Positions 1 through 64,000 of a stretch of 64,000 bases of DNA are shown here, piece by piece. Source of the DNA: Effrenium voratum (lineage: Eukaryota > Sar > Dinophyceae > Suessiales > Symbiodiniaceae); contig CAUJNA010002890.1 of the NCBI GenBank assembly GCA_963377175.1, positions 426,510 through 490,509 on the forward strand, given 5' to 3'. The translations under genes and the position numbers were made by a program. Below the pieces are notes generated by a model, which was given only the letters and a program-made list of their open reading frames with translations, was not told the DNA's origin and did not search any database. Position 1 is the stretch's first letter, and every line of letters begins with the position of its first letter.

Positions 1-2341
1 TTTGGCGCCCGGGGCGTGTGTGGGACCAGCTATGCCGATGGCGTTTTAGTTTTTTTGTGTTTAGAGGCACTGTAGTTTCCGAATTTGACCCAGGAAAAGT
101 AAAACTTTTCGCGGGGGATCTGAGGGCAGCGCAGTTAGGTGTGTCTAGCGCTGTTGTGGTTGCTTTTCAGTTTCTGAAGAAAGGATCTGCGTGACCACAA
201 TTGGATGAAGGACGCCCCGATTCCAGCTCATTTTGCTTTGCTTGGTGATTCAAAGCGAATCGTTCGGTTCCTTAGTTGTTTGGTGTTTTTTGGTGGTTTA
301 GTGGTCGGGTTTTGTGAATGTAACCCACAAGTCAATTGCTTTTATCGGATCAGAAAACGGACAGCCCAGAAACCCCAGATCCCAGGCCAGCCACTGCATC
401 TAACCAGTGATTATCCTTGTTGAAAGGTGATTCCTCTACAGTAGGTAGCCAGCCATTGAAATCTGGTAGACTCATGGACCGGCGCAGAACTTTTGGGACT
501 CCTCCAAAACGGAGTTGTAAGTTGTAAGGTTAACAGGTATGAAAAAGAATCAAAGAATATGATAATACTATCCCACATGCCCAAGTGTTTCAGGAGGCAG
601 CTTTCTTAACTTGGGGCTCCGATTGACGTTCTCCTCTTTTCGCGAGTTTGGACCCGGAGTTTCAGCGGACTATAAGCTGGCAACGTGTCTGTTTGGGAGA
701 GTAGCTTGTGTTTTTGCGTTTTGAATGGAAACCAACAGGTGACATCAACCATTTCGAGTCCCCATTTTAAGACTTAATTGGGTGTTTCTCAAAATTGGGG
801 TCCCTCCGGGTAGGTCATGTCCTTTTTGATTTCTCTTTAAAGCCATCCAAAAGGGGTCCCCGATGTTGAAAAACACGCAGATGGGTTTTTGTCAGCTTGA
901 CCAGACCTTTCGTTTTCCGCTTCCAGCCGGCTTTTTAGAAACTCTATTTCTATCACGAGACCGGAGAAGACGAACATCTCAAGTGGGGCTGGGTCTTGGT
1001 GTCTATGCCCTTTTCAGCTATGTGTTTGCTGCTCACCAGCGAATCTCAGGTCGTCCCAAGTGGCGAGTTTTGGCGAGTTGTGGGTTGCACTGGGGGAACA
1101 TCTGCTCAGGATGGTAGAATCTTTGGTTTCCTCTACTGCCCGCCCTCAAAAACGATATATGAAGAGGGTAGCATCTGTTTGGCACAACTTCATCAGGGAC
1201 AGGATTTGTTTAGAAGCGAACATAGGGGCCTGCTTTTGTTCCGGTATCCCTATGTATCCCTTTGAGGTTGGTTTGAAGGGACACCAACAGAAACGTCTTC
1301 CTTTTGTTGGGGTCCCTTTATGTTGGCCCAGAATGCACCCATCTGGTTTGGGTTTTCCCAAGGGCCCTATGGTCGAAGAAAAAAAAAGGAGGCTGTGGGT
1401 CGACATAGACTGTGGGTTTTTGGTAGGTCGGAAAAACGAGACTGTGGTCGACATCGGCCAGGTTGAGGCATTTGCTGGACCGGCCGCTCTGCAACACGCG
1501 GGGCACTGAGCGATGAGACGTCGCTCTTGGAGTTTCGACACTCTTGGGATACCAAATTTAACCGTCCGTCCGGTTCCTTAGGTTTGTTGATTTTTTCCGA
1601 TGTAAGCCACTAAAAGTCAAACTTTTAGCAGGGGATCAGAAGACAGCTCAGTCCAAGGGTGGTTCTCACATCGCCAACTAAGAGTGTTCTACTTTTTTCG
1701 GGCATCCCGGAACGGCTCTCAAATGGGCTTGTTGAGGGATCTGCGATGGGCTATTTTGTTTGGACCATTTGAGAGTCATCGGAGATGGATTTGTTTTGGA
1801 CTTGTATTTGTTGGGGAAGAATTTCTCTGGAAATCAGAGGCCATGTTTGGGCCGTCAAGTAAGTCAGAGACACCGTGCACCAGAGCGCAGCTGTTTGATT
1901 CTTTAATAGTGCATTAGATCAATTCCACACTGGCCATGGAACAATCAATCAGCAAAAGTGATCTCCGCTTCAAGCCTAAACCGTTCATTCCCGTGTCAGT
2001 CTAGGCACGTCTCAAAGAAACAGGGTTTGCAAGTTGAAGAGTTGAACAAGCACGAAGAAACAAGTCTCCCCCTTTTCACCACCCGAAACCCCTTGATGCC
2101 TCGCAAGGACGGTGATGTTTGCACTCGTCTGGCTCCCCTGAAGTCCATAGGACTCTAACTTGTTGCCAACTTTGTTAGTTGTTAGGACTTTCACTTTTTG
2201 CCAACTTAGTTGGGTTTTCCGTATTAAACCACTAAAAGTTATTCACTTTCAGCCGGGCTTCGCAGATTTCGCCCCCGAGAATTCGTTGCACCTCCAAGTA
2301 GGGAACCAGAAACCGCACCACGCCGAAGGGCGCGGAGTGAG
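1..2341. other. Left end: probable intron or upstream part of the SUMO ligase gene
   Basis: IR-7 copies near 77-125, 1580-1650 and 2187-2260. Some open stretches (for example 957-1265 and 1467-1560) have only average third-position G/C, so no exon is called. The N-terminal exons of the ligase must lie here or further left. Confidence 0.4.
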
Positions 2342-2381
2342 GTGCTGCTTTCGCGACATGGACCCCTTCAAGCCGGTGGAG
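2342..2381 (+). CDS. SUMO E3 ligase exon: start of PINIT region (candidate)
   Basis: Encodes CCFRDMDPFKPVE after one base of a split codon. The acceptor reads GAG|G and the donor GAG|GCGAGT, the AG|GC pattern of the other exons; 12 of 13 third positions are G or C. It ends in phase 0, which fits the next exon. The similarity to the beginning of PINIT domains is weak, so the assignment rests mainly on codon bias, splice pattern and phase. Confidence 0.42.
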
Positions 2382-2452
2382 GCGAGTTTTGACGCTAGAC
2401 CTGGCTCCAGCTACTCACTCCCTGAGTTCCCTTTCACTCCCTGAGTTCCGTT

Positions 2453-2565
2453 CATGGTTGTTGTTGGGAAACATGTTACATTTTGCTTGTTGTGGTTTAG
2501 TGGGACAAATCCCACTTAACTGCTAAAACTCGAATTGTCTCCCCTTCCAACGTCAACCAAGCGTT
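2453..2565 (+). repeat. IR-11 dispersed repeat
   Basis: GGTTGTTGTTGGGAAACA ... TTCCAACGTCAACCAAG; also 8519-8625 and 15455-15590, same orientation. Confidence 0.65.
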
Positions 2566-3083
2566 TGGGTTTGGACCATGTTAATGTGAATGGGAGAGGC
2601 ACCCCAGAAAAATAGATAAGGCCAAACCTTGCAGGTGCCTTTAATGATATGTAGTATTGGCTGGGAGTTGTCTGAGAAAGATGGCGTCTTTGATCAGAGG
2701 GGGGTGTCACTACTCCCGGGGCGACATTTGTGGTACATGACAATTTCCAAAGCTTTTGTTGGCCAATCCACTCAGGAAGTGTGAGGTTGCCATTCTAGTA
2801 TGATGTAAAACCTAGAGCAAACATGCCTACCTTTCTGAAGCCTCAACCCCCCCCCTTTACCCCCCCCCCTTTGGGCCAAATAGGTGGGAAGCTTCCGGAA
2901 GCCTTGGAGAACTGGACGTAGGCGAAGCGAAGTAATTGGAACAGACTCGCGAGCTTTGAGAGAGCAACTCAAGTCATGAGAGCCACAATAAAAGCCGATT
3001 CGGGTAGATGAAGGTTAGTAAGGGATGATCCATGGAGGTAACTGGAAGCACTGGGTTAGGCTTGTTTATATCCTTCTTTCCCA

Positions 3084-3226
3084 AGTGAGCCACAATCAAA
3101 ACCCGGGTAGATGAAGGTTAATAAGGGATGATCCCAGCCAGAAATAGTTGCGGATATCCGCCTTCTTAATTCTTGAAGCATGGTTCTGGGTAGACCATTT
3201 TACTACCGGGTTTGGATTGTGACTCA
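3084..3226 (+). mobile_element. IR-8 element
   Basis: GTGAGCCACAATCAAAACCCGG and CCGGGTTTGGATTGTGACTCA are inverted ends. Confidence 0.7.
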
Positions 3227-3286
3227 TGATTGTAGCGGCAAAACTATTGGAGCCCGAACTTCAAAAGGCCGGTTGTTTTATATTTT

Positions 3287-3388
3287 CCATTTGCTGAAGA
3301 ATATGTCTTGTTTTCCCCTGTTGGCTTTAAAGGTCATTTGCTTTTGATGGACATATATACTTTTTCCATGCGGACTGAAGCAAAGTAG
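3287..3388 (+). mobile_element. IR-5 element
   Basis: CCATTTGCTGAAGAATATG start, TTGGCTTTAAAGG core. Confidence 0.6.
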
Positions 3389-3493
3389 ATGTAGTTTGAT
3401 CCATTCTTTGCGCCCTAGAATGTCCCAAGAAGGCCCGGGAAGGTCATCCGTTCCTGAAAGGAGCTTTGTTCCTCTCACTGTTCAAAGTTTCTT

Positions 3494-3596
3494 CCATTTG
3501 CTTCAGAATATGTTGTATGTTTCCCTGATGGTTTTATACGAAATCTATCACTACTGGACAATTTTATTTTGTTTTCCAGGGGACTCAAGCACATGG
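3494..3596 (+). mobile_element. IR-5 element
   Basis: CCATTTGCTTCAG start, TTTGTTTTCCAGGGGACTC, ACATGG end. Carries a ready-made 3' splice site. Confidence 0.7.
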
Positions 3597-4036
3597 ACTC
3601 AGTGAATCCATTTCTTAGTAGGTAGCCAACAGCCTGCCATCCTTCAGAAACCAACAGGCGCATGGCTGGCTAGCTACTTTTGCACGAAACGCCTGGGATC
3701 GTGCACTTTATTCTCAACCACTGCTTAAAGTGGCCGGGTATTTAAAAGGTGGTTAGTAAGCCTGGCTATCACCCACTTGAAAAGCCTTTTACCCATGGAT
3801 TCAGTGGGTAATCATGGTTACCCACAGCACCATCGGGGTACCTAAGGCAGTTCCCTGAAACCATCTTTCAACCATCGTTTTCTTTTCCAAAAAAGCGGAT
3901 CTGTTTTCAACCTGGGTTTATTGAGGTTTTTTGTTAAATAAAGAAGGATCCCTGGGAATGGACATGGAAGGTAGCCCCTAGAGTCCTAGAGTGGCGAAAC
4001 GGGGATGGGATCTAGCGATCCATCGATCCCCTCCAG

Positions 4037-4096
4037 CTGGAGCACGTGCTCTTCATGTCGGTCTTGCCGGGTCGGCACCTCACCTTCACGCTGGAG
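4037..4096 (+). CDS. SUMO E3 ligase exon: PINIT domain, part 1
   Basis: Twenty codons beginning LEHVLFMSV and ending TFTLE; 19 of 20 third positions are G or C. The acceptor is CCCCTCCAG|C, with a possible in-frame extension upstream to 4017; the donor is GAG|GCCGGG. Joined to the next exon it aligns with the plant SIZ1 PINIT segment just before the WP...VNG motif (hydrophobic strand, short turn, F-x-hydrophobic, W-P). A G-rich tract begins about 15 nt into the downstream intron. Confidence 0.68.
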
Positions 4097-4111
4097 GCCG
4101 GGAGTTTTGAC

Positions 4112-4290
4112 CCCCCCAAAGCCCCCCCCCACCCCCCGGCCCAGGATGGAATCGGGGGAGGAGGCAGGTGGCCCGTTGGGATTTCCTTGGTGGGGGGGAG
4201 GGGGTGACCTTTCCTTGAAAGGGCGGGGGGGGGTGGGGAGGGGGTGACCCAAGGAAGTTCCGGGGGGGGAGGGGGAGGGGTGACCCCTGG
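4112..4290. repeat. C-rich then G-rich tract
   Basis: Runs of up to nine G, with a repeated TTTCCTTG ... GGGGGTGACC unit (three imperfect copies); potential quadruplex just after an exon. Confidence 0.8.
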
Positions 4291-6111
4291 AATTTCCTTG
4301 GGCGTGTCTTTTTGAGGTAACCTGTTTGTTTGCGCTTTCAAAATGAAACCCAAAAGGAAAAACACAATTCTGGGGCGCGCCAAAAGATATCCCACCAATG
4401 TTTGCTTCCATTTTCTCTAAGGCTAGACAAATGGCACTAGGGGACCCCGACCGCCTCCCCATGGGAGCTAGGGGATGTTCTGAAGGACGGTCGCCGAAAA
4501 CCCCCCCAAGTACCTGATCTTTGCATCGGCTCACTCCATCCGTTTCAGGAAGACCACTATCAGCCAAGCTAAAGTATACTACTTGGATGTAATGTTGAAC
4601 CCATATTAGTCAACCCCTGGTTGCCAATAGGAAGTTGTCCCTCAGTCTAGTGGGGATTCATCACTTTCGGAGCACCCCCACACTATTAAACTGGGGTTGA
4701 TTAATATGGGCTCGACATTACCACCAAGTAGGTGGTCAGCCACCTGGGATATAACCGTTTCCCCTTAGAGATATCACCCTTCCCAAAGCACAAGATGGTT
4801 CCGACGCTTTTCTACCATTCGGGTTTGCGTTTGCAACTGGCCTAGATCTCCCAAAACTCAAGCCCTTCTCAACCAATCGAAATCTGAGAGTTGCAGTCTC
4901 CATCAGTCCTTTCCGAGCGGGACAAAAACGCCACCTATTCAGATGGACTCGTGACCGTGTGATTTTTTGTTTGTGTCCGCATTTCCACCGATTCAAGAAG
5001 AGTCCACTCTTGGATGTCCGGCCAAGTTAGTAAGTTGTTGGTAAGCTAGGTTATAACCCGGTCACACGCCCCCCTTGGAGTTGACCTTGTTGTTTGTGCC
5101 TGGCCAATCACTCAGGAAGTGAGTTGGTTGTTATTTTGTCGTTGTGGGTATCCGCGAGGGGATCAGTCTCGCTAGGTCCCAGACCTCCGAATGTGGCGCA
5201 AGGAAGGCTTTGAGGCATCTGAGGGTTGGGGAAGAAGCTGGGGGGGTGGGGGGCCTTGCTGGGATATTCAACCAACGTCAGGTAAGCAGATTAGAACTGT
5301 GCTATAATTAGATTAACTGGGGTTGGTCCCCTTAGAACCTGACGATCACCACTTACTTGGCCGCACACGCAAGTAGTTGCCAGGGGACGCCATGACCCTA
5401 GGGTTCAACCCCATTCAAAGAATGGCCTTGAGTAGGTAAACAACGGTGGTTTTTGTTAAACCCCCATTGTGTGAATGGTGGTTGGAATCCCAGAGATGAT
5501 GCAAGACCTCGAGGGGAAAAAAACACGGCAATTGGAGCACACAAGCATGGCGAAGTACGTCAAATTAGAGAGCTTCCTGGATCCTTACGAATATACAATA
5601 TTTCGGGCATCCTCCGTTCCCGGAGAGATTGGAGATGTATTGTGATGTTGAGCTATGAGCAAATATGATGTACAACGGGGCGGGGTATGCTGAACACGTG
5701 GATACAAATTGCTCGACCTGGAGTCCACATGACCCTTGAAACATGGTATGACCATCTACCCCATTGGGTCTCGGTGAGGCCAGGTGCCTTCTTTAGGGCA
5801 ACGCGGTGCTACAAAGGAGTCTATGGCACAGGAAGAAAGTTACTCCTACAGCCACGATGTTCACAGATTCACAGGTACAGTGATGTGTGGCGTTGTCGCG
5901 GGGGCAATCTGGTTGCTAGGTTGGTCAATCAGCGGCATCCTCCTCCCAAACTACCTAGTCCATCTTCCATAGTTGTAGCTGACAGAGAAACCAACTATTG
6001 ATTGCCCTTGCAATAGCTCACTTGATGTGTACAGTCTCTAACACGCCTTCACCCTTCTGCTCCGGCCGATACTCGTTGGCAGCAACATCACGGTCGGAAC
6101 ATTCAAAAGCA

Positions 6112-6256
6112 CTACTTGGGTGTTCGTCCAAGTCAGTAAGTTTCTAGTAACCTAGGATATGCCCGCTTATGTACCCTAAGTGTAGCTAACCATGTTATTC
6201 GTGGGTTACAAGCCGGGCGGCTAGCCACTTGCTAACTTGGCCGAACATTCAAGTAG
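6112..6256. mobile_element. IR-4 palindrome
   Basis: CTACTTGGGTGTTCGTCCAAG ... CTTGGCCGAACATTCAAGTAG. Confidence 0.7.
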
Positions 6257-6660
6257 CAACCAAGAAGCCCAAGCCCTGCGTATCCGATGGCTGAAGTGGC
6301 CGATTCGATGGAGCTGATAAGAAAGGCCAACCCCGGACCACGAGGATGCCTCCACCTTCTCGTTGCCTCCATCGACAAGACACCCAAAACAACCCTTGGC
6401 AAGGTGGGAGCCGGACCACTGGCACCTCACGCCTCCCTGTTCCCAGACAAGCTCCAACTTGGGTTGTGCGGGGAACCTCCCAAACTGGCTCCTTAGCATG
6501 GGGTGGGTTGAAATTGTGAACCCCAAACTTGGTCAGGGTCAGTTATGTCAGTTGATGTCCCTTTAAAACAAGCCCCAACGGCGGTACCCGAAGAACAAAC
6601 AAGCTCAGGTGATATCCCCAACAGCATGCGGTGCTCTTTTTCGCGCTCGCACCACCCCGC

Positions 6661-6722
6661 AGCCCTCGCAGAACCTCGTGGAACCCTCGTGGAACCTTGG
6701 TGGAACCCTCGTGGAACCTTAC
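6661..6722. repeat. Short tandem repeat GGAACCCTCGT
   Basis: Five imperfect units of 11-12 bp. Confidence 0.75.
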
Positions 6723-6861
6723 CTCAAGACCGCCCCGGACCCCGGAGCCTATCTGGGCTGACAGCTTTCAGCTGTTGGGGAAAAAATATTATTGCTCCGG
6801 AAGCCTAGATATCCAGGATACGAACCTCATGTTCCGTGTGCAAACGCACTTGGGATACAGC

Positions 6862-7019
6862 CACTTGGATGTTCAACCTACGTCAGGTAAGCAGGATATA
6901 ACCAAGCCTAAGCTATAACCTGCTTATATATACGCCCCCCGTTCAGCAGAGTTAAACTTAGCGGGTTGTAGCACAGTTGGCCTTTTCCACTGACTAACTT
7001 GGCAACGAACACCCAAGTA
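6862..7019. mobile_element. IR-4 palindrome, variant
   Basis: CACTTGGATGTTCAACC ... CTTGGCAACGAACACCCAAGT with ATAACC-type core. Confidence 0.6.
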
Positions 7020-7799
7020 AGGGGAACCCGAGATAGTCTTTTATTGTGGTTCTTCCTTTTTTCTAGGGATTTGTTCCAACCATTCGTTTCAACCATCCTT
7101 CTTGTCGTAAAAAAGGAAAGTAGAAAACGACGGAACCGTTTTTTTGTTTTTCCGGTAAAACCGGATCCGATCTTTTTCTGGTAAGACCGCATCGGTTTTC
7201 CCCTCGTAAAAGCCGGGGATCCGTTTTCCCCGAACTACAAAGCCCGTTTCTTCGCCGCAGGTGGAGTTCCGAGGTTTGCGGAGGCCGGATCCGAGACCTT
7301 TGCGGCTTCATGGGCTGTCACTTGGGTTTGGACCAACAAACACTTGGCGGTTCCCAGCGTGCGGTTCAACTTGGGTTATTACGTGTGTTTTTAGTTGGTT
7401 CAGCGGTATAGTTTTCATTTAACCCACTAACAATTTTCAACTTTTGGCAGGGGGTCAGTTTGGACAGCCCCGACTTTTTGGGTTTGGACCATTTTAGCGG
7501 TAGGGTAAAAGTTTGGCTACTTGTTTGGCCAATCCTCTTGATCGGAAGCGAGTTTGAAAAGCCAACAAAAGCAAAAAACAACAAGTGACAATTCCACTAT
7601 ATACCAAGGAAAGAACTGATATGTTTGTCTCCATGGTCCCGAGTCTGAGATTTTCTGCGCAGAATTCGGGGGGTCCTTCCCCATAAGGAGCTGACAGCCG
7701 ACGGATTTTTTCCCAGGCGCTCGCAGATGGAGCCGCAGGGACTTCAGCAGGCGATGAGTTTTCCGATGGCGACGAAAAGCGCGGGGATGGATCCGGAAG

Positions 7800-7927
7800 T
7801 CATGGGGGCTGGGGCGGAGGGAGGGGAGGGAACCCAAATAAGCCCTAAATAAGGCCCAATTGAGGGCTTAATAAGGGCGCAATAAGAGCTCCCTCCCCTT
7901 CCCCTCCCTTTTTCTCTGCCCCCATGA
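7800..7927. mobile_element. IR-13 element
   Basis: TCATGGGGGCTGGGG ... CTGCCCCCATGA with AAATAAGGCC repeats inside. Confidence 0.7.
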
Positions 7928-7955
7928 GGACGGCCGTTGCCCAAAATAGCCTGTA

Positions 7956-8074
7956 CTAGGTCCCCCAGATAGGTGCCCTTTTGCCGTTTCTTATTTGGGA
8001 GCAGGGTTCCCCTACTAAAATAGACTACAGAAAAAAGTTGGTACTTATTCTAACCTCTCTACTGGAGGACCTAG
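7956..8074 (+). mobile_element. IR-1 element
   Basis: Begins CTAGGTCCCCCAG and ends GGAGGACCTAG; internal ACTAAAATAGACTACAGAAA core shared by the family. Flanking 4 bp TGTA/TTTA, one mismatch. Confidence 0.75.
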
Positions 8075-8518
8075 TTTACAAGGGAACACTGTGGTTGATG
8101 GAAGAAATTTTGCACCACCCTAGGGCTTCTTAGGTTTTGCAGAATTTCGTCCAACAGTAGGTGCTGTGCCACTCTCCCTGAGCTTATGAACTTTGTGCAT
8201 TGTGGAAGCCCATTTGCGTTGGTAACAACAAGTTCAGACTTTTGCTGGCCAATCCACTCGATCGGAAGTGAGACCCAGCAAACCAAACTTTGGTTCCACC
8301 AAACCAACCCAAGCCCACCCAACAGCCAACCAACCCAGCCGAACAATCACAACAACCACCCAACACACTAACCAACCAGCCTTGCAGCCAACCAATCAAA
8401 ACCACAACCAGACATTTTCCTGTTGAGTCAAAGGTTGGCTCCCTTGGTTACCTAAAACCAGTATATGGACAGGGTTACCCTGAGCGGCATGAGAATCAGT
8501 TGGAGGCAAGGACTAATC

Positions 8519-8625
8519 ATGGTTGTTGTTGGGAAACAGTTTACATTTTTGCTTATTGTGGTTTAGTGGTTGAAATCCAACCACTCAACTGCCAAAATTT
8601 AATTTGTTGCTCGTCAACCAAGTAA
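8519..8625 (+). repeat. IR-11 dispersed repeat
   Basis: GGTTGTTGTTGGGAAACA ... CGTCAACCAAGTAATG. Confidence 0.65.
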
Positions 8626-9744
8626 TGTTGACCCCACATGAACGAAACCAAACTGTTTAGTAATAGGAGGTGCTTTTCCATTTCTGGGTGAAATGTGTGG
8701 TACCAGACCACTTTGGGAGGGTCCAAAAACCATCAAAACCACCCCCTATTAATAGTATGGTTGATTTATCTGGGGTCGACATTACTTTGTTTCGGGCGTC
8801 AGGCAGCAACCCGAAGGAGTAATTTTCCCCATGGCCATGCTCACGGCAACCCTCTGACTGCATCAGGGGGTGGTGCTGAACAGGGGGACTGATGCAGCCT
8901 AGTAACGTTTGAGGCTTGGTTTGGCGCTTTTGTGGACGCTTGGTTTTAGCTGCTGGAGTGCTCTTTTTTGTTGCTTGGTGCCATTGTTTGGCTTGGTGCT
9001 TTAGTTTCAGCTTGGTCTTGTGGTTTGCTGCCATTTAGTTTAGATGGAGCCAGTTGAGGGCTTCTTCCTGCCTTCAACTGGGGGTTTTCCGCGGCAAGCT
9101 CTCTTTGTGTCCACCAACTTAAGCGGACCCGGACCCTCGCTCATCCAACTCGCCCGAGTTTTTGGTTGCAACAGACCCCCCTTTCCTTCTATGGTTTCAG
9201 TGTCGTTGCGCAGCCGCTATTCCCCATTTTTACTTAAAGGGGCATTGTACGTCAGGTAGTTAGTAAGGCTGGGTATAACCCACAAAAGCCATGGTTATAC
9301 GTCTCCGAGGGTTATCTTCCCAGGCGTACTCTCACCACTTACCTGACGTACCGCAACCAAGGGGGTGTCTTTTTTGGTGAGTAATCCTTGGCTGCTGTTG
9401 GGTAACGGATCTTTAGACTTTAGCTTTTTGGTTGAAATCAAGTTGGGTTTTCCACCAAAGCCACAAACAGGCAACTTTGTTGCATTTAGCTTGGATGTTA
9501 GGACTGTAACTTTTTGCCAACTAATGGGATTTCCATTAAACCACCAAAAGTTCAACTTTTCGCAGGGGAGCAGAAAGCAACCGACTTAAAAGAGCACTAA
9601 AAGATTACTAAAAAGGACCAACAGGGGGAAGAACTGGTGAAATTTCCGCAGTCGCATCCAAATCAATGAATTTTCCACCAAAGCCACAAAAAGTTAAACT
9701 TTTTGCAAAGGAGTCCTTGCAGCAACCAAGAATCTGTGTGGCAG

Positions 9745-9786
9745 GTGTGGCCCAGCTTCTTGAGCATCGAGGTGAACGGCCACGAG
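9745..9786 (+). CDS. SUMO E3 ligase exon: PINIT domain, WP...VNG motif
   Basis: Fourteen codons, VWPSFLSIEVNGHE, all with G or C in third position. The acceptor is GTGGCAG|G and the donor GAG|GCCCAT; both ends are phase 0. W-P followed after about eight residues by V-N-G is the most conserved PINIT signature. The intron before it is 5.65 kb. Confidence 0.75.
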
Positions 9787-11614
9787 GCCCATGTTTTGTT
9801 TTGCTTCTGGCGTAAAAGCGGAAAGCCGGCACCGTCATGCACTCGCTTCCAGAGTTCCGTTTCTGGACTTTAGTCACTTTTTGGGGAAAGACCAGTTTAG
9901 TGGTAAAGCAAAATCTATCGGACTTGGTTTTGGGCCAATCCACTCAGGAAGCGAGTGCATGCTAACCTCGGATGAATCCGGAGGATCAATTTCCAGTGAA
10001 ATCATCACGAGAACCCAGGTAAACAACGGTGGTTCTTTGAACTCCCATTGTTTGAACGGTTTGTGTTCTATTTTGGGGTGTCTGACAGAATCCAAAGTTA
10101 CCCCCACAATCTTACCAGTCTCGTGTGCCAGGACCCTTCGATGCGTTACATGGTTTTGGGTACATCATGTCAATCCAACTATGACTCCAGTGCCATAATT
10201 GCGGAATATATTCGGATGTAGAAATGATGGCATGGTGTATCTCATTGGAATAACAAATTGTAGAACACAGATATTCATCTTAGTTATATCTGATTGCTCG
10301 AGATGTTCTCAGTTCGCCAAAGACGACGATTGACCCTTTGGAGTTCCACATACGGCCCTTTGATTTCCCATTTGTTTCCAGGTTGCGGCAGGCAGGTGCT
10401 ATTGAACGACCAAAGACGACCTTTTGACCTTTTGGTTTTCCAATTTAGGCTTTATCCATGAGTTGCTGGACTTTATACTTTTTTGGTTTGGACCAGTTTA
10501 GTGCAGGCAAGAAGTGTGGTTACTGGTTTTTGGGCCATCCACTCGATTGGTAGTGAGGTATTAGTCAAGGTCCCACAAGGTGATCGCCTTTTATTTCGAG
10601 GTTCCTAAGGGGCTAGGTGAGAATAATAAATCGGGTTTGGCTTTCGGGCGGGCTCAAGGAGCCATGCGGGGATACTTGTCACTTCTCTTCTACTCTTTGC
10701 ATTCGTAGACACGGTGGGCTGAGTCGGTACCATTTTTTGGGTTGGTTTAAAAGGAAGCTAAAGCTGGCTTGCCCAAACGTTTATTTCCATGTTTCAGCCA
10801 CCTTGTTTGAAACAACTCCGTGGTGGAATTCCCCCCTGAGAGGGCATTTGTCAGGCAAGTGGCTGTTCTCGCAGACATGTCTAGATCGATAGAGCCCAAA
10901 ACCAAAAGCCTACAGAAGGAGCATCAGACGTGAAGAATTGGATGGGCAACCGCCATCTCCAACATGGAACCCCAAGAAAGGCACAGCCGCAATAAAACGG
11001 CGTTGCGCGGTGCTTTTTCTTTGGGATGCATTTTGCCAAGGGCTGTTAGGACTTGAGAGCTTTTTGCCAACTAATGGGTTTTCCACTAAACCACTAAAAG
11101 TTAAACTTTTAGCAGGGGAGCAGAAAGCAACCGAGTTTTTGTTCTGTATTTGGGACCATGATACATAGTTGCCCTTGACCAATCAAAGAACAAAGGAGAA
11201 TGACCCGGGTTTCGCCCAAGTTAGTACGTTGTAAACCTAAGTTGCAACCCGCTCACAAGTCTCCCTTAGTGGAGTTGACCTTTTCAGCTTTTTATAACCC
11301 GGCCAGGCCTTTTCCATTTGCTTGGCCTTTTAGGCTTTTCTGCCTATGTTATAGTGTATAGCGAGCTCACCGATTCGGGGGTATCACGAGCGAAAGCCAT
11401 GATAAAGGTTCTTTACTTGGGGATCCGATTCTTAATTCAGCTTTTGGATTTATACCTGGAGTCTCCATCACCCTTAAAAGATGAGGTCATAATCCAAAAT
11501 CATGGGGCCATTGACCCATTTTTTAAGGGTCAGAAGGAGGCTCCAGGTATTACAATTTTGCAGATGACATGGTCTCACCCTCCGTTTGCCTCCGATTGCG
11601 AGCCTTGAGCCCAG
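9787..11614 (+). other. Intron (1.83 kb)
   Basis: IR-6 (about 9855-9956), IR-6 remnant near 10466-10552, IR-7 (about 11038-11128), IR-4 remnant near 11210-11300 and IR-2 (11454-11548). The stretch 10200-10460 shows nothing recognisable. Confidence 0.55.
11454..11548. mobile_element. IR-2 element
   Basis: Inverted ends ACCTGGAGTCTCC/GGCTCCAGGT; TA on both sides. Confidence 0.75.
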
Positions 11615-11725
11615 GTGTTCACCACCAAGGTGCCTTTGCGAGGGTCCGCGCCTGAGTCACCTGAGGGTCTTCGGAGGGCTCGGGGCAAGTGGGGCTCGGG
11701 GAAGTTGTCACGGAACTTGTCCCAG
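11615..11725 (+). CDS. SUMO E3 ligase exon: PINIT domain, middle
   Basis: Thirty-seven codons starting VFTTKVPLRG and ending KLSRNLSQ; 76% G or C at third positions. Acceptor GCCCAG|G, donor CAG|GCCCCA, phase 0 at both ends. It supplies the basic and proline-containing stretch between VNG and the N-x-L strand, and its last residues sit where other PINIT domains carry a D/L-T/S-x-x-L motif. The exact 3' end could differ because the frame stays open to a TGA at 11780. Confidence 0.58.
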
Positions 11726-12195
11726 GCCCCAAACAGACCTCCAAACATGGGGTTGTTTGATCTTTCCCAAGGATTTTCTTGAGTTGTGTTTGGGGGGGTG
11801 AAGTTAGAAAGTAGTTTACCTGGGGCACAACCCACCAACAAGGTTCAGTCTACTTGGAGCTGAGAAGTAGGTTATAGCTTAGGTCAACTTACGTTACGAG
11901 CTCGGCGAATCGAAGATCCAAGTTCAGAGCAATGCGAATGCTGCCCTGTTAGCCTTTCAACGTTCCATTGCAAGACCGAATCGCCTTTGAGACCATTTAG
12001 GAAACCAACCACCGGTGATCGACCTGTTGCCGTTTGCTCTTTGGGGGGGGGGGGGTTGGAGCAACCCGGATTCTTGCTGGCCTCGGTCACCCATTGGCTG
12101 TGCTGTTTCTCGGAGCTTTCCCAGAAAATGGTGGTGCTCCTTTTGGATTCCCTTTAAGGCCATCAAACATGGGGTACCAACTTCAAGACAGGCAT

Positions 12196-12392
12196 ACCTG
12201 GAGTCCCCATGACCCTGAAAAAATGGGTCAATGACTCCAACATCTTGGGTAATGACCCCATTTTTCAAGGGCTTACCTCTTAAAAACACAACTTTTCAAC
12301 TTTTTGGGTAACATGGGCTATATGTCTGTAAAAGATTAACTTCCCCAGGGCTTGGAGTTCTAAGGGGTCAGAGGGTCATGGAGACTCGAGGT
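12196..12392. mobile_element. IR-2 element, disrupted
   Basis: Left half at 12196-12272 and right end near 12360-12392 separated by unrelated DNA. Confidence 0.55.
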
Positions 12393-12545
12393 ACCCATTT
12401 CAAGTAAGTTTCTTTTGGCGGGGCGATGTTTCGGGGAAAGTGGACATATAGGGAGCCCGGCTCCTCTCCCAAACCCGAGGAATGTGCGTGGCCGCTCCGG
12501 AACGACCTCTTGTTGTGGTTCAAAGAGAAGCCCAAAGCAGAGCCT

Positions 12546-12644
12546 CCCTGAGTTCCTGGACTTTAGTCACTTTTTAGGAAGCCCATTTTGGAGGTAAGTC
12601 AAAAGGACCTTTTTTGCTGGCCAATCCACTGGGTCGGAAGTGAG
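12546..12644 (+). mobile_element. IR-6 element
   Basis: GAGTTCCTGGACTTTAGTCAC ... CCAATCCACTGGGTCGGAAGTGAG; ends CTCACTTCC/GGAAGTGAG are complementary in the best copies. Confidence 0.6.
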
Positions 12645-13469
12645 AAGGAGGCCCCTTGCCATTTCAGCTGGCCGCATCGGCCCAAGGCACAAGCGCCGGG
12701 ATGTGCCGCAGGGCCTTTCAGCGTCTGCCTCAATGGGATTCGCGGTGAAGGAACCTGAGCGTAGCGTCGCCACATCGGCTTAAACCAGCAGACGACAAAC
12801 AGCTGTGGGTCAAAAATAGGTACACAAAATGGAACCCTGGTACATGGAACCAAGGACCAACAACTGCAGTCCCCCCACAGCCATGCCAACGGGGTGGCCG
12901 CGGAAAAATATATATATATATATACATATTAGCTTCAAGAAAGCTTCAAGGGAAGCCCAAACAGGTTGTTGAACCCAAAGGAGTAACGTGATTCAACCAG
13001 TGGCTCGCTTGCAAAAACTGGAGCAATGGAAGAGTCAACAACTCTTGAGCAAGAGAAATCTGTGGGCTTCGGCCTATGGCGCGACCCTTGTTTATAAACG
13101 ATCGGACTCTTGTCCCTAACGGGAGGCCAGAGATAGCCCTAGGGTTCAACCCACCATTCAAGGAATTACCCAATTTGGAGGCTGACAATCTTTAGGTTAT
13201 ATGAACCCTCACTGTTCTGTCGGTTGTTTGAACTGCAGGGCTAGGGTGTTGCAATGTCTTTGAAGGGGGCAATTTTCCTGAACGCACCTGGGTGTCATGG
13301 CATGGGAGGATACTGAAAGTTATCCCACGGAGCCACCGCCCAGGGTACCTGACCTGGACCTCCAGTTTGTTCCACAAAAGCCTGGAGTGAATCCCCTTTC
13401 CGAGTGAATCCTTTCTTGTTCCTTTGAAATAAAATCCTCATATTTTGGTGGGCCATCTAGTTTTCTTCT

Positions 13470-14530
13470 ATTTTAGTGGACATGCTCCTTGTCTTTCTTT
13501 CCTCTCCATCTTTCTCGCACTTGGGTGTCTCCTTTCCCCCTTCCCAGATTTCTGCAGTCATGATTTTTGCTGATTTTGACTGTTTCTGGTACAGGAGATA
13601 ATCTTTCCATGTCATGTCTCTCATTCAGAATCCATTCCTTCGTGTCATCTGGATTCTTCATTCTAATTCTCTTTCTCCCGGCTTTCCCTGTCCAGCCGGT
13701 GGTTGAGGTTGGGAAAAAGAGAGACCGAAGGAAGCGACCAACCGTTCACTCGCTAACTCACTCACTCACCCGCTGGCCAGTTCTTTCCAGCGCTTACAAA
13801 TGATTTCCTCTTCCTTCATCTCCCTTCCGTCGATTCCAGGCGAGACAGAGGAGCCGGAAAGAGAGGAAGGGTAGGGAAGGAACAGGAGGTGGGTGATCAC
13901 TCTCTCCCCACCGCTTCCTTCATTCCTCACTCATTCTGATGCATTCATATGATCGAGGATGCATCAGATGGGAGTGAATGGGAATGAACGGATGGTAAGG
14001 GATGGGAAAGGAGATGCTTCCTTCATCTCTCCCATCCTCCATCCCCCACTCACTCACCAGCCATTTCTCTCTTCTTGGCTGGTAGGAAGGAGTGAGTGTA
14101 CATGTCCTTATCCCATCTATTCCTTTCTCCTCAGTCACTTCCTTCGTGACAGTGAGGAGATGGAAGAGGTGGAAGGACATGACAGTGAGTGAGTGGATGG
14201 GTGAAAGAGATCCCATCCTCATCCACATGTCCACTCTCTTCCTCTCACCACACCTCCCCAGCGACCAGGCCAAGAGCTGGGAAGGAGGTGAAAGAGAGTG
14301 ACATACCCTTCCTCCCTATCACCGCTGCAGCGGATGGGAAGGGTAAGGTATAGATGAAATCCTTGACGAAGGGAAAGGACATGATGTGGATGAGTGACCG
14401 AAGGAAGCGATCCCATCCACACCTTTCCCTATCCATCCTTTCATCCCTCTCGCTTCATCTGGATGCGAGATAATGGGATGAAGAGATGGGAAGGGAAGGC
14501 CCTGCGACACGAAGAGCCGGGTGAATGAAG
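13470..14530. repeat. Low-complexity TCC/GGA-biased block
   Basis: About 1 kb built from words such as CCATCC, TCATTC, GGAAGG and GATGGG on both strands. Similar DNA at 29600-29830. No coding sense. Confidence 0.7.
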
Positions 14531-14625
14531 ATGACATGATACCTTCCTTCTTATCACAGTCAGCAACTGGTTTTGTGTCCCCCTTAATCTGCCATTGGGG
14601 CGACTGTAGACAATTGCAAAATCAT

Positions 14626-14823
14626 GGTGACCCCCCCCCCACCCCCCAACCCCCGCCTCCCCTACCCCACACCCACCCCCAACCCCCGCTTCCCCTAACC
14701 CCCCCCTCCCCTACCCCACACCCTCCCCCTACACCCCACACCCCCCCCACACCCCCCCCAACCCCCCTCCCCCCCCACCCCCACCCTCCCCCTCCCCCCC
14801 CACCCCCTCCCCCCCCACACCCC
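14626..14823. repeat. C-rich tract
   Basis: About 200 bp of C runs broken by A or T, 100 bp before the exon at 14923. Confidence 0.9.
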
Positions 14824-14922
14824 ACAACCAAACTCGGCCAGAGATGTTCCACTGAGGATTCCAAGCGGCTCCACGGCCCAGAAGGTAAGATTGGCAGCAT
14901 AGACTCATCCAACTCGGCCGAG

Positions 14923-14978
14923 GCCAGCCTCCGGCGTGGCATCAACACCCTGGAGGTCACCGCGGAGGACGAGCGGAG
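14923..14978 (+). CDS. SUMO E3 ligase exon: PINIT domain, RRGINTLEV strand
   Basis: Encodes ASLRRGINTLEVTAEDER plus two bases of the next codon; third positions are nearly all G or C. Acceptor GCCGAG|G, donor CGGAG|GCCGCG. The G-x-N-x-L-x-V pattern after a basic pair is the conserved PINIT strand. The exon sits between a C-rich tract (14626-14823) and a G-rich tract (15048-15180) that are complementary. Confidence 0.74.
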
Positions 14979-15047
14979 GCCGCGTCCATCGGCTCGATCC
15001 GAAGGTCCGGTCCGGACGCGAGCGGCGCGAGCGCTTGCGCTTGACTG

Positions 15048-15180
15048 GTGGATGGGTGGGTGGGGTGGGGTGGGGTGGGGTGGGGTGGGGTGGGGTGGGG
15101 TGGGGGTTGGTTGGGGTTGGGGGTGGGTGGGGGGTGGGTGCGGGTGGTTTGGTTGGGGTGAGGGTGGGGTTCTGTTGGGG
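15048..15180. repeat. G-rich GGGGT tract
   Basis: GGGGT repeated about ten times and then degenerate; complementary to the C-rich tract at 14626. Confidence 0.9.
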
Positions 15181-15454
15181 TTGGACCGGTGAGATGCTCG
15201 CCATCCCCTTCACTTTCCTTCACTTCCCGTCCTGTCCCTTTATTTCTTTTTAATTCCCTTCAATTATGTCCTTCCATTGTCCTTCATTTAACTTCATGTC
15301 CGTTATTTCCATGCAGTTCCCTTCATTTCCCTTTAAAATGAAGATTCTTGATTTCCCCCTGTTGGTTTTCATCTGGATCTATCACTACTGGAGGTATGTT
15401 CTCATTGTTTCCGGGCTTAACCAAATGGACACCCCTTTTAGCCTAGACTTTCAG

Positions 15455-15590
15455 TTGGTTGTTGTTGGGAACATTTTACATGTTTGCTTATTGTGGTTTA
15501 GTGGTTGAAATCCAACCACTCAACTGCTAAAATTTGAGAACTGCTAAAATTTGAGAACTTTTGCTCAGCTTCCAACGTCAACCAAGTCCA
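15455..15590 (+). repeat. IR-11 dispersed repeat
   Basis: GGTTGTTGTTGGGAACA ... TTCCAACGTCAACCAAGTCC, with AACTGCTAAAATTTGAG duplicated in tandem. Confidence 0.65.
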
Positions 15591-16067
15591 GTGGGGTGTA
15601 CCCGTTCCTTCTCCCCAGCTGAAAGCTGAAAGCTGTGGATGGGGTGGACAGGTCTGGGTTGGAGGCTTTCGGAAGGGGTCCGGGCTTCTCGTGTGATACC
15701 GCCTGGACTTTTCGGGGTGGCTGGAAAGGGAAACCAAAAGGAAAGCCGCCCAGTGGGTTCCCCCAGTTTAAGACAGACCCATTTGCGTTTCAGACCATGT
15801 GTTTTTTCTCCCTGCTGTTTCTTCCCGAACAATCTATGACTGGACAACAAATCCCTAGCCCGGGTCGGAATGGGAAGCTGGGAAGCCGCTCATGAGGCTT
15901 GCCCCGGCAAACTCAGATGTCGGAAGCCGTCCTTTTTTTTTTAGCTAGCATTTTTAAGTTCATGGCGGGTTTCTATGTGCCCGAAACAAATCTCACATCA
16001 AGCAGCCGGTGGATCACAAGCCCTGAAGAAATCATCAATGACTATCAGGGCTCTATAAGAGAAACGT

Positions 16068-16176
16068 CCATTTGCTGAAAAATGCTCGTTTTTTTAAGTT
16101 TCCCTTGTTGGTTTTAAAAGGAATTTATCACCACTGGACATATTTTTATTTTTTTCCAGGGGTCTTACCCAAATGG
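16068..16176 (+). mobile_element. IR-5 element
   Basis: CCATTTGCTG start, long T tract, TTCCAGGGG, AAATGG end. Confidence 0.7.
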
Positions 16177-16560
16177 ATGGAAATGGTGTTGCTCACACCG
16201 ACGCCCACAGGCTGGATGCAAGTTGCTGTGCAACCATTCGACGGTGCCACAGCAGCGCAAGCAACTTTCAAGCTCGGACGGACCGCATGTTCAAAGAAAG
16301 CTCAGACTTTTGTTGGCAAATCCACCCGATCAGAAGTGAGTTGTTTGAGACCAGACATACTTCGACACATCCCTCTCAACGGTGGCCCAACGGGTTTCAA
16401 AGAAAGGGGAACATCTGGGTGTTTGTGTTCGTGAGGCTATCACTCATTTTGGGTTCCCTATTTTGAGACGAATCAAACCATTTGCAGTGAGGGTCCAGGA
16501 GTTGGCATAGGTCCCAAGGTGCAGCATGGGCGGTTCGGGCGGCTTGCCGCGTGTAGCCAG

Positions 16561-16587
16561 GCGCGACTTTCTGCTGGCGGTGGTCAG
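16561..16587 (+). CDS. SUMO E3 ligase microexon: last PINIT strand
   Basis: A 27-nt exon that completes an Arg codon and encodes RDFLLAVV plus two bases. Acceptor GTAGCCAG|G, donor GTCAG|GACCGT (a GA donor). Phase 2 at both ends agrees with the neighbours. A hydrophobic strand after D/R-R-D-F is what follows the N-x-L strand in PINIT domains. An IR-1 element lies 20 nt beyond the donor. A GT donor after GTG (16582) with a different frame in the next exon is an alternative. Confidence 0.52.
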
Positions 16588-16607
16588 GACCGTTGCTTGC
16601 AGCCAAA

Positions 16608-16721
16608 CTAGGTCCCCCAGGATGGTGCCGTTTCTTTTTTTTGGGGTAGGATTCCCCTACTAAAATAGACTACAGAAAAAAGTTGGTACCCTTATTCTAA
16701 CCTCTCTACTGGAGGACCTAG
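16608..16721 (+). mobile_element. IR-1 element
   Basis: Complete, CTAG at both ends, 4-bp target duplication CAAA. Lies in the intron after the PINIT microexon. Confidence 0.85.
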
Positions 16722-17042
16722 CAAATGTCTGGGCCAACCTCTCTCTGCCCATGTTACCAGGTACCTGGGCTCATCAAGGTACCGTGGTTCCAGGGGTCCC
16801 CATTCTTTCCAGGGATGCTTCTTTTCAGGAAACCATCAAAATCCTTGAAAAGAACGATGGTTGAAAAGAATGGGGAATCACCCCCTATAGAGTAGTTGTA
16901 ACTTGATAAACCTTTCAAATCATCGTACACCTCATCGACTGAGTTGGCGTTGCTCACACGAGTCAGAGCTGTTTCTCGCTCTCGGCGGCCGAGTCGCCCC
17001 CCCCCCCACGGCCTAGGAGGTGAAGCCCAACTTCCATCGCTT

Positions 17043-17136
17043 CCATTTGGTTAATATTTTTTTTGCTGTTGGTTTTAAAGGGAATCGATCACTACTGGAA
17101 TTATTTTGACTTTTTCCACGTGACTTAAGCAAATGG
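17043..17136 (+). mobile_element. IR-5 element
   Basis: CCATTTGGTTAATATT ... GACTTAAGCAAATGG. Confidence 0.7.
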
Positions 17137-17189
17137 AGGCTAAGAGGAAAAGAGAAAAGGAGAGCAAGGCGACACCAGAAGATCGCATG

Positions 17190-17318
17190 GCCTTGGGTGT
17201 TCGATTCGTCAAGATGCTAGCCACCTGGCTTGCAACCCAACAAGGTCAACTCCACTTAGGGGGCTTACAATTGGGTTTTGACCTATAGGCTATTCACTTG
17301 GCGAATCGAACACCCAGG
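17190..17318. mobile_element. IR-4 palindrome
   Basis: CCTTGGGTGTTCGATTCG and CGAATCGAACACCCAGG arms. Confidence 0.75.
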
Positions 17319-18438
17319 TGGCTTCTTACGAAAGCATCACCATAGTCGGCAATAGCTATGTGATGCGACCAGTACGCACATTTGGTTGGTTCGGTCCGTC
17401 CCCTGCTAGCTTCCCGTCAAAAGAGGGTGGCACCAACTCCCAAAACGACACCCCGTTTCAGGACCACCTTTGGCTTCCCTTGCCCCTGCAGAAGGCGGAC
17501 TCGCAAAAAAGAGACCCTGAACATGTGGTCCCCATTTGGCTTCCCTCTCAAACCCCTTGAGGTGATATATGGTTTTGGAGGAGATGGACCCAGTTTTGAG
17601 TGGTTTTCAAGGGAAACCGGACGCAACTTGCGTTGCCAAGCTTGTTCTTTGCAAGCCCGATTTGGGGAAGCAAACCATTTTGAAGTTCATTGACAAGCAC
17701 TTTTTTGTGAGCGATTCGGGGGACGGATTTCATTTTTACGTGTGGGGGAACAGATTCAGAACATATTCTATTCTCGTACCCGAGGCAGGCCACCCCCGTA
17801 CTTTGATGTTCGTTTGGCCACCAATTTGGTGTATAAACCCACGAACAAAAGAGACGGGCGAGCGGGCCGGAACTTAGCTTCATTGTTGCTGGCATGGTTT
17901 CCAGCCATGTGTGTTGGTTCTACTCATTTTTAGTAGGGGGCTGCAAAAAGAAGAAGGTCTTTTGAACCCAGACCAAGGGTTGGAAGGCTAGGTTGCCAAT
18001 CTTGGCCGACCTCGACCCAAGCAGCCGAAAGCACAGGACACTGCCGTTGAAGCCCTGCGAGCTGGCAACGGCAGTGGTAGAGGAGACCTATCAGGACGAA
18101 TTGGCGGACGGTTTCTGGAGGTTTTTGTTGGCTGAGGGTTGGTTTGGGGCTCAAAATTTGAAACAGCTGGGGGTATCCAAGTTTGCTTTTAAACAGGGCG
18201 CTAAGGAGCTACCAGGAGTTCTGCTAGGACATGGTAGTGTTGTAGTCTTGTGATGTAAGGCGCCATTTTGGGTGCCAGTTTTTGAGCCACATCCAAATGG
18301 CTGTCCTGAATGGGCTCAACCGATTCCCACAAGAATAGCGACCAGGGACCCGGACCCAATGTAGATGATGAGTTACTCCTGAGCTGGTAAATGATGATGG
18401 TTGTATGAACCCAACCATTGTTTTAATGGTCGTCTCAG

Positions 18439-18484
18439 GACTGCCGGCAACGGGTGGAGGAGCTGTTGCGAGAAGTCTCGCGAG
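18439..18484 (+). CDS. SUMO E3 ligase exon: linker (candidate)
   Basis: Fifteen codons (TAGNGWRSCCEKSRE) after one base of a split Arg codon. Acceptor GTCTCAG|G, donor CGCGAG|GCGATT; 12 of 15 third positions are G or C. It would form part of the helical linker between PINIT and SP-RING. A second frame in the same DNA (DCRQRVEELLREV...) is also plausible with other splice sites, so frame and 3' end are uncertain. Confidence 0.4.
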
Positions 18485-20459
18485 GCGATTTGGATCTTTG
18501 GATGTTGGGAGTGGGGAGGGGACCTCGAAGCAGAATGGCTGGGGGAATCTTCAAACCTTCCCTTCCTTAGGTTGGACTGGACCAACTTCTGGGGAAGGCC
18601 ATGGTAGTGGTAATTTTTCAGGAAGTCAACTCCGGAAGTGAGCATCAAAGAGGGAGTACCCAAAAGACAGAGCTGAATCCGCCTTTCTAGGGTATTGATT
18701 TTGTGTTTGATGTGGACTAAATATACAGAATCATCTGAAGACTTGATTTTTGGTGTACCCCATAGGAGTCGCTGGGCCAGATTTGGGCCAAGAATGCTCT
18801 AACTTCACTTTTCTTTAAGGGCTTCCCCGAAATGGGTTTGGCCCCGATGGTTGCCAAGTGGCAAAGCAATTTGATAGCCGTTGCGGGTTGCTGGTTTAGA
18901 CCTTGTTTTGTTTGTGGCTTTGCTGCTCATTTTGATACTGTCTTAGAGTGTTTATGTGTTTATAGTTGTGAGTCGACAGTGTTTCGGGTTTGATCCAATT
19001 TGTTTTGAGTCTAATCATTGTTTAACCGTGTTTCAAGCCTGTTGACCCATGTTCACACACACACACACCAAACACACCTCCAAAATTTGTCGATTTTAGT
19101 CTTCCTGGGAGGGGGGGGGTAGGGGGTTCCCCTTCGTAACTAAGGCTAAGGGGCCAGGGTTTGCTGGGGATAGTTCTTGTTGCGCGATTCTCAATGAGGC
19201 AACCAAAAATGTCAGATTAACCTGGAACATCTGGAATTCCTTTTTTATAAACCAACCTCAACCCATCCCAAACCACCCGAAGCCCGTCCCAGACCAACCC
19301 CATACTAATCAACCCCAAACTCATCCTAAACCAACTCTCAACCCACTTGGAAGTCTGGGTCATTCGTCCGATTTCGGACCGCCTGACCCATTCGCTGATT
19401 CTAGGCCCCAACGCTGCGGGCGAAGAGGCCGCGCTACGAGCGAATCGCCGAAGTGAGAGGAATCGCAGGGTTTAGTCTACCTGGAGTCGTCTTCTGAGCC
19501 TTAAGACATGGGTCCGGCTTATTTTGGGCAATGACCGAACGGGAATCGAAACTCACTCCTGGACATTTTTTTGTTTTCAATGTTTTCCATGGCGCGAAGT
19601 GGATTTCACAGCCATAAAGTAGGTTTAAGTCTACCCGGGGCATATGACAAATTGGCATTCTGTTAACGGAGTGAGCTGAACCCCTCATAAGCCAAGGATA
19701 AGCCCCTAATACGTAATTCCCCTTCCAACTAGGAACCTGACAGGGGGTCTCTTTAAAAGGACGGTGGTCCAAACCAGGCCCCTCCTTTCAGGGTTTAATA
19801 GCGGAAATATCCCCCCCCTCTCCGTGGCTCCCTTGGATATGGACATCCAGCTAGCACATGCCCCAAGTGGCCAACAGATTTCCTGGTTGACACCTCCAAA
19901 TGGGTGCTAACTGTACCAGTTGGTTGGGTATGCCAATTGTTTGTTTCTCACTATATACAAGCTTTGGTTTATACTTTCTTGAATTTGGACCTTTCCTGAA
20001 GGAAGCTCGCGTTGTTAATTGGCAACCCAAGGCTGGTGTCGCGCAAACCGGCCAAGCTCGCAGCTAACAGCCAAGACAAATCCCTCCCAAACATGATCAA
20101 CTAGCAATTGAACGCGTATGGACCACTCGTTGGTATCACAAGAAGGGCTATGAAGGCCCCGAAGAGGTCGCTCGAGACAGCCATGGGAAAGAGATATGTG
20201 TTGGGATGAAAGGGTCCCTGATGGAACGCCGAAAAGGTCTGCAAGAATCAGATCTGCTCTTTATGGTGGATCTTTCTTTCGGTGGTCCTTTGGCAGTCCT
20301 TTTCCTCAGATCTATTAAAACCCCCAGCAAGCAATGTGTTGGCACCCTGGTTTGAAGTCGCTTCTTGCCTTGTCGACGACATCAAAGTTTTCGCAGGCCC
20401 GAAGGATCCCACGGCAGGATGGAACATGAGGCTTTAGCATTTAGCGTGCAAATGGGAGC

Positions 20460-20589
20460 TACTGTGGATGGACGAAATCCTGCACCACTTGGAAGCCATG
20501 GGAAACCATTATAGGTTGGTATTTGCAGGGGAATCATCAAGTCTCATGTTTCTCAGGTGGTGCTAAAAGGATTTCGTCCATCCACAGTA
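20460..20589. mobile_element. IR-3 element
   Basis: Inverted ends TACTGTGGATGGACGAAATCC and GGATTTCGTCCATCCACAGTA; 130 bp. Confidence 0.8.
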
Positions 20590-20968
20590 TGATTAGCTTC
20601 ATCATACTGGGTGTAAGCAAGTCCAAGAGGCGATGCCCAAGATGGGCGGATTGCGTCATGCGCAGACGACTCAGCCCAAGTTGGCATCTTGTGAGGTTGA
20701 CCTCGAAAAAGCCATACTAAAACTAACGAGGACCTGGACAGATTGGGAAATGGCACCAAATACACTTCATTAGGGATTGATTTTCAAGTTTGAAGGGTAG
20801 TGTGGGGGTCCGGGTGATGTTGAGTTCCCCAAACAGGGAAATGCTGCAAGCGGCATTACTTATAAATTGGGTAATAAAAGTGGTGATAACCCACTTCCCA
20901 TGGTTATAATTGTCCATTCAGTGTGTTGTTTGCTTTTCTTACCAGGCGTACCAACCGGTTTCCTGACG

Positions 20969-21274
20969 TACCGAATCGATCGCCCTTGAAGTAGGTTCTA
21001 CCCATGGTAAGGGCAACCCAGCCGCCGTACCTGGAGTCTCCTTCTGACCCTCTAAAAATGGGTCAATGACCCCAAAATTTTGGAAAATTACCAACCATTT
21101 GTTGAGGGTCAGAAGTCTCCATGACCCTTAACACATGGGGTGATTACCCAAATTAATGGTTGGTCATTGACCCATTTTTAGAGGGTCAGAAGGAGACTCC
21201 AGGTACGGCAACTGGGTTGGTTGGTCCCCTTCCCATGGGTATAACCTACTTCAAAAAACGATCGATTCGGTACC
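20969..21274. repeat. Nested palindrome: IR-2 pair inside a longer inverted repeat
   Basis: Outer arms GTACCGAATCGATCG and CGATCGATTCGGTACC, with CCCATGG and ACCTACTT also mirrored, surround two IR-2 sequences head to head (21029-21205) whose 43-bp outer arms are perfect complements. Confidence 0.75.
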
Positions 21275-21404
21275 TCTGGTAGTTGTAACCAATATGGAGC
21301 CCCAACATGGGGTCCTCAATGGGAGACGACCATACAAATCACGCTTTCGGCCTGGCTTCCGTTCGCTGGGCGGCACCCCGGGTAGTTCTAGCCACGTTTC
21401 CCCA

Positions 21405-21519
21405 AGCAGTAGTGCCCTTTCACCCTTTCTTTTTTGGGGGGAGGGTTCCCCTACTAAAATAGACTACAGAAAAAAGTTGGTACCAACTTATTCTAACCAA
21501 CCTCTACTGGAGGACCTAG
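21405..21519 (+). mobile_element. IR-1 element, left end worn
   Basis: Right end AGGACCTAG intact, left end changed; family core present. Ends 33 bp before an exon acceptor. Confidence 0.7.
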
Positions 21520-21552
21520 GAGAAATTCGACGGACTCGAATTTTCGCTCCAG

Positions 21553-21645
21553 GTGGAGCGCGTGGGGGAGGAGCGGCTTAAGCTGCAGCGAGAGCCTGAG
21601 GCGAAAAACGCCCCCAAGCGGCGCTTGGCTCCTGTAACGCTCAAG
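21553..21645 (+). CDS. SUMO E3 ligase exon: entry into SP-RING
   Basis: Thirty-one codons starting VERVGEERLKLQREPE and ending APVTLK, phase 0 at both ends. Acceptor CGCTCCAG|G, donor CTCAAG|GAAAAT (a GA donor). With the next exon its end reads TLKVACRS, closely matching the R-I-K-V-A-G-R stretch before the first zinc ligands of plant SIZ1. The usual C-P preceding it reads E-P here, and about ten extra residues are present, both unusual for the family. Confidence 0.66.
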
Positions 21646-21741
21646 GAAAATATGGCAGGTACTTTGGACATGGCTGGTGTTTGGAACGTTCGTGCAACCT
21701 TCCCGAAGAAGATCAGAATTCAAGCACTTGTGGGGATATGG

Positions 21742-21850
21742 CTGTGGCTGTCAAAACCGTTTTGGGATCCCATTTTGGTTGGTATAGGTGAATTCACCAC
21801 CCATTTTAGAACCTATTTGAGTGGGGATTGGGATGTTCACTGGGGGTACG
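21742..21850 (+). repeat. IR-10 dispersed repeat
   Basis: CAAAACCGTTTTGGGATCCC ... GATGTTCACTGGGGG; other copies at 46195-46300 and 53044-53142, all in the same orientation. Confidence 0.65.
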
Positions 21851-22028
21851 ATTTGGGTTTGCTTCTCCAAGGGTTGTTTTTGTCTTGTTTTCGGACTCCT
21901 TTCCTTGGTGTCCCTTTGGCATGTTGTCATGGACGCCCCCAAAATGGGTGGTTGTCCCTCTTGGGTTTGCTTTGAAGAAACACACCAAACGGCCACAGGA
22001 AACTGCTCGTTTTGAGGGTAACCCCTGC

Positions 22029-22120
22029 TCTGGATGGTTGCGAAATCCCTGGTTGATGATTCAATTGCCCATGTAGATACCAACCAGCGTTATGGTTTCA
22101 ACCTTCGTCCATCCACAGTA
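22029..22120. mobile_element. IR-3 element, partial
   Basis: GGATGGTTGCGAAATCC start variant and CGTCCATCCACAGTA end. Confidence 0.65.
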
Positions 22121-22755
22121 TGGGTATGTGATCCCCAAAATGCTTGGTTTCCTTGGTTTCCCTTCAAGACCACGCCAACTCTCCAACCCACAAAAGGGAG
22201 ATTATTCCATAATATCGGGCAACCTTCATGTTAAAAGGAGCTTGAGGGGCCAAGCTTGTCAATTTGGGAGAAACATGGGGGACCAAGGACGAGCCTCTAG
22301 ATTCAACCACAAAAGTCAGGACCAGCGGACCTGCCCAAATCTTCCCACGTTCAGTAGGGACAGCAGGGGCAGTAAGTCTTGACTCCGGCTCTCATGTGAG
22401 TCACTGGCAAAATTACCCGCCAATTACATGGAACCCAAATCAGGAGCCCACAAAAAGAACTTTCTCCGCAATTCGTGTTTTGTTTGGTGCATTTTGCTTG
22501 GATGTTAGGACTTTAACTTTTTGCCAACTAATGGGTTTTCCATTAAATCCGTTAAAAGTTAAACTTTTAGCAGGGGAGCAGAAAGCAACCATTTTGATTT
22601 TGTGCTCCATGTCAAAAAAGGGTTCCTGGGCAAGAACAAGACGCGCCCAACGTGTGAGCAGGACAAGAAATGGGCAAATGAAATGGCGACGTCATCCACA
22701 AAGCGTCTTTTCACAGGAGATCTTGTTGAATCTTCAATCTTCGACTTTTGGGCAA

Positions 22756-22863
22756 ATATGGCTGTGGGTCAAAATGAATCCACCAGGACACTGCAGGTTT
22801 TAGTCCATGTTTCCTTTTGCCAGGGTTCTATTTCGGGTACCTTTTTTTGACCCACAGCCATAT
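22756..22863. mobile_element. IR-12 element
   Basis: ATATGGCTGTGGGTC and GACCCACAGCCATAT are exact inverted ends; related copies at 46975-47075 and 59128-59205. Confidence 0.75.
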
Positions 22864-22970
22864 GTCGATGAATTTCAACAGGAAGCTCCACAACAGTTGC
22901 CTGTGAACATCAATCTCGACCAAATGTTTGTGTCCACCAAAAGGTTCCAACATTTCCAAAGTTTACATCA

Positions 22971-23067
22971 CTGGAGTCTCCATGACCCTCTAAAAATGGG
23001 TCAATGACCAACCATTATTTTGGGTAATGACCAACCATTTGTTAAGGGTCAGAAGGAGACTCCAGGT
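22971..23067. mobile_element. IR-2 element
   Basis: CTGGAGTCTCC...GGAGACTCCAGGT with the ATGGGTCAATGACC core. Part of a local duplication with 23996-24190. Confidence 0.75.
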
Positions 23068-23995
23068 CCATATGTTTTTCCCCCACCAGCAACATGAACA
23101 ACTTGTTCCATCTCTCCGCATGCAAACGTGAGCACATTTTTGTGCAAACCTGGCTTTCCCAGAGTTGTGCTGCGCCCGGGCTGGCCCCGGGTGACATCCG
23201 GGTGACTGCTACTCCGTGGTAGGAAGCTATGCGTGTCATGTGGGAGGTCAATGAGGCCTATGCTCTGGGTCCATGTGTTGGATGATGTAATCTCAGAAAT
23301 GTCCAGGTGGAGCTCATAACTATCAGGCCTCTTGAAAAGACCACGACTCTTACAGATTGCCTATTGCCTTTAGTTTCACCCTTGCCTTCCACTGGTGACG
23401 TCAGTCTTATTTCCATTGTCAAGGATTCGAATCTGTCCTAGTGACTTTCTGGTTGGGACTTGATGGAAGAGCAACTAGGAAATGCCTTCACATCAACGAG
23501 TCTTGGTGTCCCGAGCTGACAATGAGCTTCTTCACAGGCACTTTTGGTCGACGATTTGGGATGTATTCCTGCGGGAAACGGCAGAAGCTTACTTTGCCGT
23601 TGCAGCCTCTCCGCTTTTGCAACAACATGGTCGTGTTTTGCAAGGCATCAGTTTATGTGGCGAAATTATCTCAATGCTCAATGACATTATTGACTGAAAT
23701 TGATCGAGGATGTGCCTTTTACTCTTGCTGTTATTCACGTTTCACACAATTTGGGGACAAAGTGCCCCCTGCTTGCTCAGACAGACACAAAACCGCAGAT
23801 CATGACCCACAACAGGAGTTTTGACCACCACAACCAAAATAATATCCTTTGACAACGTGACCATGCCCCCACAACATGATGTTTTGCACCATCCAGAGAT
23901 ATAATGAGAACCCCTGAGTTTTCAACAGGTCTACCCTGGTGCGAGAGATGCAGGGAATGAGAAATGGAATGACCCTTATAAACCATTCAACTGGT

Positions 23996-24093
23996 GCCTG
24001 GAGTCTCCATGACCCTCTAAAATGGGTCAATGACCAACCATGATTTTGGGTAATAACCAATCATCTTTTAAGGGTCAGAAGGAGACTCCAGGT
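23996..24093. mobile_element. IR-2 element
   Basis: Near-identical to the copy at 22971, and the next about 95 bp are also similar in both places. Confidence 0.75.
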
Positions 24094-24342
24094 CCATCTG
24101 TCTTTCCCCCCACCAGCAACATTAACAGCGTGTTCTACCTCTCCACATGCAAACGTGAGCACATTTTTACGCAAACCTGGCTTTCCCACAAGCCTGGGTT
24201 TCTTCCACATTCCCTACCGATGTCACACCCGCCGGCGCGATTGCGCTTCCCAGGTGCCCGATCGCGCTGACGCGGCCTGCAACTCGACCGGTCCGAGGCG
24301 CCGAGAAGACTGCTCCCCAAGCAACTTGCTTTGTGGGGCGAT

Positions 24343-24442
24343 ACCTACAGTCTCCTTCTGACACTTAAAGAATGGTTAGTCATTACCCAAAATCATGGTT
24401 GGTCATTGACCCATTTTTAGAGGGTCATGGAGACTCCAGGTA
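24343..24442. mobile_element. IR-2 element abutting IR-1
   Basis: Reverse-type core (GGTCATTGACCCATTTTTAG); its CCAGGTA end fuses to the IR-1 copy at 24440. Confidence 0.75.
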
Positions 24443-24549
24443 GTGCCCTTTTACCGTTTCTTTTTTGGTTGGGAGGGTTTCCCTACTAAAATAGATGTCA
24501 AAAAAAAGTTGGTACCAAATTATTCTAACCTCTACGCTGGAGGACCTAG
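24440..24549 (+). mobile_element. IR-1 element, left end replaced by IR-2
   Basis: Core and right end present. The preceding IR-2 copy ends exactly where the IR-1 left end should be. The pair is flanked by an imperfect direct repeat (24307-24344 and 24550-24581). Confidence 0.7.
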
Positions 24550-25980
24550 AGACTGCTCCAAGCTCGCTTTTGGGGTGATACGAACGGGATGCCAACTCCA
24601 CATCTTGTGATCGGGGCGAAATCGGTGGGGAATGTGGTTGAATGAACCCAGGCTTTGGTCCCCGACAAAAGGAACCCGCAAGTTGAATGGTTTATAAGGG
24701 TCATTCCATTTGTCATTTCCTGCATCTCTCGCACCAGCAAGATATTGCAAGCAAGGGAACCAGGAAGCCCTTGAATTTACCTCGGTTTCTCGTGGTTTTG
24801 TGTGGCTGTTTTACTTGAGCTGCAAAAGGCAATCTGCGCTGGCGTACATGCCGTTTTAGACAGCGACGCCGGAAGGCTTCGTGCCTTGTGAAACGCCATG
24901 CATAGCGGGCGAAACCGTTGTCCTTGACAACGCTCGCCATCCCGGCGCGAACTACCACAGCGGCTTCACTTGCCCGGGCGCGAGTGGCGCTCCGTTGGCA
25001 CACGCTCTATGGACCAATATGGGATGAACAAGGGGGCTGCGCAGACCGCTGCTTTGACGGGGCGAACACGCCGACTGGCGTCTTTGTCAACTGCAAGCAG
25101 GTGTTCAACTTGCTGCTTCCGGACAGCGCCCACTGTTTCAACAAGAGGACCGCCGGATCTCGATTGGTAGTTGCACGCAGGTTGAGTTGTGCAAGGGTTC
25201 CCTTTCTCTTTCCCTTTGCCCGAGCGCAAGTTTCCCTCCGATCGGGTTTCGTGGAGCAACCTAGAGATCATGTTTGCTCGGATAGCACCCAGTCGTTCGA
25301 ATCTCTGGCTACATGACATGGGTATCGGTGTGTGATGGTCCCGATCCAGTTTGCAGGCGCGATTTTATCGGCTTGTACTGGGCCCCTGCTGGTTCCTGCT
25401 GGTATGATCGAGCATTCGACTGCTTTCTTGCCAGGCCCCACGATGTTGGGAAGTTTTGCAAAGGTCTTGTCGAAGGATTTGTGGAGCTTTTGTTTGCGGA
25501 ATGGCTTTTGTTCGCACTTATGCATCAAATTCCTTCCTGGGATGGTTCGCACCAGTTGGGATGGATGAAGCCCTGTAAAGAAATGTTGACGAACCACCTA
25601 TCAGATGATGAAGGATTTTGTCACCTTGTTCATACCCACAGTATTTTGAAGAGATGGTCAATTTCCCTTTGATTTTTTAGAAACACCGTGGCAGACAGTA
25701 AGGATCTCACCCGCCAACAGCAGTCCTCATATGGGTTTGTGTCAAGATTGGTGGTGCTCCCCTCATAAAATGGTGGCTTGCTAAACCAAGGTGAAGAAAT
25801 TGTACCTCACCTCAAAAGGACAGACACGCATATTTGCCGTTGCTAGGATCAGCCCTAGTCTGCGTGGTTGGAAGGGAGCCAAGGGGATTGTCCAAATTGT
25901 GCCTCTGAAGATGGAGCGGAACCAGTCTTGAAAGACATGGAAGTAATGGAATGGCCATTTGTGATACCAAAGAAACACAC

Positions 25981-26104
25981 CTAGGTCCCCCAGTAGTGCC
26001 CTTTTGCCACCTTTTTTTGGAAGGGTTCCGCTGGGTTCCCCTACTAAAATAGACTACAGAAAAAAAGGGTACCCTTATTCTAACCTCTCTACTGGAGGAC
26101 CTAG
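25981..26104 (+). mobile_element. IR-1 element
   Basis: Complete, 4-bp target duplication ACAC. Confidence 0.85.
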
Positions 26105-26431
26105 ACACCTTCAACTGGGTCTCCTCCAAAGCGATTTTATTTTGAGGGTGTGACTAGATATGGACCATAGTCGAGTTGTTTTTTCAATGGGGTACCCAGA
26201 TGTGGGCCAAGTTGAACAGATAAAGTAGTCGGAGTGGGACTTTCTTGGTATCTAGATTTCGTCCGAGTTGAAAGCCCTCAGGGTTGGAGCCATGGCTTTC
26301 ACCTACTTAAATCTGTGGGTTGCAAGCTTCCAGTTGCTCAAGTATGTTTCCCCTATTAGTTTTCAAGGGCATCGAAGACTTAATAATTTTGCGCAGCACA
26401 ATTCAAACAAACGGATGCAAATGAGAAGTTG

Positions 26432-26543
26432 CTAGGTCCCCCAGTGCCCTTTTACCCTTCTCCGGCGGAGGGTTCCCCTACTCACATAGACGTCTAAAAA
26501 ACAAGTGGTACCCTTATTCTAACCTCTCTACTTAAAAACCCAG
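26432..26543 (+). mobile_element. IR-1 element, diverged right end
   Basis: CTAGGTCCCCCAG start; right end reads AAAAACCCAG. AAGTTG occurs on both sides. Confidence 0.7.
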
Positions 26544-26737
26544 AAGTTGTGACCCACTTTGTTACTTAAAGATGCAGGTTGCTTACCTTTTCGCAGGCGG
26601 GACATGGAACTAAGCCCTTGAGGGATGCTGGAAGCTTCGGAGTCTGGCAGTGGAAGGGTTCATACCAGGCCGAAGTTCCTTGGTGAATCGTCCGGTTCAA
26701 CTTAGGCTTTTTTGTTTTTTTCATACTTGTTTTTTAA

Positions 26738-26812
26738 ACCTGGAGTCTCCATGACCCTTAAAATAATGGGGGTCATTGACCCATTTTTAGAGGGTCATGG
26801 AGACTCCAGGTA
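26738..26812. mobile_element. IR-2 element, short
   Basis: ACCTGGAGTCTCCATGACCC and its complement about 25 bp apart. Confidence 0.75.
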
Positions 26813-27084
26813 GTTGGTTTAGTGGAGTGTTGTTTGGTTTTTTGGGGTGTCCATTTCACCTACGAGATGTTAAACTGTTTGCCCAGGTTTGGAACCCCCC
26901 GAGAGAGATTCATTTTGACGGATTCAGAGCCGCCATTGGAATCATGACTCACTTGGGCCACTTGCAATCAACACCCGGGCCCGTCGCCGGACATATTTGC
27001 GGCCGTCTTTAAACTTCCTTACATGGGTTTGGTTAGACCATTTTAATATCCATCAGTCTTGATTTGATTGTGGCTCACTTAGGG

Positions 27085-27225
27085 CTACTTGGATGTCCAA
27101 CCAACTTAGTAAGTAGCTTGCAACCGTGGCTATAATATTTGGGGGAACTGGGGTTTTCGTCCCCTTAAAGTCCCCTTAAACGCATGGTAAACTACTTGCC
27201 TGCCGTTAGTTGAACATCCACGTAG
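27085..27225. mobile_element. IR-4 palindrome, variant
   Basis: CTACTTGGATGTCCAACCAAC ... GTTAGTTGAACATCCACGTAG. Confidence 0.65.
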
Positions 27226-27699
27226 TGACTTGCGTGCTATCCACGACCTGCTTGGGGACCATTGGCAAAGACCAAGGGACATCGCCTGTCCATGGCTCTT
27301 TTCTGGAAAGAGGCCTGTCGAACGGCACGGGGGCCGGGGCCTTTTCCTGGAGATATGTCCTTAAGGTCGCAAGGCCTATTGCCGGATACCCCCCGCCCCC
27401 CCATAGGTGCTTGGAATTTGGAGGTAGGGGTTGCTCCAAACTTGGGTCCTAGGGAAGACCAAGGGGCGAAAGCGAAAGGCGCGCCTTTGGAGGCCACCTT
27501 TGGGCTGTTTGGAAGGGAAAGCCAAAGCCACGGTATTTCTATTAGCCTCAAAACAACAGACAGGCACTCATAGTCATACCTCCTGAGTTCCTGGGCTCTA
27601 AAATAAATAAATAAATGGGAAGGCCATTTTAGTATGCGAAGAAATCGGACTTGTCTTGGCTTATTCACCCGATGGGAAGTGCGAATTTTAAGCCACCAG

Positions 27700-27737
27700 G
27701 TTGCATGCCGTTCAGGCGTGAGCTGTCGCCACTTCCA
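27700..27737 (+). CDS. SUMO E3 ligase exon: SP-RING zinc ligands C-x-H
   Basis: Thirty-eight nt encoding VACRSGVSCRHF and two bases of a Gln codon. It holds the first two SP-RING zinc ligands, Cys (27724-27726) and His (27730-27732) in C-R-H-F-Q. Acceptor CCACCAG|G. The donor is CA|GCGGAT, the only exon end here that is not AG. Introns of 6.07 kb and 2.96 kb flank it. Without the next exon it would not be recognised; with it the motif CRHFQC-V-D-L is diagnostic. Confidence 0.82.
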
Positions 27738-28914
27738 GCGGATGTCTCAGATGGATGTGATTCTTGGGTGCGCGCTGCCAACGTCAGGGAAGTACTTAAA
27801 GGGGCGATCGGGTACTTATATAGTAAGTGGGTAAGAACCATGGCTATAACCCACAAAAGCCATGGTTGTAAGTAGTGGGTTAAAACCAGGCTTACTAACC
27901 ACTTACTAAGTATCCTGCTACGTTATAACCATGATTACAAGGGGGCCAACCCAAGTTTCCCTGGTTATAAACCCAGTTACAACCTACTTACCTGGCGTTG
28001 GCAACGAACATCCAAGTTGGGAGGTGGTTAAAATCTAACATTCTCTGGTACCCTGTCCACGTTTCGCGTCCAAGAAAGCAGTTTTCCGTCGGTGTCCCTT
28101 CAAAACCGGAACCCAACAAGGGTAGCCTCAAATGGCAAGCTGACATGGGGGTGTTCACCCTCCTGTCCGGGTTGCCGCGGAACCCACCAGGGAAATGGCC
28201 CCTTTCAAAGAAAAACCGTCCAAGCCAGGACCCCAAAATGGCGAACCGTTCCATGTGGACGGGAGGGGAACTCCAAAAAATGGGTTACTCGGTTACTCCC
28301 TCCACATTCACCTGCAGCTAGAAGACCTGGATGCTGAAATTTGCAGGCGTGTTTTTTTGCATGCACTGGTGAGGGCGCACGTGCACGAAACACATGATGC
28401 AAGCTTATGAGAATGCAAGGAAGCACTTCTCAAAAGCCATGTCCAGAATTTTCTTTGTGCCTTTGCCGCACTTTGTCCTTGGTTCTGTAATGGCTGTGGA
28501 GGGTTTCGATCATACCTGCCCCCATCATGAACCATGTCCTGAGCACATGATTTCGCTTTGTTACCCCAGCCTCTTTTGAAGGCAGTCTGCCATGGGCTGC
28601 GCACCCTTACGGTGGGGAACCTGTACCCGCTTAGCGCAGATAGCACCTCTGCTGGAATAGGTCTGCCCCTTCTCGAAGATCTCTACATCCTCAACACAGA
28701 GTCTCAGCCTGAAATTGACAAGCCACAAAAGCCCTGCCAGCCTTGTCATAGTAAAATAGACCACGCCAACCATCCCCAATTCATTCTTGTAGGTTCCTGC
28801 GATTCAACTACCAGCCACCGCAACAGAACACAGAGGCCATGTCAATGTTCAATTCAATGGCTTTGCTTGTCGTGCAGAGGACAAAGAAGCGGTCCAATTC
28901 AGGACCATAGATGT

Positions 28915-29014
28915 CCTTTTTGGTTGTTTTGGTAGAAAAATAGATGGCCCTGGTTTACCTGGTGGTTTAATCATCTACCAGAGCCATCTATTTCCCCTAA
29001 AAGGACACCTATGT
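28915..29014. mobile_element. IR-9 hairpin element
   Basis: CCATAGATGTCCTTTTTGG ... AAAAGGACACCTATG with AAATAGATGGCCCTGG inner arms. Confidence 0.75.
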
Positions 29015-29495
29015 TCAGAACTCTGAATCTAGTGTGTGGTCCTTCGAGCTTTCCTGAAGGCGCCCTCTCCCTGAAGGTTCTTACACACGAGCTTTGGCCT
29101 TTGCATCACGGGGATCAAGCCTAAAAGCCTTGTTTGGCAAACCTCCGCCAAAAATGTACATGGAACTCGGGAGCAGACTTTGTCAGCATCACTGCCGCTG
29201 CGGAGCATTGTTTGCTCGTGGTTCTTGATGCGTGGCTTCCACTCGAGTGGCGTTTGATCGCGGAGAGGAAGGGCTAGTCCTTACTCAGGAGGATTGCTTG
29301 GAGTCAAACGCAGTCATGAACTTGACAAGCTTCGCAAAAAACAAGTCCTGTTTCGGTATCGGAGCAAGCCTTGACCACCTGGACCGGGACTGGACGATTC
29401 ACAAGGAATGCCTGAGAGCACTATGTGAGGGGTGCCGCCCAGCGAACGGACGTCTCTCATTGGGGACCCCATGTTGGGGCTCCATATTGGTTTGT

Positions 29496-29591
29496 ACCTG
29501 GAGTCTCCATGACCCTTAAGAAATGGGGTGAGTACCCAAAATACTGGGGTCATTGACCCATTTTTAGAGGGTCAGAAGGAGACTCCAGGTA
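29496..29591. mobile_element. IR-2 element
   Basis: TA target on both sides. Its left flank (29436-29493) is the inverse of DNA at 21287-21380. Confidence 0.75.
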
Positions 29592-29660
29592 GATATCACG
29601 GTTCTCTTTCTCTTTTCCAATTTCTCTTCTCTCCATCTTTCCGGAGCGAAGTGATGGACA

Positions 29661-29692
29661 AGGAGAGAGAGAGAGAGAGAGAGAGAAAGAGA
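29661..29692. repeat. GA repeat
   Basis: About 13 GA units. Confidence 0.9.
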
Positions 29693-30177
29693 TGAGTCAG
29701 GGAATGGTGCCCTTTGTCCACCGTGAACTCTCGGTCATCTTTTTTTCTCCCAGCCTTTCCCTTTCTTATGGTTGGGTCACTTCTCTTTCTTCTTTTCACT
29801 TCTGACAAGGGCACGGGCCAAGTATTGGACATGAAGTCATGTTTTTTCAGGGCGTCTGATTTCAGATGAATTCTTTCAATCTGGCACCCGGGAATGCAAA
29901 GACACAAAGCACAATGGCAGAGGTGGGGGTTGTGTGAGTGTTCTTGTATGATTCATCCACAAAAAGTGGCACAATGGAACTCAAGACAACAACAAACAAG
30001 ACAAGCATGGGCTTGAGTGGTTTTTACTTGTCGTAATCAAGTAGAATCATACGTTTCTTGGTTGGGCACAAAATTGTTCAACATGTCTCAAGGCTTGTTT
30101 ACTTGCCCAACTGAATTTAACCCCCACCTATTTACTCGTTGAATCCCCACAGAGATAGCGGAGATAGCGGAGAGTCG

Positions 30178-30622
<445 letters not shown>

Positions 30623-30692
30623 TGTTTTCATGTTGTCCTCTAAAACCTACCAAAACAAGGTGCCAACTCTAAGAAAGACGAGCTGAGTCGAG

Positions 30693-30785
30693 GTGCGTGG
30701 ACTTGGAAGCGTACCTCATCTCCAACTTTCGGATGAGAGCCTTCAACAGCCGCTGGCGGTGCCCACTTTGCAGCCTGGAAGTGAG
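30693..30785 (+). CDS. SUMO E3 ligase exon: SP-RING core, CPLC
   Basis: Thirty codons framed by split Gln and Arg codons: CVDLEAYLISN ... RWRCPLCSLEV. The C-[FV]-D-L-x-x-[YF]-L-x-x-N, W-x-C-P-x-C pattern is the SP-RING (MIZ) zinc finger, which binds Ubc9; the remaining two zinc ligands are the Cys codons at 30760-30762 and 30769-30771. Acceptor GTCGAG|G, donor GTGAG|GCGCTT. About 84% of third positions are G or C. The exon starts 73 nt after a 439-bp TG/CG microsatellite whose left flank repeats its acceptor region. Confidence 0.9.
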
Positions 30786-31652
30786 GCGCTTCGCAGCGCC
30801 GGGGGGGGGGTTGGAGGCTTGGAGGTGAAGAAAAGGAGCCAACGGTCGGGCAAGCAGGTTAGAACCCTGGCAAATTGGGTAACTATGGGTAATTGGGGTT
30901 GGTTGGGCCCTTTGTAAGTTACAGCCATGTTAGCTGACGTCGGTTGAAAGTGGGGTTTGGGTGGAGCTTGGGCAGTTTTCCCTGCAAAAGAGGAGTGGGC
31001 TATGTTGATTTCCAGTCACCCCGTCTGGACTGAGAATCTGCACAAATAACGAGCTCACCTGGGGTAGCACCAGATCACCCACGATGACGGGCCCTTTCTT
31101 GTTTGTTTTTTTGTTTGATGTGCTTGTCCGGTCTGAATTATTTGGGCATCCCCTAGTTGGTGGTTTGGATTGGTGGTTTGGGATTGGAACCCTATGGTTC
31201 TTATAGCAGGTAAAGGGGAAACAACCCCTAACCATGAAACCGCCAATTTAAACCAGCAATCAGAGAGAAGCTGAATTATGACAATTTGCGCAGAACACAG
31301 TCTCCAAATGTCCTTCCTCATGGGTTTGCCTCAGATTCGGGGAGCTCGCAAAATGGATAGTTCACTTTTCCTGTTCCACCAAGCCCAGAAAAGGCACGCT
31401 GAAAGCAACATGCACCTGCATAGAGTCTGGCGCAGCTTTCATGTGTTTGAAACACGCGACCCGGGTTGAAATTTCCACCCGGCCCCCTGTTGACTTCCCC
31501 AGAAGTAGCTCCCCTTTTCGATCTGTTGCTTTCTTGGAGCCCCATTGCGGTTTCCACTCAACCTCAAAGCATATTTTGCGCTTTCTTGGTCCCAATTCCA
31601 GCCGAGTTCAACGAGACCATGGAGCGCCCGAGCTCCCTCCCCTTCCGCGCAG
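30786..31652 (+). other. Intron (0.87 kb)
   Basis: Shortest intron placed. GC donor at 30786, AG acceptor at 31652. No repeat family recognised beyond weak palindromic TTATAACC-like bits. Confidence 0.7.
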
Positions 31653-31722
31653 GCCCCGAGATCTGCGGATTGACACCTTCGTGCAGATGCTGCTCGCGGA
31701 GACCGAACCCGAAGTGGAGGAG
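31653..31722 (+). CDS. SUMO E3 ligase exon: SP-RING C-terminal helix
   Basis: Completes Arg, then 23 codons from PRDLRIDTFVQ to EPEVEE. L-x-I-D-x-F ... V-x-E is the conserved helix following C-P-x-C in SP-RING proteins. Acceptor CTTCCGCGCAG|G with a good pyrimidine tract, donor GAG|GTCGGA (the only GT donor of the set), phase 2 in and phase 0 out. Confidence 0.9.
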
Positions 31723-32497
31723 GTCGGAGCGGTTCCAAGGGCCGTGGCTCAAAAACCCCTAAGTACCTAAATGGGTTGCCCTGAGAAGTGGAAACATGGA
31801 CCAAGACCTGTGGTTGGCCCTGTGAACCCCAAGTGAACCCGAAGGGAGAGTTGTTCCCAAGCACCCTTTAAAAGGCACCCAGACCAGTGGTGCCCTTTCT
31901 TCCCATCCGACCCTTTTTTTAACAGTAAACCAAAGGGACAAAAACACCCACCAGTTTGGGGGGCAGACCCGTATCTTTTTGGATGGGCTTCAACCTTTAA
32001 ATCTAACTACAACTAGTTGCAATCAAATCCCCCTAAAAACCGTGGAAACCAGTCAAACTCCTGTCTAGAACCTGTCAAATCCCCTCTCCAAACAAGAGTG
32101 CCCTCCTTTTTCGCCTGGCAACTGGGGTCTCGGGGGTTATGACCCACTTAGGTGCTCAAATAGGCAGAGTAAATGAGTAGCAAGCCTGGCTATGCACTGA
32201 GGGATTGAGGGGCTGAGTCTTCCAAGACACAACATGAAACACATGGAGCCCCGAGCACAATCTTCCAGAGACACCTTCCAGAGGAGGGGAGATGGTCTGA
32301 AGGGCAATGTAAGTTGCTAAAAAGTCAAGTACAAGGACTGTTCTTTCACTTCTATTGGCTGAAATTAATGTGTGTTGTTTTCAATTTTTTGTTTTCAAGG
32401 AAACCTATCACCACTAGAAATGCAATGTTTCGTCCATGGGACTTCAGCAAATGGACCTTTCAGGATCATAAAGCATGATGTTTGCTAGCACCCCACA

Positions 32498-32590
32498 ACC
32501 TAGAGTCTCCTTCTGACCCCTTAAAAATGGGATCATTACCTAAAATTATGGGGTCATGACCCATTTTTTTTGGGGTCATGGAGACTCCAT
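32498..32590. mobile_element. IR-2 element, diverged
   Basis: ACCTAGAGTCTCCTTCTGAC...GGTCATGGAGACTCCAT. Confidence 0.7.
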
Positions 32591-33403
32591 GAAGCCCATT
32601 CTCATGATTTAGGCTCTTAGAGTGTTGTACTGACGAATTCCTCGGGAGAGTGCGGAGCTGGCCGTGTGAGTTCGCCGGTTTTGGTCTTTTGGTCCGTGCC
32701 CGTGAAAGGAGGTCCACAGGGTGACAATCAAATCAAGCACCACATGCAGTTTCCATAAAAGTTGAAGCCACAAGGGATTCGTAATCATTTGACTTTTCCC
32801 GCCCTGCCCAGCGCCCAGTTTAGCTGAGCCTTTTTCGTATCTCTTTTTGTGTGGTCTCAACATGTCCTGTTGGTTCCCCATGTTGAACGAGTTGTATTTT
32901 CGCATGATGTTTGAAGGGGACACACGTGCCATGGTCAAAAGATCTTATTTACTCGGCAGTGGTACATTTCTCGGCCAAGCTAGGAAGCTGCTAGTAGCCT
33001 AGGTCATTTGCTCACACGGTTCCTTTAGTGGAGTTGTCTTGTTAGTGAGCATGGACTTTATACTTGTTTGGAAGAGCACTTCAGTGGGCAAGCAAAAGTT
33101 CAGACTGTTTCTGGCCTTTTTTACTCGATCGGAAGTGAGTATAACTCAAGCACTGAACTTGACCGGGCGAACATCCAAAAATGGGCTTGAGACTAAAGCC
33201 GTCCGCCAGGACTGTGACCCATGGCTCGTCTTTCTTTAGGGACTGGGTGGTTTTCCTGCTGGCGTCCCTAAAAGCAAAACAAGAAACAAGGGGTACCAGC
33301 GCCAAAGTGCAGAGGCACCCATAGGTTTGACTTGGCCTGAAGGGTGCCCTTCGCCTTAGCAGCTGAATTCTGACCGTGAACTGGAGTCTTCTCCTTTCAA
33401 CTA

Positions 33404-33528
33404 CTAGGTCCCCCAGCGAAAAGCTGCCCTTTCTCACCCCTTTGTTGGTTGGGAGGGTTCCCCTACTAAAACAGACTACAGAAAAAAGGGTACCCTTATT
33501 ATTATAACCTCTCTACTGGAGAACCTAG
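33404..33528 (+). mobile_element. IR-1 element
   Basis: Complete, 4-bp target duplication ACTA. Confidence 0.85.
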
Positions 33529-33574
33529 ACTATGTCACCTTTTGTTGGTTGACAAAATATTGAACAGCTGACCA

Positions 33575-33711
33575 TACTCTGGGTGGACGAAGTCGTGCGT
33601 CACCTTGAAACCCGGGAAATGATAATCTGAACAACCAACCAACGTTATGGTTGCAACTCCATGAAATTCATTTCGTGGCTCGAGACACGGATTTCGGAAC
33701 CATCCACAGTA
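33575..33711. mobile_element. IR-3 element, diverged
   Basis: TACTCTGGGTGGACGAAG ... GGAACCATCCACAGTA. Confidence 0.65.
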
Positions 33712-33790
33712 TCTTGGATGTGTGGCTTTCTGGATGACTCACTTCTGAGTTCATGGACTTTTGTCACTTTTTGATTTTAGTAAAATCCAC

Positions 33791-34024
33791 AAGTGAGCCA
33801 CAATCGAAACCCGGCAGATGAAGGTTAGTAAGGGACAATCCCAGCCATAAACAGTTTCGGATCTCCGCCTTTGTATTTCCTGAAGCATAGTTTGGGGTCA
33901 ACCATTTTAATACCCTAGGTCCCCCAGTAGTGCCCTTTTACCCCTTTTTTTGGGGAGGGTTCCCCTACTAAAACAGCCAACCTCCCTACTGGAGGACCTA
34001 GTACCGGGTTTTGAGCAAGTGAGT
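33791..34024 (+). mobile_element. IR-8 element interrupted by IR-1
   Basis: Same ends and core as at 3084; contains the IR-1 copy 33915-34001. Confidence 0.75.
33915..34001 (+). mobile_element. IR-1 element, internally deleted, nested in IR-8
   Basis: 87 bp, both CTAG ends kept. It splits an IR-8 copy and is flanked by TACC on both sides; an uninterrupted IR-8 copy near 3213 has TACC once, which shows the element and its target duplication directly. Confidence 0.85.
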
Positions 34025-34281
34025 CAAGTGCCCAACTCATGACTGCGCTGGCCTTCAAGACGGAGCTTTTGGAGCGCGGGATGTGCTTGAGAGGGGTCGC
34101 GGAGCCTCCCTGGGAGTCTGTTTGGGGGCCAAAAAGCCTGGCTCCTTTTTGGGCCAATGTGCTAAGGAAGTGAGTTCACCCAAACCAACCCTAGATGAAC
34201 CCTACACCCCACCCCCAAACCCACTCGATCGGACGCGGATGTCACGTTTTTCGGCGCCTCGGCGCGTGCGTACCCCGCGAG

Positions 34282-34320
34282 GTGTTGCTGTTCCCAGATG
34301 GCAGCTGGCAGAAGGGGGAG
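34282..34320 (+). CDS. SUMO E3 ligase exon: DGSW motif
   Basis: Thirteen codons, VLLFPDGSWQKGE, 11 with G or C in third position. Acceptor CCCGCGAG|G, donor GAG|GCGGTT, phase 0. After the previous exon it gives V-E-E-V-(3)-P-D-G-S-W, the invariant end of the SP-RING module, with exactly the spacing of plant SIZ1. The next exon was not identified with confidence. Confidence 0.86.
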
Positions 34321-35386
34321 GCGGTTGAGCGCCTGAGTCCCGGAATCTCGAAGGGCCAACCCCCGTTGGGAACCGCGGGAACCTCCCCCTTCAAAAGGCT
34401 GATTCTATAGGTTACATGAACCCATGTGGATCCTCAGGGAGGCTATGGGGAGGGGGGAGCCCCCAATTTTAAGGCTGATCCTCGGCTTATCCAGAAATAC
34501 CCTCACTCATCTTACTTTCCATTTAATGTTGACCCCAGATTCATGCACCGGTTCTACTAGAACGGAGGGTGTGTGTGTGTGTTTTCCCGTCCAAAAGTTG
34601 TCCGAATCCAACTACTAAACGGAACTGGATACCCCAGCTCTCAAAATCATCCAGGGGTCAAAGGCTGATTGCATAGGTCCCTTTATTAACCCCTGGTATG
34701 ACCCCCTGGTTGATGGGTTACTAGAACGTTAGTTTGGCTTAATTATTGGGAGGAGAAGTCCTAAGTGCACGCCAGGCACCAGTTGGGAGGGATCAAGCCC
34801 TACGAATTGGCGAAGTTTCTGACCACCTGGTCGACCACTAAGATCTTTACAGTGGGGGAGGGGAGTTAGAAAGTTCCCAGTGGATTGTTAGCCCCTTTCG
34901 ACACCCAACCCCAGACGGCCGTGTGAAATGCAGTTGTATCGTGGGTGATGGTAGATGCACAGGTTGTGGGGAAACAAATGGGATGACTAAACCGAATGGG
35001 GGAATGCCATACGCAAACACGACCAAAAACAACTAGAGCCAAAAGTGTGGGTTGTGTGAAATAGAACCCTCAAACATGTGTGGTGTCCTTTTAGATTCCC
35101 TTCAAATCAACCCCAAAAGGGGTCCGGGGTACTATCAAGGCCTAATACTTTGAGCGGACTTGCGGGGTTCTTTAACACCATGTTTTAGTCATGATTGTAG
35201 TGTTAAACAAGCAAATGTTTAGCCTCGTATTTCCCCGAATAATTTTCCGATCCCTGAAATGGGTGTGTTGAATTCCCGTTAAACCAGCTCCTTGTCTTCG
35301 GGGTATCTTTACACGAGCCGCTTCCACATGCCGCTCAGCCGCTCGGCCGAAGCCGTCGCACGCCACCGGCCGGCTCCCCGTCTGAG

Positions 35387-35442
35387 GCGAGCCGTCGCGT
35401 TCCTCCTCCCCAGCCCGAGCCCGGGCAAATCCGCTGGTTGAG
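35387..35442 (+). CDS. Candidate exon (possible SUMO ligase C-terminal region)
   Basis: Bounded by CTGAG|G and TTGAG|GCGAAT, the same AG|G...AG|GC pattern as the placed exons. In phase 0 it encodes ASRRVPPPQPEPGQIRWL. Proline- and arginine-rich, no recognised domain. Two other frames are possible. Confidence 0.3.
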
Positions 35443-35494
35443 GCGAATGCCGGCTGGGCGGACGGATCTTTAGCCGTTTCGAGGAAAGGTTTTA

Positions 35495-35611
35495 CGGGGG
35501 CTGGGGGGGAGGGAGGGGAGGGGGAGGGAGCCCAAATCAGCCCTAAATAAGGCCTTAATAAGGAGATAATAAGTTGTTTTTTGGCTCCCTCCCTCCTTTC
35601 CAGCCCCCATG
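35495..35611. mobile_element. IR-13 element
   Basis: CGGGGGCTGGGGGGAGGG ... CCAGCCCCCATG, same AAATAAGGCC core. Confidence 0.7.
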
Positions 35612-36956
35612 AATGTTTGGCTCTTCAACCGGCTGTTGCCACAATTTGGCTCTTCCGCCAGTCGGAGGTCACAAGTTGTCATTGACACGATGATTGGGGT
35701 ACAATTTGCTTTGGGGAGGTCAGTGCAAGGCGTTTCTTTCCGATGTCAGATGTCGCTTGCCGTTTCTTTGTAGCTAGCTTCAAAGCCCTTGCACTTGCAC
35801 GTGGTCATACTGATGCCGGAAAAGCTGGCGTCCACCTCGGTTTCCATGGTTTCTTGAAAGCTTCTCCTATTTCTGGTCATTTCCTCCCCTTGAAAGCCTA
35901 AGCGACGACCTCCTTTGGTCGATCTTGCCGGGCCAATTGGCTTCCATTGGAGGTGCGCCCTGTGGGGCAATATTTTCAACTTGAGACTTACGAAAGAAGC
36001 GAGCTAGCACCTCTATGGTTTATATGGGGCCTTGTCACTTCCGATCGAGTGGATAGGCCAAACAAGTTCTGGAGCTGTTTTTCTTTGTGGCACTGAACTG
36101 GTCTTCCCAAAAAGTGACTAAGGCCCAAGAGCTCAGGAAGCCTTCCTCCGAGCTGCTGCCTTTCAAGCAACCCGACACGTGAGGTGTTGGGTGCTGGCAT
36201 CGGCCAAGCTGGCAAGTGGTTATAACGGTTAGACACCTGGGTTAAGGGCTTAGAAATGACTCAACCCCGCTTGGGGGGGGGGGCTTAAAGCCCAGTAATC
36301 ACTCAACCCCGCTTAAGGGGGGGCTTCGAACCGGGTGATAAACCTAGGTTACCAACTTGGCCGAACACCCAAGGTGTTTACCCACGGAACCGAGCAGGTT
36401 GCCGATGCGAAGAAGGCGCGCGCAGATCGTGCGCCCTGGGCATTCAGCGGAGTTGGAGATCCGAAGGATCAAACATGGCAGATGCAGGCTTCGTGATTCC
36501 AGGGAACCGGTGTGTTCTTGTTTTGAATCACATTAGCTGCTTTGATTTTGGTTTTTCTCGTCTTGGACTGTTCACCAAGCAAGACAGTGAGCGACTTGTG
36601 ATTCCAATCAAAACAACACCGGAGCCTGCTTCCAGTTACCCTTAAAGGCAACCAGGAAAAACATGAAACCGAAGGAGGCAAAAGCGTCTGGTTATCTACT
36701 ACGTTTGGGTGTTTTTGCCATTTAATTTCTTGGTTTCCCCAAAAGGAAACACACAGGTGTATCTGTTTTTGCTCAATGTCCTTTGAGCACCCAGTTCAGG
36801 GTCATTGGTGCGGAAAACATGTTTTGAGTGTCGCTCTTTCTCCGATTTGGGTGTCCAGCACATGTTCAACGGGATCGCAGCCGCATGCTCCGGAGATGTC
36901 CATGCTGGGACTGCTGGGAGAGCCTGGCTCGACTGCGCAGGTGTGCTGACTCTCAA

Positions 36957-37076
36957 CTAGGTCCCCCCCAGCTAGGTGCCCTTTGACCAACTTTTTTGGG
37001 GAGAGGGTATCCCTACTAAAATAGACTACAGGAAAAATGGGTACCCTTGTTCTAACCTCTCTACTAGAGGACCTAG
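36957..37076 (+). mobile_element. IR-1 element
   Basis: Complete, 4-bp target duplication TCAA. Confidence 0.85.
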
Positions 37077-37651
37077 TCAAGATGCCGGAGCACAAGCGCA
37101 CAGTCTTCGAGAGACAGACAGATTTCACATGCGCTCGGCAGAGGGACCTGCGCAAAAAGTGGCAACCTCAGAGCCAGAGGGAGACAACAATCACAGCCGT
37201 TGCACTAGGCTTCAAGAAGATTGGGGAGAACATGAAGGGAATGGTGTTCTATGCTGCAACACTCAGCTTTAGGGTTTTCGTGGCGTTCTTTCTGACAGAT
37301 GTTCGTTGGCCGAAGAACTTCTCGAAGGGGCTGCGGGACCATCTCCCTTATGCACTGGGAAGCATTGGGGTGGGAACCAGATTGACCTAAAACAAAGGGC
37401 TTATCCCTGCACGTGGCTTTGCTGGGTGTATAACCCCCGCTTAAACAAACAAGAGGCCTTGAGCCACATGACTATTGACCATGGCGTGTCTTCTGGAAGC
37501 TGACACGTGGGTCACTTGCAGATCTTCCACGCAGCCTTTCAGGTGCATCCCAACAACGATGGTTGGGTTCAGAATTACAACCGTTCAGGATTGTCATCTA
37601 AATTTGGCCCTTGCAATTCTTTTCATGGGGGTTGAACCCTAGGGTCAATGC

Positions 37652-37752
37652 CAATATGTATATGTATCTATATATATATATGTAAATAAATCAATATATA
37701 TATATATACACACAATATATACATATATATATATATACATATAATATACACA
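37652..37752. repeat. TA/TATG-rich microsatellite
   Basis: Interrupted TA and ACATAT repeats. Confidence 0.85.
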
Positions 37753-37928
37753 TCCCCTTTCATATGCCTATAACTTTAAACATATCTTCACTACCTTGCA
37801 AATAATAGACCCCCTTGCTATGTTTATGTTGTGCAGCACAAGTGATGACCATGGCACCAAAACGAACCCCTGGCTGATGTTCTGAGCCTTTTCTTCGCAC
37901 CGCTGCCGACAAACCCTGTGCGACGCAG

Positions 37929-37995
37929 GCTTTGCCAAAGCGCCGTGCCAAAGCGCAGGGACAAGGTGCGGCTCCGGCGCTGGGGCGCGGCGCTG
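37929..37995 (+). CDS. Candidate exon, basic
   Basis: Acceptor ACGCAG|G. A frame with 18 of 21 third positions G or C encodes LCQSAVPKRRDKVRLRRWG. Its entry phase (2) matches the exit phase of the candidate at 35387. The 3' end is unclear. Confidence 0.3.
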
Positions 37996-38639
37996 GCTGC
38001 TGTTGTTGTTGCCACCCCGCACCACCAAGATCGGAACATGTAGTCCCTGTCTTTTGCGGTTTGGACCTCATTTAAAATACTTCGCTTCGAGCAATCCCCA
38101 CCCTCCACACTCACGAGCTTACGACCGTTACAACGTCCGCATCCTAGAGATTTCGACTCCAAATTCGCATCGGCCCCTTCCCAATGATATTTTGCCGCGC
38201 AAGAATGGCAACGCACTGCTTCAAGCCCATTTCAAGCTTATTGGCGAGCAACAACTACTTGCACATGTCCGATCACGGCGGCACCAGGGTTATGCATCTG
38301 CAGAAGCTACCGCCAGCCCCGCGCTCTGCAGAGCACATCACTGCCTGCAGGTCGCAAAAACCGCTTGTTTATGGCTGCGATGCGCAAGAGTGTGCAGCCA
38401 CCAAAGTCAGCCCTTTGCGCCCAGGTCAAAAGCACGGAATGTTGCAACACATCTTTACATCATGGCTCGACGGGGGATTAAACGAAGTTGCTTATTCACA
38501 ACCCAAAGCAACACAAAAGCATCACCCTTTCCGAGCCTCAGGGTACATTCAAAACACGAAGGCACCAAAATAAAATGTAAACTCAACATTTTCCGGGCGG
38601 GACACTAAGCAGAACCAGACTGGCGAGCTGCTGTGGCGG

Positions 38640-38942
38640 GATACTGGCGGGATCCACTGTGCGAATACTGGCGGGCCGCTCCGGCTCGATATTGGCCGGA
38701 TACTCGGCAGGATCCACCGGCAAGGGATACTCAGCGGGATACTCGGCGGGATCACTCACTGGCGGGATTCTGGCGAACTAGTCTGGGATACTCCGCGGGA
38801 TACTCGGCGGGATCCGCTGGCGAGCCGCTCTGGCGGGCTACTCGGCGGGATCCACTGGCGAGCCGCTCTGGCGGGATACTCGGCAGGATCCACTGGCGAG
38901 CCGCTCTGGCGGGATACTCGGCGGGATCCACTGGCGAGCAGC
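38640..38942. repeat. 38-bp minisatellite
   Basis: Unit begins GGCGGGATACTCGGCGGG and ends GAGCCGCTCT; the last three units are exactly 38 bp apart, earlier ones are worn. 38 is not a multiple of three, so it is not a coding repeat. Confidence 0.85.
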
Positions 38943-39594
38943 TGGATGGGAAACGCGGATTCTATCATAAAATCAATCAACCCCTTCCTGTCGGGCGGGG
39001 AAAAGATGGCTAATGTAGCCCCTGCTATTGCGATTTGGACCTCATTCTTTTTTTTGGCGGGGGGGGGGGGGGCAAATTTTGGCGATCTTGATTGGGCCGG
39101 CGTGCCTTGCTTTTTTACAGGGAATCTATCACTACAGGATTTGTTTTTTCCCCTCAGCGGACTTGAAAGCAAATGGAGGTAAATTTCAGGGTCACTACAT
39201 GTGGGCCAGAATCGCAAGTACTGGTACGTTTTGGTTTGCAGGGATGCAGATCCCTTAGGGATGTGTTTGGGCAATAGTGCTTCAGCGGGATTGCGACTGA
39301 ACACCCGTTGCTATTGGTTGACTAAATTTGATGCCATGGCACCAAAACAAGAGAATTGATTATCACCAGATTGATGATCGGGGACCCTAAAGATACGGTT
39401 TTCCTTGAAGGTTTCCCTTTTAACCAACCCCAGCACAAGTCCTAGGTTGTCAAGTGGCCCCAGACGGGCCACGTTTTGGGCCAAGGGCACTTCCCACGCC
39501 TCCAAGGGTTCGCTTACCCACGTGGATCCGCAAAGACAACCGCCTGGGGTCTCCTACCTATTTCATATAGACTAAATATGAACAAGGTTTATCC

Positions 39595-39701
39595 AGTGGT
39601 GCCCTTTTTCCCTTTTTCGGGGGAGGGCTCCCCTACTAAAATAGACTACAGCAAAAAAATCGGGTACCAACTTATTCTATCCTCTCTACTAGAGGACCTA
39701 G
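39595..39701 (+). mobile_element. IR-1 element, left end worn
   Basis: Family core and AGAGGACCTAG right end. Confidence 0.7.
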
Positions 39702-41332
39702 ATGAAGCAGAATGTGATATGATTTGGCCCTGTTTGTGGGAAAATCCTTGGCAGCTGGGGACCTCACGAGTTCAAACATATCCTTGGAAGCGAGGCAACC
39801 CGCAGATGATGCCCAGTTGCCGTACGCCCAATTTTTGGACTCCGGTGTTTTTTTGTGAGGCTTGGTACCTTTCTTAGGAAGGTGTACAGAAACCCAGAGG
39901 GAAAGCCACAGAAAGCCACCATCTTTTGGCCTCTAGTGAGATCGCCGTGTGTGTGTTTGTGTTTAAAAGGTTGCCCTTTCTGAGCGTAGTTTAAAGGCAA
40001 CCACATGGAAAACCACAATTCAGGGGGCTCTGCTGGGTGCCAAATAGCCCATTCTGAATGTCCCCTAAAGGAGTTCAAAAGAGGATTTGCTTGTTTTGTT
40101 TAAGAAAGAAAAACACATTCCAGACCCATTTAGTTAGCAACCAGTCTATGACCTACCCGACCCCTCATCCGTGCAGGTGAAGACACCAAGGCACGGGTTT
40201 TTGACGTGCGGGGCCAAAGTTGTGGTGTTTGTTTTGGAGGCATCCCCTACTTGATTGGTGGTTTGGATTGGTGGTCTGGATTTGGATGTGAACCCCTGGC
40301 GTAAGACCTCTAAACCGAGAATTCATCCAAACAACCAATTAGAGGGAAGCTGAATTTTGGAGGGTACGTTTCTTGGGGTTCCAAGCTCCAGTTGAAGCTC
40401 TCCAGGACATCCTCGCCAAATACCAACTCAAACGTCAGAGGTTTGGGCGATTCCTTCCTGGAGAATGTCCAGTGGTTTCGATGGTGCAACGGGAAACCAA
40501 AAGGTACATCCCATGATGTGCGGCATGTTAAGACACACTCATGTGCGCCATGGGAAGACCTTCAGTCATTCAGGGTTAGGGATGGTCAGGGCCCCTTGGT
40601 CTCCAGTAGCGTAGACCAATCTGAAACAGAACCATAAATTATGTGGGTGTGTCTTGTTTCAGGGGTATCCCTTTGTTGGTGGTGTCTAAAGCAAAACCAA
40701 AAGGACAACCGCACATCGGAGGGTTGCTAATATTACGTCCATGTGTGTGTGTGTGCGCCTCAAATGTTGGCCAGCGATAGGTATGAACCCTGTCAGGGCT
40801 TTTTCGGTAACCACCTCTGGATTTTACCCATTGCCCTCTTTTAGCACTCTTGCACTCGGGGTTGATCAAAAGGCGCGATGAACATAGGATGACATTGGGA
40901 AAAACCACCAAAGCAATCATTTGTCCCACTAAATGGGAACAGTTACCCTTGGTCATTGGCGGGCCAGGAATATTGATCAACCGCCACTCTTCAAGCAGTC
41001 CAAAACAATCCCTATCCACACGAGAAACACAAGCACTTTTTTGGGGTTGAGATCGCTTGATTCGCTGAGATATACACAGGGGGCATCAAAAACAACGATG
41101 CCCGTAACAAGGGATGTCCAGGTAGGCTTTCTGCTTTGTTTTTAAATTTGTTATCAGAGATTCAAATATAATGTATCTTTTGCGGCGTTCTTCAATCATC
41201 GGACCTTTTGATCAACCCCGATTTGGACCCTCGCAGGTGAGGCGGCGGCGCAAGCGGAAGAATGAAGCCGCAGGCGGTGAATGGGTATATGAGTGGGGCC
41301 CGACAGTTGAGCACGGAAGACACGACGTGACT

Positions 41333-41824
41333 GAAATACATGCATACATGCATCCCTGCATGCATGCATGCATACGTACACTCATACAAACGTACGTACA
41401 TACGTACGTACGTACATACGTACATACGTACATACATACATACGTACATCTATACATACATACATACATACATACATACATACATACATACATACATACA
41501 TACATACATACATACATACATACATACATACATACATACATACATACATACATACATACATACGTACACTCATACATACATACATGCATACATACGTACG
41601 TACGTACATACATACATACGTACACTCATACATACATACATGCATACATACGTACGTACGTACAGACATACATATACATATACATACATACATACAATAC
41701 AATACAATACAAAACAACACAAAACAATACAATACAGTACAATACAATACAATACAATACATGCATACATACATACACACATACATACATACATACATAC
41801 ATACATACATACATACATACATAC

Positions 41825-41865
<41 letters not shown>

Positions 41866-42200
41866 CATAAATACATACATCCATACACGCATACATAGAT
41901 AGATAGATAGATAGGTCGATACATATATAGACAGATACATACATACATGTGACATGCATACATGCATACATACATGCATACATGCATACATGCATACATG
42001 CATCCATGCATGCATGCATACGCACACTCATACATACATACAGACAGACAGACAGACAGACAGGCAGACAGGCAGACATACATACATACATACATGCATA
42101 CATGCATACATGCTTACATGCTTACATGCTTACATGCTTACATGCTTGCATACATGTTTACATACATACATACATACATGCATACATATTGTGTGCACTA
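41333..42200. repeat. ACAT-type tetranucleotide array, compound
   Basis: Mostly TACA units, with blocks of AATAC/AAAC, ATACAT, TAGA, CAGA and CATGCTTA. Long open frames here are artefacts. Confidence 0.95.
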
Positions 42201-42523
42201 GTAACATGTATATATGTTTATATGCAAGTTTGCACATTGACATTGGTGTGGGCAGATAAGGTTCTTGGCAGCTTTAGCTGAACCAGCTTCAGCTCGGGGG
42301 TGCGTTGGTGCCTCCAGGAATATCAGCTACTTCCTGGGAATCAACCCACCAGCACATGAGAAGTTATCCTTTGGGTTAATTTGTCACCATCATTATTACA
42401 GCCTGGGATTTTCATCGAAATTGGGCCCCCTTGGCTGCCGTTCGTTTTAAGGCATTCGTTTGAACCCATCCGGGTCTCAAGGCCCATGGCGCCTCACAGC
42501 CGCGGACTCGCCCGGCTCGCCAG

Positions 42524-42577
42524 GCGAGGCGCCGAAGAAGGTCCGGCGCGGATCGAAGGGCGTCCGAGCGTTCGCAG
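42524..42577 (+). CDS. Candidate exon, basic
   Basis: Bounded by CGCCAG|G and CGCAG|GCTGG. The best frame encodes EAPKKVRRGSKGVRAFA with 14 of 17 third positions G or C. No recognised domain; frame not proven. Confidence 0.33.
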
Positions 42578-43263
42578 GCTGGACCTTGGGGAATGGAGTT
42601 GCGCAGGCTGCTTGGCCATCCATCGAGGTATTCGGCATTTTGTTCGTCTCAAAACCTTGAAGGAAGTGACTGGCGCGGTGCATAGGTGCCCTGTTCATCG
42701 ATGAGTTTGGTGAAATCTTTCACTGCGTTAGATTGGTCTCATTCCATTTACCAGGGCCATCTATTTGTCCAAAAGGACGTCCATGGGCAGGTGTGTAACC
42801 AGTTACCATTGAGGTTGTTTTGGCATTTTGTGAGTCTCTAGTCGGATCTTAGGAGTTTCACATTAAGTTCATACGCAACTAAAAGCTACCGACCCTCCCC
42901 CTCGCTCGGGTTGTCGAAAGAATTCGGTGGCCTTAGTGCTTGTTGAATAGCTGGATCATGGATTCGGAGTGGCCACTCCATTTTCAACAGCTCAGATAAC
43001 AAAGAAGCAAACCTGCAAATGCGCAAGTTTGGGGTTGACGAGCAGCCAGGCTTCATAGGTGGACAGCTAGATTGGTTCAGTCTGGCTTGGCCAACTTGTC
43101 ATGCAAACCTGACTGCCCCCCCAGAAACCCAGATGCGCTCTCGGGGCTCGGCTGAGAAAAAAGGGTGATTTGGGGGACCGGGGACATGTCGCGCTCCCGG
43201 CCTCAAGTCTTTGGTAGGCATTTTGCCAAGGGATGTTAGGACTTCAACTCTTTGCCAACTAGT

Positions 43264-43370
43264 GGCTCACTTCCTGAGTTCATGAACTTTAGACTTTTTG
43301 GGAAGACCATTTGTTTGTAAATATAAAGTTTGGACTTTTTTTGGGCCATCCACTCAGCCAGTGAGGTAAT
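43264..43370 (+). mobile_element. IR-6 element inserted in IR-7
   Basis: CTCACTTCCTGAGTTCATG ... CCACTCAGCCAGTGAG splits an IR-7 sequence (CCAACTAGTGG | AATAAACCACTAAAAG). Confidence 0.65.
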
Positions 43371-44007
43371 AAACCACTAAAAGTCAAACAACTTTTAGCA
43401 GGGGAGCAGAAAGCAACCGAGAAGTGATTGTTCTTCGTTGCCATGAGCTTCGCCCCAGCCCATTGCCAGTTGGTTTGTTCAAAGTGGATAGCTGGCTAAT
43501 CTCATTTTCTATCCCCCCAAGGAAAAGACTGCAGGGTACCACCAACAACATCAACCACAAAGAGGGGTGACCGATTACTTGAGGTAAGCGGAGACTTTTG
43601 GTTGCCACAACCAGGGTTGCCACCCAGGCAAGAGAGGGCGTACAACCATCAGTGGTTCGGCTTACAAAGTTAGAACTATAAGTTTTCCAGGTACCTTGAC
43701 TTGTGCGGATCATCATGATTACCTGTACGGGTAACCATGAATCTGGGGTTAGCATGATTTTTCTGGCACATTGTGTGGGTAAAATCCAAGACTTTGCGGG
43801 TTGCAAACAGGTCATAACCATGAGTTTTGCGGGTTATGACCTCTATTTTGTGGGCTCAAAAGACCCTACTTGAGGTAACCACAATGCTTACCGGCGGCTT
43901 ACTCCCCTGTGGATGAACACAGGAACCCAGCAAGCCATCACCTGAGGAATCTTCTTTTGCGGACCTTCTGGCTATGTGTCGAAATTCGGGGACCCCCAAA
44001 GTGCTGG

Positions 44008-44195
44008 GTTTCTTTTTGGTCCAAATCAACCCCAAACAGGGTGTCCTCAAGCAGCACAAACCCACCTGCCGTAGCCTCCTTTTGGTCCACATCAACTATA
44101 CCACCTCACCTGATGAAACCTCCTCTTGGTCCAGATCAATCTCAAAAACCCACCTGCCCAAACCTTCTTCTGGTCGAACTCAACCGCAAGAAGCC
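44008..44195. repeat. Tandem repeat, about 45-bp unit
   Basis: Four imperfect units starting CTTTTGGTCCA/CTCTTGGTCCA and containing CACCTGCC or CACCTGAT. Confidence 0.7.
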
Positions 44196-44801
44196 GCGTT
44201 CTCCAACAAAAAGCACACACCCACGCGACCCCCATCGCCCGGCCGGCCCGTTCACACATCCGCACGTCAGCGATTTCCATTTGGAGGCAACGCCGGCGCC
44301 CGCGAGGCCGGCAGAACCCAGTTGCGCATTAGTGCCTTTTTTGTGAAGGGTTTGCCTTTAAAGTCAACCAACCAAGAAAGGATGCCGATTCTTTCCTTTC
44401 CCATGGAAATCCACTGGGCATCTGAGGGAAGCTCATGCGAGCATCCACGTTGCCATAGCTGACTGGGAGGATCTGGTTTGGACCATTTTCCTCAGGGACC
44501 CTGGCACTTTGCAAAACCGACAGGGGCATTCGAAACAATCCCCATCGATGTCCACCCCGCCTTGTGCATTTCCCCTGTTAGTGTTGAAGGGGTTCTCTCA
44601 CTAATTACTGGAAGTATGTGTCTGTTTTGTTCAGGGGATGTATTCGCAAATGGAGGCAGGGCAATAAGGTACCACTTAAAGGGGCATAACAACTATGGTT
44701 ATAACCAGACTTGAGCCATGGTTGTAAGTCTCCGTTAAATTCAATAGTTATAACCAGGCTTACTAACCACTTACCTTTGGTACAAGAAGCCCCCTCCAAG
44801 T

Positions 44802-44901
44802 ACCTGGAGTCTCCTTCTGACCCTCTAAGACTGGGTCAATGACCAACCATTACCCTGGGTAATGACAAACCATTTTTAAGGGTCAGAAGGAGACTCCAGG
44901 T
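44802..44901. mobile_element. IR-2 element
   Basis: Perfect outer arms, TA on both sides. Confidence 0.8.
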
Positions 44902-45089
44902 ATGCATATATGGCTGTGTCTAATAGACATGAACCCTGCGGGTCGACGAAGGTTCGGATTAGAGGCTTGGGGACTTGAACCTTCTTGTAGTTTCACCCAC
45001 TTGAGCCATGCATGGTAAGTCTCCGTTCAGTCTGTTATCACCAGGCTTACTCACTACCTGTGGTACAAGAAGCCCTGGGATCTCGCCAG

Positions 45090-45223
45090 GCCAAGGCGCC
45101 TTCCGCGCGCAAAGGCGCCGCGCCCGGGCCCGGCTTCGGCCCGGGGCTCGCCCGCGGCCGCCTGGGCGGTGTCCGGCGCCTGGCGCCGGCGGCGCGGCGG
45201 GCCATGGCCATCGCGGCGGGGAG
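45090..45223 (+). CDS. Candidate exon, Ala/Gly/Arg-rich
   Basis: Acceptor CTCGCCAG|G; possible donors GGGAG|GAATGT (45223) or AAT|GTAAGC (45227). Phase 0 frame starts AKAPSARKGAAPGPGFGPG with about 90% G or C third positions. The DNA is very GC-rich, so other frames look similar. Confidence 0.4.
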
Positions 45224-46194
45224 GAATGTAAGCGTGGGCCCGGGGCCCCGGGAGCCGGGCTTGAAACGGGAATTCGAGCCGCCAGAACGGGCCCTCGTTC
45301 CTCCCTTTCTTCTTCCATTTTCCTAAGAATGTTTGTTATTTTCCCCTGTGCCCGGAAACCCGTGGGCTTGAAAGGGGACCGGACCGAGTTGCTCACTTGC
45401 GGGGCAGCTGAAAACGGGCGGGCCAGGTTTGAGATTCGGGGGAAATCCAGCTTCCATGTTTGTTGAAGAATAGTTTTTTTTTTTTTTCTAATGTTGGCTT
45501 TAAATGGAATCGATCACTCCTGAAAACCTGCTTTTTTTTTCCAGGGGGCCGAGGACCCAGGACCCTAAGCCCAACCCGGAACCGAGGAACCCGTCGGGGT
45601 TCGGGCAAAACAAGCGGCCTGGGTTCGGAGCCCATGGCCGGCCGCATGCGGATTGGGTCGACAAAAAGAAACCAGAGTGTTTCTTTGTTGTTTATAGAAT
45701 CCCAACCCAACTTTTGTTTTTCTTCATATTAAAGCAGGTGTGTGTTTTGTGTGGCTTATAGAATCCCAACCCAACCTTTTGTTTCTTTATTAAACAGGTG
45801 TTTGTTTTTGGTGGTTTGTAACATTCCAACCCAACGTTTTTTGTTTGTTTTTTTTTTTTAATTAAAACAAAGACACAGTGCATGGAAATGCCAATTTCCC
45901 AAAGGAGATCCCTCTATTTGTTTAAGATGGGTTTCAACAAAGTAAACTTGGAAGTGACTTTCAAAAACCGGGACCTCACAAGTTGCTGGAGAAGAATTCC
46001 CACCATATCCACCGAATCTGCCGCCACCCGCCAAGCACTCCAAACCCCGGTGTTGGGTCTCTTTAGTCTTCCCCAAGGTGTGTTTGGGTTGAGAGAGTGC
46101 GAGCCATGGCAAGCTAGTGACGATGTGCGAGTTTGGGGTCACATTGCCAGACTGAACTTGGCTTTCGAGCTTGGCTGCTGTGGCTTTCCATATG

Positions 46195-46300
46195 GCTATG
46201 GTTCAAAACCGTTTTGCGATCCCATTTTGGGTGCACCACCCATTTTTGAACCTATTTTAGTGGTTGGATTGAATGGGATGTTCACTGGGGGCTCACCGGG
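46195..46300 (+). repeat. IR-10 dispersed repeat
   Basis: CAAAACCGTTTTGCGATCCC ... GATGTTCACTGGGGG. Confidence 0.65.
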
Positions 46301-46427
46301 GTTTTGACCCACCATATCCCTTTCAGCCAGCCCAAAGTTCAATCACCTTTTTGAATCGGCGTCAAAGGAATCCCGGCGGCACCGAGCGATCCCTGTAGGT
46401 GAACCAACATAGTTTCAGAGAAAGTGC

Positions 46428-46547
46428 TGGAATGTTCGATTCGCCAAGTTAGTAAGTGGAAAAGGTGGGTTATAACCCACTTATGGGGTTCACCCAGTCA
46501 TTTGTGGGTTCATAACCACTTACTGACTTGGCCCAACACCCAAGTAG
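46428..46547. mobile_element. IR-4 palindrome
   Basis: TGTTCGATTCGCCAAGTTAG ... CTTGGCCCAACACCCAAGTAG with TTATAACCCA core. Confidence 0.65.
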
Positions 46548-46707
46548 GAGCCAAAAACCTCATTATTGAAGCCATTGGGGAGCTAGAGGCCTTCATGTTT
46601 AGGGTCTTGGGCTCCTAGAGGAACATAAACAGGAGCAGACTTGACGACACTTGTTCCATCCACTCCCTTTGGCTCCTCGACTCCTTACCATCTCATTCCC
46701 ATCGGAG

Positions 46708-46757
46708 GCGTGGACTCCGACGCATCCGCGGAGGTCGTGTCGGATTCCGGATCGGAG
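46708..46757 (+). CDS. Candidate exon with acidic SUMO-interaction-like stretch
   Basis: Bounded by CGGAG|G after a long pyrimidine tract and by CGGAG|GCAGGG. Encodes VDSDASAEVVSDSGSE, 13 of 16 third positions G or C. V-V-S-D-S followed by acidic residues resembles SUMO-interaction motifs near the C-terminus of SIZ proteins. The frame stays open to a TGA at 46807, so a terminal exon is an alternative. Confidence 0.42.
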
Positions 46758-46828
46758 GCAGGGGGCCAAGCGATTGCGCGCCTGAGCCAAAGCCCGCAGT
46801 GGCCGCTTTGAGGGTGGTTCTACTGCTT

Positions 46829-46946
46829 CCATTTGCTTACGAATATGTTTTGCTGTTTGTTTTTTTGCCCCCTGTTGGTTTAAAGGGAATCTATGACTAC
46901 TGGAAATATGTTACATGTTTGTTTTTCCAGGGGGCTTAAGCAAATG
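46829..46946 (+). mobile_element. IR-5 element
   Basis: CCATTTGCTTAC ... TTTTTCCAGGGGGCTTAAGC; inverted ends pair. Confidence 0.7.
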
Positions 46947-47724
46947 AAAGACTACCTGGCTAATTGGAAAGCATATGGGTCAAATTTAAACCACCAGACC
47001 GCAGATTTTAGTTCGTGTTTCCTTTTAGCTCAGGGGTCCATTCTGGGTACCATTTTTTGACCCATATACAACACTTTGCAACCAATGTTAGAGCCAAAGT
47101 GAGCTCTTTTTTGCGCGCAAGTGGATATTTTGCAGGCTTAACTCCTTTAGCGTTAGCACTGCCCAGAAGCTCACCATGCACCCCGCGGGTTGCTTCCCAC
47201 TTATAGGTACTTCAGAGTCTTTCTCAACCTTGGAACAACAAGAGCCGGTTTGAACCAACTCTTTGTTCACAGATACTCCCTTCCTGAGCTCCTGGACTTT
47301 GGTCAGTTTTGGGGCTTGGACCATTTCAGTGGCAAAATAGGCAGTTTGCCTGTTTGATCAGTCCACTCAGAAAGTGATGACAGCAAAGCAACTGTCTAAC
47401 GTGTGAAATGCGCGGTTGTTTCAACGATCTCTTGAAATAGGTCTGCGTCACAATTGATGTTTCAGACAATAGTTGCTTTGATGTATTTCGTCACATAATT
47501 TGTTCAATCCAGTTTCATGTTTACCCAGGTGCAAAATAGACATTATATATATATATATATACATGTGTTATTTATATGTCAACGTCAAACCACAAGGGGG
47601 ACAGGCATTAACGCGAAGACAACCAACATTCAGCACAAGTATTCAAAAGAAGAAGAACCTCCAGAGCTCCTAGTTTTCGGTAAAAGTTGGGGGGGTGCGC
47701 CAGGAGTGGATTTCAACTGCCGAG

Positions 47725-47800
47725 GCGGAGCCCTTTATTGGACCGCTGCTGGAGAGGAGAAACGGAACGGGGCCGCTGGAGCGGCCGGGCGGACGGAGTG
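47725..47800 (+). CDS. Candidate exon
   Basis: Acceptor TGCCGAG|G. Frame AEPFIGPLLERRNGTGPLE has mostly G or C third positions. The 3' end is unclear; an IR-8 element starts at 47831. Confidence 0.27.
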
Positions 47801-47830
47801 GATGTTCCTCAAGTCTGAAGTGGAGGCCAC

Positions 47831-47960
47831 CTGAGTCACAATCAAAACCCGGTACAAAAATGTAAAGAACTAAGAAATACTAAGAAGGCGGCCGCAGCTA
47901 TTCCGGCTGGGATCGTTCCTTACTAACCTTCATTTACCCGGGTTTTGATTGCGGCTCACC
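47831..47960. mobile_element. IR-8 element
   Basis: TGAGTCACAATCAAAACCCGG ... CCGGGTTTTGATTGCGGCTCA. Confidence 0.7.
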
Positions 47961-47975
47961 TGACTTATAACTCGG

Positions 47976-48109
47976 TACTGTGGATGGACGAAACCCGTTT
48001 CGCACCAGTTTGAAACCATGGGAAACCAGTCTTTGTTGTCTACAGGGAAATCGAATCATTCCATGGTTTCTTGCGTGGTGGGAAATGCATTTCGCAACCA
48101 TCCACAGTA
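47976..48109. mobile_element. IR-3 element
   Basis: TACTGTGGATGGACGAA ... CGCAACCATCCACAGTA; follows an IR-8 copy closely. Confidence 0.8.
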
Positions 48110-48851
48110 GCAAGGTCAACTCCACTGAACGGGGGTTGTATTCGGGTAATAACTGAGGTTACGAACAACTTACCAGGCTCCCACCAATTGAAGCATGGAA
48201 CCTGAGGTTCGGGAAATGGTCCCTTTAAAAGGAACATGATCTTCCAGGAATCCCCGAACGTCAGGTGCCATGTTAATTGGTGGCTATGTGGAAAGGGCCA
48301 CCTGGGGTATAACCCACGAATGACAAGGTTCACTACCGCGAGGGACATTTTGAGCAGGTTATAGCTTGTATGGTTTTCAGTCTCCTCAATTCCGGTAACC
48401 CATGTGTGAACCCTTGAGTGTGAATGGGGGACACCCCCCCGGAAGAACACCAAACCACCGGACCTCCGAACCTCCAAGTGGGAAGCTGAATGCTAAACCG
48501 GGTCAACGCGTGTCGGAGACACATGTGCCAATGCTCAACCAACTTATGGCGGTTATGACCATGGTTATAGGGCAACTGGGTTTGGTCCGCGTACCATGGT
48601 TCTCTCCTTTGGGGTTCTCAAGATAGGGCAATACCGTGTGAAGGGTTGCGAAGTCCGCCACTCTGAAACCAGGGCTGAAACCGTTGGTTGGTATTTGCGT
48701 TGGGAAGAAATCAAGACATTCCAACTTGGGTTTATCAGGTGCAAGCTGACTGGGAGGGCCTGAAAGGCCTTCAGGCCCTGGTCCTCCAAACGGGACCCTG
48801 GGGTTCGGGTGAGTTCCAGGATGGTGGTCAACAGGGTAAAGTGTTCAATCC

Positions 48852-48971
48852 TGCTGCGGATGGTTGCGAAATCCGATATTTTTGCTCGCCCGTGTTCACC
48901 TGTAAATACCAGCCAACATGGTGTCCCATGTTTTCAAAGTGATGCAGGAGATCGGTTTCCCATCCACCGTA
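48852..48971. mobile_element. IR-3 element, diverged
   Basis: CTGCGGATGGTTGCGAAATCC ... CCCATCCACCGTA. Confidence 0.6.
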
Positions 48972-50053
48972 GAGGTTACAGTAGCCAAAATCGGTGAACC
49001 CCTCTTGGGCTTCTTCGGTGTGTGCATTGGGATCTTCCAGCGCGGTGGCCCTCGTGTCCTTGCTGAGGTCCACTCGGGATCTGGGACACTTGTGGCTAGT
49101 CTAAGTCTGGGCTTCAAAGGCAATCCTTAAATCCTTGAGCCTTGAGTTACGCAAGTTGGGTCCCCTTTTCCACCCAGAGGCTGGGGCTTTCAATGGAAGA
49201 CCGGACCCCTCCATTAGACACCCCGGAGGTGGTTGGGGGTCTCAAAACCAGGTTGGTTGAAGGCGCTAAATCAATCGGGAGATTATGGAAATCGGGATTG
49301 GCCTGCACTGCGTGCTGCAAAGCCCAGTACGTGGATGATAGCCTAGGCTTACTAGCCACTTGCCAGGCACCCTGCCCCTTTAGGGATTCACTGCCATCGA
49401 TCCTTCGATTTCGAGTTACAAGGCAGCATTGTGGTGTTATTCGTAAACTCCTGGTTGTTGGTTTTTCAATTGGTGTCCCTTTTTAGTGGGGTTTGTCACT
49501 TTTGGAGGGAACACCCCCTATGCATAAAGGCGGCCCTTTTGGTTTCAAAAGGAACACGGGCCACATGGAAGCCCAATGGCGAATGGATGACGGGGTTGTT
49601 TTGCAGGGAACCAAAGGGTATTCAAACCTGAATGGAGAAGGTTTGCCTACCACGGCGGGCCACGTGGGGGGCAAAGGAGGTATTTAGCATGTGGGGTGTC
49701 TCTCAGTCAGAGGTGCCTTTTTGGTTGCTACAAGTATTTAGTCGGTTCGTAGGACTTTACCTTTTGTGCAAATGTGTATGTTCCTAACAAACAAGTCAAT
49801 CACTTGTTGCACTGGGCTTGGATGTTCAACCAACATATAGTATCTAGGTTATAAGTGTGGTTATAGCTGTAGCAACTGGGGTTGGTCCCCCAACTTTAGA
49901 GCCTCCGGCTCAGTCCGCCGACATTGTCCTCTCCCTTTTCTCCTTCTTCCTCTCTTCCTTGTCTCCCTTGTGTGTTCTGTCGTCCTCTCTCCCTCCCGCT
50001 GCTCCCATCCTCCCCATCCCCCCAAGCCTCTCTCTCCCCAATCTCCCTCTCTC

Positions 50054-50470
50054 GTATGTATGCATGCATGTACATAAGTATGTATGCATGCATGTATGTA
50101 TGTACGTATGTATGTATGTATGTATGTATGTATGTATGTACGTACGTAATGTATGTATGTATGTATGTATGTATGTATGTATGTATGTATGTATGTATGT
50201 ATGTATGAATGAATGTGAATGTATGTGAATGTATGAATGAATGTATGTATGTGAATGAATGAATGAATGAATGTGAATGTGAATGTATGTAATGTATGTA
50301 TGTATGTATGTATGTATGTATGTATGTATGTATGTATGTATGTATGTATGTATGTATGTATGTATGTATGTATGTATGTATGTATGTATGTATGTATGTA
50401 TGTATGTATGTATGTATGTATGTATGTATGTATGTATGTATGTATGTATGTATGTATGTATGTATGTATG

Positions 50471-50501
<31 letters not shown>

Positions 50502-50784
50502 TGTATGTATGTATGTATGTAATGTATGTATGTATGTATGTATGTATGTATGTATGTATGTATGTATGTATGTATGTATGTATGTATGTATGTATGTATG
50601 TATGTATGTATGTATGTATGTATGTATGTATGTATGTATGTATGTATGTATGTATGTATGTATGTATGTATGTATGTATGTATGTATGTATGTATGTATG
50701 TATGTATGTATGTATGTATGTATGTATGTATGTATGTATGTATGTATGTATGTATGTATGTATGTATGTATGTATGTATGTATG

Positions 50785-50815
<31 letters not shown>

Positions 50816-51016
50816 TGTATGTATGTAATGTAATGTATGTATGTAATGTATGTATGTATGTATGTATGTATGTATGTATGTATGTATGTATGTATGTATG
50901 TATGTATGTATGTATGTATGTATGTATGTATGTATGTATGTATGTATGTATGTATGTATGTATGTATGTATGTATGTATGTATGTATGTATGTATGTATG
51001 TATGTATGTATGTATG

Positions 51017-51047
<31 letters not shown>

Positions 51048-51137
51048 TGTATGTATGTATGTATGTATGTATGTATGTATGTATGTATGTATGTATGTAT
51101 GTATGTATGTATGTATGTATGTATGTATGTATGTATG

Positions 51138-51168
<31 letters not shown>

Positions 51169-51588
51169 TGTATGTATGTATGTATGTATGTATGTATGTA
51201 TGTATGTATGTATGTATGTATGTATGTATGTATGTATGTATGTATGTATGTATGTATGTATGTATGTATGTATGTATGTATGTATGTATGTATGTATGTA
51301 TGTATGTATGTATGTATGTATGTATGTATGTATGTATGTATGTATGTATGTATGTATGTATGTATGTATGTATGTATGTATGTATGTATGTATGTATGTA
51401 TGTATGTATGTATGTATGTATGTATGTATGTATGTATGTATGTATGTATGTATGTATGTATGTATGTATGTATGTATGTATGTATGTATGTATGTATGTA
51501 TGTATGTATGTATGTATGTATGTATGTATGTATGTATGTATGTATGTATGTGTATGTATGTATGTATGTATGTATGTATGTATGTATG

Positions 51589-51619
<31 letters not shown>

Positions 51620-51909
51620 TGTATGTATGTATGTATGTATGTATGTATGTATGTATGTATGTATGTATGTATGTATGTATGTATGTATGTATGTATGTAT
51701 GTATGTATGTATGTATGTATGTATGTATGTATGTATGTATGTATGTATGTATGTATGTATGTATGTATGTATGTATGTATGTATGTATGTATGTATGTAT
51801 GTATGTATGTATGTATGTATGTATGTATGTATGTATGTATGTATGTATGTATGTATGTATGTATGTATGTATGTATGTATGTATGTATGTATGTATGTAT
51901 GTATGTATG

Positions 51910-51940
<31 letters not shown>

Positions 51941-52375
51941 TGTATGTATGTAATGTATGTATGTATGTATGTATGTATGTATGTATGTATGTATGTATGT
52001 ATGTATGTATGTATGTATGTATGTCATGTATGTGTATGTATGTATGTATGTATGTATGTATGTATGTATGTATGTATGTATGTATGTATGTATGTATGTA
52101 TGTATGTATGTATGTATGTATGTATGTATGTATGTATGTATGTATGTATGTATGTATGTATGTATGTATGTATGTATGTATGTATGTATGTATGTATGTA
52201 TGTATGTATGTATGTATGTATGTATGTATGTATGTATGTATGTATGTATGTATGTATGTATGTATGTATGTATGTATGTATGTATGTATGTTTGTATGTA
52301 ATGTATGTTTGTATGTATGTATGTATGTATGTATGTATGTATGTATGTATGTATGTTGCATGTATGTATGCTATG
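50054..52375. repeat. ATGT tetranucleotide array, 2.3 kb
   Basis: Nearly pure TGTA units, with about a dozen single-base insertions (TGTAATGTA) that shift phase. Frames of up to 856 codons in it are artefacts. Confidence 0.95.
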
Positions 52376-52921
52376 CATTTCCCGCAAAAAAAACACGGTT
52401 TTTCCAGCGTTTTCGCAAAGAGGACGTCCAAAAACATTGAGTTTTTCCAGATTTTCGGCAAAAGGATGCAGGAAGCCCAAGCCAGCAAAAAAGCCGGCAG
52501 GGGGAATCGAGCCTGGGACCCCTGTTTTGCGACACCGGCTCCCCGAAGACTACGTTTAGTGGAACGTCATCAAATTGCCGCGCGGTACGTGGGGGACCCC
52601 CCCCCCCCCCAAAAAACCTACGTAATAGACGTCGGGCGGGGGGGGGTTAGGGGGGGGGTTATCCTCTATCCTCTAGTAAGTATCCGACACGCCGAGCAAT
52701 GTCGGCGGATATCCATGGTTATACCCTACTAAGTTGCTTGACGTCCAAGGACCCTGTTCCATGCCTTGGCCTCCAGACGGACAAATCGGTCGCCGTTTGG
52801 CCCAAGCGCTCCGTCGAGCGCGGAAGCGCTGAAGCGGTTCAGCGGCCATGGACACCGTGGCAGAGTTTCAGCCGGCCGCCGGCGAGCCCTGGGCTCGGCG
52901 AGTGAAGCCAAGCGGGCAGCG

Positions 52922-53010
52922 CCATAGGTGTCCTTTTTGGTTGATTTGGTCGAAAAATAGAGGGCCCCGGTTCACCTGCCATCTATTTTCCCAAAAAAGA
53001 CACCTATGGG
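52922..53010. mobile_element. IR-9 hairpin element
   Basis: CCATAGGTGTCCTTTTTGG ... AAAAAAGACACCTATGG. Confidence 0.75.
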
Positions 53011-53043
53011 CAGTGCCGGTTTTGTCGTTTGGCTGTGGTTGTC

Positions 53044-53142
53044 AAAACCGTTTGGGATCCCATTTTGGGGGATTCGGTGAATGCACCACCCATTTCAGAA
53101 CCTATTTTAGTTGGGATTGAATCGGATGTTCACTGGGGGTAC
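53044..53142 (+). repeat. IR-10 dispersed repeat
   Basis: CAAAACCGTTTGGGATCCC ... GATGTTCACTGGGGG. Confidence 0.65.
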
Positions 53143-53196
53143 GATTTGGATTTTGACCCATGACCATTTTTTGTACAGGGGGTTTCCCTTTAACTT

Positions 53197-53285
53197 CCAT
53201 TTGCTTAAGAGAATATGTGATATTTTTCTTCTGGTTTGAAAGGGAATCGATTTCACTGCTGGATAGATGTTTGTTTTTCCCCAGG
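53197..53285 (+). mobile_element. IR-5 element, right end missing
   Basis: CCATTTGCTTAAG start; ends at TTTTTCCCCAG. Confidence 0.6.
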
Positions 53286-54005
53286 GCCAAAAACGCAGAT
53301 GGACGTTTGCATCCTCCAAACGAGTTCGGGCTTCCGGGATTGCTGCGGACCTCAGGTTTGTTGGGTCCGTGTGCTTGCAAATCCCGGGTGGCCTATATTT
53401 CACCAAGGGAAACCCATCTATTTTTCCAGAAGGTCACCTATCTTCGTAGCTCTTTTCTCTTAATTAAAAACGGGAAGCAAGGAACCACCGCTTCCCGGCT
53501 TGGGTCCGTGTCAGTCTGAAAGGAAGCCCAAGCAAACGCAACCCGGAATTGGTCCTGAATTTTGAACATCCATCTGGACGGCTTGCCTTTTTGGAGGCTC
53601 GGTACCCTTTTTGCTAGAAGGGAGAACAACCGCCCTTTTTGGGGTTCTGTCCAAAAATGCAAACCTACACGAGGTTCCCTCAACGTGTCCAATACTCTAT
53701 GCTCCGTTTGAGAGAGACGGGGCTCACTAATTATACCATGTCCTTTCGAACACGCATATGCACATTGTTTACTCGCGTGTGCGTGTTCTTTTTGCGTCTT
53801 TGCATCTTGCGCTGAACTATCCACGACCCAGTTGAGAATTGTGGACCCATATCAGGATCCGAGCAATGAATGGGTATAGTTGCTTCTCTGCGCATCAACG
53901 TATGAACTCTCAATTCTTCCAACCGCATTTTGTCTGCGCAGTGCTGGAGGTCTCCTCCAAAACTTGATTTTTATGAATGCTCCTACATATGAAGCAGAAC
54001 CCACA

Positions 54006-54121
54006 CATATATATATATATATATATGCTCACAGAGTAGAGTTGTCTCCTTCAACTAGAAAAGCGGAATGGTGGGCCCTGGGGTGTGTGTGTGTGTGGCC
54101 ACATATATATATATATATATG
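54006..54121. repeat. Two TA repeats 75 bp apart
   Basis: TA runs at 54006-54026 and 54102-54121 with a short TG run between. Confidence 0.85.
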
Positions 54122-54163
54122 GAGGCCATGAGGTTTGTTGGAAGCATACACCACCCCTGGCAG

Positions 54164-54241
54164 CCTAGGCTGGTGACCAGCGATGGAGTTCCCACGGGAA
54201 TTCCTAGAACCTCGGAAAGGATTGTGAAGCGCGGCCGGCAG
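54164..54241 (+). CDS. Candidate exon adjoining the AT-rich island
   Basis: Twenty-six codons from PRLVTSDGVP to RIVKRGRQ, acceptor CCTGGCAG|C, donor CGGCAG|GTTTTG, phase 0 at both ends. Third-position G/C is only 58%, so support is moderate. If real, the AT-rich island begins 12 nt after its donor, inside an intron. Confidence 0.3.
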
Positions 54242-54315
54242 GTTTTGAGGGCAGGATTAATATTTTGTTCAAAACATGAACCATGTTTATTAGTTATTTT
54301 TTTAAACATAGAATA

Positions 54316-55296
54316 TTATTGATTAGTTGGTTTAATACGTTTTAGTTTTAAAGTATAATCATCAATTCTTGTTTTATAATAGGTTATTAATTTATATTGA
54401 ACTTGTACTAGATCTTCTTCATTACCACATGTTTTTATTGTATCCGATATGGTAGGATGACAACATAATTGTCTTAGTTGTATTCGTGTTGCTGTTCGTA
54501 AATTCATATCATATATATGTTTTGCAACATCAGTTAATTCAATCCACATAACATTAGTTTCGATTTCAGGAATGTCTATTTATTTTTCAACATCTTCTGT
54601 TTTATGTCTAATACACACATTATTTAATATATTGTTTGTAATTATTTCATTATTTTTAATATAGTCATAACTAATATTATTATTAGAATCTTGATTATAA
54701 CTAATTATTACATTATTATCATATATATTTTTTTGTATTAATAAAATATAAAGAAAAATCAACATCAATATCTAATTCAAATGGTGTTCCTGATACATAC
54801 CATTTATTTGCAGCTGAAATATCAGTAATCCATGAATCAAGACTTTTAAAAGCGGGATTTGTAAATAATTCATGTGCTTCATCATATAAAAATCTATGAA
54901 AATGAACAAAATAAAATACTGGATTAATTCTTTGTTAAACATAGTGTTTGTTGTTTTAATATAATGTAATGATAAATACAAATTATAATTAGATACAAAA
55001 TTAAAACTTGTAATAGTAATATCCGCATTACTAATATCATTACTCGTAATTTTATTATACTCAGTTTTAGTATTAATCATTATAATATTAAAGTTCCTAT
55101 AACATCTTAATAATTCATGTTTCCATTGTTTTGTAATATGTGAAGGACATACAAATGATGTTGCTATTGAATTTAATTTATAGATATTATTATTTAAACA
55201 AACTTTAAATTCAGACATTTCTGTTAATTGATTAGCATAAATTAAACTCGAACAAGTAATTGTCTTACTTTGTAATGATTTAATACTTTCAATCAT
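54316..55296 (-). pseudogene. SNF2-family helicase/ATPase relic, NCLDV-like, frameshifted
   Basis: Read on the minus strand, three frames hold successive parts of one SNF2 ATPase. The upstream part (55296 downwards) has the P-S-H-x-x-x-Q-W-x-x-E motif that follows the Walker box. A shifted frame has the DEAH box (54872-54883) and, about 30 residues on, S-G-T-P (54782-54793). A third (54549-54316) has LRQLCCHP, typical of RAD5/HLTF-type SNF2 proteins. At least two frame breaks and stops make it non-functional. More worn coding DNA may extend to about 55640; a Walker A motif was not found. Codons are extremely A/T-rich. SNF2 helicases with this composition are common in nucleocytoplasmic large DNA viruses; a eukaryotic or bacterial source is not excluded. 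Confidence 0.6.
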
Positions 55297-55774
55297 TGAT
55301 ACATTTAAATAATTATCAGATAAATAATTATTATATAAACAATGTGTTAATGCTATTGATATATTTTTACATTCATTAATTTATAAATGGTTAAAACAGT
55401 ACTATATAATATGGTATATTTATTATTATATTTAATATTATATGTTATGTCCCATAATTTAGAGTTGTTTAAGTTGTCATGAAACATAAGATTTATATTG
55501 TTATTATTATTTGAATAATATGTGTTTCATCATTTATAGTATTATATCTTAAAATAAAATTGTCATTATTACTTCCAGCTAATGTAATACTATTGACTTG
55601 ATTACAAGTATTACACAAATAGTTGTTATTATATTTAGTTATATTCTATTACAATATAGTAATATATGGTTAATTTAAAGTAAATATTTCAATTTCCTAA
55701 AACATATTAAATAAACAAATGAATTAAACAAATAATTATATACTATATACGTATTTCAATGGAATAGACTTATT

Positions 55775-55792
55775 ACCGTAGCCATTTTGGCT
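55775..55792 (+). other. Relict dinoflagellate spliced leader
   Basis: Eighteen bases, ACCGTAGCCATTTTGGCT, match the start of the 22-nt DinoSL added to dinoflagellate nuclear mRNAs by trans-splicing. The last four bases (CAAG) are replaced by TCTG. It lies 31 nt before the ATG of the RBR-like gene, where the leader would be in a mature mRNA. A chance 18-base match in 64 kb is very unlikely (about 2 in a million). Confidence 0.85.
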
Positions 55793-55823
55793 TCTGCGTG
55801 GAGAAAGTCCGTACAGTGCAGAG

Positions 55824-57566
55824 ATGGAGATGGAGGTGGGGAGAGATGCGCCCTCTGAGATGGTCGTGGGAGACGATCAGACAGTTTTGGATCTGACCGC
55901 GCATATGGACAAGGTGCGCTCGCTTGTCGCTCATCTGTATTCGCAACTGCCCGTTGCGTCTCACGAAGCACAACCTCAGCGTACGAAGGACAAGAACGAG
56001 TGGCATCACCTGTATCTATTGAAGTACGCTGTCATTGAGCCAATTGACGAGATCAGGCAAGTTGCCGGAAGTCTACGCACAAAGGATTGCAATCCTTTGA
56101 CAACCACTCAACTGGACTCATTTCTAGCATTGTGCTCATCCGATTGGGTTATCGGCCCGTCGTCCTCTGATAAGACAAAGGCGGAGTGGCAAACTTTGCT
56201 GAACGGGTTGAACCAGAATTTGTTGAATGCCACAAAGTTGAGGAGGTATGATTTTCTCGACGAGGACAAGATCAACTTGTGGTGTGTGCAGTTGCCTATG
56301 TTTCCAAAGGCGCGACAGCAAAAGGTTTACACCATGAAGATCACCATCCCGGACATGAGGAGAAGGGGTAAGAAGGTGACATTTTCGGTTACCAGCAAGT
56401 CCTTCAACTTGTTGGCAAACTTTGGCGTAGATCCACTGGGTGGTTCAAACGATGTTGACGATCCAACTCTTGTCGGATTCTATTCGTCGTTGTACTATAA
56501 GCACAATGGCTATCTCGATATGCTGAAGGAAAGCGATGGGTTCTTATGCAGAACACTTGTCGACAAGTGCTCGAAGGAACTGTTTGTTCTGCAGCGAACA
56601 ACTAACACGAAGTTCGCAATTGCGAAGGACTATGACACCGCTTTGGCACTTTTTACTTCCATGATTTCAGTCGAGTCCAGACTGATGGATTTTGATGCAG
56701 TTCATAAGACCAATGGCAAAATCATCGAACTTGGTATTGTTGGAAATAACAAGACATGTGTTTTGTGTGACAGACGTTCTAAGACCGAGTATTCGATGCG
56801 ATGCAGACGCAGGTTGATACCATGCCCATGTACACACTATGGGGGAAGCAACTACTTCTATGATTTTGGTTTGCGTCAGACCAAGAACACTTTTGTGAAG
56901 TACATCAAGGAAGTTGCAAATCCCCGAATGTCACCAGCCAAGTACTACAAATTAGTTGACATGTTGGAAGCATTGATCAACTTGTGTGTGACGGAAAGTT
57001 TCAAGGAGAGGAGAACGCACCCCAAGTGCCACAAATGTGGTAACGTTGATACGAACGATGAAGCGATACGAAGTGAAAGCTTTGTATTGGCTTACTATCG
57101 TCATCCAACCGACATGACATGCACGGCATGCAATCATCGTTGCTGCACCGATTGTGGCGAGTCGCATTTTGACGAGGGGTTCTGCAGAGGGCGTCCTGCG
57201 AAGGAGTACGAAGAGATCTTGGAGAACTTTCCAAATGCAAGAGACTGCCCATGGTGTGGCGAAATTCCATCAAAGGATGACATGTGCCACTTTGTAACTT
57301 GTGGATCGTGCAAGTGGCATTGGTGCTATAACTGCCGTGTTCCATTGAGAAACCATGACCAGTACTCAAAGAATCACAACTGCTGTGTGAATCCAAGAAA
57401 TTTGGCATACAAGGCAGTCCATGTCTTCAATGGATTAGGCGAACAAGTTCCGATCGAAATGCTTCCTCTGGCCATCGAAGGACCGTCGGAGTTCAGCGCC
57501 ACCCAAGAGGCAAATATGAGAAGACGGCGACAGCTACCAGCGAACTTTGTCGTCCAGCGCCAGTGA
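55824..57566 (+). CDS. RBR-like (IBR/RING2) E3 ubiquitin ligase, intronless
   Basis: 580 codons, intact, ATG 31 nt after the relict spliced leader. The C-terminal part is cysteine-rich. A BRcat/IBR-like module has C402, C405, C433, C436, C441, C444, H448 and C454. A RING2/Rcat-like module has C475, C478, C493, C496, C501, C504 with H511, H518 and C520 after it; C488 occupies the position of the catalytic cysteine that receives ubiquitin in RBR ligases. The RING1 equivalent (C312, C315, C327, C334, C336, H338) is degenerate. Residues 1-310 resemble nothing I recognise. Codon third positions are near 50-60% G/C, lower than host exons and far higher than the AT-rich flanks. No intron is visible, while the host gene nearby has dozens of kilobases of them. 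It could be a retroposed host mRNA, a virus-captured host gene, or a viral gene. Confidence 0.72.
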   Translation: MEMEVGRDAPSEMVVGDDQTVLDLTAHMDKVRSLVAHLYSQLPVASHEAQPQRTKDKNEWHHLYLLKYAVIEPIDEIRQVAGSLRTKDCNPLTTTQLDSFLALCSSDWVIGPSSSDKTKAEWQTLLNGLNQNLLNATKLRRYDFLDEDKINLWCVQLPMFPKARQQKVYTMKITIPDMRRRGKKVTFSVTSKSFNLLANFGVDPLGGSNDVDDPTLVGFYSSLYYKHNGYLDMLKESDGFLCRTLVDKCSKELFVLQRTTNTKFAIAKDYDTALALFTSMISVESRLMDFDAVHKTNGKIIELGIVGNNKTCVLCDRRSKTEYSMRCRRRLIPCPCTHYGGSNYFYDFGLRQTKNTFVKYIKEVANPRMSPAKYYKLVDMLEALINLCVTESFKERRTHPKCHKCGNVDTNDEAIRSESFVLAYYRHPTDMTCTACNHRCCTDCGESHFDEGFCRGRPAKEYEEILENFPNARDCPWCGEIPSKDDMCHFVTCGSCKWHWCYNCRVPLRNHDQYSKNHNCCVNPRNLAYKAVHVFNGLGEQVPIEMLPLAIEGPSEFSATQEANMRRRRQLPANFVVQRQ

Positions 57567-57668
57567 AGCATTTTGCCGACGAGAATTTGCACATGATTGT
57601 ATAGATTATATTGTGTGCGAAATTTGAACTGTTGTTAGATTGACTTGTACAGTTATGAATATGGTTTA

Positions 57669-57693
57669 TTTTCCTTGATATTTATCAAGAAAA
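57669..57693 (+). terminator. 3' hairpin after the RBR-like gene
   Basis: TTTTCCTTGATA, a 2-nt loop, then TATCAAGAAAA: a 7-bp perfect stem extended by four A-T pairs past one bulged C, 102 nt after the stop codon. Hairpins of this kind mark transcript 3' ends in several giant viruses. In AT-rich DNA such stems also arise by chance. Confidence 0.4.
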
Positions 57694-57934
57694 GTACATT
57701 GACATATTATAATCTACAATACTTATATTAATGTTTAATAGTATAAACAGTATAGTTGCATTAAGAGAACTTAAGCAAACAGTAAGACATCTGTTAATAT
57801 CCCAAATCTTGAATAAATTTCGTTAATCCCGATTATTCGTACGCTCCCGATTGCTTCAAACGGCCAGGTTTCGAGACCCCAAAACCACTCCGGGTGTCCA
57901 ATGGAGGGTCTGGGGCTTCCATTGGAAGCCCCAG

Positions 57935-58040
57935 GAGCGTCTGGGTAGAGAGGTCAGAATAATTTGGTACCCACTTTTTCAGGACGTCTATTTTAGTAGG
58001 GGAACCCTCCCCCAAAAAAGGGTGAGAAAGGGCACCACTG
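57935..58040 (-). mobile_element. IR-1 element, the only reverse-oriented copy
   Basis: Core reads TCTATTTTAGTAGGGGAACC, the complement of the usual orientation; ends worn. About 105 bp right of the AT-rich island. Confidence 0.7.
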
Positions 58041-58309
58041 GGGAAAGAATGGAGGGGTAATATAACCAAGTATAACGATGGTTGGGTTCATAGTTCGCCG
58101 ATTCTTTAAGGATTGTCATCCTCTAACTTGGGTCAACCATTTTTTTCATGGGGTTCAACCCTAGGGTTCATTAGGTGGCCCTATAAGTAGGGTATAATCG
58201 CGATTATCAGAGGACCAAGCCCAGTTCCCTAGTCATAACCACGGTTACAATCTACTTACTAAGTTGGTTTAACACCGAACTGCCCCATAGAAAAAGAACA
58301 AAAACAGCC

Positions 58310-58400
58310 ACCTGGAGTCTCCATGGCCCACTAAAAACGGGTCAATGACCAACCATTATTTTGGGTAACATCTTTTAAGGGTCCTTAGGGAGACTCCAGG
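58310..58400. mobile_element. IR-2 element, variant right arm
   Basis: Right arm reads GGTCCTTAGGGAGACTCCAGG, as in the copy at 63294. Confidence 0.7.
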
Positions 58401-58478
58401 AAGACATCCACGGCCCATGGTCTTGCCAACGGTTCGATCTTTGGATCGCTCAGCGATCGCGCCAGGTGGGAGTTTCAG

Positions 58479-58547
58479 CCTGGGCACAAGCCCTTCCAGA
58501 GCTACCAGCTTCCGAAATGGGCGGGCCTGCCGTGTTTCCGCTCGGTG
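58479..58547 (+). CDS. Candidate exon right of the AT-rich island
   Basis: Twenty-three codons from PGHKPFQSYQL to CFRSV, 83% G or C third positions, acceptor GAGTTTCAG|C, donor GTG|GTCTCT, phase 0. It could follow the candidate at 54164 in one gene, with the island between them. The donor is not of the AG| type used elsewhere. Confidence 0.3.
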
Positions 58548-59216
58548 GTCTCTTTGTCAGTCCGGTTTTAAAAGGAAAACCGAAAGGAACATGGTTTCGG
58601 GGCGCCCTACCAACACGACCCACCCATATTTTTAAGGGTTTCAAGCTCACTGTACTTGGGGAGCACAAAGTCCTGAGAGGTAAACAAGATGTCTTCATCC
58701 GCTACAACGTCAGATACCTTGATGTTCAGCCAACTTTAACAGGAGATATAACCTGCTTGCAAACTGCTTACAAAGTTGGTTGAACATCCAAGTATCACCA
58801 ATTGAGGCAGATTCCCTGTAATTATAACTCGACTCGAGCAAACTCAAATTGAGACTCCCAAACGAAGCAAGTGATTGCGCGTTTGATGTTCCTTTCGAGC
58901 CAAGGCAAGACTTCCAATTGCTGAAGAATATGGTTTCTTTCGCCCTGTTGGTTTTAAAGGGAATCAATTTCAAACCACGCACATGGAGGAAACAACTCCT
59001 CCACGCGTATGGCAGGTGAGGCATCCCGATGCCCAGAAGCCGTCCATGAATCTTCAGCCCGAGGCCTACGCAAGCTTGGATGTGCGTTGCAAAAAATATT
59101 TATATATATATATATACATATATACGGGCGCAGGCTTTAGTCCATGTTTCCATTTGCCAGGGCAACCCATTTTGGGTATTTTTTTGACCTACAGCCATAT
59201 ATACATTTGTAGGTAT

Positions 59217-59292
59217 ACCTGGAGTCTCCATGACTGACCAACCATTATTTTGGGTATTGACCCCATTTTTCAGGGTCATGGAGACTCCAGGT
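59217..59292. mobile_element. IR-2 element in a TA-rich site
   Basis: Flanked by GGTATA and TATATATA, in keeping with TA target choice. Confidence 0.8.
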
Positions 59293-59409
59293 ATATATAT
59301 ATATATATGGCTCTGTCTATTTTTAGGATACCTCGTTTGGAGGTTATAAAGGGACACCAAGAGGAAAACCACAACTGTGTGGGTCCCCCAAAAAAGAGAG
59401 ACCCAGGTG

Positions 59410-59452
59410 TATATATATATACTACTTTATATATATATATATATATATATAC
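59410..59452. repeat. TA repeats
   Basis: Two adjacent TA runs; further ones at 59098-59118 and 59292-59308. Confidence 0.85.
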
Positions 59453-60021
59453 ATCTGCATACACATGAATGGCTGATTCCGGATAAGGTGAGCAAGGTTA
59501 TGATCCAGTGCTTCAAGGGGCGATGTAAGTGGGAAATAACCCCATGATTATAGCCCACAAAAGCCATGGTTGTACGTCTCCTAAGTGGATTATAACCCAT
59601 GGTTGTTACTCACTTACGAAGTACTCTGCCCTTTCAAGTGGTTGTAACTAGAGTCGCTGGTTGGTTGGTCCCATTCCCATGGTTTGACCTACTGATGGTT
59701 GAACATCTAAGAAGGGGGCTGTCGCGGCGCTGTTTGTTGTTTTTTTGCGCTTTTTGCCCGTTTTGGCGCGGACTCGTGTTTTTGAGAGCCCCATCTTGAC
59801 TGCTATCGGGCAACGGATCTTTAGACTTTAACTTTTTGGTTGAATCAAGTTGGATTTTCCACTGAACCCAAAAAAAGCTAAACACTTTTTGCAGAGGGAT
59901 CAGCGGCAACCAAGCCATTTTCGGTTTGGTTTTAATCGGAACGCCAAAAGGAAACCACCCATGTTCGGGGTTTCCCATTCTTGATGCCTTTATTAAACAT
60001 GAACCCGGCGGGTCGACGAAA

Positions 60022-60153
60022 TACTGTGGATGGGCGAAATCCATTTCGCACCACATGAGAAACATTGGAATGATGATTCCCCTGCAAATACCAACCTATA
60101 TTGGTTTCCCATGGTTTCAAAGGGTGCGAAAAGGATTTCGTCCATCCACAGTA
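60022..60153. mobile_element. IR-3 element
   Basis: TACTGTGGATGGGCGAAATCC ... GGATTTCGTCCATCCACAGTA. Confidence 0.8.
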
Positions 60154-60746
60154 TGGCTCGGATTAGAGGCTTGGGAACTTGGAATCCGCTTGGAACCAAA
60201 TGGGAAGATTTGGCAACGAGCCTGCGCCTTTGTGGGTCCGTCCCATGTCATGCAAGTAGGCCTTGCGACAGGACGGGTTCTGTGCTTTTGACCCCATGGC
60301 AAACAACTGCTTGGGTTAATTCAACATGTTTCAAGGTAGCTTCCCCAGAATTAGCTTTTTTCGCTTTTTTGCTTTTTGGGGTCCCCTTTGTTTTCCACTA
60401 ACCAGGCAAAAAAGATATTTTTTTGCTGGGGTCCTAATTCCAGCCAAGTTTCAAGGTAGGTGAACGCCAAAGCTTGTGGTTTCACTTTTGTTTCCCTGTT
60501 TCACTAGCCAACAGGGGACCCTCAAAAGAGACACACCCACTAAATGGAACTTGACCTCATGTTCCTCTTCCAAAAGGGCGGCGTGTTTTTTCGGCGGTGT
60601 CCGTCCTTTGTCCAGAACAATGCTGAACAAAGTTGTGGGAAAACCATTTACAAAGAGGTAATGATGGTATGGGTCAAAATCACTACCAGGGCACCGCAGA
60701 TTCTTAGTCCTCGTTTCCATTGACAGGAGGTTTGAATCCACTCGCC

Positions 60747-60861
60747 ATACGATGAATGGACAAATTCTGCACCCAAGAAACCCTGGAATGATTCGAATCC
60801 CCTGTAAATACCAACCAACGTTATGGTTTCCCATGGTGTCATTTCTCAAACATCCACGGTA
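60747..60861. mobile_element. IR-3 element, diverged
   Basis: ATGAATGGACAAATTCTG ... CATCCACGGTA with the shared TACCAACCAACGTTATGG core. Confidence 0.6.
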
Positions 60862-61646
60862 GTTTGATAATTTTTATGGAGGACTTAAGGCAGGACGCAT
60901 CAACGGAGGTCCGCCGGGGGTGAAGTCTGAAGGGTGGACCATTCCGATTCGGCCCATCCGAGGAGGGAAGAATCAGGCATATCAGCCATAAGTAGCTATG
61001 GCAACCTTTTTTTGCGGCCACCGAGTAGAGTTGCATCCATGTGGGCCAATGGTGCCCGGGCATACATGTGAACACACCGCAGAACAGACTGGGTTGTTCT
61101 AAATCAATCCTCAATCTCTATCGCCAGATCGTAGTGTTTTCCCTTGTAGTGGCAGCCCACTACAGATTATGTATTGGCATTTAGGGATGCCCTGAGTTGG
61201 AACAGCCTAACACGAGGGGACCATTAGAACAAAAATGGGTGCGTCGTTTTTTGAGTGTACCCCGTTTTGGTTGGTTTTGAAGGGAACCAGGTGACACCCC
61301 ACTTTGTTTCTTGGGGGAGGGGGGTCACACGCCTCGAGTTCTTAAGGCCCTTCCAAAAAATATGGATAAAGATTGCTTGCTTAAAGCGGCGATCGATTCG
61401 GTACCTCAGGTAAGTGGTTCGTAAGCCTGGTTAAAAAACATAATCAAGGAACGTAGACTTGCAACCCTAGCTTTTGTGGGTTATAAGTTATAACCATGGC
61501 AAAAACCCACTTCAGCAGTATCCCGATTCTTTTCGGAGATCGTTCTTTCAACAACCAGCGGTTTCCTCGGGTTGCTGCTGGTTTCCTGAGAAGTTTGCAT
61601 TGCGGTAATGGTTGCAAGCTTCCCCTAGCAAAGATTGGTGTGCCAG

Positions 61647-61743
61647 GACTACATGGGCTCCAAGCGACGGCACAACATCCACTCTTGGAACATCGCGCAT
61701 ATCGGCCTTCCCGGCTCGACCTTCACACGTGGGCAGTTGTTCA
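61647..61743 (+). CDS. Candidate exon
   Basis: Acceptor GTGCCAG|G. Frame DYMGSKRRHNIHSWNIAHIG onward, 72% G or C third positions, possible donor TTCA|GTGGAG. No domain recognised. Two other frames are also open. Confidence 0.3.
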
Positions 61744-62471
61744 GTGGAGACCACCCCTGGGATTCAAACCAGTAAAATTCAAAGGGTTGGGTTCATATTT
61801 CACCAAGAAGAGGTAATAGAACTAAGAGGGTGTAATAAAACAAAGGTGGTGTGATATTACCGATAGAGGGGTGAGTATAACCATGGTTGGATTCATATTT
61901 GCTTCAATCTGGGTCACCCATTCTTGTAATTGGTGCTGATCCTGAGAGCCTTTAGTGAATGGCAACTTTTCAGGGGGGGAAATGTAGTGACCCCTGCTCG
62001 TGTGTCCTTTTTTTGGCCGAGATCGGAGAAGTCGCAATTGCAACACAGAGAACGTGGACATTTCGGGGATCCGGGTGGTGGAATGCAGTCACTTGCAACG
62101 CGGATCAGAGGCGTTGAAGCTGTTGGAACCTTCAATCATGAAATCCAGGGTTCCTTTTTTCCAGTCCCCCGAGGTAGACTTAAACCCATGGGTGTCCCTT
62201 GGGTGGAAATCAGCCGCCCTTGAGTTTGAGTCGGATAATCAAGCATGAGCTATGTTTTCTCCGTACTTTTTGCATTCTTTGTGTTTGTTTGTTTACAGCT
62301 GAGGAACACAGAGGGTCCGGCGAGGAAATTTTCACAACTGAGTGGTTGGCCCCGTGGTGCAACTCCGTAAAGCCAAAGCTCGGCAGACTTTGCCGCAGAG
62401 TTGATCTCGATCTCCGGCTCAAACTGACAAACATGTCGCAACATTGAGGAAGGGAGTCACATCAAACAGGA

Positions 62472-62586
62472 CTAGGTCCCCCAGTACTGCCCTTTTACCG
62501 ATTTTTTTTGGGGGAGGGTTCACCTACTGAAACAGACTACAGAAAAAAGGTTACCCTTATTCTAACTTCTCTACTGGAGGACCTAG
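62472..62586 (+). mobile_element. IR-1 element
   Basis: Complete, 4-bp target duplication AGGA. Confidence 0.85.
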
Positions 62587-63007
62587 AGGAGAAAGGTCAT
62601 GCCAGCCATTGCTGAAATCCTAGAGGCAATTACCCATAGGTGCCTTGGTACATCTTCGGGAGTTGGTATTTTAACCCCAGAGGCCCCTTAGCTTCTGAGG
62701 ATAGGGGGCCAATATTTTCTGAGGGGCCAAAACGGGGCGTCATTTGGTACATCCCAGAGACAATTGGTTCAAATGGCCCCAGAACCTCCACAATGAGTTT
62801 CTGCTTTGGTTCCCCTTCAAGCCCAAAAAGTGATACCCTCAAAAAGCTTCGCCCATTTGTTGAAGCACCAAGTTGAACCCCTGCGCAGAAGCCACGGAGA
62901 TGTCTGGACCAAAGTCTCCCAGCGAAAGACAGGTGCGCAGTGCGCGATGTTCGAAGGCCAAGGCCGGGAGCTTCGAGGCATCTTCCCCCTTTTCTTGCTG
63001 CGGTTGG

Positions 63008-63205
63008 TACCGTGGATGGACGAAATCCATTTCGCTCCACTTGGAAACCAAGTTGTTTGTTGGTATTTTCAGGGGAATCATCACTCGCTCCATGGTGCTG
63101 CGATGTTTGTACCGCGGATGGTTGCGAAATCCAAAAACCGCTCCGCTTGAAAACGATGGGAAACCAAGTTGTTGGTATTTACAGCGGAATCCTTCCATGG
63201 TTTCT
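63008..63205. mobile_element. IR-3 elements, two overlapping copies
   Basis: TACCGTGGATGGACGAAATCC at the start and a second GGATGGTTGCGAAATCC at 63117. Confidence 0.6.
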
Positions 63206-63293
63206 TAGGTTCCGCTAGGTCACCAAGAGAACCCTTCAAAAACCATCGTGGGTGACCTACCTTTAAGGGCTTGGGCACCAAGCCCAAGTATAA

Positions 63294-63394
63294 ACCTGGA
63301 GTCTCCATGACCCTTTAAAAATGGGTCGATGACCAACCAAAATTTTGGGGTCAGTGACCAACCATTTTTCAAGGGTCCTTAGGGAGACTCTAGG
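63294..63394. mobile_element. IR-2 element, variant right arm
   Basis: Same variant right arm as at 58310; one end mutated to CTAGG. Confidence 0.7.
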
Positions 63395-63756
63395 AAGTCC
63401 GGTAAAACTGAGCAGTTTGTCCATCAGGGAAGGCTTCGGGACTCAACCGGTTTGGGGGTTTCGTCCAGAAAGGACACCGACTCGGGGATGGGTTTTTGCC
63501 GACTCCTTCCATTTCTCATTCCCTATGGAAGCGATCGGGGATGGTTTGGAGCTCCAAAAGTGGGGAAACCATGTGTCTTGGTGACTCAGCCGGTTCTTCA
63601 GCTTTTGGACTTTTTTTGACTTTTTGCTGGAAGTGTCCATTCCACCCACTAAGAGTTGGTCATTTTTAGCGGGGGATCTGAAAACGGCCAGCCCAGGTTT
63701 GATTTAATGGGAAGATCCAGTGACCCTCGAACGGTGGTGACTAATGGCGCACTAAT

Positions 63757-63870
63757 GGTGCTCCCACCCCCCACAACTTCCACCCCACCCCCCATCAGAA
63801 AAGGGGCCCCTCCACCCCCACACCCCACCCCCCACTTCCTACCCCCCACCCCATACTCCCAGCCCCCAGC
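63757..63870. repeat. C-rich tract before the right-edge exon
   Basis: CCACCCC-type DNA ending about 20 bp before the exon acceptor; resembles the tract at 14626. Confidence 0.85.
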
Positions 63871-63888
63871 CCACCCCGTGACTCGAAG

Positions 63889-64000
63889 GCTTTAAGATGT
63901 TGGAGAAGGCGACCCCGGAGGAGATCAACGCCCAGGAGCTCACCGAAGTCGCGTTGAATTCGCTGGAAGTCGGTGGAACGCTTGGGGTGGACGGACTTCT
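63889..64000 (+). CDS. Exon of an unidentified gene, cut by the window edge
   Basis: Acceptor TCGAAG|G. Open to the edge: FKMLEKATPEEINAQELTE then VALNSLEVGG. The first seventeen codons after Phe-Lys all end in G or C. Charged, helix-prone sequence with no family I can name. It may be a further exon of the upstream gene or the start of another; ATG at 63897 could be an initiator. Confidence 0.5.

What the first reader, a model, noticed from the sequence alone, without database searches (positions are those of the whole stretch)
55775..57566. RBR-like gene carries a relict spliced leader: captured or retroposed mRNA
Eighteen bases of the DinoSL sit exactly where the leader would be in the mRNA, and the gene has no introns. 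This implies it passed through a trans-spliced mRNA. Because AT-rich DNA lies on both sides, either a host mRNA was copied into a viral genome that later integrated, or a cDNA landed in an already integrated viral fragment, or a viral transcript itself was trans-spliced. Each would be notable.
Basis: partly seen in the sequence, partly recalled or inferred. Interest (0 to 1): 0.86.

Follow-up and report, generated by a model that had tools for sequence, protein, structure and literature searches.

The report
Virus gene wearing host's spliced leader
A gene left by an AT-rich, virus-like stretch of DNA in a dinoflagellate genome starts with a copy of the tag that its host normally splices onto its own messages, and other such genes do the same just behind a shared promoter-like signal, so the virus probably wrote the host's tag into its own DNA.

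Summary
Confirmed: 55775-55792 is DinoSL bases 1-18, 31 bp before an intact 580-aa, weakly IBR-like ORF in a 3.6-kb AT-rich island beside a broken SNF2-like helicase. It is not an isolated relict. The same genome has 32 sites TTACCGTAGCCATTTTGG; 18 of 30 examined follow DNA of at most 27% GC, and many head GC-rich, apparently intronless ORFs of several families. Many upstreams share a two-box element (AA[AT]TGA near -46; T[TC]CATTA at exactly -20) with the leader at +1; 8 of 13 tested gene ends carry a hairpin. A giant-virus-like metagenome contig (L001) has the same layout; it and the window score in the top 0.035% and 0.16% of AT-rich background with a matrix that excluded them, though 8 other sites do not score well. 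Twenty control SL sites show none of this. A protein search found the leader in 7 of 7 places of one family (21-22/22; one place new), with proteins down to 39% identical. Best reading: a DNA-virus transcription unit with the host spliced leader encoded at its start, now endogenous and decaying. Start site and function are inferred; no RNA was seen. A one-off retroposed mRNA is disfavoured; ancestral cDNA capture remains possible.

The parts
54256..57827 (.). AT-rich virus-derived island holding the SL-headed gene
   Evidence: Fitted composition change points 54255 and 57827; GC 0.22-0.25 just inside against 0.48-0.49 outside.
54316..55380 (-). Broken SNF2-like helicase; pieces 54316-54579, 54719-54934, 54772-55380, the middle one in another frame
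   Evidence: Pfam SNF2-rel_dom E 0.00038 (54772-55380) and 0.0023 (54719-54934), both below the curated cut-off; the third piece has no such match. PDB matches weak.
55725..55774 (+). Diverged promoter-like element in register with the other SL-headed genes
   Evidence: Score in the top 0.16% of 17,286 overlapping AT-rich 60-mers for a matrix built without it. Neither box is present in exact form at the usual place.
55775..55792 (+). DinoSL bases 1-18 (the tail CAAG reads TCTG), at the inferred transcription start
   Evidence: composition change point at this base.
55793..55823 (+). 5' untranslated stretch
   Evidence: Between leader and ATG.
55824..57566 (+). 580-aa ORF with an IBR/RBR-like Cys/His region, GC3 0.563
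   Evidence: One 98% identical protein on a 588,707-base contig. Partial sister copy in another AT-rich island, L052 4526-5294.
57585..57622 (+). Hairpin at the GC to AT boundary, candidate transcript end
   Evidence: Folding of 57574-57643: z=-2.31, 5 of 300 shuffles as good; 3' change point 57583, interval 57570-57605.

Best explanation
The RBR-like gene is a former viral transcription unit. Viruses with very AT-rich DNA, giant-virus-like, that infect dinoflagellates carry a class of intronless, host-like GC-rich genes. In these the host's 22-base spliced leader is written in the DNA at the transcription start, behind a two-box viral promoter, and the unit often ends at a hairpin. Their messages would start with the leader without trans-splicing and so pass as host messages for translation or stability. 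The window holds one such unit, endogenised with viral DNA and now decaying. Shown: the island, the leader's position, the shared upstream element, the leader's presence in all places of one family found by protein, hairpins at many 3' ends, and the same layout in an independent viral contig. Inferred: that transcription starts at the leader, that the leader acts in translation or stability, and which virus family it was.
For: 32 TTACCGTAGCCATTTTGG sites, 0 for the reversed pattern; 26 of the 30 cut out have the full leader and 18 of 30 have at most 27% GC in the 200 bases upstream. Composition change point exactly at the leader in 15 of 22 loci tested, weakly so in 3 of them. Box2 T[TC]CATTA at -20 in 13 of 26 upstreams (background 0.8%), box1 AA[AT]TGA at -50..-36 in 12 of 26 (background 3.4%) (boxes were read off largely the same upstreams). 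Scores of upstreams not used to build the matrix: window top 0.16%, L052 0.035%, viral contig L001 0.035%; two island leaders that the site pattern missed (L102 3430 and 7080, tandem copies) score 22.1 and 21.3, above the background maximum of 9.8. Family B by protein: leader at 7 of 7 places, 6 exact, 1 with one change; for L095 and L099 promoter 0.82, gene 0.56, leader 21/22. Hairpins z<=-2 at 8 of 13 gene ends against 11 of 120 random pieces. GC3 0.34-0.70 in 12 SL-headed ORFs, 0.03-0.11 in 8 ORFs of one island. 20 of 20 control SL sites: 33-67% GC upstream, scores -22.1 to -70.6.
Against: No RNA data. The site search demanded most of the leader, so leader identity in that set is partly by selection; of the 7 family B places only 1 was not already in that set. 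8 held-out sites score poorly or middling (L001a, L070, L072, L073, L076, L085, L089, L093), several with host or repeat DNA upstream; left out in turn, training loci C2 and F fall to 5.8% and 11.7% of background. 6 of 30 sites have 42% GC or more upstream. The window's own boxes are not intact, its leader lacks the tail, and it has an AG at -9. 5 of 13 gene ends show no hairpin. No capsid gene was tested: the PF04451 searches did not complete. Host-like GC is also what captured host cDNA would show.
Confidence: 0.7

Rival explanations
1. Serial capture: each SL-headed gene is a host mRNA copied to cDNA and inserted into the viral genome next to a viral promoter; the leader is a passive relict.
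For: Host-like GC3, no introns seen, complete leaders at the 5' end of the GC-rich unit in L001 and in the islands. Poxviruses are reported to capture host genes through LINE-1 retrotransposition (PMC9578705 and PMC9578709, titles and abstract starts in the listing).
Against: Leader at 21-22 of 22 in family B while its proteins fall to 39% identity; box2 at exactly -20 in genes of different families; no host parent for RBR or family B in this genome.
Confidence: 0.2
2. Ordinary dinoflagellate retrogene that landed in an already integrated viral fragment.
For: Retrogenes with DinoSL relicts are common in dinoflagellates (PMC6050394, part 1 of 3 of the text read); 203 further SL sites exist in this genome, arrays included.
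Against: The same layout recurs at other islands and in a viral contig; 20 of 20 control SL sites lack it.
Confidence: 0.04
3. The upstream element is not a promoter but a preferred insertion site, next to which an integrating element places SL-tagged cDNAs.
For: Fixed spacing between the boxes and the leader.
Against: Upstream element, leader and 5' UTR resemble each other within families as if inherited together; 3' ends often coincide with hairpins.
Confidence: 0.05

Closest known systems
dinoRNAV, +ssRNA virus of Symbiodiniaceae with a 5' dinoSL (Levin 2017 as described in PMC10235124; passages read)
   Same: A dinoflagellate virus carrying the host leader at its 5' end; mimicry is speculated there.
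   Different: RNA virus with the leader at the 5' end of its assembled genome. Here DNA-virus-like islands carry separate genes, each with its own DNA-encoded leader behind a shared upstream element.
DinoSL retrogenes of dinoflagellates (Song 2018, PMC6050394; part 1 of 3 read)
   Same: Leader in genomic DNA before a gene.
   Different: Control SL sites of this genome lie in DNA of host-like GC without the upstream element; here the leader sits at a fixed place behind it.
Mimivirus-type transcription units (PMC4402537; abstract and passages read)
   Same: Early motif AAAATTGA and hairpin-forming transcript ends.
   Different: No spliced leader and no box at -20 in the passages I saw.
Polinton-like viral elements of dinoflagellates (PMC12721341, PMC10120064; passages read)
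   Same: Low-GC viral islands in dinoflagellate genomes.
   Different: 'Spliced leader' has 0 occurrences in the main text of either.
Poxvirus gene capture through LINE-1 (PMC9578709, PMC9578705; titles and abstract starts)
   Same: Host genes entering a large DNA virus through an RNA step.
   Different: As far as I saw, capture only; no fixed leader at a start site.

Membership tests
DinoSL retrogene | Leader or relict upstream of the ORF | tested here: met
DinoSL retrogene | Parental copy in the genome (paired for only 6.4% and 9.8% of retrogenes in two species, PMC6050394) | tested here: not met
   Protein search of the own genome: only the window and the C161/C1535 copies. Weak as a test, since most retrogenes are orphans.
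DinoSL retrogene | Ordinary host DNA flanks, no shared upstream element | tested here: not met
   controls.
Endogenous giant-virus-like element | AT-rich island with viral replication or transcription genes | tested here: inconclusive
   SNF2-like pieces below cut-off in the window; piece in L052 whose best PDB match is NTPase-I 6rfl_Y, E=0.012; UvrD_C 9.8e-6 and CoiA_nuc 6.1e-6 in L101.
Endogenous giant-virus-like element | NCLDV major capsid protein in or near the islands | not tested
   PF04451 searches of the own genome did not complete.
Mimivirus-type transcription unit | AAAATTGA-type early box upstream | tested here: inconclusive
   AA[AT]TGA at -50..-36 in 12 of 26 leaders; in the window the motif is at -58 only.
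Mimivirus-type transcription unit | Hairpin at the transcript end | tested here: inconclusive
   8 of 13 ends z<=-2, window z=-2.31; the transcript ends themselves are unknown.
Viral spliced-leader mimicry (dinoRNAV-like) | Transcript carries the leader at its 5' end | not testable with these tools
   No RNA data.
RBR E3 ligase | RING1-IBR-RING2 with catalytic Cys | tested here: inconclusive
   IBR below the Pfam cut-off; no PDB match; AlphaFold model unusable, mean pLDDT 29.4. Cys spacing resembles RING2 by recall.

The most novel reading that the evidence does not exclude
A lineage of dinoflagellate DNA viruses runs two gene classes: AT-rich genes without leaders and host-like, GC-rich genes whose DNA encodes the complete host spliced leader at the transcription start, so that their mRNAs look trans-spliced. 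The shared leader could also serve as a homology pad through which SL-bearing host cDNAs recombine into viral promoters, giving the virus a standing route for gene capture.
Probability: 0.55. Interest if true: 0.93.

Novelty: new variant of a known kind. Interest (0 to 1): 0.88.

Why it matters
Dinoflagellates tag their nuclear mRNAs by trans-splicing; how a DNA virus that transcribes its own genes gets its messages accepted there is open. A template-encoded leader would be a direct answer and can be tested by 5' end mapping. It also gives a sequence handle for finding dinoflagellate viruses, and it warns that genomic DinoSL sites, used to recognise retrogenes, may include viral start sites.

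Tried and rejected
Isolated retrogene: disfavoured, because the layout recurs. Chance match: rejected. Viral-contig hits of leader patterns (6 stretches; 3; 41, overlapping sets): apart from L001 (and L009, the same contig) each lacks the CAAG tail or the AT-rich context, and I take them for chance. Leader 21-mer in prokaryote genomes: 2 contigs, both in Dehalococcoidia MAGs; L046 reads as eukaryotic rDNA and L045 carries the leader at a contig end, which I take for misbinned or chimeric DNA. Relatives in viral contigs of the window gene, a window SNF2 piece and an L102 ORF: none confirmed; of L001's glycosyltransferase only itself. Relatives of L001's SL-headed protein: only itself. A hairpin at 57645-57700 noticed by eye was not supported (z=-0.64). 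L001's 3' hairpin is strong in a 46-nt fold (z=-4.33) but not in a 70-nt fold (z=-1.03). Structure prediction of the ORF failed. The DNA of the island's helicase part has no second copy in the genome; the 7 other matches are 72-77% identical stretches of about 100-130 bases.

Counting notes. One search found 32 sites and 30 were cut out; one search reduced them to 22 non-redundant upstreams; one search tested a hand-picked 22 of the 30 for the 5' change (3 of the 15 hits at the leader, L068, L082 and L087, have log-likelihood gains of only 3.5-4.3) and 14 for the 3' change, of which 13 went on to folding (L072 was dropped because its composition rises there). Some of the 13 are relatives (L069/L093, L084/L090). 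The matrix used 10 loci; held-out L072, L090 and L093 are relatives of training loci; the backgrounds are overlapping windows. The boxes were read off largely the same upstreams, some of them related, so those rates are descriptive. Control sites: 20 of 203, the first single sites listed, arrays at C558 and C722 skipped; they were defined by a non-T at -1, which leans against AT-rich DNA. Sites with other bases before the leader were not examined. L102 2755 and 6404 are loci already in the set (L091, L092). Families were grouped by eye from 5' sequence and translations, except B (protein search).

Not in print, as far as these searches show: I found no report of a DNA virus encoding DinoSL. 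I saw listings, and passages of PMC10235124, PMC8045281, PMC12721341, PMC10120064, PMC4402537, PMC11788076, PMC3388326 and PMC9270025 (there the term stands in the reference list only). Subscription papers are mostly not held, and Levin 2017 was not held under the DOI I tried.

Full report
What is there. The 18 bases at 55775-55792 match DinoSL exactly; of the last four leader bases three are changed. They begin exactly where composition jumps: the best change point falls after 55775, with 19% GC before and 49% after. The 580-codon ORF starts 31 bases after the 18-mer. The island is about 54256-57827. Its left part is a helicase broken into frames, two of whose pieces have SNF2-related matches below the Pfam cut-off. 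The ORF has a weak IBR match and GC3 0.563, against 0.187 in the helicase piece.

A second copy. In the same genome (G000, 1.156 Gb) the only other matches to the protein are a partial, broken copy at C161 and its repeat at C1535; the two 9-kb stretches are 99.94% identical. That copy lies in another island with AT-rich DNA. It begins with the leader (bases 1-17, then AGAAG), has a different 5' part, and joins the RBR sequence at codon about 358; the shared stretch is 93% identical over 770 bp. Downstream of it are a helicase piece whose best PDB match is a viral NTPase-I (6rfl_Y, E=0.012) and a weak T5orf172 match (E=0.028). Its 5' composition change is less sharp (interval 4201-4333, leader at 4209). 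Between window and L052, 7 synonymous and 33 non-synonymous differences give pN/pS 1.17 (220 of 223 codons), as expected of decaying endogenous copies.

Not one gene but a class. TTACCGTAGCCATTTTGG occurs 32 times in the genome; the reversed control pattern occurs 0 times. Of 30 loci cut out, 26 have the complete 22-base leader; the exceptions are the window, the two L052-type loci, and one with a single change. The 200 bases upstream have at most 27% GC in 18 of 30, 34-36% in 6 and 42% or more in 6. In 15 of 22 loci tested the composition change is exactly at the leader, weakly in 3 of these; in 7 it is elsewhere. The genes fall, by eye, into several families: A (L064, L065, L074, L086, L087), B (L069, L072, L073, L078, L081, L093, L099), C (L068, L079, L082, L091, L092), D (L070, L077, L080), L071 alone, a RING-like one (L083, with L089), and L084/L090. 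L076, L085, L089 and L090 show no long ORF starting near the leader. In 12 loci measured, the first long ORF has GC3 0.34-0.70 and a 5' UTR of 33-227 bases, while 8 AT-rich ORFs of one island have GC3 0.03-0.11.

One island in detail. C3534:1478500-1498499 is 7-29% GC over its first 14 kb apart from the SL-headed genes. It holds ORFs with matches to UvrD_C (9.8e-6, at the cut-off), CoiA_nuc (6.1e-6, above it) and an integrase SAM-like domain (2.9e-4, just below), and five leaders, four exact and one with a single change. Two of the four lie in a tandem repeat of the other two, about 3.65 kb apart.

Shared upstream element. Upstream sequences line up without gaps into AA[AT]TGA near -46 and T[TC]CATTA at -20, then the leader at +1. 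Box2 sits at exactly -20 in 13 of 26 upstreams (0.8% of background), box1 at -50..-36 in 12 of 26 (3.4%); these boxes were read off largely the same sequences. The better test is a matrix from 10 loci, with the two T's imposed by the search left out. It puts upstreams not used to build it in the top 0.16% (window), 0.035% (L052), 0.035% (L001b) and 0.046% (L090, a relative of a training locus) of 17,286 AT-rich 60-mers. L093 and L072 reach 0.8% and 1.9%, and L001a, L070, L073, L076, L085 and L089 do not score. Two island leaders that the site pattern missed score 22.1 and 21.3, above the background maximum of 9.8. Twenty control SL sites have 33-67% GC upstream and scores from -22.1 to -70.6. 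AAAATTGA is the early promoter motif of mimiviruses and is reported in other large DNA viruses (passages in PMC4402537 and PMC11788076).

An independent virus. L001 (IMGVR_UViG_3300045993_001077, 7,157 bases, GC 22%) carries two complete leaders. One starts a 0.98-kb unit of 49% GC at the exact composition change, with box1 (AAAATTGA) at -46 as in islands L064, L069 and L099. Its neighbour, a 975-aa glycosyltransferase of 21% GC, has 119 other matches at E<=1e-10, most of them 54-70% identical, on contigs up to 719,641 bases, one labelled 'viral metagenome'. So the layout is not confined to endogenous copies in one genome.

Is the leader kept by selection? The site search selects for it, so I searched family B by protein (query taken from an SL-headed locus). 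It gave 7 places, near-identical copies included, 1 of them not in the earlier site list; all 7 have the leader in position, 6 exact and 1 with one change. Between L095 and L099 the leader matches at 21 of 22, the 60 bases before at 0.82, the 60 after at 0.67 and the next 300 at 0.56. If the leader drifted at the rate of the 60 bases after it, 21 or more of 22 would have probability 0.002; at the promoter's rate 0.07. So in this pair the leader is kept at least as well as the promoter; one pair does not prove selection. In other pairs the flanks are too alike to tell, or one upstream is host DNA.

3' ends. At 13 GC to AT boundaries, 8 fold with z<=-2, against 11 of 120 random AT-rich pieces; the window boundary has z=-2.31. 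Mimiviridae polyadenylate transcripts at such hairpins (PMC4402537).

Interpretation. The simplest account is a viral transcription unit from promoter to hairpin in which the leader is template-encoded at the start site. No AG, as a trans-splice acceptor would need, lies within 27 bases before the leader in the 7 island loci checked; in the window the nearest is at -9. Whether these units began as host mRNAs is a separate question. Their GC and lack of introns suggest it; the absence of a host parent for RBR and family B in this genome and the divergence within family B argue against recent, one-by-one capture. That a dinoflagellate virus gains from bearing the leader has been speculated for an RNA virus (PMC10235124, passages).

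Limits. No RNA data, no capsid search answered, no named host or virus, a partly selected site set, and weak identity of the RBR domain.

Noticed in passing
window 50228-52360: About 2 kb of TGTATG-type simple repeat that gives long spurious ORFs.
   Followed up: no
L001 2890-2960: A second full leader 147 bases upstream of the first, without a GC-rich gene behind it, next to a GC-rich inverted repeat; nearby bases look, by eye, like an interrupted further leader.
   Followed up: partly
L001 1936-1780: The SL-headed ORF ends in TAG, but by eye the same frame stays open for about 50 more codons up to the AT boundary.
   Followed up: no
L052 4209-5294: Chimeric SL-headed gene: a different 5' part joined, out of frame, to the RBR 3' part, as if SL-headed genes recombine.
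   Followed up: partly
L102 2755-3430 and 6404-7080: Tandem repeat of about 3.65 kb with two SL-headed genes per unit.
   Followed up: partly
G000 C722:109177-122979: Array of CACCGTAGCC leaders, many about 136 bases apart, probably SL RNA genes.
   Followed up: no
L045, L046: Leader-bearing contigs in two Dehalococcoidia MAGs; L046 reads as eukaryotic rDNA, so the bin looks contaminated.
   Followed up: partly
P0001: 98% identical protein on a 588,707-base contig; 11 residues differ and it starts 4 residues later.
   Followed up: no
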